From Bacteroidales bacterium (GTDB lineage Bacteria > Bacteroidota > Bacteroidia > Bacteroidales > WCHB1-69): a stretch of 40,531 nucleotides of DNA. The stretch covers positions 1 through 40,531 of the forward strand of contig JAIKYR010000078.1 of NCBI GenBank assembly GCA_024682995.1, given 5' to 3'. The notes below the pieces were generated by a model that saw only the letters and a program-made list of their open reading frames with translations, did no database searches and was not told the DNA's origin. Within the stretch, counting starts at the first letter, position 1, and each line of letters starts with the position of its first letter. Made by a program: the position numbers and the translations under genes. Shown here one piece after another: positions 1-40,531 of this stretch.

Positions 1-24
1 ACGGCGTGAGATACGCCAGAGAGA

Positions 25-134
<110 letters not shown>

Positions 135-144
135 AATACCACAG

Positions 145-174
145 AGCCCCTTCCTAAGATGGGGCTTTTTTTTT
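145..174 (+). terminator. Intrinsic terminator of the rRNA operon
   Basis: A six-pair stem AGCCCC (145-150) / GGGGCT (161-166) with a ten-base loop is followed directly by an uninterrupted run of T to 174. It lies ten bases after the 5S 3' end, the expected place for the rRNA operon terminator. Confidence 0.9.
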
Positions 175-324
175 GCCTCGAAAGGGGCGGTTGTACATGC
201 TGAATTCAAATAATACATTGTTTTCTCCGAAATGACTGATGCAAACTTAACTATCTATTGTTAAGTTTGACGGAGCCTTTTGTAACCCTCTGGTTTTCAA
301 TTTCCATTTTTTTTCTTTCCCATC

Positions 325-356
325 TTGACAAAAATATTATTGCAGTTGTATCTTTG
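325..356 (+). promoter_or_regulatory. Candidate recA promoter P1 (Bacteroidota type)
   Basis: TATCTTTG at 349-356 matches the Bacteroidota -7 consensus TAnnTTTG. A TTG at 325-327 lies 21 bases upstream, where the -33 element is expected. Transcription would start near 363, about 60 bases before the recA start codon. The match is by eye and rests on the known consensus for this phylum. Confidence 0.6.
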
Positions 357-361
357 TCCGC

Positions 362-377
362 ATGAATAAACATTCAT
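362..377. promoter_or_regulatory. Perfect inverted repeat between two recA promoter elements
   Basis: ATGAAT (362-367), a four-base spacer AAAC, and ATTCAT (372-377) form a perfect 6-bp dyad. It covers the predicted start of P1 and the -33 region of the second -7 box at 388, a natural position for a repressor or activator. It does not look like the E. coli or Bacillus LexA box. Calling it an operator is inference. Confidence 0.35.
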
Positions 378-387
378 AAAAAAAACG

Positions 388-395
388 TATTTTTG
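388..395 (+). promoter_or_regulatory. Candidate second recA promoter -7 element (P2)
   Basis: TATTTTTG followed by CAC fits TAnnTTTG exactly and lies 28 bases before the recA ATG. No TTG is found at the usual -33 distance; the dyad at 362-377 occupies that place. It may be a second, regulated start site or a chance match in AT-rich DNA. Confidence 0.4.
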
Positions 396-423
396 CACTC
401 ATTAAAAACAAAAAAAGATTGAT

Positions 424-1446
424 ATGGAAAAAGAAGAAGTCAAGAGCAGCGTGAATGCCGAAAAGTTGAAAGTGCTGAACTCCACGCTGGAGAAGTTGGA
501 AAAAACCTTTGGCAAAGGCTCGATCATGCGGATGGGCGACACGAAAGTGGAGGATATGGATGTCATCTCGACCGGCTCCATCGGTCTGGACACCGCGCTG
601 GGCGTCGGTGGCCTTCCCAAGGGCAGAATCATTGAAATATATGGACCGGAATCCTCCGGTAAGACCACTCTGGCCATCCACGCCATCGCCGAGGCACAGA
701 AGCAGGGAGGCATTGCCGCCTTCATTGATGCGGAACACGCCTTTGATCGTTTCTATGCCGAGAAATTAGGCGTAAACACCTCCGACCTGCTCATCTCACA
801 GCCCGACAACGGCGAGCAGGCACTTGAAATCGCCGACAACCTCATCCGTTCCGGCGCCATCGATATCATTGTCATCGACTCCGTGGCGGCCCTTACCCCG
901 AAGAGTGAAATCGAAGGCGACATGGGCGATTCCAAAGTCGGTTTGCAGGCCCGCCTCATGTCGCAGGCTCTCCGTAAGCTGACGGCCACCATCAACAAGA
1001 CGGGCTGCTGCTGCATCTTTATTAACCAGTTGCGCGAAAAGATCGGTGTTATGTTCGGCAACCCCGAAACTACCACCGGCGGTAACGCCCTCAAGTTCTA
1101 TGCCTCTGTGCGCCTTGACATACGTCGCCAAGCCCAAATCAAAGAGGGCGATATGTCCATAGGCAACCACGTGAAAGTGAAGGTGGTGAAGAACAAGGTG
1201 GCTCCTCCATTCCGTCAGGCTGAATTCGACATCATGTTCGGCGAAGGCATCTCCAAAACCGGCGAGATTGTTGACTTGGGCGTGGAATACAACATCATTA
1301 AGAAATCCGGTTCCTGGTTCTCCTACGGCGACAGCAAACTGGCCCAAGGACGGGAAAGCGTCAAGCAACTGCTGGCCGACAATCCTGAGCTGGCCGACGA
1401 GTTGGAAGCCAAAATCCGCGAAGCCATCAAAGAAAACCAACACTGA
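424..1446 (+). CDS. recA: Recombinase RecA
   Basis: RecA forms ATP-dependent filaments on single-stranded DNA, catalyses strand exchange in homologous recombination and acts in DNA-damage responses. The 340-residue length is normal. Walker A is GPESSGKT at residues 74-81, with the IDAEHAF segment near 101-107. Walker B is [10 protein letters not shown] near 148-157, and the DNA-binding loop 2 region runs through [20 protein letters not shown] near 201-220. The start at 424 follows an AT-rich leader with two promoter-like elements. It is the first gene of a close plus-strand run: the TPR lipoprotein begins 8 bases after the stop and ruvB follows that, so two recombination genes may be co-transcribed. 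The acidic C-terminal tail found in many RecA proteins is short here (ending EAIKENQH). Confidence 0.98.
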
Positions 1447-1454
1447 ATCACGGT

Positions 1455-2453
1455 ATGAAACATCTGACCACTCTGCTGCTGGTTTCCCTTGCCCTGTTCT
1501 TCTTCGGCTGTCAATCGAATAAAAAATACGAAGGCATGCCAAAGGAGTTGGCCTCCCTGTGCAGGCAGATAGATAAACACCCCAAAAACGCTGAGCTCTA
1601 TTACCAACGGGCCGACTATTATTATTTTCACAAGAATATCGACAAAGGCGTTGCTGACATGCAGCAGGCCATAAAGTTACAGCCGGACAGCAGCAAATAT
1701 TACGTCAAGCTCTCCGACCTCTATTTTGCCCAGCATGAGACCGACCTTGCGGAGGAGATGCTCCAAAAAGCCATTTCCAAGCAGAAGGACAACAACGAAG
1801 CGCGACTGAAGCTAGCTGAACTGTACTTTCATCAACACATGCTCAACGACTGCAGCAAGACTTTGGATGAGGCTTTAGCGCTGCAAAAATACAACCCCAA
1901 AGCCTATCTTATCAAAGCTTTCATGTTGAAAGAACAACAGGACACTGTCGGGTATCTGCGTATGCTGCAATTAGTTATTGACCAAGATCCCAAGGAGGTT
2001 AAAGCCTATTTGGAACTGGGATATTTTTACCAGCAGAAAATGGATCCGTTGGCCATCAGCTATTATGAAAATGCGTTAAATGCGGATCCTAACAATGTGG
2101 AGATCCATTATAATCTGGGAAAGATGTATCAGGATCTGAGTCGCATAGAAGAAGCTGAAGAACAATACAAGATGGCCATTGATTTGGACCCGAAGCATGT
2201 GCCGTCCCTGAACAACTTGGGATACTTATATTTGGATGACGAGGTGGCCCGTTACGACGAAGCCGTCAAATTGTTCACGCAGGCCATCCAGGCCAATCCG
2301 AATTTGGCGTATTTGTACTGCAACCGGGGGTTGGCTTATGAATCGCTGGGAAATTATGCGAAAGCGCGGACCGATTATGAAAAGAGTTTGAAACTGCACA
2401 CCAACTTCGAGCCGGCGATTGCGGGCTTGAATCGTTTGGACAATAAGCAATAA
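1455..2453 (+). CDS. TPR-repeat lipoprotein
   Basis: The protein begins with a lipoprotein signal: MKHL, a hydrophobic stretch, and FFGC with the lipidated cysteine at residue 19. It is therefore expected to be anchored in the envelope facing the periplasm. The rest (about 45-330) is a series of roughly eight tetratricopeptide repeats, with recurring patterns such as [24 protein letters not shown] and [23 protein letters not shown] arrays are protein-protein scaffolds; no enzymatic domain is visible and the partner is unknown. It sits between recA (8-base gap) and ruvB (4-base gap), so it is probably co-transcribed with DNA-repair genes, although a periplasmic lipoprotein has no obvious repair role. 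The family call is firm; the function is not known. Confidence 0.88.
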
Positions 2454-2457
2454 CAGA

Positions 2458-3486
2458 ATGATGAACAAGAATCTGGACCCTTCAGCCAACCGTCTCTCCT
2501 CCGCCGACAAAGAGTTTGAAAAAGCCATCCGTCCGGCGGCGTTCAAGGAGTTTCAGGGCCAGAAGCAGGTCATTGACAATATCATGGTTTTCGTCCATGC
2601 GGCCAAGGCCCGCGGGGAGGCGCTCGACCATGTGTTGCTGCACGGCCCCCCGGGGCTCGGGAAGACCACTCTTTCGCACATCATTGGCAACGAGATGGGC
2701 GTCAATGTGCGCTGCACCTCCGGCCCTGTCATCGATAAACCTGGCGATCTGGCCGGCCTGCTCACCAATCTGGAGCCTCACGATGTGCTATTTATTGATG
2801 AGATCCATCGACTGTCGCCCGTGGTGGAAGAGTATCTCTACTCGGCCATGGAGGACTATAAGATTGACATCATGATAGATAGTGGTCCGAGCGCGCGCAG
2901 TGTACAAATTTCGCTGAACCCATTCACGCTGGTGGGAGCCACCACCCGTTCCGGTCTGCTGACGGCTCCGCTCCGCTCCCGTTTTGGCATTAATTTACGA
3001 TTGCAGTACTATGATGCCGACACGCTTTGCCAAATCATCAAACGGTCGGCTTCCATTTTGGACATCCCGATTGAGGACGATGCCGCCTACGAGATTGCCT
3101 CGCGCAGCCGTGGCACGCCTCGTATTGCCAACCTGCTCCTGCGCCGCGTGCGCGACTTTGCCCAAATCAAGGGAGATGGCACCATCACCTTGCCTATCAC
3201 GCAAATTGCACTCTCTGCCCTCAATGTCGATCAGCACGGTTTAGACGAGATGGACAACCGTATCTTGAACACCATCATCGAGAAGTTCAAAGGCGGACCC
3301 GTAGGCCTCTCCACCATCGCCACCGCCGTCAGCGACGACCCCGGCACCATCGAAGAAGTCTATGAACCCTTCCTCATCCAGGAAGGATACCTCATGCGCA
3401 CCCCGCGCGGACGGGAAGCCACCGACCTCGCCTACGCACATCTTGGCAAATCCCGATTTTCAGCCAGCCAACCAGAACTCTTTTAA
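2458..3486 (+). CDS. ruvB: Holliday junction branch-migration helicase RuvB
   Basis: RuvB is the AAA+ motor that, with RuvA, drives Holliday-junction branch migration. Walker A is GPPGLGKTT at residues 63-71, Walker B LFIDEI at 111-116, sensor 1 GATTRSG at 160-166, and the arginine-finger region LRSRFG at 172-177. The C-terminal winged-helix domain includes [10 protein letters not shown] and ends with the family-typical [10 protein letters not shown] segment. The 342-residue length is normal. Two ATG codons are adjacent at 2458 and 2461; the first gives a four-base gap from the upstream stop. ruvA and ruvC are not in the window. Confidence 0.98.
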
Positions 3487-3498
3487 AATACGATTATT

Positions 3499-4245
3499 AT
3501 GAAAAAATCTTTTTTTATAATCCTTCTCATCAGTTTGGGATTCCTGTCAGCCCAAGCCCAATTATATTCCACAACTTACATCAAGGATGATTGTCAGGGC
3601 AAGGCCATCAATTTCGGATTCGCATGCGCCCCCTCGTTTGACTGGATGTATCCCAAGACGGAAGACTATCAACGACATGGCTTCGTGGTGGGCGTCCGAT
3701 ACGGCATACCCATCAATATCAACCTCACCAAGGCGAAAAACTATTACGCCTATACGGGTGTTTTTATTGAACATATCGGAGGCACCATGACCTTTTTGGA
3801 CAAAATCATCCATTCCGATATCATTGAAGCCCAGCAGGCGGAGACCTTCCGCCAGTATCGTGCCACCTATCTGACCATTCCCGTGGGCGTGACGCTGAAG
3901 ACCAAGTCGCTTAACAACTTTTTCATCTGTGGCAACGCGGGTGTCTACAACAGTCTGCGGTTGTCTGCCTCCCAGCACGACACGTACAACTTCGCCGGAG
4001 AACTGTGGAGCCGTCAGAAGGGGCCTTCAACAGAAGCTTCCATCTGCAAGGAGGCCGCATTCGCCGGCCTCGGGTTCGAGTACTCCATCTCCAAGGACTT
4101 CCGTGCGGGGATGATGGTGAATTACGTTCACACACTCACGAACTATTTCAAGGGCAAGGGTCGCGCCCAGAACAGTCTGACTCACGCAGACCAGAAGGCC
4201 AATATCGGATACATTGAGTTAGAGGCACACATCAACTTCTTCTAA
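3499..4245 (+). CDS. Outer-membrane beta-barrel protein (PorT-like fold)
   Basis: A clear signal peptide (MKKSFFIILLISLGFLSAQAQ, cleaved near residue 20) is followed by about 228 residues with alternating polar and aromatic patches typical of an eight- to ten-strand barrel, such as HGFVVGVRYGIPINI, YYAYTGVFIEHIGG, FFICGNAGVYNSLRL and FRAGMMVNYVHTL. It ends in phenylalanine (AHINFF), a common outer-membrane insertion signal. The general layout matches the porin-like outer-membrane beta-barrel families abundant in Bacteroidota, but no specific subfamily motif is recognisable. It starts 12 bases after ruvB and ends 2 bases before the next ATG. Substrate or role is unknown. Confidence 0.75.
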   Translation: MKKSFFIILLISLGFLSAQAQLYSTTYIKDDCQGKAINFGFACAPSFDWMYPKTEDYQRHGFVVGVRYGIPININLTKAKNYYAYTGVFIEHIGGTMTFLDKIIHSDIIEAQQAETFRQYRATYLTIPVGVTLKTKSLNNFFICGNAGVYNSLRLSASQHDTYNFAGELWSRQKGPSTEASICKEAAFAGLGFEYSISKDFRAGMMVNYVHTLTNYFKGKGRAQNSLTHADQKANIGYIELEAHINFF

Positions 4246-4247
4246 GC

Positions 4248-4859
4248 ATGAAATTCATCTGCATCGGACGGAACTATGCGGCTCACGCCGCCGAGCTGCA
4301 CCAAGAAGCCCCCAAACAACCGGTTTTCTTCTTGAAACCCGACTCTGCCATCACCCGATGCAACCGTCCGTTTTTTTTGCCCGATTTTTCACAGGAGGTG
4401 CATTATGAAACCGAAATTATAGTGAAAATCAATCGGTTGGGGAAATGTATCCCTGAAAAGTTCGCTCACAACTACTATGAGGAGATCGGGCTTGGTGTGG
4501 ATCTCACCGCCCGCGATCTTCAACGGAAGTGCATCCAACATGGTGAACCTTGGGAGATAGCCAAAGCCTTTGACGGCTCTGCCGTGGTGGGTGGATTTCT
4601 GCCAAAAAGCCAGTTCGAAGACGTGCAGAACCTCTCGTTCCACCTGCTGCTGAACGGCAACAAGGTGCAGGAGGGCAACAGTCGCGATATGCTCTTCACC
4701 ATCGACCAGCTTATCGCCCATGTTTCGCAGTTCATCACGTTGCGCACGGGCGACATCCTTTTCACAGGCACGCCTGTCGGCGTGGGACCCGTCCACATCA
4801 ACGACCACCTGCAGGGATTTCTGGAAGGAGAAAAGTTATTTGATTTCAAAGTAAAATAA
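4248..4859 (+). CDS. Fumarylacetoacetate hydrolase family protein (acylpyruvase-like)
   Basis: This is a short, single-domain FAA hydrolase of 203 residues, the size of the FAHD1/YcgM group, which cleaves acylpyruvates or decarboxylates oxaloacetate. The family opening (MKFICIGRNYAAHAAEL) is present. The divalent-metal ligands are visible as E54 and E56 in VHYETE and D85 in GLGVDLTARDLQ. The conserved C-terminal GDILFTGTPVGVGPV segment follows. The start at 4248 is two bases after the preceding stop, consistent with translational coupling. The exact substrate cannot be read from sequence. It is cytoplasmic, with no signal peptide. Confidence 0.9.
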   Translation: MKFICIGRNYAAHAAELHQEAPKQPVFFLKPDSAITRCNRPFFLPDFSQEVHYETEIIVKINRLGKCIPEKFAHNYYEEIGLGVDLTARDLQRKCIQHGEPWEIAKAFDGSAVVGGFLPKSQFEDVQNLSFHLLLNGNKVQEGNSRDMLFTIDQLIAHVSQFITLRTGDILFTGTPVGVGPVHINDHLQGFLEGEKLFDFKVK

Positions 4860-4878
4860 ACACACAAAACTTCAGACG

Positions 4879-6192
4879 ATGCAATTGAAAATCCGACTTA
4901 TCATCATGAATTTCCTCCAGTTTGCCATCTGGGGGGCTTACCTGACATGTATGGGCACTTTCCTGTTCAACCACGGTCTGGGTCGAAATATTGGCATTTT
5001 CTACTCCATCCAGGGTATTGTTTCCATCTTCATGCCAGCCCTCATTGGCATTGTGGCCGATAAGTGGATACCGGCGCAGCGGATGCTGGGCATTAGTCAT
5101 GGGATAGCTGGTGCGGCGATGATTGCCGCTGGCCTTTATGGTCTCGGCGCCGGCGATGCCGTACAATTCGGGCCGCTCTTCACGCTTTATACCATCGGCG
5201 TAGCCTTCTACATGCCTACGTTGGCCCTTTCCAACTCTGTGGCTTACAATGCGTTGGAAAAGGCTGGGATGGACACCGTCAAGACCTTCCCGCCCATCCG
5301 CGTGTTTGGAACCATCGGGTTCATCGTCACCATGTGGATGGTGGATTTGTTGGGGTTCCAGTCTTCCGCCGCACAATTCGTGGTGAGTGGTGGTATTGGC
5401 CTGGCCTTGGCTATCTATGCTTTCACCCTGCCGCATTGTCCTGTCAGTCAATCTACCGAAAAGAAATCCATCGTTGAGGCACTTGGCTTAAAGGCTTTCA
5501 CGCTCTTCAAGGACCCGAAGATGGCCGTGTTTTTCATTTTCTCGATGTTGCTCGGTGTCTCCCTGCAAATCACCAACGGCTTTGCTAATCCGTTCCTGTC
5601 CAGTTTCAAGCACATTCCCGAGTATGCTGAAACCTTCGGTGTGCAGCACGCCAACATACTGATTTCGCTCTCCCAAATTTCTGAAACTCTGTGCATTTTG
5701 TTAATCCCCTTCTTCATGAAGCGTTTCGGTATCAAGAAAGTTATGCTCATCGCCATGTTTGCGTGGGTGTTGCGTTTTGCCTTCTTCGGAATGGGTAATC
5801 CGGGTGGTGGTGTATGGTTATTTGTCCTCTCCTGTATCGTTTATGGTGTGGCCTTTGACTTCTTCAACATCAGCGGTTCACTGTTTGTGGATCGGGAGAC
5901 GAATTCCGACATCCGTTCTTCGGCACAGGGCTTGTTCATGCTGATGACCAACGGTATCGGCGCCACCATCGGCACGTTGGGAGCTCAATTTGTGGTTAAC
6001 CATTTTGTGTTCTCCAAATTTCATGCGGCAGGTGCGCGCGAGGCCATGACGGAAGCAGCCAAAGAGGCTTTGGCCATGGATGTTTGGCACGGCTGGCAGA
6101 CATCCTGGTATATTTTTGCTGCCTACGCCTGTGTGGTGGCCGTGACCTTCATCTTCGTCTTCAAATACAAGCCGGATGAAACGCCCGCATAA
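4879..6192 (+). CDS. Nucleoside:H+ symporter family transporter (MFS)
   Basis: A 437-residue polytopic inner-membrane protein with about 12 hydrophobic segments. The N-terminus (MNFLQFAIWGAYLTCMGTFL) and the loop LIGIVADKWIPAQRMLGI match the NupG/XapB nucleoside:proton symporter family of the major facilitator superfamily. Later hallmarks include YMPTLALSNSVAYNAL, KTFPPIRVFGTIGFI and the late-helix segment DFFNISGSLFVDRE. Bacteroidota commonly carry such transporters for salvage nucleosides. The gene follows the FAA hydrolase by 19 bases. No convincing terminator is seen after its stop codon. Confidence 0.9.
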   Translation: MQLKIRLIIMNFLQFAIWGAYLTCMGTFLFNHGLGRNIGIFYSIQGIVSIFMPALIGIVADKWIPAQRMLGISHGIAGAAMIAAGLYGLGAGDAVQFGPLFTLYTIGVAFYMPTLALSNSVAYNALEKAGMDTVKTFPPIRVFGTIGFIVTMWMVDLLGFQSSAAQFVVSGGIGLALAIYAFTLPHCPVSQSTEKKSIVEALGLKAFTLFKDPKMAVFFIFSMLLGVSLQITNGFANPFLSSFKHIPEYAETFGVQHANILISLSQISETLCILLIPFFMKRFGIKKVMLIAMFAWVLRFAFFGMGNPGGGVWLFVLSCIVYGVAFDFFNISGSLFVDRETNSDIRSSAQGLFMLMTNGIGATIGTLGAQFVVNHFVFSKFHAAGAREAMTEAAKEALAMDVWHGWQTSWYIFAAYACVVAVTFIFVFKYKPDETPA

Positions 6193-6342
6193 CTGAAAAC
6201 CTTCGGCAGGGATGTTTTTATACCCTATTCCGCCAACTACTTTGTCTATTATACTACAGTAGACTTGTCACACAATACGATGCATTTTCCCAACATCTTA
6301 TATTTTGGTTCTTTCCAATCTATAAGACTGTCAATTTTGTGA

Positions 6343-6350
6343 TATCTTTG
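6343..6350 (+). promoter_or_regulatory. Isolated Bacteroidota -7-like element
   Basis: TATCTTTG followed by TAC fits the TAnnTTTG consensus exactly. No TTG lies at the usual -33 distance. If active it would transcribe into the hairpin cluster and the 38-codon ORF beginning at 6369. The rest of 6193-6360 is AT-rich with nothing else recognisable. Confidence 0.3.
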
Positions 6351-6368
6351 TACCATTCATATACGCAC

Positions 6369-6643
6369 ATGCTGCCCACACGCCTGCGGTGTGCGGAGCG
6401 GCGTGCATGCATGGTAAAAAGTTTCGCTATATGCAGGCTTTCAGCCTGTAAGGGGAATGGTGTCGGAGACACCAGATCTTATTAACACCAGATGAGCGCA
6501 GCGTAATCTGGTGTGGTGGACGCCAACGGTAAACCCCCGCGGCGCGGCAGAGGCTTGCCATGGAGCATTAAGCCCTCACGCCGCGGAAGTGACGACCTGC
6601 CGCCATGAAAAAAATGCGATTGTCCTCCTCAATGGCAAGGAGG
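6369..6643. repeat. Cluster of short palindromes (REP/MITE-like)
   Basis: A GC-rich non-coding block between AT-rich flanks, made of successive small hairpins. These are CACAC/GTGTG (6377-6381 / 6389-6393), CAGGCT/AGCCTG (6434-6439 / 6443-6448), GGTGTC/GACACC (6459-6464 / 6468-6473), ACACCAGAT/ATCTGGTGT (6485-6493 / 6506-6514), CCGCGGCG/CGCCGCGG (6537-6544 / 6579-6586) and CCTCCT/AGGAGG (6624-6629 / 6638-6643). ACACCAGAT also occurs as a direct repeat at 6469. The arrangement resembles dispersed repetitive extragenic palindromes or a decayed miniature transposable element. No transposase is present and copy number cannot be judged from one window. Two tiny ORFs lie inside: 38 codons at 6369-6485 and 34 codons at 6605-6709. 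Confidence 0.55.
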
Positions 6644-6677
6644 TGGAGAAATAAAGGGCGATGGTTTTGTGCGTGCA

Positions 6678-7058
6678 ATGTGCAATTTTTTCGTAATTTC
6701 GCACCGTAAAACGATTACCGATGTACCGTTGCCGACCATATTGTTTTATGAATCCCCTAACGGGGATTTCACCCGCCTGCGGGAACGCCTTCTTGGAGAA
6801 TGCTTAACTACATGTAGCGGAGAAAAAGTCGGGAAAGATTCTATTTTAACTATGATTTACACGTTTCCACAAGATATACATGCGGCGAGATTGTATCAGT
6901 TTGGGCATCGTTGTTATCTGTTGCCGTTAGATGTTGAGATGGATGAGTGCGGTATTTACATCTTAAGAACACCTACCAATGAGGAAAGTGTTTATACTTT
7001 TTACGACACGCCAAACTATGTTTGTTTGATACGATTTTTCCCCAGGAAACTAATATAA
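6678..7058 (+). CDS. Hypothetical protein, uncertain start
   Basis: An open frame of up to 129 codons (GTG at 6669, ATG at 6678, internal ATG at 6852) with no recognised domain. The C-terminal half is the more protein-like: MIYTFPQDIHAARLYQF, then CYLLPLDVEMDECGIYILRTP and a basic end FFPRKLI. The first 60 codons overlap the edge of the hairpin cluster and a -7-like element (TAATTTCG at about 6694-6701), so the true start may be 6852, giving 68 residues. There is no signal peptide or membrane segment. It stands alone between the nucleoside transporter and the convergent M23 gene. It could be a decayed gene. Confidence 0.35.
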   Translation: MCNFFVISHRKTITDVPLPTILFYESPNGDFTRLRERLLGECLTTCSGEKVGKDSILTMIYTFPQDIHAARLYQFGHRCYLLPLDVEMDECGIYILRTPTNEESVYTFYDTPNYVCLIRFFPRKLI

Positions 7059-7103
7059 TCTATCAATGAAAATGAATACGAAGAGAATTGTCAAGGTTAC
7101 ATC

Positions 7104-7229
7104 TTGTTTATTTGTTGGTTTGTTTTTCTCGTTTTACTACTGTTAAGCTACACATATTACAAAAGAGATTTTTATAGAATTGACAATATCTATATAAGAG
7201 AACAATTTAATTTCAGAGGCTTGGATTGA
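7104..7229 (+). CDS. Possible small membrane protein or gene remnant
   Basis: This lies in the same frame as the preceding hypothetical ORF but after its stop (7056-7058). The frame stays open to 7229 and encodes a strongly hydrophobic segment (ICWFVFLVLLLLLSY) followed by a basic tail (YYKRDFYRIDN). The only start codon in this frame is TTG at 7104, giving 41 residues. A competing ATG at 7066 in another frame gives 26 residues. It may be a small single-pass protein, or the 3' end of a gene broken by the stop at 7056. Support is weak. Confidence 0.2.
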   Translation: MFICWFVFLVLLLLSYTYYKRDFYRIDNIYIREQFNFRGLD

Positions 7230-7238
7230 AAAACACTT

Positions 7239-8315
7239 CTATTTCACCCGTAACCGCTGACCTTCGGTAATCCTGTCCGCGTTGGGGAGATTGTTTATTT
7301 TCAGCAGATTATCTACCGTTGTGTGGAACTTGACTGAAATACGATACAGATTGTCGCCTTTTTGCACCACATAATATTCCGCCGTGGCCGGATCGGTTTT
7401 CGGGGTGGGAGACGTGGATGCTGCCGATGGCGTTTCCTTCGGGGCAACAGCCTGCGGCTTGGGTTGAGGCTGCGGTTCCGGCTTCTCGGTTTTGACCACA
7501 GTTTCCGTCTTGGGCTTCGGCTCGGGTTTAGTCACCGGTTTCTCTGATATGGGAGTGGGCGTTTGCGTTACGCCTGTTTTTTCCTCCACCGTTACAAGAT
7601 GGAAATCTTCCGAGGTGAGTACGAGAGTGTTCTTGTTCAGCGTTTCATTTTCAAAATCAATCATCAGGTTCGGGTCGAAAAACTCATTCATGAAACGGGT
7701 TTCAAAATGGAGGATATAGTCTTTCGCGTTCCCGCTTTTGCCCGTTTGGCCAATCACTTCGCCCGCCTTGAGCATCTGCCCGGGCTTTACGCACAGCTTG
7801 TCAAGATGGGCATAGAGGGTTTCCAGCCCGTTATAATGGCGCACCACAACCATCCAGCCGTAATCCCCGTAATATCGGGCCATGCGTACCACGCCGTCAA
7901 AGCAGTTGCGCACCAGCGTCTGGTGGACCACCTTGAGATCCACACCCGGATGGAACCCCTGTTTTCCGTTCTGTCCGTACCGTTGCGATACCTCGTCATA
8001 CGAGCAAGGGAAAGCGAACGGGTGGTTGGCCGCCTGCACCAGAATCAACATGATCCGGTCATTGGAAAACGGGATTTCCAGCTGACGGCTGCGCAGATGG
8101 GCCACATCCCAGTACCGGTCATACAGGTCATACGCCGGAATCTGATACACTTCGGAGATTTCAGGATACGGGGCAATCTGGAACTGTCCATTATCTGTCT
8201 GGCTCACAGTGGAATCCTGCAATGCCTTCAACTGGCTGAACTCCGTCACATCCAATCCCTGGGCCAACAGCAGGGAAGACAAACAGCAGCACAATAGGGT
8301 GAAAAAGGTTCTCAT
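7239..8315 (-). CDS. M23-family peptidase-like protein with LysM domain
   Basis: A 358-residue exported protein: signal peptide 1-19 (ending LLLAQ), a novel N-terminal part, an M23/LytM fold (about 115-225), a Pro/Lys-rich linker (about 252-310) and one C-terminal LysM peptidoglycan-binding domain (about 314-358, YVVQKGDNLYRISVKF). M23 zinc ligands H122 and D126 (HPGVD), the catalytic-type H170 (YAHL) and H203 are present. The usual HLHFE motif reads ILHFE, so the first histidine of HxH is isoleucine 201 (codon at 7713-7715). That residue is normally catalytic, so the protein may be a binding or regulatory homologue, not a peptidase. It is the last gene of a three-gene minus-strand operon, three bases after rfaE2. 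Confidence 0.85.
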   Translation of the reverse strand: MRTFFTLLCCCLSSLLLAQGLDVTEFSQLKALQDSTVSQTDNGQFQIAPYPEISEVYQIPAYDLYDRYWDVAHLRSRQLEIPFSNDRIMLILVQAANHPFAFPCSYDEVSQRYGQNGKQGFHPGVDLKVVHQTLVRNCFDGVVRMARYYGDYGWMVVVRHYNGLETLYAHLDKLCVKPGQMLKAGEVIGQTGKSGNAKDYILHFETRFMNEFFDPNLMIDFENETLNKNTLVLTSEDFHLVTVEEKTGVTQTPTPISEKPVTKPEPKPKTETVVKTEKPEPQPQPKPQAVAPKETPSAASTSPTPKTDPATAEYYVVQKGDNLYRISVKFHTTVDNLLKINNLPNADRITEGQRLRVK

Positions 8316-8318
8316 TGC

Positions 8319-8804
8319 TTATTGGTTATCGTGTTCAAGAATCGAGGTTGTGGAGTATCCCGGCACCAGGGGTATTGTCAGCACCTGACCGCCGCGCTGA
8401 CGGACGAAGTCGCCGCCGGCAATTTGTTCAATGGCATAATCGCCACCCTTGACTAAAATATCTGGTTTTACCTGAGTGATAAGATTATACGGGGTGTCTT
8501 CTTCAAAAAAGACCACATAATCCACCATCTCCAACGCGGCGAGTACCTGGGCGCGGGCCTGCTGGTCGTTCACGGGACGGGAAGGGCCTTTCAGCCGTCT
8601 CACCGATGCATCCGTATTGAGGCCCACTACCAGCAAATCGCCCAGTTGCCGGGCCTTGGCCAGGTAGGTGATGTGCCCCACATGGAGCACATCGAAGCAT
8701 CCGTTGGTGAACACCAGTGTACCTGCATGCAGCTCTTTTTCATTCTCCAGAAAAAAAGCGGGAGAAACAATTTTGGAATCAATATGTTCTATAAAATCCT
8801 TCAT
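8319..8804 (-). CDS. rfaE2: D-glycero-beta-D-manno-heptose 1-phosphate adenylyltransferase (RfaE domain II)
   Basis: A 161-residue nucleotidyltransferase equal to the C-terminal half of HldE. It adenylylates heptose-1-phosphate on the way to ADP-heptose for LPS core. The signature [16 protein letters not shown] (residues 33-48) carries the HxGH motif, followed by [23 protein letters not shown] near 119-123 and the C-terminal [10 protein letters not shown]. The start at 8804 was chosen because it begins the family N-terminus and overlaps the upstream stop by four bases (ATGA). The open frame upstream of it, to 9266, is a shadow of the neighbouring gene. The stand-alone form implies that the kinase half is encoded elsewhere. 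Confidence 0.93.
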
Positions 8805-9898
8805 TTTGAGGCGGTCGGGGTTTCGTCGGTGAGAACCGGATTCACAGAATCCTTTTTTTTGTAAAATGAGGCGGCCACTAAAGAGAGCAGTCCGAAGCCG
8901 ATGGAGACGGCCGTTTGCAGAATCCAGCCGATCCAACCTCCGGCAAGGCCCTGGGTATAAGATACGCCATAGAGCACCAGGATGCCGGCCGTGATTAGCG
9001 GATAAGAGCCCAGCCCGCCTTGGGAGATCATAAAGGCGATGGTACCGAAAATCAGTACGGAGAAGGCGGCACCGGGACCCGCCTGGCTCAAGAAGGGTAG
9101 GGCGAGGATGCAGCTGTATGTGCCAAGGAAATAGGCTATCCACATGATGAGCGTCCACAACACATAGCGTCCCGGATGGGGCAGGTCTTTGATGGAAATC
9201 ACACCCTGCCAAATGCCGACCAAAAAATTGCGGACTTTCATCATCCAGGAGATGTGGCTCCACCACTTGCGCGTGAGACGGAAGAGGAAATAGAGGATGA
9301 TGACAAATGCTATCAGTATGAACATAAAATAGTTGCTAAGTATGGAGAGGCCTTTCTGCTCCATCCACATCCGGACGGTCATCTGGGTGTCCTGATCCAC
9401 CACCACCTCGGAAAGCATACTGGTGTTCATTGCCACTGCTACCACCAGCAACACAATCCAGCAGATGATATCCACGGCTCGTTCGGTGACCACGGTGCCA
9501 AGGGACTTCTGGAAGGGCACGTTCTCAAAACGCTGCAGAAACGAGCAGCGTAGAAATTCCCCCAGTCGGGGCAGCGCGAGGTTAGCCATGTAGCAGACCA
9601 TGACGGAATAGAACGACATGGAATATCGGATTTTATAGCCGAGAGGCTCCAGCAGCAGCCGTCCCCGTACCGCGCGGGCAAAGTCGGCGAACAGCGCCAG
9701 CAAGGCCGCCATCACCAGCATAAACCAGCTGAACGGGTTGTTGATCATCGACATGGAATCGAAAATCATACGGATGTCCTCCTTATCCAGCGAGCGCAGC
9801 GAAAGCCATATAAAAAAGACGCCCAATCCGACAAAAAACACAAACTGGATTATTGTCTTCAGCGCATTTTTCCTTGATTTAACCTCACTATTATTCAT
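8801..9898 (-). CDS. Lysylphosphatidylglycerol synthase TM-region / UPF0104 membrane protein
   Basis: A 365-residue inner-membrane protein with about eight hydrophobic segments, matching the UPF0104/AglD-like family (the flippase domain of MprF-type proteins). Family motifs are [13 protein letters not shown] near 70-83, PRLGEFLRC near 109-117, [11 protein letters not shown] near 133-143 and [10 protein letters not shown] near 293-302. There is no soluble C-terminal synthase domain, so lipid aminoacylation is not expected; lipid or glycolipid translocation is plausible. It is the first gene of the operon with rfaE2 (four-base overlap) and the M23/LysM gene. Its promoter lies in the short divergent region shared with gldA. 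Confidence 0.85.
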
Positions 9899-9914
9899 CT
9901 ATATGTTTTAAGCG

Positions 9915-9946
9915 GGCAAAGATACAAAAAAAGCCGTATCTTTGCC
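9915..9946. promoter_or_regulatory. Divergent promoter pair in a perfect inverted repeat
   Basis: The intergenic region between the UPF0104 gene (-) and gldA (+) is only 69 bases. TATCTTTG occurs on the plus strand at 9937-9944 and on the minus strand at 9924-9917, and both fit TAnnTTTG. They are embedded in an 11-bp perfect dyad: GGCAAAGATAC (9915-9925) and GTATCTTTGCC (9936-9946), spacer ten bases. Predicted starts fall near 9910 (-) and 9951 (+), shortly before each ATG. Each -33 region overlaps the other promoter's -7 box, so the two promoters should compete or share a regulator. Confidence 0.65.
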
Positions 9947-9967
9947 GCCTATTTAATTAGTGGTAAT

Positions 9968-10717
9968 ATGTCTATTATAGTTAACCATATCACCAAAGTC
10001 TTTGGCAAGCAATACGCGCTGAACGACATCAGTTTTGAAGCCAAAAAGGGTGAAATTGTCGGTTTCCTCGGACCCAACGGCGCCGGAAAGACCACGATGA
10101 TGAAGATCATCACCTGTCTGATTCCGCCCACCGAGGGCAGTGTTTCCGTGTGCGGCCTCGACATCTGGAACGATTCGTTGGCCCTGCGCAAGAAAATCGG
10201 CTATCTTTCGGAAGCCAACCCTTTGTATTACGACATGTACGTTCGGGAGTTTCTGGAATTCATCGCCGGCATCCACCATCTGGACAAAGTTCCCCAACGT
10301 GTGGACCATATCATCGAGCAGACGGGGCTTTCCGTTGAGCAGCACAAGAAGATCGGGGCCTTGTCGCGAGGTTACAAACAGCGTGTGGGTATCGCCCAGG
10401 CGCTTATCCACGAGCCGGAAGTGCTGATCCTTGACGAGCCGACCACGGGCCTCGACCCCAACCAGCTCATCGAGATACGCGCTCTGATTCGCTCCTACGG
10501 CAAAGGTCGGACCGTGCTGCTCTCCACACACATCATGCAGGAGGTGCAGGCTATGTGCGACCATGTCATCATCATTAACAAGGGGAAACTGGTCGCGGAC
10601 GCTTCCGTTTCCGAGCTTCCCAATATGGCTGAAAAACTGGGCCTTACCCATTCGTCTGAACTGAACGCCCTTGGCATGGAAGAACTCTTCCACGCCCTCA
10701 CCCACAAAACCGAATAA
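9968..10717 (+). CDS. gldA: ABC transporter ATP-binding protein, GldA-like
   Basis: ATPase subunit of an ABC transporter. Walker A is GPNGAGKT (35-42), the signature region LSRGYKQRVG (132-141), Walker B LILDEP (153-158), and the switch histidine is in STHIMQEV. The pattern GEIVGFLGPNGAGKTTMMKI, IGYLSEANPLY and SRGYKQRVGIAQALIHEP is that of the GldA group named for Flavobacterium gliding. In non-gliding Bacteroidales such genes are common and may serve other roles. It is 249 residues, shorter than many GldA proteins (about 300), ending soon after the H-loop region. The membrane partners gldF and gldG are not adjacent, so it must pair with a permease encoded elsewhere. A divergent promoter precedes it and the next gene starts one base after its stop. 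Confidence 0.82.
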   Translation: MSIIVNHITKVFGKQYALNDISFEAKKGEIVGFLGPNGAGKTTMMKIITCLIPPTEGSVSVCGLDIWNDSLALRKKIGYLSEANPLYYDMYVREFLEFIAGIHHLDKVPQRVDHIIEQTGLSVEQHKKIGALSRGYKQRVGIAQALIHEPEVLILDEPTTGLDPNQLIEIRALIRSYGKGRTVLLSTHIMQEVQAMCDHVIIINKGKLVADASVSELPNMAEKLGLTHSSELNALGMEELFHALTHKTE

Positions 10718-10718
10718 T

Positions 10719-11999
10719 ATGTCCCGTCTCACCCTCCCTTTGCTCAGAACCCAAAACCAATATCGGGAGATCTCGTTTGAAGAGGCCTTTCGGGTGGTCG
10801 TGGAACAGGGGAAAAACATGCGGGAAAATGCAACACTGGTGCTTACCTCCGGTGATTACTCCAACGAGGAACTGTATCTGCTCCAGCGGCTGGCCCGGGC
10901 GGGTTTCCGCACCAATGCCATCGGCTCCTTCGATTATTACAATCGGGGAACGGCATTCTTCCACGACAAAAACGACATCCTGCCCTATGCCGAGCTGTTC
11001 GGCTCCGACCTGTTGTTGTGCCTTTTGGATGAAACCGTGGACACCCATTCCATGCGGACCATCCGCGGCGTGATCGAGGCTTGCAACCAAGCCGAAGTCT
11101 ATCGTTTCAACCGGCCGGACACCCTGAAAATACGTCATTATGCGATGTTCTTCCGAAGCCTCAACCACTACCTCATCCACCACGATTTGGCCAAGGGCAT
11201 CTACGTGGACGGGCTCGGGAAACAGTATGACGAATACAAAACAGCCATCCTGCAAGAGGATCTCAACACGTTGTTGGCATATAACGACCTCACGGAGGAA
11301 GATGTCCGGAACTTTGTTGGGAAACTGCTCCACGCTGAGGCTCCTGCCTTCATCCTTTGGGAACGCTGGCTGGACGCACGCGCCGTCATTGAGTTGGAAA
11401 ACCTATGCATGTTACTTGACATCCAGGCGAAACCGTCATCCGGCTTCCTCTGCATCAAAGGCGATCTCAACTCGCAAGGACTTTACGATATGGGCATTTT
11501 CCCCGAACTTTGCGTCAGTGGAGAACATTTTGACTCAGAATCCATTAACCTGATGCGGGAATTGTATGGTCAGCCGGTATGCACCACGCCCATTGACATT
11601 AGTGCCACGCTCCGTGCCAGCGGGTTTGAGACCGTCCTGTTGATGAACGCCACCGGCGTGTCCCTGCCCGATGACATTCTGCAGCATCTTCCCAACGCCC
11701 GTTTCACCATCCTGCAAACTGCCTATTGGGATGCGGAGCACGATTTTCAGGCGGACCTTATCCTGCCGGCCTCTCTGCCGGAGGAGACTTTCGGCACCTA
11801 CACGGATTCTGCCAGAACGCCCCATCAGAGCAAGCCGGCCCAGCCCTGCCCGATAGAATATGATACCCTACACCAGCTGTCTGCCATCGGGCAGCGGCTT
11901 GGACTTTCCCCCATAGAGGATCCCACGGAAATCTTTATGGAATATATCTCCTTCATGAAAGGCGGATGCCACAGCCAACGTCGGCATTTTTTCAGATAA
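10719..11999 (+). CDS. Molybdopterin oxidoreductase-like protein lacking Fe-S domain
   Basis: A 426-residue protein resembling the central part of molybdopterin oxidoreductases and NuoG-type subunits. The family pattern is seen in REISFEEAFRVV, SNEELYLLQRLARAGFRTNAI, SDLLLCLLDETVDTH, CIKGDLNSQGLYDMG and the near-C-terminal ADLILPASLPEETFGTYTDS. The N-terminal [4Fe-4S] cysteine cluster and 2Fe-2S domain are absent, as is the long C-terminal cofactor-binding domain, and no obvious Cys, Sec or Ser metal ligand sits in the expected place. It may be a cofactor-free paralogue or a partner to Fe-S subunits encoded elsewhere. The start at 10719 is one base after gldA; an in-frame start at 10671 lies within gldA and is less likely. 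Confidence 0.7.
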   Translation: MSRLTLPLLRTQNQYREISFEEAFRVVVEQGKNMRENATLVLTSGDYSNEELYLLQRLARAGFRTNAIGSFDYYNRGTAFFHDKNDILPYAELFGSDLLLCLLDETVDTHSMRTIRGVIEACNQAEVYRFNRPDTLKIRHYAMFFRSLNHYLIHHDLAKGIYVDGLGKQYDEYKTAILQEDLNTLLAYNDLTEEDVRNFVGKLLHAEAPAFILWERWLDARAVIELENLCMLLDIQAKPSSGFLCIKGDLNSQGLYDMGIFPELCVSGEHFDSESINLMRELYGQPVCTTPIDISATLRASGFETVLLMNATGVSLPDDILQHLPNARFTILQTAYWDAEHDFQADLILPASLPEETFGTYTDSARTPHQSKPAQPCPIEYDTLHQLSAIGQRLGLSPIEDPTEIFMEYISFMKGGCHSQRRHFFR

Positions 12000-12020
12000 A
12001 ATTAATAAAAACAATAAATT

Positions 12021-13853
12021 ATGAGCGAAACAAACAATTTACCCTCCCGCAAACCTGTCTTTCAGGAAAAACCCGAAACTCCGTCCAGAAAATTCTGGCG
12101 TGTGGTATGGGGCTCCATGTTAGGCTTTCTGTTTTGCAACCTGATTGTATCCTTCCTATATATGTTGATGTTCTTTGCCATGATTGGCATGATGGGCTCC
12201 GGAGTAAAAAGTGGTTCCGGCACGGAAACCGTGAAAGACAACAGTGTGTTGAAAATAGACCTTTCGCAAGGTGTTCGCGAACGTGCCATTGACATGCCGT
12301 TTGCACAATTCAACAATTACAACGATAATCTGGGACTGGATGATATTCTGGCCTCCATCAAAAATGCTGCCTCGGACTCCAAAATCAAAGGTATCTACCT
12401 CAGCTCCCCATCGGCGGCGGCATCTCCGGCTACCCTGAAAGAAATCCACGACGCGCTCAAGATTTTCCGGAAATCGGGCAAATTCATTTATGCCTACAGT
12501 GACAGCTATTCCCAAAACGGGTACTACATAGCCTCCATCGCCGACAAGATTCTGCTCAATCCCACCGGCAGTGTGGACTTCAGAGGCTATGCCTTCCAAA
12601 TCATGTTTTACAAAAACCTCATCGACAAGCTGGATGTGGATGTGCAGGTCATCCGCCATGGAAAATTCAAAAGTGCCATCGAGCCATATATCATGGATAA
12701 GATGAGCGAAGCCAACCGCGAGCAGATGGATCTGTTAGCCAATACCTTATGGAAATGTATTACGAAAGACATCGCCGACTCGCGCCATATCAGCGTAGAT
12801 ACACTCAACTATATTGCCGACAATCTGATTGCCTACGATGCTAAAAACGCATTGGCATCCAAGATGGTGGACAGGCTCTGTTACGTGGCCGATGCGGAGA
12901 AGATGATAAAATCGAAGCTCAATTTGGGTGAGGATGAAGACATCAATTTCGTGACTCTTGGAAAATACCGAAAATCCTTCGACCCTTCTTCCAAAGCAAA
13001 GCAAAAGGTAGCCGTTGTATATGCCGTGGGTGAGATTCACGATGGCAGAGGTTCGGAAATGCAGGGCATCTACTCTGACAGTTTCATTAAGGAGTTCCGG
13101 AAAGCCTATAAGGATGATAACGTGAAAGCCATCGTGTTGCGTATCAATTCACCGGGTGGCAGTGCCATCGCCTCCGAGAACATCTGGCAGGAGATTGAGA
13201 AGGCCAAAAAGGCCGGCAAGATTGTGGTGACCTCCATGGGTGATTATGCCGCTTCCGGAGGCTACTACATCGCCTGCAATTCCGACTACATCATCGCCCA
13301 GCCCAATACCCTGACTGGCTCTATCGGTGTGTTCGGCATGATTCCATCCTTCCAGAACTTCCTGAAAAACAAGGTTGGTATCACCCTCGACAAGGTGGCC
13401 ACTAACCCGCACGCCGACTTCGGTAACGGATTTCGTCCGATGGACGAGGTGGAAATCGCCATACTCCAGAATTCTATCGAACAGATTTATGCCCTGTTCA
13501 CCCAGCGGGTGGCTGACGGTCGTAAGATGTCGGTGGCTGCGGTGGACAGCATCGGCCAAGGTCGTGTATGGGCTGGCCAGGATGCTCTCGGCATCGGCCT
13601 TGTGGACAAGATCGGCTCCTTGGATGACGCCGTCAGGAAGGCTGCCGAGTTGGCGAAGGTTTCCGACTATGCCATCGCCTATTATCCCAAACAAACCGAC
13701 TGGTTCTCCATGTTGTTCCGCGATGACGACGACATGGATGCCGCCATTCGCGCCAAGCTTGGAAAATTTTATTTTATGTTTGATGGTGTTGACCAGATCC
13801 TTTCGCAAGAAGGCGTTCAGGCCCGTATGCCCATGAACATTGTAATCCAATAA
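12021..13853 (+). CDS. sppA: Signal peptide peptidase SppA, 67K type
   Basis: SppA is a membrane-bound serine protease that degrades cleaved signal peptides. At 610 residues it is the long, duplicated type. One N-terminal membrane segment runs about 28-57 (LGFLFCNLIVSFLYMLMFF). The catalytic lysine is expected at K217 in HGKFKSAIEPY in the first half. The nucleophile is S412 in GDYAASGGYY in the second half, matching the E. coli K209/S409 dyad. NSPGGSA (376-382) forms the oxyanion segment. It lies 21 bases after the molybdopterin-like gene and 12 bases before the steroid-reductase-like gene, in a plus-strand envelope cluster. Confidence 0.95.
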   Translation: MSETNNLPSRKPVFQEKPETPSRKFWRVVWGSMLGFLFCNLIVSFLYMLMFFAMIGMMGSGVKSGSGTETVKDNSVLKIDLSQGVRERAIDMPFAQFNNYNDNLGLDDILASIKNAASDSKIKGIYLSSPSAAASPATLKEIHDALKIFRKSGKFIYAYSDSYSQNGYYIASIADKILLNPTGSVDFRGYAFQIMFYKNLIDKLDVDVQVIRHGKFKSAIEPYIMDKMSEANREQMDLLANTLWKCITKDIADSRHISVDTLNYIADNLIAYDAKNALASKMVDRLCYVADAEKMIKSKLNLGEDEDINFVTLGKYRKSFDPSSKAKQKVAVVYAVGEIHDGRGSEMQGIYSDSFIKEFRKAYKDDNVKAIVLRINSPGGSAIASENIWQEIEKAKKAGKIVVTSMGDYAASGGYYIACNSDYIIAQPNTLTGSIGVFGMIPSFQNFLKNKVGITLDKVATNPHADFGNGFRPMDEVEIAILQNSIEQIYALFTQRVADGRKMSVAAVDSIGQGRVWAGQDALGIGLVDKIGSLDDAVRKAAELAKVSDYAIAYYPKQTDWFSMLFRDDDDMDAAIRAKLGKFYFMFDGVDQILSQEGVQARMPMNIVIQ

Positions 13854-13865
13854 CATTTTACCCTT

Positions 13866-14675
13866 ATGAGTCCTGAAACTTTTACCTCCGCATTTTACAT
13901 TTACCTCTATGTGATGATCGGCTTGGCCGCAGTGGTATTTGTATCCTTGTACTTCGTCAACGCCAGCTATGGGGCCTTCACCTCCAACAAGTGGGGAAAG
14001 ACCATCAACAACAAGCTGGCGTGGTTTCTGATGGAGTTCCCTATCTTTCTGGCCATGCTCATCATCTGGCTGGCCTCACCCCACCGCTTCGAAACGGTGC
14101 CGATGGTGTTCCTGCTGATCTTTGAAATCCACTATTTCCAACGGTCGCTGATATTTCCCTGGCTGATGAAAGGGAAGAAGAGCCAGATGTCATTGGCCAT
14201 CATGTTCACAGGCATCGCCTTTAACATTCTGAACGCCGTGATGCAGGGTTACTGGATTTTCTTCGAGGCTTTCCGCTGCAACTACACGGTTTTCGGGTTG
14301 AGCTATTCGGATGTGGCCTGGCTGAAATCGCCGCATTTCATCATCGGTCTCTGCCTCTTCATCATGGGTTTTGTGGCCAACCTCCGTTCCGACTACATCA
14401 TCCGGCATCTCCGCAAGAGCGATGACGACAACAGGCATTATCTCCCGTCCGGCTTCCTGTTCAACTATGTGACCAGCGCCAACTACTTGGGCGAGCTGAT
14501 GGAATGGTTCGGTTTTGCCATTCTCACATGGTCCCTGTCGGGTTTGGTGTTCTTTATTTGGACGTTTGCCAATTTGGTTCCGCGTGCCAACTCCCTCTAC
14601 AAACGCTATCAGCAGGAGTTCCCTACGGAGATGAAGGAACGCCGTCTCAAACGGGTTTTCCCCTTCATCTATTAA
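13866..14675 (+). CDS. 3-oxo-5-alpha-steroid 4-dehydrogenase family membrane protein
   Basis: A 269-residue polytopic membrane protein that fits the steroid 5-alpha-reductase family. Hallmarks are the N-terminal YGAFTSNKWGKTINNKLAWF and MEFPIFL, then FEIHYFQRSLIFPW, the late GFVANLRSDYIIRHLR, and the C-terminal LPSGFLFNYVTSANYLGE, GFAILTWSL and NLVPRANSLYKRY. Family members use NADPH to reduce the delta-4 double bond of 3-oxo-delta-4 steroids, or related enoyl lipids. In gut Bacteroidota such homologues have been linked to bile-acid and steroid reduction; the substrate here is not known. It sits between sppA and murF, with 48 bases before murF. Confidence 0.88.
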   Translation: MSPETFTSAFYIYLYVMIGLAAVVFVSLYFVNASYGAFTSNKWGKTINNKLAWFLMEFPIFLAMLIIWLASPHRFETVPMVFLLIFEIHYFQRSLIFPWLMKGKKSQMSLAIMFTGIAFNILNAVMQGYWIFFEAFRCNYTVFGLSYSDVAWLKSPHFIIGLCLFIMGFVANLRSDYIIRHLRKSDDDNRHYLPSGFLFNYVTSANYLGELMEWFGFAILTWSLSGLVFFIWTFANLVPRANSLYKRYQQEFPTEMKERRLKRVFPFIY

Positions 14676-14723
14676 TTCTCATGATCTGTTGTTGAATAAT
14701 CCCTTTTATTTCTACACGAAAAA

Positions 14724-15974
14724 ATGGAAAAACTGTATGCTAAATATCTGGAGCATCCCAGCATCTGCACCGACACGCGCAAGATTGAGCCAGGATGTTT
14801 GTTCGTCTGCCTCAAAGGGGAGCGTTTTGACGGCAATCAGTTTGCGCTAAATGCGTTGGAACAGGGAGCTGCGTATGTCATCACCGAGAATGTGGATCTT
14901 CGTGCGAACGAACGCTGCATCGTGGTGGATGACGCACTGAAAACGTTGCAGGCCTTAGCTTCCTACCATCGGCAGCATCTGGCCATTCCCATCATCGGGG
15001 TGACGGGCACCAATGGCAAAACCACCACCAAAGAGCTGATGGCTGCCGTGTTGTCCCAAAAATTCCAAACAGCATACACCAAAGGGAACCTTAACAACCA
15101 TATCGGTGTGCCCCTCACCTTGCTCTCCATCCGCCCGACGGATGAGATTGCCATTGTGGAGATGGGTGCCAACCATCCCGGGGAAATAGAAATCCTGTGC
15201 GACATCGCACAACCCACCTTCGGTCTTATTACCAACATCGGTAAAGCCCATATCGAGGGTTTCGGCTCCGTGGAAGAGATTATCCGAACGAAAACGGCAC
15301 TGTACCGCTCGGTTGTCAGCCGTGCGGGAACGCTGTTCGTCAACGCCAATGATACGGTTCTCCGCCAGCAATTGGATTATGATAGGGTGCAATATTACGC
15401 CGAAGGCGGAGAGGCCAATATCCTCGCCATGTCGCCATATCTGCGCATACGCGTTGCCGGTCGGGTGGTGGACACGCATTTGACGGGCAGCTACAATATT
15501 TACAATATGTTAGCAGCGGCATGTGTGGGGCATTATTTTGGCGTGCCCGACGAGCTGATCGCCGAAGCCATCGCTGATTACACCCCTTCCAACCATCGCT
15601 CGCAGGTGAACAACATCGGCAGCAATGTCATTATCTCCGATTATTACAACGCCAATCCCACCAGTATGGAGGCTGCCGTACGCAATCTGTCGAAACTGCA
15701 ACATCCTAAAAAGCTGGCTATCCTTGGCGATATGCTTGAGTTGGGTTCATGCAGCCGCGAGGAGCACCAGCATATGATAGGTTTATGCCAGGATCTCGGT
15801 CTTGAAGCTTGGTTTGTGGGCTCCGAATTTGGCCAGCTTCATCCACAGCACACATTCGCCAACGTGGAACTCCTGAACGACTATCTTCGTCAGCATCCCT
15901 TGTACGACACGATGGTGCTGGTGAAAGGCTCCAACGGCATTCACCTTGACCGTCTTGAAGCGCTTCTGTCATGA
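14724..15974 (+). CDS. murF: UDP-N-acetylmuramoyl-tripeptide--D-alanyl-D-alanine ligase
   Basis: MurF adds D-Ala-D-Ala to the UDP-MurNAc-tripeptide, the last cytoplasmic step of the peptidoglycan precursor. The P-loop GVTGTNGKTTTKEL lies at 92-105, the central domain carries EMGANHPGEIE and ITNIGKAHIEGFGS, and the C-terminal domain has DYYNANPTSMEAA and GDMLELG, all characteristic of MurF. At 416 residues it is slightly shorter than E. coli MurF (452). Its TGA stop overlaps the anmK start by four bases (ATGA at 15971-15974), implying translational coupling of precursor synthesis to cell-wall sugar recycling. Confidence 0.96.
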   Translation: MEKLYAKYLEHPSICTDTRKIEPGCLFVCLKGERFDGNQFALNALEQGAAYVITENVDLRANERCIVVDDALKTLQALASYHRQHLAIPIIGVTGTNGKTTTKELMAAVLSQKFQTAYTKGNLNNHIGVPLTLLSIRPTDEIAIVEMGANHPGEIEILCDIAQPTFGLITNIGKAHIEGFGSVEEIIRTKTALYRSVVSRAGTLFVNANDTVLRQQLDYDRVQYYAEGGEANILAMSPYLRIRVAGRVVDTHLTGSYNIYNMLAAACVGHYFGVPDELIAEAIADYTPSNHRSQVNNIGSNVIISDYYNANPTSMEAAVRNLSKLQHPKKLAILGDMLELGSCSREEHQHMIGLCQDLGLEAWFVGSEFGQLHPQHTFANVELLNDYLRQHPLYDTMVLVKGSNGIHLDRLEALLS

Positions 15975-17053
15975 ACCCAACCGTTTGGAACGGAATTGGG
16001 GTGATGTCGGGCACATCCTTGGATGGCATGGATGTGGCCTGGTGTCGGTTTGAGCATATCGAGGGCAGATGGGCATATCGTATCATTGACGCGACCACAT
16101 TCCCCTATCCGCCAGAATTCCGACAACGTTTGGCGGATGCCACCCGGCTTTCCGCTCTCGACTACGCGCAGCTGAATGTGGATTTGGGAGTTTTTTTCGC
16201 CCAACGCCTTAACCGATGGATCGGGCAGCGTCCGAAGCCTGATTTTATCGCCTCGCATGGGCATACGGTCTTCCACCAGCCCCAGCATGGCTTGACCACA
16301 CAGATAGGCAGCGGGGCTGTCATTGCCGCCCTTACTGGCCTACGAACCGTTTGTGATTTCCGTACCACGGATGTGGCCCTTGGCGGACAAGGAGCTCCCC
16401 TGGTGCCCATCGGCGATGAGCTGTTGTTTGGCCAATACGATGCCTGCCTGAATTTAGGAGGATTTTCCAACATTTCTTTCCGGAAAGATGACTGCCGCCT
16501 TGCTTTCGACATCTCCCCCTGCAATATGGCTTTGAACCTCTTGGCCAACCGGCAAGGGCTGGAGTATGACCCTGACGGGAAAATTGCACAATCGGGAAGC
16601 ATTATCCAGCCCCTGTTGGATAAACTCAACCAGCTGGACTATTACCATCTTCCTGCGCCAAAATCCCTGGGTAAAGAGTGGTTTGATGAGAGTTTTCTTC
16701 CTCTGCTGCAGCCGTTCTTGGAACCTGACAATCTTCCGAATGGTCTGAGGACCGTCGTGGAGCACATCGCCATGCAGATTGCGGCGGCGGTGCCCATGTG
16801 TGCTGGCCAGATGCTGGTCACGGGCGGCGGCGCACACAACCGCTTCCTCATTGAACGACTGTCCGAAAAATCCCCTCTGCGGGTGATAATCCCAGACTCT
16901 CTTACCATCGATTATAAGGAAGCACTTGTTTTCGCCTTCCTCGGCTTACTGCGCCTGCAGGGAAATAGCAACTGCCTTAAAAGTGTAACTGGTGCTATAT
17001 CTGATAATTGCGGCGGTGCTGTGTACCTTCCGGCCAAGGCTTTTCAGAAATAA
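15971..17053 (+). CDS. anmK: Anhydro-N-acetylmuramic acid kinase
   Basis: AnmK hydrolyses and phosphorylates 1,6-anhydro-MurNAc to MurNAc-6-phosphate in peptidoglycan recycling. Family motifs are GVMSGTSLDGMDVAWC (residues 10-25), SHGHTVFHQP, DFRTTDVALGGQGAPLVPIGD, NLGGFSNIS, the phosphate-loop-like TGGGAHNRFLIERL and the near-C-terminal DYKEALVFAFLG. The 360-residue length is normal. The start overlaps the murF stop by four bases. Its downstream partner MurQ is not in the window. Confidence 0.95.
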   Translation: MNPTVWNGIGVMSGTSLDGMDVAWCRFEHIEGRWAYRIIDATTFPYPPEFRQRLADATRLSALDYAQLNVDLGVFFAQRLNRWIGQRPKPDFIASHGHTVFHQPQHGLTTQIGSGAVIAALTGLRTVCDFRTTDVALGGQGAPLVPIGDELLFGQYDACLNLGGFSNISFRKDDCRLAFDISPCNMALNLLANRQGLEYDPDGKIAQSGSIIQPLLDKLNQLDYYHLPAPKSLGKEWFDESFLPLLQPFLEPDNLPNGLRTVVEHIAMQIAAAVPMCAGQMLVTGGGAHNRFLIERLSEKSPLRVIIPDSLTIDYKEALVFAFLGLLRLQGNSNCLKSVTGAISDNCGGAVYLPAKAFQK

Positions 17054-17096
17054 AAGTTTTTTCAAAAAAAATGTCGGATGATAATAATAAAAATGT

Positions 17097-17104
17097 TACT
17101 TTTG
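17097..17104 (+). promoter_or_regulatory. Candidate tonB promoter -7 element
   Basis: TACTTTTG followed by CCG fits TAnnTTTG and lies 44 bases before the tonB ATG, inside the 95-base gap after anmK. The upstream sequence is very AT-rich and shows no clear -33 TTG. tonB may thus have its own promoter in addition to read-through from anmK. Confidence 0.45.
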
Positions 17105-17148
17105 CCGTTCACTAATATAGATGTATTACATTAGAAAAATATACCGTT

Positions 17149-17838
17149 ATGCTTACAAAGAAAACTGACAAAGGAAATCTGGAGAATAAGAGAGGTCTCT
17201 TCATTCTCTTCGGGCTTGTGATTGTTTTGGGCCTGGTATATGCCGGTTTCGAACTGTTTGCCAGCGAAGACAAAGCACCCGCGTTTACAATGGCTGATGA
17301 CGACTTCATCGAGGTGAAGGACGAGGATGTCATTGCCACCGACCAAACCCCGCCGCCGCCACAAGAGCAACCCGCGCAGCAACAGGAAGTGGTGCTGAAC
17401 ATTGTGGAGGACAACATCAAGGTCAACACCGATCTGGATTTCAGCCAAGACTTCATCGAAGATGAGGTTATTGAAGAGGTGGACAACTCGGATGTGGATG
17501 TCATTGAAGAAGAAGCTGATGATGCTCCTCCCGTTCATTTCACGGAAGAGATGCCAGAATTCCCCGGTGGTCCGGAAGCACTGAATTCTTTCCTCACCAA
17601 GGAAATCCAATACCCTGAAGTGGCCCGTAACAACGGCATTATGGGTACGGTGCTGGTTGAGTTCGTGGTCGAAAAGGACGGTCGTGTCAGCAACGCTAAG
17701 GTGAAAGTGCCGTTGTTCCCTGACTGCGATAAAGAGGCTGTCCGTGGTGTGATGGCCATGCCGAAATGGAAACCTGGCAAGAACATGGGCAAGCCCGTAC
17801 GTTGCTTCTATCAGGTTCCTGTCACCTTCAGAATGTAA
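17149..17838 (+). CDS. tonB: Energy transducer TonB
   Basis: TonB couples the inner-membrane proton motive force to outer-membrane receptors. The 229-residue protein has one N-terminal membrane helix (about 16-38, RGLFILFGLVIVLGLVYAGF). A periplasmic linker follows that is Pro-rich near 64-72 and then strongly acidic near 85-125. The C-terminal TonB domain (about 140-229) shows MPEFPGGPEALNSFL, IQYPEVARNNGIMGTVLVEF and MPKWKPGKNMGKPV. The motif FPGG...YP...GTV...F is typical of Bacteroidota TonB proteins. exbB and exbD are not adjacent. The partner receptor is unknown; the large receptor at 30366-34166 is one possibility. Confidence 0.93.
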   Translation: MLTKKTDKGNLENKRGLFILFGLVIVLGLVYAGFELFASEDKAPAFTMADDDFIEVKDEDVIATDQTPPPPQEQPAQQQEVVLNIVEDNIKVNTDLDFSQDFIEDEVIEEVDNSDVDVIEEEADDAPPVHFTEEMPEFPGGPEALNSFLTKEIQYPEVARNNGIMGTVLVEFVVEKDGRVSNAKVKVPLFPDCDKEAVRGVMAMPKWKPGKNMGKPVRCFYQVPVTFRM

Positions 17839-17860
17839 GCTTAATTATCTTATAAACCAA

Positions 17861-17897
17861 AAGGCTGAATCTCCCATCGGAAATTCAGCCTTTTTAT
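17861..17897. terminator. Bidirectional intrinsic terminator between tonB and dxs
   Basis: AAGGCTGAAT (17861-17870) and ATTCAGCCTT (17883-17892) form a perfect ten-pair stem with a twelve-base loop. T-rich sequence follows on the plus strand, and a run of four T follows on the minus strand. It lies between the convergent tonB and dxs genes, so it can end both transcripts. Confidence 0.88.
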
Positions 17898-17911
17898 TTA
17901 TGCCCTAATCA

Positions 17912-19807
17912 TTAACGCCACAAACTTTCAATGGTTTGCTTGATATTGTCCACATCCAGCCCCACTTCGTGGTAGAGATGCGGAATGTCACCATGGGATA
18001 TAAACCGGTCCGGGATGGCAATATGATGCAGATTGTTGTCCAGTTGATGGCTTTCCAGAAATTCCGCAACCGCAGAGAACAGGCCGCCTTTTTCGGTGCC
18101 GTCTTCCACTGTAATCCAGGTCTTGTGCGTATCGGCTAATGAAAGCAGCAGGGTCTCGTCTATTGGCTTGAGGAAACGCATGTCCACATGGGTCGGATGG
18201 ATGTTCTTCTCCTTCAGTTGGTCAAGCGCTTGGGCCACGTTATTTCCGATGGGGCCAATGGTGATCAGAGCAATCTGTTCGCCTTGTCGCAGCAGCTGTC
18301 CTTTCCCGATGGGGATGTCACACGGCTCGTTGTGCCAGTCGGGGAGTACGCCCCGTCCGCGCGGGTAGCGGATGACGAACGGCAGTCCGCCCTGTTTCGC
18401 GTTGTGGTAGGCTGTCACCATCAGGTTGCGGAGTTCATGCTCATTTAAAGGTGATGATATGATGAGGTCAGGAACAGCCCGCAGGAAAGCCAGATCGAAG
18501 GTTCCCTGATGGGTGGCACCGTCTTCGCCCACAAGACCGGCTCTGTCAAGGCAGAATATCACTGGCAGTTTTTGCAAGGCCACGTCGTGAATTACCTGGT
18601 CGTAACTACGCTGGAAGAAAGAAGAGTAAATGTTGCAGAAGGGGATAAGTCCTTCGGCGGCTAATCCGGCTGAGAATGTCACGGCGTGCTGCTCGGCAAT
18701 GCCCACGTCGAAAACACGGTTGGGGAACACGTCGTTCATGATGGTCAGGGAACAGCCCGTACCCATTGCCGGCGTGATTCCCACCACTTTCTCATCCTGT
18801 TGTGCCAACTCCAAAATGGTATGTCCGAACACATCTTGGAATTTGGGCGGGAGATTCTGGTTTTGTGGCTGTTGGATAATCTGACCGGTAGTCGGGTCGA
18901 ATTTGCCTGGTGCGTGATAGGCCGTTTGGTTCTGCTCTGCCATATCCAGTCCTTTGCCTTTCACGGTCAACACGTGGAAGAGTTTTAATCCCGGGAGGGC
19001 TTTCAATGCCTGCAGGGTTTTCACCAAATGGATGACATCATGCCCGTCGGCGGGACCGAAATAGCGGTATCCAAGGCTTTGGAACCAGTTGCTGCCGCCG
19101 AGCAGATAGCCTTTTATGCCATTGCCCATCCCGCTGAAGAAGCGGGTGATGCGGTTGGATTGTTTGGTCTTAAAAGTGAAAATGTTCCAAATACGGTTTT
19201 TGAAACGATTATATTGGGGCGAAGCGGTGATGGAGAGCAGATAGCGGCTCATAGCACCGGTGCTCTGGTCAATGGAAATCCTGTTGTCGTTGAGAATGAC
19301 CATCATGTTCACATCGCGGAAGGCGGCCTGGTTCATGGCTTCAAAAGCCATACCGCCTGTCATAGCCCCATCGCCGATGATGGCGATATGGTTGCGCTCC
19401 ATATTCCCTTCCATTTTGGCGGCCATCGCCATTCCCAAGGCGGCGGAGATGGACGTGGAGGAGTGCCCGGTGCCGAACGCGTCGTATTCGCTCTCCTCGC
19501 GGCGCGGGAAACCACTGATGCCATGATAGCACCGGTTGGTGTGGAAGAGACTTTTACGCCCCGTCAGAATCTTATGGCAATAGGCTTGGTGTCCCACATC
19601 CCACACCAACTTGTCGTTGGGAGTGTCAAACACATAATGCAGGGCTACCGTCAGCTCCACCACACCCAAACTTGACCCTAAATGGCCAGGGTGCTTGGCT
19701 GTCTGTTCGATGATGAAGGAACGCAGCTCGTCGCAAAGCTGGGGCAGTGCTGACACCGGCAGCTTGCGGAGGTCTTCAGGAGTGTTGATCTGGTCAAGGT
19801 AAGCCAT
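17912..19807 (-). CDS. dxs: 1-deoxy-D-xylulose-5-phosphate synthase
   Basis: DXS condenses pyruvate and glyceraldehyde-3-phosphate, using thiamine diphosphate, as the first step of the MEP isoprenoid pathway. In this 631-residue protein the conserved opening HPGHLGSSLGVVEL (39-52) and VWDVGHQAYCHKILTGR (68-84) are followed by FGTGHSSTSISAALG. The TPP motif runs from GDG (145-147) to NDN (173-175). The catalytic-glutamate segment is VGIAEQHAVTFSAGLAAEG, followed by the transketolase-like pyrimidine and C-terminal domains. The start codon shares one base with the preceding glycosyltransferase stop (TAATG), so translation is probably coupled. It is the last gene of its operon. Confidence 0.97.
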   Translation of the reverse strand: MAYLDQINTPEDLRKLPVSALPQLCDELRSFIIEQTAKHPGHLGSSLGVVELTVALHYVFDTPNDKLVWDVGHQAYCHKILTGRKSLFHTNRCYHGISGFPRREESEYDAFGTGHSSTSISAALGMAMAAKMEGNMERNHIAIIGDGAMTGGMAFEAMNQAAFRDVNMMVILNDNRISIDQSTGAMSRYLLSITASPQYNRFKNRIWNIFTFKTKQSNRITRFFSGMGNGIKGYLLGGSNWFQSLGYRYFGPADGHDVIHLVKTLQALKALPGLKLFHVLTVKGKGLDMAEQNQTAYHAPGKFDPTTGQIIQQPQNQNLPPKFQDVFGHTILELAQQDEKVVGITPAMGTGCSLTIMNDVFPNRVFDVGIAEQHAVTFSAGLAAEGLIPFCNIYSSFFQRSYDQVIHDVALQKLPVIFCLDRAGLVGEDGATHQGTFDLAFLRAVPDLIISSPLNEHELRNLMVTAYHNAKQGGLPFVIRYPRGRGVLPDWHNEPCDIPIGKGQLLRQGEQIALITIGPIGNNVAQALDQLKEKNIHPTHVDMRFLKPIDETLLLSLADTHKTWITVEDGTEKGGLFSAVAEFLESHQLDNNLHHIAIPDRFISHGDIPHLYHEVGLDVDNIKQTIESLWR

Positions 19808-21015
19808 TATTTTGCAGTGAGGTTATGGTAAAAATCCAGGATTTGGTCCGTGATGAGGTCGTTGTTGTGATTCATGGCTATAAAGTTGCGGGCATTTTCA
19901 CCGATAATAGTGCAAAGGTCGGGCGTGGTGATACACTTGTTGATGATGTTGAGGAACTCCTCCGGCGTGTTGGCGATGAAGAGGTGCTTGCCGTCTTCGA
20001 TATCCATTCCTTCCGCACCGACAGTGGTGGTGATGACAATCCTTCCCAAAGCCATAGCTTCCACAATCTTGATGCGTATGCCGCTGCCCGAGAGCAGCGG
20101 TACAATCATCATATCGTGCGACAGGATGAACTCGTTGGCATCGGGCACTTCCCCTGCGATGACGACGTTCTCGTCGTGACGTTGGTAAAGGCGGTCGGGG
20201 ATGCTGTGTCCGGCCAGCGTGAAGGTGAGGGTAGGGTGTGCACGGTGAATCTCCGGCCACACCTCATCCAGAAACCACTCCACACCCTCAATGTTGGGAG
20301 ACCAGTTCATGCTGCCGATATGGCACAGAGAGGGCTCGTCGGAGGGAATATAATCCTCCTCGTTTTCATATTTCTCCATGTCCAGCCCAAAGGTGATGAT
20401 TGTGCCCGGCACGTCCGGGGCTGTCTGCTCAAAGAAGCGGTGGTCGGGTTCCGATATGGTCATATAGCCGTCCACCTGCTGCAGGATGCTGTTTTCTACC
20501 CGTTCCAGCTGGCGGGCGTTGGTCTTGTATATCAGTTTGCGCAACGGCCATGATTCGTTGTCGGCGAGACGTTGCCAGATCTGGTGCTCAATGTTGTGCA
20601 GCCGGAGAATGATTTTTGCTTGGGAGTGTTTCCGAATAGTTTCAATATAAGGGGTAACATAGATGGATTCCAGATGGATAATGTCAAACGTTTCATGTTC
20701 TAATATCCATATCAGTTTGGAAACCATTGATTTGGAGTAAAAACGATTGATCTGGTAGGGTTGTCTATGCAGGAACGCACGGAGTGCATCCCGGAAACGG
20801 GGGGTCGTGTCAATGAATACCGATTCGAAGCACGTCTTCTGGAGGTACTCTTTGGGCATGGCATCCAATTTCACGGGGTGCTTGGGGGTTTCAATCGCAA
20901 CCACCTTGACTTCCTGTCCGTTTTGGAGGAGGCCGTCCGTGATATTATGAATGGCAATACATCCGCCATCAATTAAGGGTAAGGGCGGTTTATGACACAG
21001 TTGGAGAATCTTCAT
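19807..21015 (-). CDS. Glycosyltransferase family 4 protein
   Basis: A 402-residue GT-B glycosyltransferase. The N-terminal opening KILQLCHKPPLPLIDGG resembles the nucleotide-sugar/acceptor start of GT4 enzymes. The C-terminal half holds GSMNWSPNIEGVEWFLDEVW and LAGHSIP, and the donor-binding segment LSGSGIRIKIVEAMALGRIVITT shows the E-x7-E-type GT4 pattern. There is no membrane helix; it probably works on the cytoplasmic side of the membrane. It overlaps the upstream lptF/G-like gene by 26 bases and the dxs start by one base. Neighbours suggest a role in LPS, capsule or another envelope glycan, but donor and acceptor cannot be inferred. Confidence 0.9.
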   Translation of the reverse strand: MKILQLCHKPPLPLIDGGCIAIHNITDGLLQNGQEVKVVAIETPKHPVKLDAMPKEYLQKTCFESVFIDTTPRFRDALRAFLHRQPYQINRFYSKSMVSKLIWILEHETFDIIHLESIYVTPYIETIRKHSQAKIILRLHNIEHQIWQRLADNESWPLRKLIYKTNARQLERVENSILQQVDGYMTISEPDHRFFEQTAPDVPGTIITFGLDMEKYENEEDYIPSDEPSLCHIGSMNWSPNIEGVEWFLDEVWPEIHRAHPTLTFTLAGHSIPDRLYQRHDENVVIAGEVPDANEFILSHDMMIVPLLSGSGIRIKIVEAMALGRIVITTTVGAEGMDIEDGKHLFIANTPEEFLNIINKCITTPDLCTIIGENARNFIAMNHNNDLITDQILDFYHNLTAK

Positions 21016-22459
21016 GACGTTTTATAAAGGATGATTTTATTTTTTTCAATTTTTCCACCATCTTGGAATAGGTTTCCGGCGAGAATATGGCCGAATCCGT
21101 GGTGGCGTGATAGGTCAGGAAAATGCAGATAGGGAAAAGTACGAAGGAGGAGAGCCACATGCCGAACCAAACGGGCATGGCACTGGTCTTGGCGATTTTC
21201 TCCCCCATAATGGAAATGGCGAAATAAAGGGTGAAGAAGACGACCGTGATGACCAGCGGAATACCAATGCCGCCCTTTCGGATGATGGACCCTAAGGGAG
21301 CTCCGATGAAGAAGAAGAGCAGGCAGGCAACAGAAAGGGTGAATTTTCTGAGGTATTCAATCTGGAAGCCCCACAGGTACGATGTGCGGAATGCCATATC
21401 CTGATAGGCGAATTTGACGTTGAACACGTATGATTGGGCTTGATTCTCCGCATTGCGGAACATACGCTCGCGGACGATGGGGGTGAGGGTTGTCAAGTCC
21501 AAGGCCTGCTGTCGCGACATGGTGTCGAAACAGCTGTCTTCCTTTACCAGCCAGTTGAAAAAATAGAGACTGCTGAAGAAGACCTTGGAAGCTCCGTGGG
21601 CTAGTCCGGTAATATCCTTCTTCAGAGTGTCGATTTTGTGGTTGAGCTGTTTGGTGGTCATGGCGGTGGAGTGGCCCTGATAGAGACTTTCATCCACTTT
21701 GCCCATTTCAAAACTGGACATGTCGAAGCGCTTGTATTGTTTGGAAAAGGTGGCGCGTGTGAGTGGATAGTGTTGCCGGCCATCTTTTTGGATACCGGAT
21801 TTGGAACTCTCGTCCCAAAAAGAACCGTCATAAAGGGTGAACAGCAGATAGTGCTTGTCAGGTGTGACAGTCATCACACCCTCTTTGGCGTAGGTGACAG
21901 TGGTGTTACCTTGATGGCTGGAATGGTCGTAAATCAGAACATCTTTGATTTTTTCCCCGTCCGGCATCTTCTTGCCCACACGGATGGAGTAGTTGTCCAA
22001 TCCGGTGTAAAACACGCCCTCTTCGATGTTCAAGGCCGGTTTCTGTTCCTGAATGTCGAACAGCATCATCCTGAGTTTCACGCTGGCTTTAGGTATGGCC
22101 ACATTGGAAAACAGGAAAGCTATCACGGAAATGACAATGGACAATATGGCCAACGGTCTCATCATCCTGCTGATGGGAATACCAGCGGATTTCATGGCTA
22201 CTATCTCATAGCGTTCCCCCATATTGCCGAAGGTCATCAAAGAGGCCAGCAGCACCGCCAGGGGGAAAGCCATGGAGGTGAGGGTGATAGATGCGTAGAA
22301 GAGGAGTTTAAGCAGTATGCTGAGTTCCAATCCCTTGCCGACGAGTTCATCAACCCATTTCCATAAAAACTGCATCAGTAGCACAAAAAGGGCCACGAAG
22401 AATGTGAGGGCAAAAGGCCCGAGAAAGTTTTTTATGAGATATCGGTTGATGATTTTCAC
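20990..22459 (-). CDS. LptF/LptG-family permease (YjgP/YjgQ)
   Basis: This permease belongs to the ABC system that extracts LPS from the inner membrane. Over 489 residues there are N-terminal helices (MKIINRYLIKNFLGPFALTFFVALFVLLMQFLWKW), the family segment KLLFYASITLTSMAFPLAVLLASLMTFGNM, a central periplasmic domain (about 135-370) and C-terminal helices (ACLLFFFIGAPLGSIIRKGGIG). The motif near 84-105, GERYEIVAMKSAGIPISRMMRP, is the coupling-helix signature of LptF and LptG. Only one such gene is present here; the second permease and lptB must lie elsewhere. It follows the transketolase gene by 20 bases. Confidence 0.93.
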   Translation of the reverse strand: MKIINRYLIKNFLGPFALTFFVALFVLLMQFLWKWVDELVGKGLELSILLKLLFYASITLTSMAFPLAVLLASLMTFGNMGERYEIVAMKSAGIPISRMMRPLAILSIVISVIAFLFSNVAIPKASVKLRMMLFDIQEQKPALNIEEGVFYTGLDNYSIRVGKKMPDGEKIKDVLIYDHSSHQGNTTVTYAKEGVMTVTPDKHYLLFTLYDGSFWDESSKSGIQKDGRQHYPLTRATFSKQYKRFDMSSFEMGKVDESLYQGHSTAMTTKQLNHKIDTLKKDITGLAHGASKVFFSSLYFFNWLVKEDSCFDTMSRQQALDLTTLTPIVRERMFRNAENQAQSYVFNVKFAYQDMAFRTSYLWGFQIEYLRKFTLSVACLLFFFIGAPLGSIIRKGGIGIPLVITVVFFTLYFAISIMGEKIAKTSAMPVWFGMWLSSFVLFPICIFLTYHATTDSAIFSPETYSKMVEKLKKIKSSFIKRHEDSPTVS

Positions 22460-22479
22460 GCTACAGCGGATAAGGATTG

Positions 22480-23322
22480 TTAGTAATCACCGAGGGTTTC
22501 CGGCAGCTGGGCCAGTGCGGCGGCAGCTTGCTCATCGTTGGGTGCCGAGCCGTGCCATTTGTGCGTGCCCATCATGAAGTCCACACCTTTGCCCATTTCC
22601 GTTTTCATAATGATGGCGACGGGTTTTTGGTTGCGTGCCAAGGTCTTCGCTAATGTGAGTGTCTGCACGCATTTCTTCATGTCGTTGCCGTCCATTTCCA
22701 GCACCATCCAGTCGAAAGCCTCGAACTTGGAACGGAGCTTGCCAAGGTTGCACACCTGATTGGTGGGTCCGTCAATCTGCTTGCCGTTGTAGTCCACGGT
22801 CACGATGAGGTTGTCCACATGTTTGGCTCCGGCAAACATCAGAGCCTCCCAAATCTGGCCTTCCTGCAGTTCGCCGTCGCCGGTCAGGGCGTAGACCAGA
22901 TGCGGGTCCTGGTTGGCTTTCTTCGCCAAAGCGGCACCAATGGCCACCGAGACACCCTGCCCCAATGAGCCGGAAGCGATGCGGATGCCGGGCAGACCCT
23001 CCACTGGGGTGGGGTGTCCTTGCAGACGCGTGTGCAGTTTGCGGAATGTCGCCAGTTCGGAGACGGGGAAATAGCCTCTGCGGGCCATCACACTATACAA
23101 CACCGGCGAAATATGTCCGTTGGATAAAAAGAACATGTCCTCACCAGTACCTTCTTTGGTGAACTTTTCAGGATCAATCTCCATAATCTGGAAAAAGAGC
23201 GCCGTCAGGAAATCGGCGCATCCGAGTGAACCGCCGGGGTGTCCCGACTTGGCACCGTGAACCATGCGGATGATGTCTCTCCGTACTTGAGCAGCTATGT
23301 CCTGCAATCCTTTTGTATCCAT
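22480..23322 (-). CDS. Transketolase N-terminal subunit
   Basis: The N-terminal (TPP-binding) half of a split transketolase, 280 residues against about 660 for the single-chain enzyme. Landmarks are KSGHPGGSLGCADFLTALFF (26-45), LSNGHISPVLYSVMARRGYF, GSLGQGVSVAIGAALA and the TPP motif TGDGELQEGQIWEAL to NLIVTVDYNGKQIDG. The C-terminal half, needed for activity, is not next to it: the next gene is the LptF/G permease. The partner must be encoded elsewhere. Transketolase shuffles two-carbon units in the non-oxidative pentose phosphate pathway. Confidence 0.93.
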   Translation of the reverse strand: MDTKGLQDIAAQVRRDIIRMVHGAKSGHPGGSLGCADFLTALFFQIMEIDPEKFTKEGTGEDMFFLSNGHISPVLYSVMARRGYFPVSELATFRKLHTRLQGHPTPVEGLPGIRIASGSLGQGVSVAIGAALAKKANQDPHLVYALTGDGELQEGQIWEALMFAGAKHVDNLIVTVDYNGKQIDGPTNQVCNLGKLRSKFEAFDWMVLEMDGNDMKKCVQTLTLAKTLARNQKPVAIIMKTEMGKGVDFMMGTHKWHGSAPNDEQAAAALAQLPETLGDY

Positions 23323-23342
23323 ATTAAAATTAATTTTTCGGT

Positions 23343-23744
23343 TTATAATTTGATTTTTTTGGCGATATCAGCAGCAATCTGCTGGAATTCCTCCGGGCTT
23401 AGCTGGACCCGTTCGGCCTTGAAATTGAGGTCGCCAACCCCGTTGATGGGCACCAGATGGATGTGGTTGTGCGGCACGTCAATGCCGATGACGGCCACAC
23501 CGATGCGGTTGCATGGGATTGCTTCCCGGATGCCGACGGCAACCTTCTTTGCAAAGACCATCATCTCTCCTAACAGGTCATCCGGCAGGTCGAAGATGTA
23601 GTCGTTTTGCAGCTTGGTGATGACCAAAGTGTGTCCCTTGGCGATAGGGGAAATGTCCAAAAAGGCGAAGAATTTGTCGTTTTCAGCTATTTTATAGCAG
23701 GGAATTTCGCCTTTGACGATTTTGGTGAAAATGGTATCTTCCAT
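23343..23744 (-). CDS. HIT family nucleotide-binding protein
   Basis: A 133-residue histidine-triad protein. The opening TIFTKIVKGEIPCYKIAEND and the middle FLDISPIAKGHTLVI are typical of the Hint/PKCI branch. The active-site triad is HNHIHLVPI. Such proteins hydrolyse adenosine 5'-phosphoramidates and similar purine derivatives in the cytoplasm. It sits 17 bases after greA and 20 bases before the transketolase gene, in the same transcription direction, so it is likely in the greA operon. The physiological substrate is not known. Confidence 0.93.
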   Translation of the reverse strand: MEDTIFTKIVKGEIPCYKIAENDKFFAFLDISPIAKGHTLVITKLQNDYIFDLPDDLLGEMMVFAKKVAVGIREAIPCNRIGVAVIGIDVPHNHIHLVPINGVGDLNFKAERVQLSPEEFQQIAADIAKKIKL

Positions 23745-23761
23745 AATGGTGTTTTTTAGGA

Positions 23762-24235
23762 TTAGCGTGATATATCCAGAATTTCAAAGTCCATGCTGCC
23801 AGCGGGGGCCTGCACCGTCACGGTGTCACCTTTGGAATTGCCAATCAGGGCTTTTGCCAGCGGGCTTGATACGGAAATCTTACCGGCTTTGAGGTCGGAT
23901 TCGGATTCCGGGACGATGGTGTACGTCATTGTGGCGTTGTTTTTGACATTGCGAACCTTCACGATGGAGTAAATGAGCACTTTGGAGATGTCGATTTTGG
24001 ATTCGTCCAGGATGCGAGCTTTGGCGATGAGATTGCGCAGGTTGGCAATCTTGAGTTCCAGCAGTCCCTGGGCTTCCTTGGCGGCATCATATTCTGCGTT
24101 TTCCGAAAGATCACCCTTGTCGCGGGCCTCTGCTATCGCCTGTGAGATTTTGGGCCGCTCCACGGATTCCAGTTCGTTGAGTTCGCGCTTCAGTGCATCC
24201 AAGCCTTCTTGAGTGTAATACTTTACGTCTTCCAT
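23762..24235 (-). CDS. greA: Transcription elongation factor GreA
   Basis: GreA enters the RNA polymerase secondary channel and stimulates cleavage of backtracked transcripts. The 157-residue length is usual. The N-terminal coiled coil (YYTQEGLDALKRELNELESV) ends in the conserved tip GDLSENAEYDAAKEAQ (residues 41-56), with the acidic residues that act at the polymerase active site. The C-terminal FKBP-like domain shows SPLAKALIGNSKGDTVTVQAP. It is the first gene of the operon running to dxs. A strong terminator lies only about 25 bases upstream of its ATG, and no clear promoter is visible between them. Confidence 0.96.
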   Translation of the reverse strand: MEDVKYYTQEGLDALKRELNELESVERPKISQAIAEARDKGDLSENAEYDAAKEAQGLLELKIANLRNLIAKARILDESKIDISKVLIYSIVKVRNVKNNATMTYTIVPESESDLKAGKISVSSPLAKALIGNSKGDTVTVQAPAGSMDFEILDISR

Positions 24236-24259
24236 TTTTTCTTCTTCTTGTTAAAATAT

Positions 24260-24294
24260 AAAATAGAAGAGACCGTAAAAGTCTCTTCTATTTT
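24260..24294 (-). terminator. Strong intrinsic terminator after the PorV-like gene
   Basis: A perfect 14-pair stem: AAAATAGAAGAGAC (24260-24273) and GTCTCTTCTATTTT (24281-24294), loop seven bases. On the minus strand the stem ends in TTTT followed by ATATTTT. It lies 24 bases after the stop of the PorV-like gene and 25 bases before the greA start codon, so it should end the three-gene receptor operon. Confidence 0.85.
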
Positions 24295-24318
24295 GGGGTT
24301 ATAAAAGGATTTAAAATT

Positions 24319-25500
24319 CTATAAGGTGACTTTGATACCCATGACGTGATTGCCTTTCCACTTGTTGGTGAATCTGTAGGCATAGTCAATGTAGATACGG
24401 GCACCAGTGTTGCCTTTCTTCAAGGGGATAACGGCCGTGGCACCAACGGAAGGACCGGCAAAGAACGAATCGTTGTTGAACAGAATCGTATTGATATCAT
24501 TGCCTTCTTCGTCGGTCTCCGTACGTTTCGTGACATTCTCAAGGGCATAGCCGGCGCGAACCATGAAGTAGTTCATGAAGCCGTATTCAAGACCCAGAGC
24601 GAAAATGTCGCGAGAGTAGGAGTTGGCGGTGAAAGTACCAGCCAGTGTGATGCGGTGTGCGGCGTCATCGCGGGTGAGGCCTTCTTCTTCCAGTTCGGCT
24701 TTGGACATGCTGGCATATTCGCCGCCGAAGAACAGGAAGTCGTAGGAAATACCAATAGCCAGCAGAGAGGGCATCTCGTATTCGGCGGAACGTACAGCTA
24801 ACGTCTGTTCAACCGATGTGTTGTTGATGCGGCCTCTGTAGGACATACCGTCACCCTTGTAAGACATGGGCAGACCAATGTTCTTCAAGGTTACGCCGAT
24901 TTTGAAGTTCTCAAATTTACCGGCAATGTACTGCACACCAGCGTCAATGGCGAAGCCCGTGGCATGCAAGTCGGCGATGCGCTCGTTCACAATCTTCAGG
25001 GAGACACCACCCTTGATGAAGTTGTTGAACGATTTGGCATAATGGATGCCGATAACGGAGAGGGAGGGGGAGAAGGTTCCCAAACCGCCATCCGGTTGGT
25101 TGACTGTGGTGATTTGTACGTTACCGAAGCCCATGGATGAGAAGGAGATGGCGAGCGTACCAAAATCACGGGTTTTGCCAAGATGTTGGGCAAAGGCCAG
25201 TGCGTTGATGTTAATGCCGCAGTTGGAACCTACCAGATATTGGGTGCGGTTGAACGCGAACTCCGTCTTTTTCACGTACGTCAAACCGGCCACGTTGGAA
25301 TAGACAGACTCCAATCCGCGGATTTCAGCCACGCCGGCATTCGCCATACCATTGGTGCGTGCCCAAGGGTCTATCAACAGGTGCGATGCACCAGCCTGAC
25401 CGGAACGGTCTCTGTTACCTGCCAGTACGTTATAGGACGTACCGACAGATAAAAGAGCAATCAATGTGCAAATTATTAATGACTTATATATATTTTTCAT
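24319..25500 (-). CDS. PorV/PorQ-like outer-membrane beta-barrel protein
   Basis: A 393-residue exported barrel: signal peptide about 1-27 (ending YNVLA), then the family N-terminus HLLIDPWARTNGMANAGVAEIRGLESVYSNVAGL. That pattern (small-residue-rich first strand, then N-x-A-G) is typical of the PorV/PorQ (UPF0164) group with a FadL-like fold. Further strands are evident, for example FGTLAISFSSMGFGNV, DIFALGLEYGFMNYFMVRAGYALENV and ARIYIDYAYRFTN. PorV shuttles type IX substrates to the attachment complex; paralogues of unknown role are common. Its place 28 bases after a 1602-residue exported protein suggests a dedicated partner. It is the last gene before the terminator at 24260-24294. Confidence 0.82.
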   Translation of the reverse strand: MKNIYKSLIICTLIALLSVGTSYNVLAGNRDRSGQAGASHLLIDPWARTNGMANAGVAEIRGLESVYSNVAGLTYVKKTEFAFNRTQYLVGSNCGININALAFAQHLGKTRDFGTLAISFSSMGFGNVQITTVNQPDGGLGTFSPSLSVIGIHYAKSFNNFIKGGVSLKIVNERIADLHATGFAIDAGVQYIAGKFENFKIGVTLKNIGLPMSYKGDGMSYRGRINNTSVEQTLAVRSAEYEMPSLLAIGISYDFLFFGGEYASMSKAELEEEGLTRDDAAHRITLAGTFTANSYSRDIFALGLEYGFMNYFMVRAGYALENVTKRTETDEEGNDINTILFNNDSFFAGPSVGATAVIPLKKGNTGARIYIDYAYRFTNKWKGNHVMGIKVTL

Positions 25501-25528
25501 ATTCTTGAGTTTTTACAGATTAATAATT

Positions 25529-28500
25529 TTAGAAACCATTCAAGTCTGTTGGGCGCATTGCGCAGAAGAACCGTAATGTGCGTTCGCCGAAGCCGTCGGC
25601 TTTCACATGGATGATGTAAACACCGCCGGAAATCGGAATGTTGGCGTGGTTCTTCAAATCCCATTGTACGTAAGAATCCGTATTACCCTTCGTGATGGTC
25701 CGGATTAGCGTGCCGTTGACCGTGTAGATGGAAATGGTACACTTCTCAGGAAGGTTCACGATGCGGACATAGTTCTGCAGAGCGGTCTGCTCATACTGGG
25801 AGAATCCGTAGTACGGGTTCGGAACGATGTTGATGTCGTCGAGCACCTCTTGAACCTGTTCTACTGACTCTGATTTGACGGGAGCAAGGTTCTTGGTTGT
25901 GAACGTGTACATCGGATAACCGTCGTTCTGATCTGCGTACGGAGCTGTACTTGCATCATCGTACCAGCGGGAGGAGTATCTCAAATAAGGACGTGACACG
26001 CGAATCTTGATGGTGGCATCGCAGGAGAGCCAGTTGTCTTCCAATCCAAGGTAAGGCATAGGAATGCTGGTGTACATCACATTGTTGAACAACTGCATCT
26101 TCATCTGCATACGAGCCGGGTCGGCCATGTTTTTCTTTCCAATGAAAGATTTGAACTTTTCACCCAGCCATTTACCGCCATCATACGCACCACAATCGTA
26201 CCATGCAAAATATCCACCGTCGGAGCTGGTGATATATCCACCATGGCGTTGTCCGTTACGTGTGATGTTCTTGTCGGAGTCGTTGAAATTACGTTTGTCT
26301 CTTTTTACAAGTTCGTCGTAAACCAAACTGCACGTGTTGCCGGAGCTTCCACAGATATAGACATAGTGACGACCGCCGTTCTGCGGCTCACCATATTCGA
26401 GTGCATATTGACCGTAGTTGTCACGAATCATGTTGAATGTGCTTTGGTTCATACCCTGCGGATTGCCTTCCTCATCAAGAATGAATTCTTGGGTAGAGGC
26501 ATCACGATACCATGCGTACACATTTGTCGGATTGAAGAGCATGTCACTACCGTTGTTGTAAGGATCTTGGGAGTTTTCAGCGAACATAATGTTCAGACGC
26601 TCGCCAGTCTCCACGTTGATGGCATAGCCCGGGAACCAGCCGTAGCCGGTGGCACCGATGTAGTTCGGGTCGTTCGGGTTGTTGCTGGCCACGTCATCGT
26701 TGCCCGTGTACGGATTACCGTCTTTGTCCACTGACGGACAGTTCTTGGGTTCGTGACGATAGTTGACGTAAGTCTGTCCATTGAATTCCTGTTTTACTTT
26801 ATAGGATTCCGTCTCGTGGCTGGCGCCAGCTTCTAAGACCAGTGCGCGGGTCCACAGGCTCTTGTCCGGTGTGAGCACAATGTCAACGGAGTACAGGTTG
26901 GTCATGGTCTGGTTATAACCGGGGTTCCACATGGATCCCGTGAGAGCGCGGAAATCAAAATACATGGGTGCAGGACCTTCATCACCTTCAGAAAGGAAAG
27001 CCACGTTGTCGGGGATGATGTACTTGGCCTGCGGACCGCCGTCATACGGGGATGAAAGCACATATGGTGACCATAAGCCGCCGAGGATGCCTTCGAACTG
27101 TTGGTTGGGATCCTTGAATCCACGAGTGGTTTCACTGGCATTCAAGGTTCCGGGTTTCAGGATGCAGCACATATCCTCCGTACGCCATTGGAAATACTTG
27201 TTCTCTGCACCTTCCTGACCTGCATACTCCTCACCGATACCCCAGTCGTACCATTTTCCGGACTCTTGGCTACCGGAATGAATCCAGTTGGCAGGATAGT
27301 CACCTTCCATGTCGTGAACACCCGACAACCAAGGCAGCCCATCACCGTAGTCGATAGTGGCACCAAGGAAGTCCACTTGTCCGTACATGGTAAGGGATTT
27401 GTAATTGTAACCCAAACTGTCAGCCACATATTCGTCAAGATTCTTCTGATAAATCTTGAAGTTGTCGTTGATGATGGAGATGGAAATACCGAGGTCGAGG
27501 AACAACTCCTCGTTTGTCATGCTAATAGGCATGGCAGCCGTATTAACACGTTTGATTCCCAACTCTTCCAGTTCGGCATCAGAGACTTCATCGCTGATGA
27601 CTAACTGCCATTCGGTCTGGTCGTTCACATCGTTGTCCACATCGTTGGGTAACAGGCGGATGGTGTAGTCGTAAGGCTTCACCTGAAGCGGGTCCACCAC
27701 CTTGATGTTCAACGGACCGTAGTTGTTCTTGTATTGAATATTGTTGAAGGTGTTGAGTTCGAGTACTTTCTGTCGGGATTCATCCGTCATGTCCAAGAAG
27801 AAACCTCCATTGCCCTGTCCTTCGATACGGGTGATCATGGGCTGGTCGCCATAGACACTGTTTTGGATGATGCCGGAAGATTTGTGCGGAATACCTACGT
27901 AAGGATGAATGTTACGACGACCGGCCAGATACGGGGTCTGCTGTCCATCCAAAAAGTCAGGATCAAGTTTGAACTCCTTGTATTGGTTGTAACCGTAGGC
28001 GATAGCCATAAAGTAGTACTCTTTGTGGTTTACCAGAGCCTTGTTGGTACCGGTAGCGAATTTGTCTTCCGTCACAGTGAAAGAGTGGTAGATGCCTTCG
28101 TTGGCTCCGTTGACCATTTCAGTGGCAACGGATGTACCGATAGCTTCATTGTAAATCCAGTTCACAATCTGTCCCGCGTTATTCTTGATGTCGCATTGGG
28201 CAATCAGAATAGCTTTGTTCGGGTCGTTCAGATCGGTGGCACTGACAGATCCGTTAGCCAACTGATAAATCTGGTATCCTTCAAAGTAGTAGCGGCGTTG
28301 TTCTGTAGAGAGCGTGTCCTCATGTGTGACAGCCACGATGTTGGAGGTAATCACCGTATCGGGATTGCCATCGGAGTCATATACATATAAGGTATCGTAC
28401 GTCTTTTCAAACGTGGAAGTGGATAATGTCTTGGAGATCTGCGGATCCAGCTCGTAGTAGGTCTCGTGGTAGTTGTTGCTGTTCTTATCTTCATTGGAGA

Positions 28501-30337
28501 TGTAGATCACCAGCTCGTTCTCAAGTTCGCGGATGGTCAAATCCGGAGCATCAGGACCGTCCAAGGTCTTGAAACAGTTCTCGAACAGGGTCTGGCACTT
28601 GTCATCTGCCAGTTTCAGCAATTCCACAGAGGCTTGTGCGCCGCCTTGGGAGGCACGTGCCCATGGAATACCTACGGTGATGTAGTTCACGGAACCGGGT
28701 CTCAAGGTGAAGGGGCCTGCAGACTGCATGAAACGACGGTCTGCGGGAGCGTTACCCACATTGGCTTCTGTCCAGCCGCCAGGACCGTAGGTGGTTGCAG
28801 AGGGATCCACACCTTTTGTTCCCCAGTTACAAACGTCCGTCATAGCAGGGAACATGAAGTCACACTCCGGACCGTTACCGCCTACCGTGTAGTGGGCATT
28901 GCCGCCGTAGCGCATTTTGGTGTTGTCTTTCCAGATACCTTGCAGCATGTTGTAGTATTCGAATGCCACATCCGGGTCACCCACCACGGAGTTGTCGTTG
29001 TTGTGGTACACGAATCTTCTCATACCGAAACGTTCGTTGTCAATGATATCATCTCCGAAGTTCACACCGTTGATGGCCATCTGGTCGTTTATGAACTCGC
29101 TCTTGAGGAACTTGTCGCAATATCCGGCGAAAACTGCGCTGTCCGGATTGAATTTCGGGTTGTCACGGTTATCGGGATCCATGTAAGGGCCTTGGAAGAA
29201 GTCCACACCCACCGCAGGGGGCTGGTCGCCGTAAGCCTTGGTCTGTCCGTTACCGTCCACGTTGGAACCGTTGTAGCAGTAACCTAAACCACGGGCCACA
29301 TCGCAACCTACATAGTCGTCTTTCTCATAACCCAAGTCAGGGTCAACCCATTGGGAGAAATAGGTGTTGGTCAACGTGTAGGAGGAACGGTTGATAATCT
29401 CATAGGAATAGAACGTCATGTTGTTCAGGTCGTCGTTGGTGGAGAATCCGAAGCACTGACCGCGGATTTCCAGACCGATGGGGCTACCTTGGGATTCGGT
29501 GTGTGCACCACCGTTATCGTTGAAGATCCAGAACAGGGTCTCATCACCCTTCAACACATGGTCTGCGTAAATCATACCGTTGGAATTGTGCCAGTCGTAC
29601 TGATAGTCTCCGGAGCTGGCGCTACCATAATTCCGATATTCTGTCCACAAATCCTCAGGGGTTCTCGGCAGCTGATGGGCGGCAGCCAAGGCGATGTTGT
29701 CCTCCGTCCAGGGACAGAGATCGTTGTTGATGTCATAGTAAGGGTAGTCGCCAGCTTCAGGGTCGTACACACCGTTTTCATTCACATCTTTGAAAGGGGC
29801 CAGATAGTAGGAATAGCCTTCATCGCCGTGGGCGGGCCAGTTCAAGATGCTGGCAGGGGTCACATAACCGCTGGTATTATAGCCGGAGATGTGATTGTCC
29901 ACTTCCGCACGGGAGATCTTGAAGAGTTTGTCGAATTTGATACACTCGGTCTGGGTTGTACCGGCACCGGCAATCTTCAAGGGACCAGTCCAATAGTCGT
30001 CACCACGTTGTCTGAAACGAACGGCAGCCAATTTCAACTGGCCGTTGGCATCCTGACCGCCAATCCACAAGGCGGCAGAGAACATGGAGGTTTTGCCGGA
30101 ACCCTTAGGCACTTCGTATTCGGCTACTTCCTTGAACCACATCGTACCGCCGGTTTCAATGTATGCACGTACGTTGTTCACCGAAAGCTCGTTGGAGTTA
30201 CTTGCCGGAAGACAGGTGGCTGATTCCGCTTTTGGAGAGTGTCTATGTACTCCTTTGACTTTTTCGGCTCGCACGGTACCGAAGACCATGCAGACCATCA
30301 GGAGTGTCAAGCAGAAAATTTTGTTATTGTTTTTCAT
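25529..30337 (-). CDS. Large exported surface protein with type IX-like C-terminal domain
   Basis: A 1602-residue protein with signal peptide (about 1-24, MVCMVFGTVRA), no internal membrane helices and a beta-rich sequence. The N-terminal block NNVRAYIETGGTMWF and AALWIGGQDANGQLKLAA (54-105) is, from memory, shared by a group of uncharacterised Bacteroidota proteins. A calcium-binding-like loop DVNENGVYDPEAGD is at 184-197. The last 100 residues form a sorting-type domain: VPNPYYGFSQYEQ, IYTVNGTLIRTI and SGGVYIIHVKADGFGERTL, like type A type IX C-terminal domains, but they end FFCAMRPTDLNGF instead of the usual lysine-rich end. The function is unknown; no enzymatic motif was found. It lies between the receptor and PorV-like genes with 28-base gaps on both sides. 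Confidence 0.8.
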   Translation of the reverse strand: MKNNNKIFCLTLLMVCMVFGTVRAEKVKGVHRHSPKAESATCLPASNSNELSVNNVRAYIETGGTMWFKEVAEYEVPKGSGKTSMFSAALWIGGQDANGQLKLAAVRFRQRGDDYWTGPLKIAGAGTTQTECIKFDKLFKISRAEVDNHISGYNTSGYVTPASILNWPAHGDEGYSYYLAPFKDVNENGVYDPEAGDYPYYDINNDLCPWTEDNIALAAAHQLPRTPEDLWTEYRNYGSASSGDYQYDWHNSNGMIYADHVLKGDETLFWIFNDNGGAHTESQGSPIGLEIRGQCFGFSTNDDLNNMTFYSYEIINRSSYTLTNTYFSQWVDPDLGYEKDDYVGCDVARGLGYCYNGSNVDGNGQTKAYGDQPPAVGVDFFQGPYMDPDNRDNPKFNPDSAVFAGYCDKFLKSEFINDQMAINGVNFGDDIIDNERFGMRRFVYHNNDNSVVGDPDVAFEYYNMLQGIWKDNTKMRYGGNAHYTVGGNGPECDFMFPAMTDVCNWGTKGVDPSATTYGPGGWTEANVGNAPADRRFMQSAGPFTLRPGSVNYITVGIPWARASQGGAQASVELLKLADDKCQTLFENCFKTLDGPDAPDLTIRELENELVIYISNEDKNSNNYHETYYELDPQISKTLSTSTFEKTYDTLYVYDSDGNPDTVITSNIVAVTHEDTLSTEQRRYYFEGYQIYQLANGSVSATDLNDPNKAILIAQCDIKNNAGQIVNWIYNEAIGTSVATEMVNGANEGIYHSFTVTEDKFATGTNKALVNHKEYYFMAIAYGYNQYKEFKLDPDFLDGQQTPYLAGRRNIHPYVGIPHKSSGIIQNSVYGDQPMITRIEGQGNGGFFLDMTDESRQKVLELNTFNNIQYKNNYGPLNIKVVDPLQVKPYDYTIRLLPNDVDNDVNDQTEWQLVISDEVSDAELEELGIKRVNTAAMPISMTNEELFLDLGISISIINDNFKIYQKNLDEYVADSLGYNYKSLTMYGQVDFLGATIDYGDGLPWLSGVHDMEGDYPANWIHSGSQESGKWYDWGIGEEYAGQEGAENKYFQWRTEDMCCILKPGTLNASETTRGFKDPNQQFEGILGGLWSPYVLSSPYDGGPQAKYIIPDNVAFLSEGDEGPAPMYFDFRALTGSMWNPGYNQTMTNLYSVDIVLTPDKSLWTRALVLEAGASHETESYKVKQEFNGQTYVNYRHEPKNCPSVDKDGNPYTGNDDVASNNPNDPNYIGATGYGWFPGYAINVETGERLNIMFAENSQDPYNNGSDMLFNPTNVYAWYRDASTQEFILDEEGNPQGMNQSTFNMIRDNYGQYALEYGEPQNGGRHYVYICGSSGNTCSLVYDELVKRDKRNFNDSDKNITRNGQRHGGYITSSDGGYFAWYDCGAYDGGKWLGEKFKSFIGKKNMADPARMQMKMQLFNNVMYTSIPMPYLGLEDNWLSCDATIKIRVSRPYLRYSSRWYDDASTAPYADQNDGYPMYTFTTKNLAPVKSESVEQVQEVLDDINIVPNPYYGFSQYEQTALQNYVRIVNLPEKCTISIYTVNGTLIRTITKGNTDSYVQWDLKNHANIPISGGVYIIHVKADGFGERTLRFFCAMRPTDLNGF

Positions 30338-30365
30338 ATATACCTATTTTTTTTATTTCAAACTG

Positions 30366-33300
30366 TTAAAAACCGAATTGTAAGCCTAAGCTGGCACGGA
30401 TAGGACGGCTGTAATTGTAGGGATCCTGAACGGTCATCGTGTAGTAGTTGATGTAGGAAGGAACATAGATCTGGGAGTTGATCACCTGCTGATACTCTGC
30501 AGAGGAGAGGAAACCATCGTCATCCGGGTTGCCGGTGTAGTCATAAACGTAAACAATGTTCTTGAAGTTGAAAAGGTTCTGGATGTCAACATAGACGGTC
30601 AGATAACCCGGTTTTGCGGATTTTGCATTGCCGTCCTTGTCCTTGGCGTTCTTGTTCAGATTGAAGACGAAAGTCTTGTCGATACGTAAGTCGCACTGGA
30701 ACTGCCATGGGGTGTTGGAACCGTTGATGGAACCGGAGACCTGGCGGGAACCGATACCCGTGATGGAATACGGGGTGGAAGAACGTGTGTAAGGAGTACC
30801 GGAAGCGGCGGAGAACAACAGGGAGAATCCTGTATTAGCCAGCCATTGGATGGTCTTTGTGGTCGGTTTTCCGTCCACTACGACCTGCTTCTCGGTCTTA
30901 GGCCCGTTGTAGTCGGTTCCATTCTCGAAACGATAGTCCAAGTTGACACCGATTCTATGTCTCTGGTCAAAGGAGAGGAGGGCAAGAGTTCTCAAGTTCG
31001 GTTGTCCTTCGGAAAGGATGGAGAGCTGGTCGGTCGTGCTGGAACCCGTACCCTTGGCGTATTGCAACGTGTAGTTGGCGGAAAGGGTGAGGTTCTTGGT
31101 CCGGTTCATCTTATAGGCGAAGGTGAAACCTTGCACCGTACCGAAGTCAATGTTCTGATAGGAATAATAGGTGTTCGGATATGCGCCGGAGAAACGATAA
31201 GCCTGGATCTGGTTACGTTTTTCGGAATAGTAGGCGCTGATACTGATGGAGGATTTGTTGCCGATCTTCTGACGGAAACCGATTTCGTAGTCGATACTCT
31301 GCTGCGGTTTCATGTTCGGGTTGTTGACGATGTTTCCAGCGGAATTACGCTTGGAGATGAACAGATAGTCAACCGGGGAGATCTGCAGGTTGGTGGGACG
31401 GGAGGTGATGATGTTGTAGTGTGCGTAGAACAGGGAGTTGTCAGAAACAGGGAAGGAGAAGGAGATACGCGGCATGACAGACCACTGTGCTTTGTATTTC
31501 TCGAAAGCAGAGGATTCGACCTTGGTGTTTCTGTTCTTGTCGATTTCGTTCTTAAGGAGCGGACCGTTCACATAGAGGGAAAGTTCGGATTCGGGGTCAA
31601 CCACCTCTTGACCGGCGGCGTTGTACCAGGTGTCGCCGTTACGGTAACCCACGATGGATGAAGCGTTGAACTCGGTACCGGCAATGCCTTCCTCACTCAT
31701 GTAGTTGTCAATGCCCGTATAATAGACCACCCAGTTGTCTTCGGCGTTGCCGGCGAATTTGATCTTACTGTTGAGGTTGCGGATGTCTTTAACCGTATAA
31801 GCTTCGCGGAACAAATAGGGGTCTTTCAGCACTTCCTGGTTGGCATCGAAGCGGTCAACACGCAAACCGATGTTGAACAACAGGGAGTTGATGGAGAATT
31901 TATCCTGCAGGTAGAAAGCCATGTAGATGGGTTCGTAAGCACCGATGTTGTAGGTGCGCTGGCCGTTATTGTCCACAGCGTCAAAGAAGTCCATGATAGA
32001 GGTCTTCTTGTTGATCTTTTTACCTGTGTAGTCATAACCATAATAGTTGACCAGGGAGGAGGAACCGGAGGATGTTCCAGTGAGCAGCTCCTCTGCAGAG
32101 AACATGTTGACGTTGAAAGCCGTAGGATCCAGGTCGTCAATGTCAATCCAGTCGGATCCGTTGGGATCCAAACCGAGGGATGTACGCAGGTTACGGTCAA
32201 AGACCGTCTGGTCGGTCAGCACGTTCAAGCGGTTGTAGTCCACATAGATGATGTCTCTTTCCATGTCGGGATCATAACGGACATCGAAGATGGGGTGTTC
32301 CTTGTCCAACTCGGTGATATGCTTGTTTGTTTCGGTTCTCATCAACTGCCACAGGTAGAAGGATGAGATGCCATATCCGCGGTAGGTCAGTTTTTCAAAA
32401 TCATAACCGAATTTAAGTTCGTGGTTCTTCAGGTTCATGGAGATGCTGGCCTTCACACCGAACTGCTCGGTCTGGCTCTTGCTATAGCTGCCGGAGACTG
32501 CACCGGGGCTGCTGTACATGCCATAGATGCCGTCGGCGCCGTCACCGTTACGGAGTGCGCCAAACTGCTGGTAGAGGTTCAGGTCGATGGGGTATCCCTC
32601 ACCAAGATAGGTGTAGAGGTCTTCCAAGGAGTAATTCTCAATGAAGTTCTGCGTGTAACGGGCGAGAAGCGGGTTGCAGTTGAAGTTCGGGTTGATTTGG
32701 AAGGTCACGAGTGAGTCGTACCAGCCTTCAAACTCTTTGGCTCCTTGCACCGTGATGGAGTTACCTTCCTCGGAAACCTGCAGTTCATCCTTGTATTCGG
32801 AATAGCCTTTCACCCGCTGGGTGGAGAACTTGCCGATATAACCGTATTCGAACAGTCTGTCTTTATGTTGGGTGGCGTATGAGTTGGAGTTGAAGAGGGT
32901 GTAGTTGACGTTGATGTCGTACATGATGTTCTTCAACGTAGCCTTACCCGTGGTGTCGGTGAACACACGGTGGTTCAAACGGGCATTCACACGCAAGGTG
33001 TTGTTGATGGTGGTCGGAGTCTCGACTTTGAACAGGGCTAATGAGCGGCCCCATGATTTTCCCTTGATGTACTCGTAGGATCCACCGAGGGAGAGACGCA
33101 TGTTGTGCTTCTTGCCGAGGGTGAAGTCGAACTTCAGCTGGCCAAGGTAGTCCCAAGTGCCGGCGTTTTTCTTCACACGCTCCTTATGGAACGATTCGCT
33201 GGTGAGGTAGCATGCCTCCTGATACCAGGCACCGAAACTGGTCGGGTTGTAGCGGAGAGGATTCATGCTGATGTCCTCAATCACATCGTCGTTGGCCACC

Positions 33301-34166
33301 CAATAGCCGCCTCTCAGCGGACGGCTGTCATGATCGTAGGAGATTTCCCCGCTGAAGAGGAAACCGATACGGGTGGGGTCGTTTTTATTCTTGCCTTTCA
33401 ACAGCGGACCGGAAATGGATACAGCACCGAGGAAGTTGTTGTATCCGTCGATGGATCCTCTTAACTCCACAGATCCGTGGAAGTCCTTCGGGGCGGACTT
33501 GGTGGTGATGACCGTGAAGGAGGTACCGTCACCATACTCGGCGGGAATACCGCCCTGGATCAACTGGGCCTCCTCGATGGATGCCATGGAGACGCTACCG
33601 TTACCACGCACACGCACACCGTCGATGATGGTCTGCTGACCGTCGGCACGGTTACCACGCACAGATGACATGGCACCATCCACACTTGACACACCCTCCA
33701 GGTTGGCTAAGGCACTGGTTACGGAACGGCCAGGGGTGGTACGCACATTGTCACCGCTGATACGGCTTGTAGAACTGGTGTTATCCGGGTCAAACACAGG
33801 TGGTTCGTATCGGATGATAACCTCCTGCACTTCAGTCGTACAGTCAATGGTGAAGTCAATGAACATCACCTGGTTAGAACCCACCTTGATACCCGTCTTG
33901 GTCTGTGACTTCTTACAAGTCATCTGAGCGTCGGCAGTCAAATCGTAGGTGCCGACTTCCACACCAAACATTGAGTATTCACCTTTGTCATCCGCCATAC
34001 CCATGTTCACAACCTTGTCACCAATCTTCAGGTAAACCCTGGTGTACCCCAACGGCTCTCCCGCTTGGTCCACCACCTTACCCTTGATTTGGGACTGTGA
34101 AAATGCCATGCTTGTGAAAAGGATGATCACTCCGAGAGTAGAGAGTAATTTTTTAATCATAGCCAT
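30366..34166 (-). CDS. TonB-dependent receptor with carboxypeptidase-regulatory-like domain
   Basis: A 1266-residue outer-membrane receptor. The signal peptide (about 1-23, FTSMAFS) is followed by a carboxypeptidase-regulatory-like domain (25-110, IKGKVVDQAGEPLGYTRVYL), a TonB-box-like EVQEVII (112-118) and a plug (about 130-225) with SALANLEGVSSVDGAMSSV, QTIIDGVRV and GGIPAEYGDGTSFTVITTKS. A long barrel ends in GLQFGF. Near the C-terminus is a DxDG-like loop (TGNPDDDGFLSSAEY). No SusD gene is adjacent, so it is not a standard SusCD glycan pair. It heads the operon with the 1602-residue protein and the PorV-like barrel. ATG codons at 34166 and 34160 are both possible starts. The ligand is unknown; protein export or assembly is an alternative to uptake. 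Confidence 0.9.
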   Translation of the reverse strand: MAMIKKLLSTLGVIILFTSMAFSQSQIKGKVVDQAGEPLGYTRVYLKIGDKVVNMGMADDKGEYSMFGVEVGTYDLTADAQMTCKKSQTKTGIKVGSNQVMFIDFTIDCTTEVQEVIIRYEPPVFDPDNTSSTSRISGDNVRTTPGRSVTSALANLEGVSSVDGAMSSVRGNRADGQQTIIDGVRVRGNGSVSMASIEEAQLIQGGIPAEYGDGTSFTVITTKSAPKDFHGSVELRGSIDGYNNFLGAVSISGPLLKGKNKNDPTRIGFLFSGEISYDHDSRPLRGGYWVANDDVIEDISMNPLRYNPTSFGAWYQEACYLTSESFHKERVKKNAGTWDYLGQLKFDFTLGKKHNMRLSLGGSYEYIKGKSWGRSLALFKVETPTTINNTLRVNARLNHRVFTDTTGKATLKNIMYDINVNYTLFNSNSYATQHKDRLFEYGYIGKFSTQRVKGYSEYKDELQVSEEGNSITVQGAKEFEGWYDSLVTFQINPNFNCNPLLARYTQNFIENYSLEDLYTYLGEGYPIDLNLYQQFGALRNGDGADGIYGMYSSPGAVSGSYSKSQTEQFGVKASISMNLKNHELKFGYDFEKLTYRGYGISSFYLWQLMRTETNKHITELDKEHPIFDVRYDPDMERDIIYVDYNRLNVLTDQTVFDRNLRTSLGLDPNGSDWIDIDDLDPTAFNVNMFSAEELLTGTSSGSSSLVNYYGYDYTGKKINKKTSIMDFFDAVDNNGQRTYNIGAYEPIYMAFYLQDKFSINSLLFNIGLRVDRFDANQEVLKDPYLFREAYTVKDIRNLNSKIKFAGNAEDNWVVYYTGIDNYMSEEGIAGTEFNASSIVGYRNGDTWYNAAGQEVVDPESELSLYVNGPLLKNEIDKNRNTKVESSAFEKYKAQWSVMPRISFSFPVSDNSLFYAHYNIITSRPTNLQISPVDYLFISKRNSAGNIVNNPNMKPQQSIDYEIGFRQKIGNKSSISISAYYSEKRNQIQAYRFSGAYPNTYYSYQNIDFGTVQGFTFAYKMNRTKNLTLSANYTLQYAKGTGSSTTDQLSILSEGQPNLRTLALLSFDQRHRIGVNLDYRFENGTDYNGPKTEKQVVVDGKPTTKTIQWLANTGFSLLFSAASGTPYTRSSTPYSITGIGSRQVSGSINGSNTPWQFQCDLRIDKTFVFNLNKNAKDKDGNAKSAKPGYLTVYVDIQNLFNFKNIVYVYDYTGNPDDDGFLSSAEYQQVINSQIYVPSYINYYTMTVQDPYNYSRPIRASLGLQFGF

Positions 34167-34216
34167 TAATTTATATTAAACATTATTCTATTTTACCGAA
34201 TATAATTTTTGGGGTG

Positions 34217-34224
34217 CTAAAATA
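34217..34224 (-). promoter_or_regulatory. Weak candidate promoter of the receptor operon
   Basis: On the minus strand TATTTTAG followed by CACC differs from TAnnTTTGCACC at one base. It lies about 50 bases before the receptor ATG and just after the terminator at 34226-34262. No -33 TTG is visible. Given as the best site in the interval, not a firm call. Confidence 0.25.
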
Positions 34225-34225
34225 A

Positions 34226-34262
34226 AAAAAAAAACGATAGCTTGTACACTATTGTTTTTTTT
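34226..34262 (-). terminator. Intrinsic terminator after the hutH-to-hypothetical gene run
   Basis: ACGATAG (34234-34240) and CTATTGT (34249-34255) pair with one G-T wobble around an eight-base loop, and the stem is extended by A/T runs on both sides. On the minus strand a run of about eleven T follows. It lies about 28 bases after the stop of the 123-residue gene. Confidence 0.75.
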
Positions 34263-34290
34263 TGATTGAAAATCGTTTTAAGTCAAGTTT

Positions 34291-34662
34291 TTAGTACTTC
34301 CTTTTGAGGATTTCAGCGTAAATGACCCCTTTGTAGACTTCTGTGGCATCCATTGTTAATCCATGGATGTTATCTGCTTTATTATCAGATGGTTGTGGCT
34401 GTTCTTTTATCTCTAAATCGGATGTTTTTTCCAAGGGTTCATCCAAATCCGTAAGTGTTTCGTATGTGAAGTATTCGGTTTGATTTCGCAAATTCGGCGC
34501 GTTTTTTTGCATTTCAAGTGTTTCATGAAACGCCTCCTCTTCCTCTTCTTCCAGAATGGGAATAGTTTTGGCAGGAGCTTTTTTTTCTCCTTTGACCAAT
34601 TTGATAATGGTGGGTGCCAACCCAAGGAGAATCAAAATCAATATACTTAAGAAATCTTCCAT
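34291..34662 (-). CDS. Small membrane-anchored acidic protein, function unknown
   Basis: A 123-residue protein with an N-terminal hydrophobic segment (about 4-22, FLSILILILLGLAPTIIKLV) that is probably a single membrane anchor. A very acidic stretch follows (EEEEEEAFHETLE) and the protein ends with VIYAEILKRKY. The pattern of short N-terminal helix, acidic linker and conserved (V/I)IYAEIL-R-Y end resembles small uncharacterised proteins common in Bacteroidales, from memory. No function is assigned. It is the last gene of its run, 43 bases after YihY, and is followed by a terminator. Confidence 0.7.
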   Translation of the reverse strand: MEDFLSILILILLGLAPTIIKLVKGEKKAPAKTIPILEEEEEEAFHETLEMQKNAPNLRNQTEYFTYETLTDLDEPLEKTSDLEIKEQPQPSDNKADNIHGLTMDATEVYKGVIYAEILKRKY

Positions 34663-34705
34663 ATTGTTTAATGTATAATATTATATATTGTATAACTCTA
34701 CAATG

Positions 34706-35758
34706 TTATATTTCCATATTTGAGACGCAATGAATGTTGTCACTTCTGTTCTCTTGCCTCTTTTCATTCGATCCCATTCTCTCGTCCGGTGCTGCTTGCG
34801 GAACACGCTGGGTGATCTCCTTGGCTTTGGCGATACTGACGTTTAAATCATAGCAAATGAGTAAGATAAGAGAACTCCAGTTGATCCACAATAGAATGGC
34901 GAACAACGCCCCCAAGGATCCATAAATGAGGTTGTAGTTGGTGAAGTTGGAAAAATAGATGTTCAATATCCAGAGTATCAGCACCAAAAGGATGGTACAA
35001 AGCGACGAACCCGCCGAGAAGAAACGATAATTCTCCTTGTTGACAGGCGCCAGATAGTATAAGATGCTGACCATGAAATAGACGGATGCGAAGATCAACA
35101 CCCATTTGATACCGTGTACCAGATAGTAATAACCGCTCCGTAAATCAATCAGATAGGTGTTGATGTGGTTCATAATCATGGAGGCTATGATGAACAGCAT
35201 GGCCACGAAAAGGATGATGAAGAAGACAATGACCATGATGGCCAGACTCAAACCCAACTGTTTGAAGAAGTTGCGCTGTTTGTCGTTGAAGTAAGAGGTG
35301 TTCATGGCGGCCAGCAGGCCGTTGGTACAGATGAGCGTGAAGTAGATGCCGATGAAGAACATGAGGGTGGACAATCCCTCCCTGGGCTTCGTCACCACAT
35401 AGGTGATCATATCCTCCACCGCCGACCAGGCATACACTGGCACGACCGTCTGCATCATGGAGAGGATGGTGTTCTGTATGTCCGTGCTCGTGTAGGCGAT
35501 TAGTGTGAAGAAGGCGATGATCATGGGGAGCAGCGCGATGAAGATGCGGTAGGTCAGGGCGGCGGCCCGCTGGAAAATGACCCCTTTTCCCATGGATTGG
35601 AAGAAGTAGCCCATCACGTCGTACAAGGGAATATGCTGGAAGCCCGGCAGTGTGAGCGTCTTGGATTTCCGGATAATCTTCCCAAGGACTGGGATCTGTT
35701 CCAGGTCTTCGCTCCAGGCATCAAATTTCTCTTGTATGCGGTTTATATTCAGAAACAT
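34706..35758 (-). CDS. YihY/virulence factor BrkB family membrane protein (UPF0761)
   Basis: A 350-residue polytopic inner-membrane protein with about six helices. Family motifs are QRAAALTYRIFIALLPMIIAFFTLIAY in the first third, GLLAAMNTSYFN in the middle and YGSLGALFAILLWINWSSLILLICYDLN near the C-terminus. The YihY/BrkB family was once proposed to be RNase BN but is now regarded as membrane proteins of unclear function. A short charged tail follows. The stop lies 43 bases before the small acidic gene. The upstream gene is the AsmA-like protein, with a 3-base gap. Confidence 0.92.
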   Translation of the reverse strand: MFLNINRIQEKFDAWSEDLEQIPVLGKIIRKSKTLTLPGFQHIPLYDVMGYFFQSMGKGVIFQRAAALTYRIFIALLPMIIAFFTLIAYTSTDIQNTILSMMQTVVPVYAWSAVEDMITYVVTKPREGLSTLMFFIGIYFTLICTNGLLAAMNTSYFNDKQRNFFKQLGLSLAIMVIVFFIILFVAMLFIIASMIMNHINTYLIDLRSGYYYLVHGIKWVLIFASVYFMVSILYYLAPVNKENYRFFSAGSSLCTILLVLILWILNIYFSNFTNYNLIYGSLGALFAILLWINWSSLILLICYDLNVSIAKAKEITQRVPQAAPDERMGSNEKRQENRSDNIHCVSNMEI

Positions 35759-35761
35759 AGG

Positions 35762-37753
35762 TTATTCGTTCATTTTCAACTCAAACGACACGCTGACATC
35801 CGTGGCGTTTTCGGTGGCTTTTGCTGGAAGGATTTCCACTTGTTTGGAGGGGATTCCCTTGCTTATCAGATAGTTGCGAATCGCCTCGGCGGCGCGTTTT
35901 GCGTTGGTCTCCTCGCTGGGTGCGGCCTCGGTGGCCAGGACAAGCGTCATCAGTTCCTTCTCCTTGAGCACTTCGGCCATCTCATTCAATTGGAAAGTGT
36001 TCTCGTTCGACAGCTTCGGGGTCTCGCTGGTGGGGAACGTCATCTTCTGGAACGTCTTGTCACCGCCTACGGCTTTCGCAATCATGTCCACGGGCGAGGC
36101 GGCAATTTTAACAAGCAGATTGGTGAAGGTCTTCCAAATGATCTTGCGGAAAGAAAATTTCGGAGAGGAAATGTCCCCCTTAACGGGCAGTTCCATGTTG
36201 ACGTGACCCTTGCGGTCGGTGATGATGTACATGGCCGCCTTCATGGGTATCTTGGCGGCAGCCGGAGTCAAACCTTTGACTTTGTCGCCGAAGGTGGGCT
36301 TGTAGATGTCCAGCGCATTCTGGCTGTCCAACCAGTTATCCTTGATGGAGACATCGCTGGTGAAAGAGAGGATACCCTTTTCGGCGGGATAGGCCAGATA
36401 GTGCAGGGCGTAGGGCGAGAAGTCGTGAATGTCGAGGTTGGAGATGGACACGATGAAGTCGGCATTTTTGAGGTTCAGGGCGTCCAGACTGGCTTCGCAG
36501 TCGAATCTGCCGGATGAACCCAGATTGGCCGTGATCTTGATGGGCGATGGTTTCCCGTTGGTCAGATTCTCCGCAGTCAGCTGGAAGTCCGTAACGGGGA
36601 AGACCTGTTCCTCCGGAGTAGCGGCATGGTCGGCGTATGTGAAGCTGCCGTTGGTGATGGCTATTTTCTTGACGTTGTAGCGTATCTCCGTCGGGGTGGA
36701 GGCTGTGTCCTTGTCCGCGCGGGCATGCTTTCCGGAATCCGCCTTCGACAATGTGTCGGTTTGCCTGCCGCCCTTCATCCGACTGAAGGTGTTGCCGTCA
36801 GCATAGATGTCGAAGTTGAAAACGGGGTCTTTTAATTCTATGGATTTGATGTTGAAAACTTTCTTTCCGAGGTCCGCTTTCTCGATATTCATGTTGAAGG
36901 ATTTGAACGAGGCTAATGGCGACTGGTCGGCGTTGTGGGCCTGCACATTGTTCAACGACATGGTGCCGGAGAACACCATCTTCTCAATCTCCTTGACACA
37001 ACCTTTGAGGGTGGCGTCACCGTCCAAAAGTCCGTTAATGGTTCCAAAGTGCGACAGCAGGTTGAGGTAAGGTCGTCCCAAATCTGTAGAAAGCTGGTGC
37101 ATCAATATATGGGCGTCGAAATCGCCTTTCTTGATGTTGTAATTCCCGTTTATGGCGAAGTTGCCGCCCTGCCGGAATGCTGTGGTCATGTCAAGATGGG
37201 AGGGACCGCCGTTGAGGTCCAGCTTGGGCACGTGGATATTCACGTCCTTGGTGTCAAAGAGGCTGCCCGCGCGCACGTCCTGGTACTTTATAGCGGCATC
37301 CCGCACGCGGATGTGGCGGATGTCCACCAACCATTTGGAGGGTCCTTTTTTTTGTTTGGGCTTCCGGTCTTTGGTGTAAAAATCGATAATGTCGCTGAAA
37401 TTGAAACGGATACCATTCTGGATGACTTGGGCGTTCAGCTGGTCCAGACGGATGTGGTTGATGCGTACGGTCTTGCCCAGCAATCGGGGCAGTGACAGCT
37501 GTACGTTGAGTTTGTGGAAAGACAGGAAGTCGTCCTTGGCATTCTCCTCTTTGGCGTTAAGCCCCACAATGGTGACGGTACCGGTGAGGATGTTAATGCG
37601 GACATGCTCGAGCGTGACCACGCGGTGACATAGTTCAACGCTATGCTTTTCAGCGTAATACTTGACAATTGGCCCTGCCAATATGCTGATCAGCAACAGT
37701 AGTCCGACCAGGATGCCGACAATAATCAGGAAGATCTTCAGTCCCTTTTTCAT
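35762..37753 (-). CDS. AsmA-like / DUF748 protein with C-terminal OmpA-like domain
   Basis: A 663-residue protein with an N-terminal membrane anchor (about 5-28, IFLIIVGILVGLLLLISILAGP) and a large periplasmic part. VTLEHVRINILTGTVTIVGL, VRINHIRLDQLNAQVIQNG and VDIRHIRVRDAAIKYQD show the repeating beta-strand pattern of the DUF748/AsmA superfamily, proteins thought to bridge the envelope in lipid transport. The last about 75 residues (NEMAEVLKEKELMTLVLATE and ANAKRAAEAIRNYLISKGI-like helices) resemble an OmpA-type peptidoglycan-binding fold with few canonical residues. It lies between nadC (17-base gap) and YihY (3-base gap). The envelope role is inference from family. Confidence 0.83.
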   Translation of the reverse strand: MKKGLKIFLIIVGILVGLLLLISILAGPIVKYYAEKHSVELCHRVVTLEHVRINILTGTVTIVGLNAKEENAKDDFLSFHKLNVQLSLPRLLGKTVRINHIRLDQLNAQVIQNGIRFNFSDIIDFYTKDRKPKQKKGPSKWLVDIRHIRVRDAAIKYQDVRAGSLFDTKDVNIHVPKLDLNGGPSHLDMTTAFRQGGNFAINGNYNIKKGDFDAHILMHQLSTDLGRPYLNLLSHFGTINGLLDGDATLKGCVKEIEKMVFSGTMSLNNVQAHNADQSPLASFKSFNMNIEKADLGKKVFNIKSIELKDPVFNFDIYADGNTFSRMKGGRQTDTLSKADSGKHARADKDTASTPTEIRYNVKKIAITNGSFTYADHAATPEEQVFPVTDFQLTAENLTNGKPSPIKITANLGSSGRFDCEASLDALNLKNADFIVSISNLDIHDFSPYALHYLAYPAEKGILSFTSDVSIKDNWLDSQNALDIYKPTFGDKVKGLTPAAAKIPMKAAMYIITDRKGHVNMELPVKGDISSPKFSFRKIIWKTFTNLLVKIAASPVDMIAKAVGGDKTFQKMTFPTSETPKLSNENTFQLNEMAEVLKEKELMTLVLATEAAPSEETNAKRAAEAIRNYLISKGIPSKQVEILPAKATENATDVSVSFELKMNE

Positions 37754-37770
37754 AATTAAAAGATTATGAA

Positions 37771-38622
37771 TTAGAGGATTATGGTTTTGAGACTCATGTC
37801 AAGGCTGGCGATATGGTGTGTGAAGGCACCCACGGAGATGAAGTCCACCCCGGTGACGGCGTAGTCGTGCAGGGTCTCCTTGACGATGCCGCCGGAAGCT
37901 TCCGTCTCGAAGCGGTGGTTGACAAGTGCCACGCCCTCGCGGATCTGGTCGGGGGTGAAGTTGTCGAACATGATGCGCTGCACGCCGCCATGTTCGATGA
38001 CGCGCCGCACGTCGTCCAGACTGCGGGTCTCAATCTCAATATTGAGGTGCAGTCCGTGCTCTTTCTGGTAGGCGTTGGCCGCGTCAATGGCCTTTTCGAT
38101 GCCACCGGCGAAGTCTATATGATTGTCTTTCAGCATCATCATATCATACAGACCAAAACGATGGTTTTGTGCTCCGCCCACCATGACGGCATATTTCTCG
38201 AAAATGCGCATGTTGGGTGTGGTCTTGCGTGTGTCGAGCAAGGTCACGGCGGTGTCCTTCACCAGCTCCACATATTCGTGGGTGGTGGTGGCGATGCCGC
38301 TCATGCGTTGCATGAAGTTGAGCAGCGTACGCTCGGCGGTGAGCATGCTTCTGGCCGGACCGTGCAGCTGGAAGACGATGTCGCCCTTGCGGATGACGTC
38401 GCCGTCCTGCATGAACTGCTCCATCTGGATGGTGTCATCCACCTGGCGCAGCACCTCGCGGGCCACGTCCACCCCGCAGAGGATGCCGTCCTGCTTGACC
38501 AGCAGCTTCATCTTGCCGGGAGCATCGGCGGGAATACAGGAAAGGGAGGAATGGTCGCCGTCGCCAATATCCTCTTTCAGCGTCAGCTGGATCAGTTTGC
38601 GGATGTCTTCGGTTATCTTCAT
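37771..38622 (-). CDS. nadC: Nicotinate-nucleotide pyrophosphorylase (carboxylating)
   Basis: NadC converts quinolinate and PRPP to nicotinate mononucleotide in de novo NAD synthesis. The 283-residue length fits. Motifs are EDIGDGDHSSLSCIP near the N-terminus, ERTLLNFMQRMSGIATTTHEYV, DTRKTTPNMRIFEKYAVMVGG with the basic quinolinate-binding residues, HRFGLYDMMMLKDNHI, and the C-terminal barrel segment RIMFDNFTPDQIREGV. Its ATG overlaps the upstream lipoprotein stop by four bases. nadA and nadB are not in the window. Confidence 0.97.
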   Translation of the reverse strand: MKITEDIRKLIQLTLKEDIGDGDHSSLSCIPADAPGKMKLLVKQDGILCGVDVAREVLRQVDDTIQMEQFMQDGDVIRKGDIVFQLHGPARSMLTAERTLLNFMQRMSGIATTTHEYVELVKDTAVTLLDTRKTTPNMRIFEKYAVMVGGAQNHRFGLYDMMMLKDNHIDFAGGIEKAIDAANAYQKEHGLHLNIEIETRSLDDVRRVIEHGGVQRIMFDNFTPDQIREGVALVNHRFETEASGGIVKETLHDYAVTGVDFISVGAFTHHIASLDMSLKTIIL

Positions 38623-39110
38623 TTTTTTACAATAATTTCAGTTGTTTCAACAATGTTGCTGGTATGCAAAGCCCGATCCACCAGCTGGCATGACAGCTTT
38701 ATGGTGTCGTAGGGCGAGAAGTAGTTGTTGATGAAGGTGGTGATGGTGATGTTTCCTTCAATGGACTCGGGCAGATTGTGGCTCAGGTAGGGCAGACGGG
38801 CATGCAGCGGGGTGGGAAGCTCCACCTGAACCCATTCGCCGTGCTGTTTTTCATAAAAATGGATGAAAAGATTGTAATAGAAAGCCGAATCCTTGGAGAA
38901 TACACCGGAGGTGTCACCCGACTCCAAGCCGATGTCCCCATCTCCGTCGTGGAAATAGAGCGTGAGGTCTGCCTGGTCGTCCACCCCCGTCCCATTGTCA
39001 ATCTTCTCGATCCCGACAAATTCAATGTAGGGGATTTCGGAGAAAGGAGTGGGGCGTTTGCAGGCGGCGAACAGCAGCGTGCACACGACGATGAACAGGG
39101 CTTTCTTCAT
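38619..39110 (-). CDS. Lipoprotein of unknown function
   Basis: A 163-residue lipoprotein: signal MKKALFIVVCTLLFAAC with the lipobox cysteine at residue 17. The mature part is beta-rich and includes DLTLYFHDGDGDIGLESGD, a DxDGD-type loop that could bind a divalent ion, plus a C-terminal sheet. Such single-domain lipoproteins are common in Bacteroidales and their function is unknown. The stop overlaps the nadC start by four bases and the upstream hutH ends 13 bases before its ATG, so it is in a run with both. Confidence 0.82.
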   Translation of the reverse strand: MKKALFIVVCTLLFAACKRPTPFSEIPYIEFVGIEKIDNGTGVDDQADLTLYFHDGDGDIGLESGDTSGVFSKDSAFYYNLFIHFYEKQHGEWVQVELPTPLHARLPYLSHNLPESIEGNITITTFINNYFSPYDTIKLSCQLVDRALHTSNIVETTEIIVKK

Positions 39111-39123
39111 GAGGGTGAACGTT

Positions 39124-40531
39124 TTAGTCCATAATCATACGCACGCCGTTCACGAAGTCAATGGACTTCTGGATGAGCTCGTGCATGTAGGTGTCGTTTT
39201 CCACGAAGGGCACAAACTCGCGGTAGGCGGCCACAAACTCCTCAATGAACGGGGAGGACTTGAGCGGACGGCGGAACTCGAGGGCCTGGGCGGCGTTGAA
39301 GAGCTCGATGCCGAGGATCTTCTCCACATTGTTGACCACGAGGTAGCACTTCGTGGCGGCATTGGCTCCCATGCTCACATGGTCCTCCTGCCCTTGCGAC
39401 GACTCGATGGAGTCGGTGGAGCAGGGCATCGTGAAGGCCTTGTTCTGGTTCACGATGGAGGCGGCAGCATATTGCGGGATCATGAAGCCGGAGTTGAGGC
39501 CCGGATTCTTGACCAGGAAGGAGGGCAGTCCGCGCTTGCCGGCAATCAGTTGGTAGATGCGGCGTTCGGAGATGTTGCCCAGCTCCGCCATGGCGATGGA
39601 GAGGAAGTCAAGTACCAGGGCTAACGGCTGGCCGTGGAAGTTGCCGGCCGACACCACGATGTCCTCATCCGGGAACACCGTCGGGTTGTCGGTGACGGAG
39701 TTGATTTCTGTTTCCACCACCTCCTGAACATGTTGGATCGAGTCTTTGGAGGCGCCGTGCACCTGCGGTACGCAACGGAATGAGTAGGGGTCTTGTACGT
39801 GCTCCTTGTGTTGTTGGATGATCTCGGAACCTTCCAGAAGCTGCAGCATATGGGAGGCCGTGATGATCTGGCCGGCGTGCGGGCGCACGAAATGGACGTT
39901 CAGGTTGAACGGTTCAATGCGGCCGTCGAAGGCATCCAGCGAGACGGCGGCGATGATGTCGGCCATCCAGGAGAGCTTCTTGGCCTTGATGAGCAGCCAA
40001 ACGGCATACGAGCTCATGAACTGCGTTCCGTTGAGCAGGGCCAAACCCTCCTTGGATTGCAGCGTGATGGGCTCCCAGCCGAACTTCTCGTTGATGACGG
40101 AGGCGGGATATTTCTTTCCTCTATAGTAAACTTCGCCCATGCCGATGAGCGGCAGGCTCAGATGCGCCAGCGGGGCCAGATCGCCGGAAGCTCCGAGCGA
40201 GCCCTGCTGATAGACAACGGGATATACGCCTTTGTTGTAGAAATCCACTAACCGTTGGATGGTGGCCAGCTGCACACCGGAATGGCCGTATGAGAGCGAC
40301 TGGATTTTCATCAGCAACATCAGCTGCACAATCTCTTGGGGCACCTCGTTGCCCACGCCGCAGGCGTGCGAGATCACCAGGTTGCGCTGCAGGGTGGAGA
40401 GGTCCTCCTTGGAAATACTGCGGTTGCAAAGCGAGCCGAAACCGGTCGTCACCCCGTAGATGGGCTCCTTCTCCGTGTCGGTTTTCTTGTCCAAATAGGC
40501 ACGGCATTTCTGCACGGCGTCAATGGCCTCT
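39124..40531 (-). CDS. hutH: Histidine ammonia-lyase, 5' end cut by window
   Basis: HutH removes ammonia from histidine to give urocanate, the first step of histidine degradation. The visible 468 codons start in the middle of a family N-terminus (EAIDAVQKCRAYLDKK, then PIYGVTTGFGSLCNRSIS) and the frame stays open to the window edge, so about 30-40 residues are missing. The Ala-Ser-Gly that forms the MIO cofactor is in GSLGASGDLAPLAHL (codons at 40183-40191). Also present are NGTQFMSSYA, QDPYSFRCVPQVHGASKDSI, and QEDHVSMGANAATKCYLVV near the C-terminal third. Other hut genes are not in the window. Confidence 0.95.
   Translation of the reverse strand, partial: EAIDAVQKCRAYLDKKTDTEKEPIYGVTTGFGSLCNRSISKEDLSTLQRNLVISHACGVGNEVPQEIVQLMLLMKIQSLSYGHSGVQLATIQRLVDFYNKGVYPVVYQQGSLGASGDLAPLAHLSLPLIGMGEVYYRGKKYPASVINEKFGWEPITLQSKEGLALLNGTQFMSSYAVWLLIKAKKLSWMADIIAAVSLDAFDGRIEPFNLNVHFVRPHAGQIITASHMLQLLEGSEIIQQHKEHVQDPYSFRCVPQVHGASKDSIQHVQEVVETEINSVTDNPTVFPDEDIVVSAGNFHGQPLALVLDFLSIAMAELGNISERRIYQLIAGKRGLPSFLVKNPGLNSGFMIPQYAAASIVNQNKAFTMPCSTDSIESSQGQEDHVSMGANAATKCYLVVNNVEKILGIELFNAAQALEFRRPLKSSPFIEEFVAAYREFVPFVENDTYMHELIQKSIDFVNGVRMIMD

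Follow-up and report, generated by a model that had tools for sequence, protein, structure and literature searches.

Cargo proteins of the type IX secretion system (T9SS) are divided, in the accessible text of PMC10202324, into type A, which is carried by PorV, type B, which has a PorP/SprF barrel of its own, and type C, which was named recently. For SprB-SprF and PG1035-PorP, the accessible part of PMC9143113 describes type B cargo as anchored on the surface by its own barrel. In the alginate utilisation locus of Rhodothermus marinus, a TonB-dependent receptor, a T9SS type A sorting domain protein, and a PorV/PorQ family protein are annotated one after another. The locus described here has the same three kinds of gene in a row; the R. 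marinus case, as it stands in the available portion of PMC9530828, is an annotation listing of one locus, in which the last two genes are given no function and the gene of the large protein is shorter (2181 nt). In the literature searched, largely without subscription journals, the trio is not described as a system.

The trio resembles the PorP/SprF systems, in which the cargo gene usually adjoins that of its own barrel and the barrel anchors the cargo (accessible parts of PMC9143113 and PMC10202324). However, the barrel of the trio belongs to the PorV family, the C-terminal domain (CTD) of its large protein has no match to the type B models TIGR04131 and PF13585, and a TonB-dependent receptor is included. 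With PorU-PorV and PorZ-PorQ, the trio shares the combination of a PorV-family barrel with a CTD protein, which the barrel may likewise retain, and among named proteins it is PorZ and PorU of the attachment complex that most relatives of the large protein match. Unlike in those pairs, the barrel and the CTD fall into separate clades, the large protein has no enzyme family, and a receptor is added. As in SusC-SusD, a TonB-dependent receptor lies beside a large surface protein, and some trios are found in sugar-utilisation loci; the trio differs in that no SusD was found with it, its receptor does not match SusC/RagA, and its surface protein is apparently exported by the T9SS rather than being a lipoprotein.

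Layout and recurrence of the three-gene locus

Features of the locus are given in Table 1, numbered within the window, that is, the whole stretch of 40,531 nucleotides that was analysed. The preliminary description had placed three frames on one strand, with gaps of 28 bases and a terminator behind them, and the window sequence confirms this arrangement, including the sizes of the frames and the gaps at 30338-30365 and 25501-25528. The terminator has the longest stem among the nine such sites found in the window, although terminator-like sites taken together are not enriched there relative to shuffles (9 versus a mean of 11.1).

Table 1. Features of the receptor-client-barrel locus in the window.
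Feature	Position	Strand	Remarks
TonB-dependent receptor gene	30366-34166	minus	1266 aa
TonB-box-like motif of the receptor, residues 112-120	33807-33833	minus	before the plug; acidic and hydrophobic residues, then Y-x-x-P
Large exported protein gene (proposed T9SS client)	25529-30337	minus	1602 aa
Client signal peptide, about residues 1-25	30263-30337	minus	read from the sequence by eye
Client CTD, residues 1495-1602	25532-25855	minus	apparently a CTD class of its own
Client C-terminal extension, residues 1590-1602	25532-25570	minus	after a conserved Lys/Arg (R1589 here)
PorV-family barrel gene	24319-25500	minus	393 aa; proposed dedicated carrier and anchor
Intrinsic terminator	24260-24294	minus	after the barrel gene, before greA; 15-pair stem and T tail

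Similar gene sets in other Bacteroidota, to which the preliminary description had pointed, were indeed recovered, and the trio is a widespread unit. The order receptor-client-barrel was found for 25 of the 26 long-tailed client relatives in the remaining genomes of the phylum sample and for 49 of the 66 in the named loci, counting only relatives with room on both sides; the named set consists of the best 80 matches of a pattern search derived from the CTD and is biased towards this CTD class. None of the ordinary-tailed relatives stood in this order (0/8, 0/1 in the same genome, and 0/2). The order is more than chance, since it is repeated around relatives that share 24-42% identity with the large protein. 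Homologues scattered without the other two genes, which had been named as evidence against a unit, are confined to the relatives with ordinary CTDs and a minority of lone copies.

The trio of the window sits among housekeeping genes. A greA-like gene also follows the trio in several relatives from the same class, and therefore part of the gene order is inherited.

The large protein and its C-terminal domain

No family in Pfam or NCBIfam is matched by the client above its cut-off, no enzyme domain was matched, and for its first 900 residues no solved relative was found by sequence profile at E 1. Its relatives, mostly 1000-1600 aa among the full-length ones read, have only stray weak matches in this region (3/56). 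At the C-terminus, the client scores 17.8-20.4 bits with TIGR04183 (cut-off 23) and 13.6 bits with PF18962 (cut-off 27), so that, as type A cargo, it remains below every cut-off for a T9SS signal. At E 0.01 or better, TIGR04183 is matched by 52 and PF18962 by 10 of 56 client relatives. The type B models are not among the families matched by the 56 members at E 0.01; nor is a type C (ChiA type) model, which the libraries possibly do not contain. In their C-terminal half, 50 of the 56 match the PorZ model and 34 the PorU model, and in the client of the window the PorZ match falls within the CTD.

In a tree, a single clade unites the CTDs of the module, to the exclusion of PorU and ordinary CTDs. 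A CTD profile search of the window's genome gave PorU as the best match after the client itself. However, the CTD of PorU scores higher in profile-profile comparison with ordinary CTDs (77) than with the module CTD (57), and the label 'PorU-like' is therefore weak; module against ordinary CTDs gave 49. To judge from these comparisons, the client CTD represents a separate class that type A models hardly detect.

The C-terminal extension is retained in the window's kind of client and missing from the ends of the second kind that were read. It was considered as a mark of pairing with a barrel and dropped, because clients of the second kind are also paired, despite having the ends of ordinary CTDs.

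The barrel and its pairing with the C-terminal domain

The barrel scores 122.4 bits with the PorV family model NF033709 (cut-off 90), which bears out the earlier naming as PorV/PorQ-like, although its scores of 58.1, 58.2, and 45 bits for PorV, PorQ, and PorV2 are far below the equivalog cut-offs of 250, 220, and 325. Barrels of the window's kind form one clade (SH-aLRT 99) apart from all three. By profile, the best solved relative is PorV (6h3i, E 4.8e-17), and weak matches to TbuX and TodX were obtained at E about 0.01.

Of 85 domains of this CTD class in 12 genomes from other classes, 65 are followed immediately by a PorV-family gene, as are 49 of the 55 that score 60 bits or more. In three of those genomes, the proportion is 26/31 for the module class, and 0/150 for ordinary type A CTDs (PF18962), 150 being those listed of 188 found. 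In the paired loci read, a receptor lies directly upstream in 13/14 and 12/12, and in all 6 loci of the permuted kind the receptor gene immediately precedes that of the barrel. Across 395 genomes, the CTD class occurs in 188 and the barrel profile in 186, with both in 183 and one alone in 5 and 3, respectively, in searches limited to the first 5 or 11 candidates of each genome, with kinship ignored. About half of the phylum's sampled species contain such a pairing of protein and barrel, for which there is no name.

Some loci have the order receptor-client-barrel-client. When a client has no barrel directly behind it, such a barrel is usually encoded elsewhere (14 of 16 genomes with lone clients), and in two of the 16 none was found. 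Therefore, the barrel is not tied to one client only. The preliminary description had proposed a dedicated unit with the barrel serving this single client; the dedication holds for the client class, not for one protein.

The machinery for export is present: the genome of the window encodes SprA (G000:C97), PorU and PorV side by side (C155), and PorQ (C21), so that a lack of T9SS machinery, raised earlier as a possible objection, does not apply. SprA was found in all of the 180 genomes with a client relative, compared with 303 of 395 overall (kinship ignored). Within the window's order and class, 92 genomes are SprA-positive, of which 8 have a client relative and 84 do not.

A possible role in nutrient uptake

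The receptor has CarboxypepD_reg (38.2 bits, cut-off 32.3, residues 26-106), Plug (26.8 bits, cut-off 23.9, residues 129-215), and TonB barrel (46 bits, cut-off 27, residues 561-1087) domains in Pfam, of which the latter two identify it as a TonB-dependent receptor. The SusC/RagA model is absent from its NCBIfam matches, and no SusD was found among the window proteins scanned, so that the receptor is without SusD, as first described, and the locus does not contain a SusC-SusD pair. The motif in front of the plug (Table 1) is read here as a putative TonB box, recognised by eye; in an alignment of 41 receptors, one of them blank at the motif, P123 is kept in at least 90%. One trio among the relatives (genome L251) adjoins genes for an alginate lyase and a carbohydrate kinase, that is, an alginate-utilisation locus, which parallels the published case of R. 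marinus; two further trios have LacI-type regulators in their vicinity, and two have xylose-isomerase-like genes. The suggestion that the receptor energises export is not favoured, since the motif and the alginate locus of the relative point to import of a ligand, with the T9SS presumably doing the exporting.

The explanation that is preferred, and that is considered probable by a modest measure, is an uptake unit resembling SusCD, in which the T9SS exports the surface protein and a dedicated barrel retains it in uncleaved form. The three genes would encode one outer-membrane unit. The CTD of the client differs in class from that of ordinary type A cargo, and it may be picked up by the PorV-family barrel of the adjacent gene instead of by the general PorV. 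That barrel would then keep the uncleaved client at the surface, in the way that PorU is retained by PorV and PorZ by PorQ. Beside the TonB-dependent receptor, and probably in contact with it, the client could serve at the surface as a binding protein or a lid, while the receptor takes the ligand in, powered by TonB. Such a unit would work like SusC-SusD, with a T9SS-exported protein on a barrel replacing the surface lipoprotein. No sugar-utilisation genes were found near the trio of the window, and therefore the role in uptake is carried over from its relatives. The window's kind is present in eight genomes of its class, in one or two copies each; because of this copy number and the housekeeping neighbourhood, a common nutrient is likelier as its ligand than a special polysaccharide.

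The pairing of the CTD class with the barrel would also be expected if the barrel exported and anchored an adhesin, coat, or structural protein for display without uptake, the receptor being a mere neighbour or docking partner. Type B cargo anchored by its own barrel, as described in the accessible part of PMC9143113 for SprB-SprF and PG1035-PorP, offers an analogy, and the absence of sugar-utilisation genes near the unit of the window agrees with it. However, a TonB-dependent receptor adjoins the client or the barrel in 31 of the 32 further loci read, the window's kind has the TonB-box-like motif, and some trios lie within sugar-utilisation loci, which makes display without uptake rather unlikely. 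The matches to PorZ and PorU, together with the low copy number in the window's class, are in keeping with a machine for maintenance of the T9SS or the outer membrane, which would process other surface proteins or lipids in the manner of the attachment complex PorU-PorV-PorZ-PorQ. This is regarded as improbable, since up to 13 domains of the CTD class per genome suggest many ligands rather than one machine, within the window's order and class most genomes with SprA lack the client, and the client has no matched enzyme domain.

Two further explanations have considerably less in their favour. PorV belongs to the FadL family (accessible part of PMC9143113), and the barrel might itself be a FadL-type channel for hydrophobic substrates, with the large protein as a binding protein and no carrying by the T9SS; the TbuX and TodX matches would fit. 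This is very improbable, since the solved relative found best is PorV, the barrel pairs with a T9SS-like CTD, and SprA accompanies the client relatives throughout. An old gene order inherited without a shared function, to which the shared greA-like neighbour might be attributed, is scarcely credible, as single genomes contain trios of several kinds at several places, ordinary CTD genes have no such pairing, and most genomes with a lone client encode the barrel elsewhere.

If the uptake unit is generalised, there is about an even chance that the Bacteroidota possess a further class of T9SS cargo with its own CTD, for which a cognate PorV-family barrel per client serves in both export and retention on the surface, and which with the TonB-dependent receptor forms an importer similar to SusCD. 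Many lineages of other classes have it in multiple copies, and there it may replace SusCD, and the window's kind, which carries the C-terminal extension and is kept across the phylum, would serve a common ligand. If so, the CTD class in 188 of 395 genomes would provide a direct link between type IX secretion and nutrient import, and a testable rule would follow, namely that uncleaved CTDs are those with their own barrel. It would also help to explain why 6-18 PorV-family genes per genome are present in the 12 counted genomes of other classes.

Conservation of the gene order

The genes of the trio lie on one strand with 28 bases at each of the two junctions, and greA and a HIT-family gene lie beyond the terminator. 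Other genes of the window include recA, ruvB and an LptF/G-type gene. In the NCBIfam scan the window's barrel is below the equivalog models for PorV, PorQ and PorV2.

Trio and other frames of the window, with two further loci of its host genome (G000; C21 and C73 are other contigs)
Feature	Position	Strand	Remarks
TonB-dependent receptor, 1266 aa	30366-34166	minus	CarboxypepD_reg, Plug, TonB barrel above Pfam cut-offs
Large exported protein (client), 1602 aa	25529-30337	minus	passes no family model
Residue 1589 of the large protein	25571-25573		Arg
PorV-family barrel, 393 aa	24319-25500	minus	NF033709, 122.4 bits (cut-off 90)
Terminator, 15-pair stem	24294-24260
Frame, 123 aa	34291-34662		no Pfam match
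Frame, 163 aa	38619-39110		no Pfam match
Frame, 248 aa	3499-4245		no Pfam match
G000 locus sharing the large protein's first third (L052)	C21:6116-7831
G000 locus sharing the large protein's first third (L053)	C73:8570-9943

Relatives of the large protein were detected in 180 of the 395 sampled genomes of the phylum. Its closest named relatives (identity up to 74%) belong to Bacteroidales draft genomes, many of them from herbivore rumen, gut or faeces as judged from isolate names. Neighbourhoods were read for 38 chosen loci of the phylum sample (L043-L051 and L054-L082, at most two per other genome), two loci in the own genome and 79 named loci. All frames were considered; a neighbour had to lie on the same strand within 600 bases, and the relative had to have a complete C-terminus, with at least 3.5 kb before and at least 1.5 kb after it. 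In other sample genomes, 25 of 26 long-tailed relatives have the receptor on one side and the barrel on the other (the exception is L065), and in the named set 49 of 66 do, which supports the preliminary description in treating the three genes as a unit. Relatives with ordinary ends stood between receptor and barrel in none of eight cases in other genomes, nor in the single case in the own genome or the two in the named set. The named set, in which seven pieces were left unclassed, is biased since its search pattern derived from the C-terminal domain (CTD).

The seventeen exceptions in the named set comprise four split-frame pieces with the barrel behind (L096, L128, L140, L151), three second clients that come directly after the barrel (L103, L117, L159), two fragments of second clients (L140, L151), and eight clients alone (L106, L114, L115, L118, L126, L131, L136, L137). 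The order receptor-client-barrel-client, with two clients per barrel, is seen in L103, L117 and L159, and with split frames in L140 and L151. In sixteen genomes of named loci the client has no barrel directly behind; these loci contain no barrel anywhere, and one (L104) has the receptor. A profile of the module barrel found it elsewhere in fourteen of the sixteen genomes (450-533 bits, other matches at most 102 bits), and no module barrel in G405 and G410. Upstream of the receptor in L047, L049, L057 and L070, which are of different lineages, the start of a D-3-phosphoglycerate dehydrogenase-like gene was recognised by eye on the same strand, an arrangement absent from the window.

The C-terminal domain and the barrel behind it

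The CTD of the clients is mostly paired with a PorV-family gene in genomes of other classes as well. A CTD profile found 85 domains in twelve such genomes (E <=1e-8), and 65 of them are immediately followed by a PorV-family gene in the same orientation, with 77-318 bases from one matched region to the next; this holds for 49 of the 55 scoring at least 60 bits, as counted with 129 listed of 147 barrel matches. Ten of the twenty CTDs without a direct barrel sit 5.8-8.7 kb ahead of a PorV-family gene; all six that were read (L230-L235) show a permuted module of client, one or two further genes, receptor and barrel. Two of the genes of 500-540 aa ahead of its receptor have no Pfam match, and some genes in this position start lipoprotein-like by eye. 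As a control in three of these twelve genomes, a PorV-family gene directly followed none of 150 listed ordinary PF18962 CTDs (of 188), versus 26 of 31 CTDs of the module class (Fisher 9e-27, counted with 42 of 43 barrel matches); 13 of the 150 listed ordinary CTDs end within 4 kb behind a PorV-family gene. In a selection of paired loci, 13 of 14 had the receptor directly ahead of the client (the exception is L240), as did 12 of 12 with short clients (608-878 aa).

Of the 395 genomes, 188 have the CTD class (at E 1e-12), 186 match the barrel profile (at E 1e-30) and 183 have both, with thresholds fixed once, at most 11 and 5 candidates scored per genome, and phylogeny uncontrolled. The CTD class is without the barrel profile in G005, G309, G328, G344 and G388, and the reverse holds for G113, G164 and G211. 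Client-CTD and barrel distances correlate within kinds of module (r 0.76, 0.57 and 0.68; 0 of 999 permutations each), which would also be expected from joint inheritance alone.

The relation of this CTD to known ones was approached by several comparisons. C-terminal halves of 56 relatives matched TIGR04183 in 52, the PorZ model in 50 and the PorU model in 34 cases (E <=0.01), none strongly (best E 4.4e-11); the PorZ match of the window protein covers the end of the model (651-740 of 757). The nearest solved protein is PorZ, structure entry 5m11 (PMC11285876), at E 0.0017; other matches are weak (E >=0.15), three of one unrelated protein preceding PorU 6za2 (0.19). In the own genome, where 30 candidates were scored, the CTD profile ranked PorU next after the client itself (E 3.7e-5), the best other cargo reaching 0.015. 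With this profile, five NCBIfam-named PorU ends and three PorU2-like ends scored 22.0-28.4 bits, and 13 ordinary ends 4.6-16.0. Profile-profile scores speak against a simple 'PorU-like' label, being 57 for the module CTD against PorU, 58 against PorU2-like and 49 against ordinary CTDs, with 77 between PorU and ordinary CTDs. A tree of 80 CTDs, built on few columns and with some long branches, places all module CTDs in a single clade (97), to which no PorU, PorU2-like or ordinary end belongs. Judged from sequence, the module CTD is a class of its own.

Type A CTDs have a near-invariant lysine near the end (PMC10994853). In the window's kind the domain runs 13 residues past this site, where the window protein has arginine; in Porphyromonas gingivalis, extra C-terminal residues leave export undisturbed (PMC11285876). 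Residue 1589 near the CTD end is lysine in most relatives, and arginine also in L110, L145 and L154. In frames of about 1650 to 1675 aa, the ends L212, L214 and L215 resemble the PorU model over its C-terminal part, at scores under cut-off. Each of their genomes also has a PorV2 gene above cut-off (L185, L179 and L184), and these may perhaps represent a putative PorU2-PorV2 pair.

Barrel family and secretion machinery

A tree of the PorV family with 81 proteins unites the module barrels in a single clade (SH-aLRT 99); the presumed PorV rows (99) and two further groups lie outside it. The one otherwise-labelled row inside the module clade, the barrel L178 of G045, adjoins a greA-like frame and lies directly behind a CTD of the module class. 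NCBIfam identified PorV in 4 of 4 rows scanned, PorQ above cut-off in 5 of 6 and PorV2 in 4 of 7, the remaining three scoring lower, yet with PorV2 as their best; of the module barrels, the window's, L090, L188, L235 and L251 were scanned, and all five score above the cut-off of the family model and below that of every equivalog. A second tree of 90 rows, like the first a quick one without bootstrap, gave separate clades for the window's kind (99), the second kind (99) and the permuted kind (97), and for each of PorV, PorV2 and PorQ; the short-client barrels require three changes in this tree and are not one clade.

The draft genome of the window (2.59 Mb, 87.75% complete) has SprA (contig C97), PorQ (C21), and adjoining PorU and PorV (C155; PorV 461.9 bits, cut-off 250). 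PorV, PorQ and the window's barrel are the only three PorV-family genes found in it at E 1e-8, and the ordinary type A CTD model has 100 matches (E <=0.001), none on the window's contig. SprA is present in 303 of the 395 sampled genomes and in all 180 with a client relative, phylogeny being uncontrolled. In the window's order and class, 92 genomes have SprA, and only 8 of these, its own included, have a client relative. The trio therefore lies outside the core of the type IX secretion system (T9SS).

A probable function of the trio

Ten proteins from six loci were scanned as neighbours of trios. In L251 (G050), a PfkB-type carbohydrate kinase gene precedes receptor, 791-aa client and barrel, and after the barrel come genes encoding alginate lyase and heparinase-like domains and a short-chain dehydrogenase. 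The locus is similar to one published for alginate utilisation in Rhodothermus marinus, with a TonB-dependent receptor, a T9SS type A sorting domain protein, a PorV/PorQ family protein and alginate lyases, in whose description the sorting-domain and PorV/PorQ proteins are given no function (PMC9530828). Other trios have LacI-type regulators (L253, L260) or xylose-isomerase-like proteins (L252, L255) nearby. Such sugar-utilisation genes and regulators are the usual setting of SusC-SusD. Since some relatives share this setting, we read the trio as a probable SusCD-like importer with a T9SS-exported surface part; for the window's own kind, where a TonB-box-like motif is kept ahead of the receptor plug, this reading is carried over from relatives.

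PorV is the carrier that takes type A cargo away from SprA, the translocon (PMC10994853); for type B cargo, a PorP-type barrel of its own does the binding and anchoring (PMC9143113). One review proposes that cognate PorV-like barrels shield the CTD from cleavage, giving PorZ/PorQ and type B cargo as instances (PMC10202324); the trio fits this rule as a further such pair. Gene order, CTD-barrel pairing, separate clades and secretion machinery are observed here. On this reading the client would be exported and retained at the surface without cleavage, and would contact the receptor in the import of a ligand. In the open full-text literature searched, the three genes are nowhere described as one system. 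Dedicated barrels are already known for type B cargo, but the trio differs in barrel family, CTD class and receptor.

Residues ~43-554 of the large protein, which have no Pfam match in the window protein, recur in two frames of the own genome, one of 623 and one of 5494 aa. Each of these frames holds an ordinary type A CTD match; therefore, the shared region is joined to two kinds of C-terminus.
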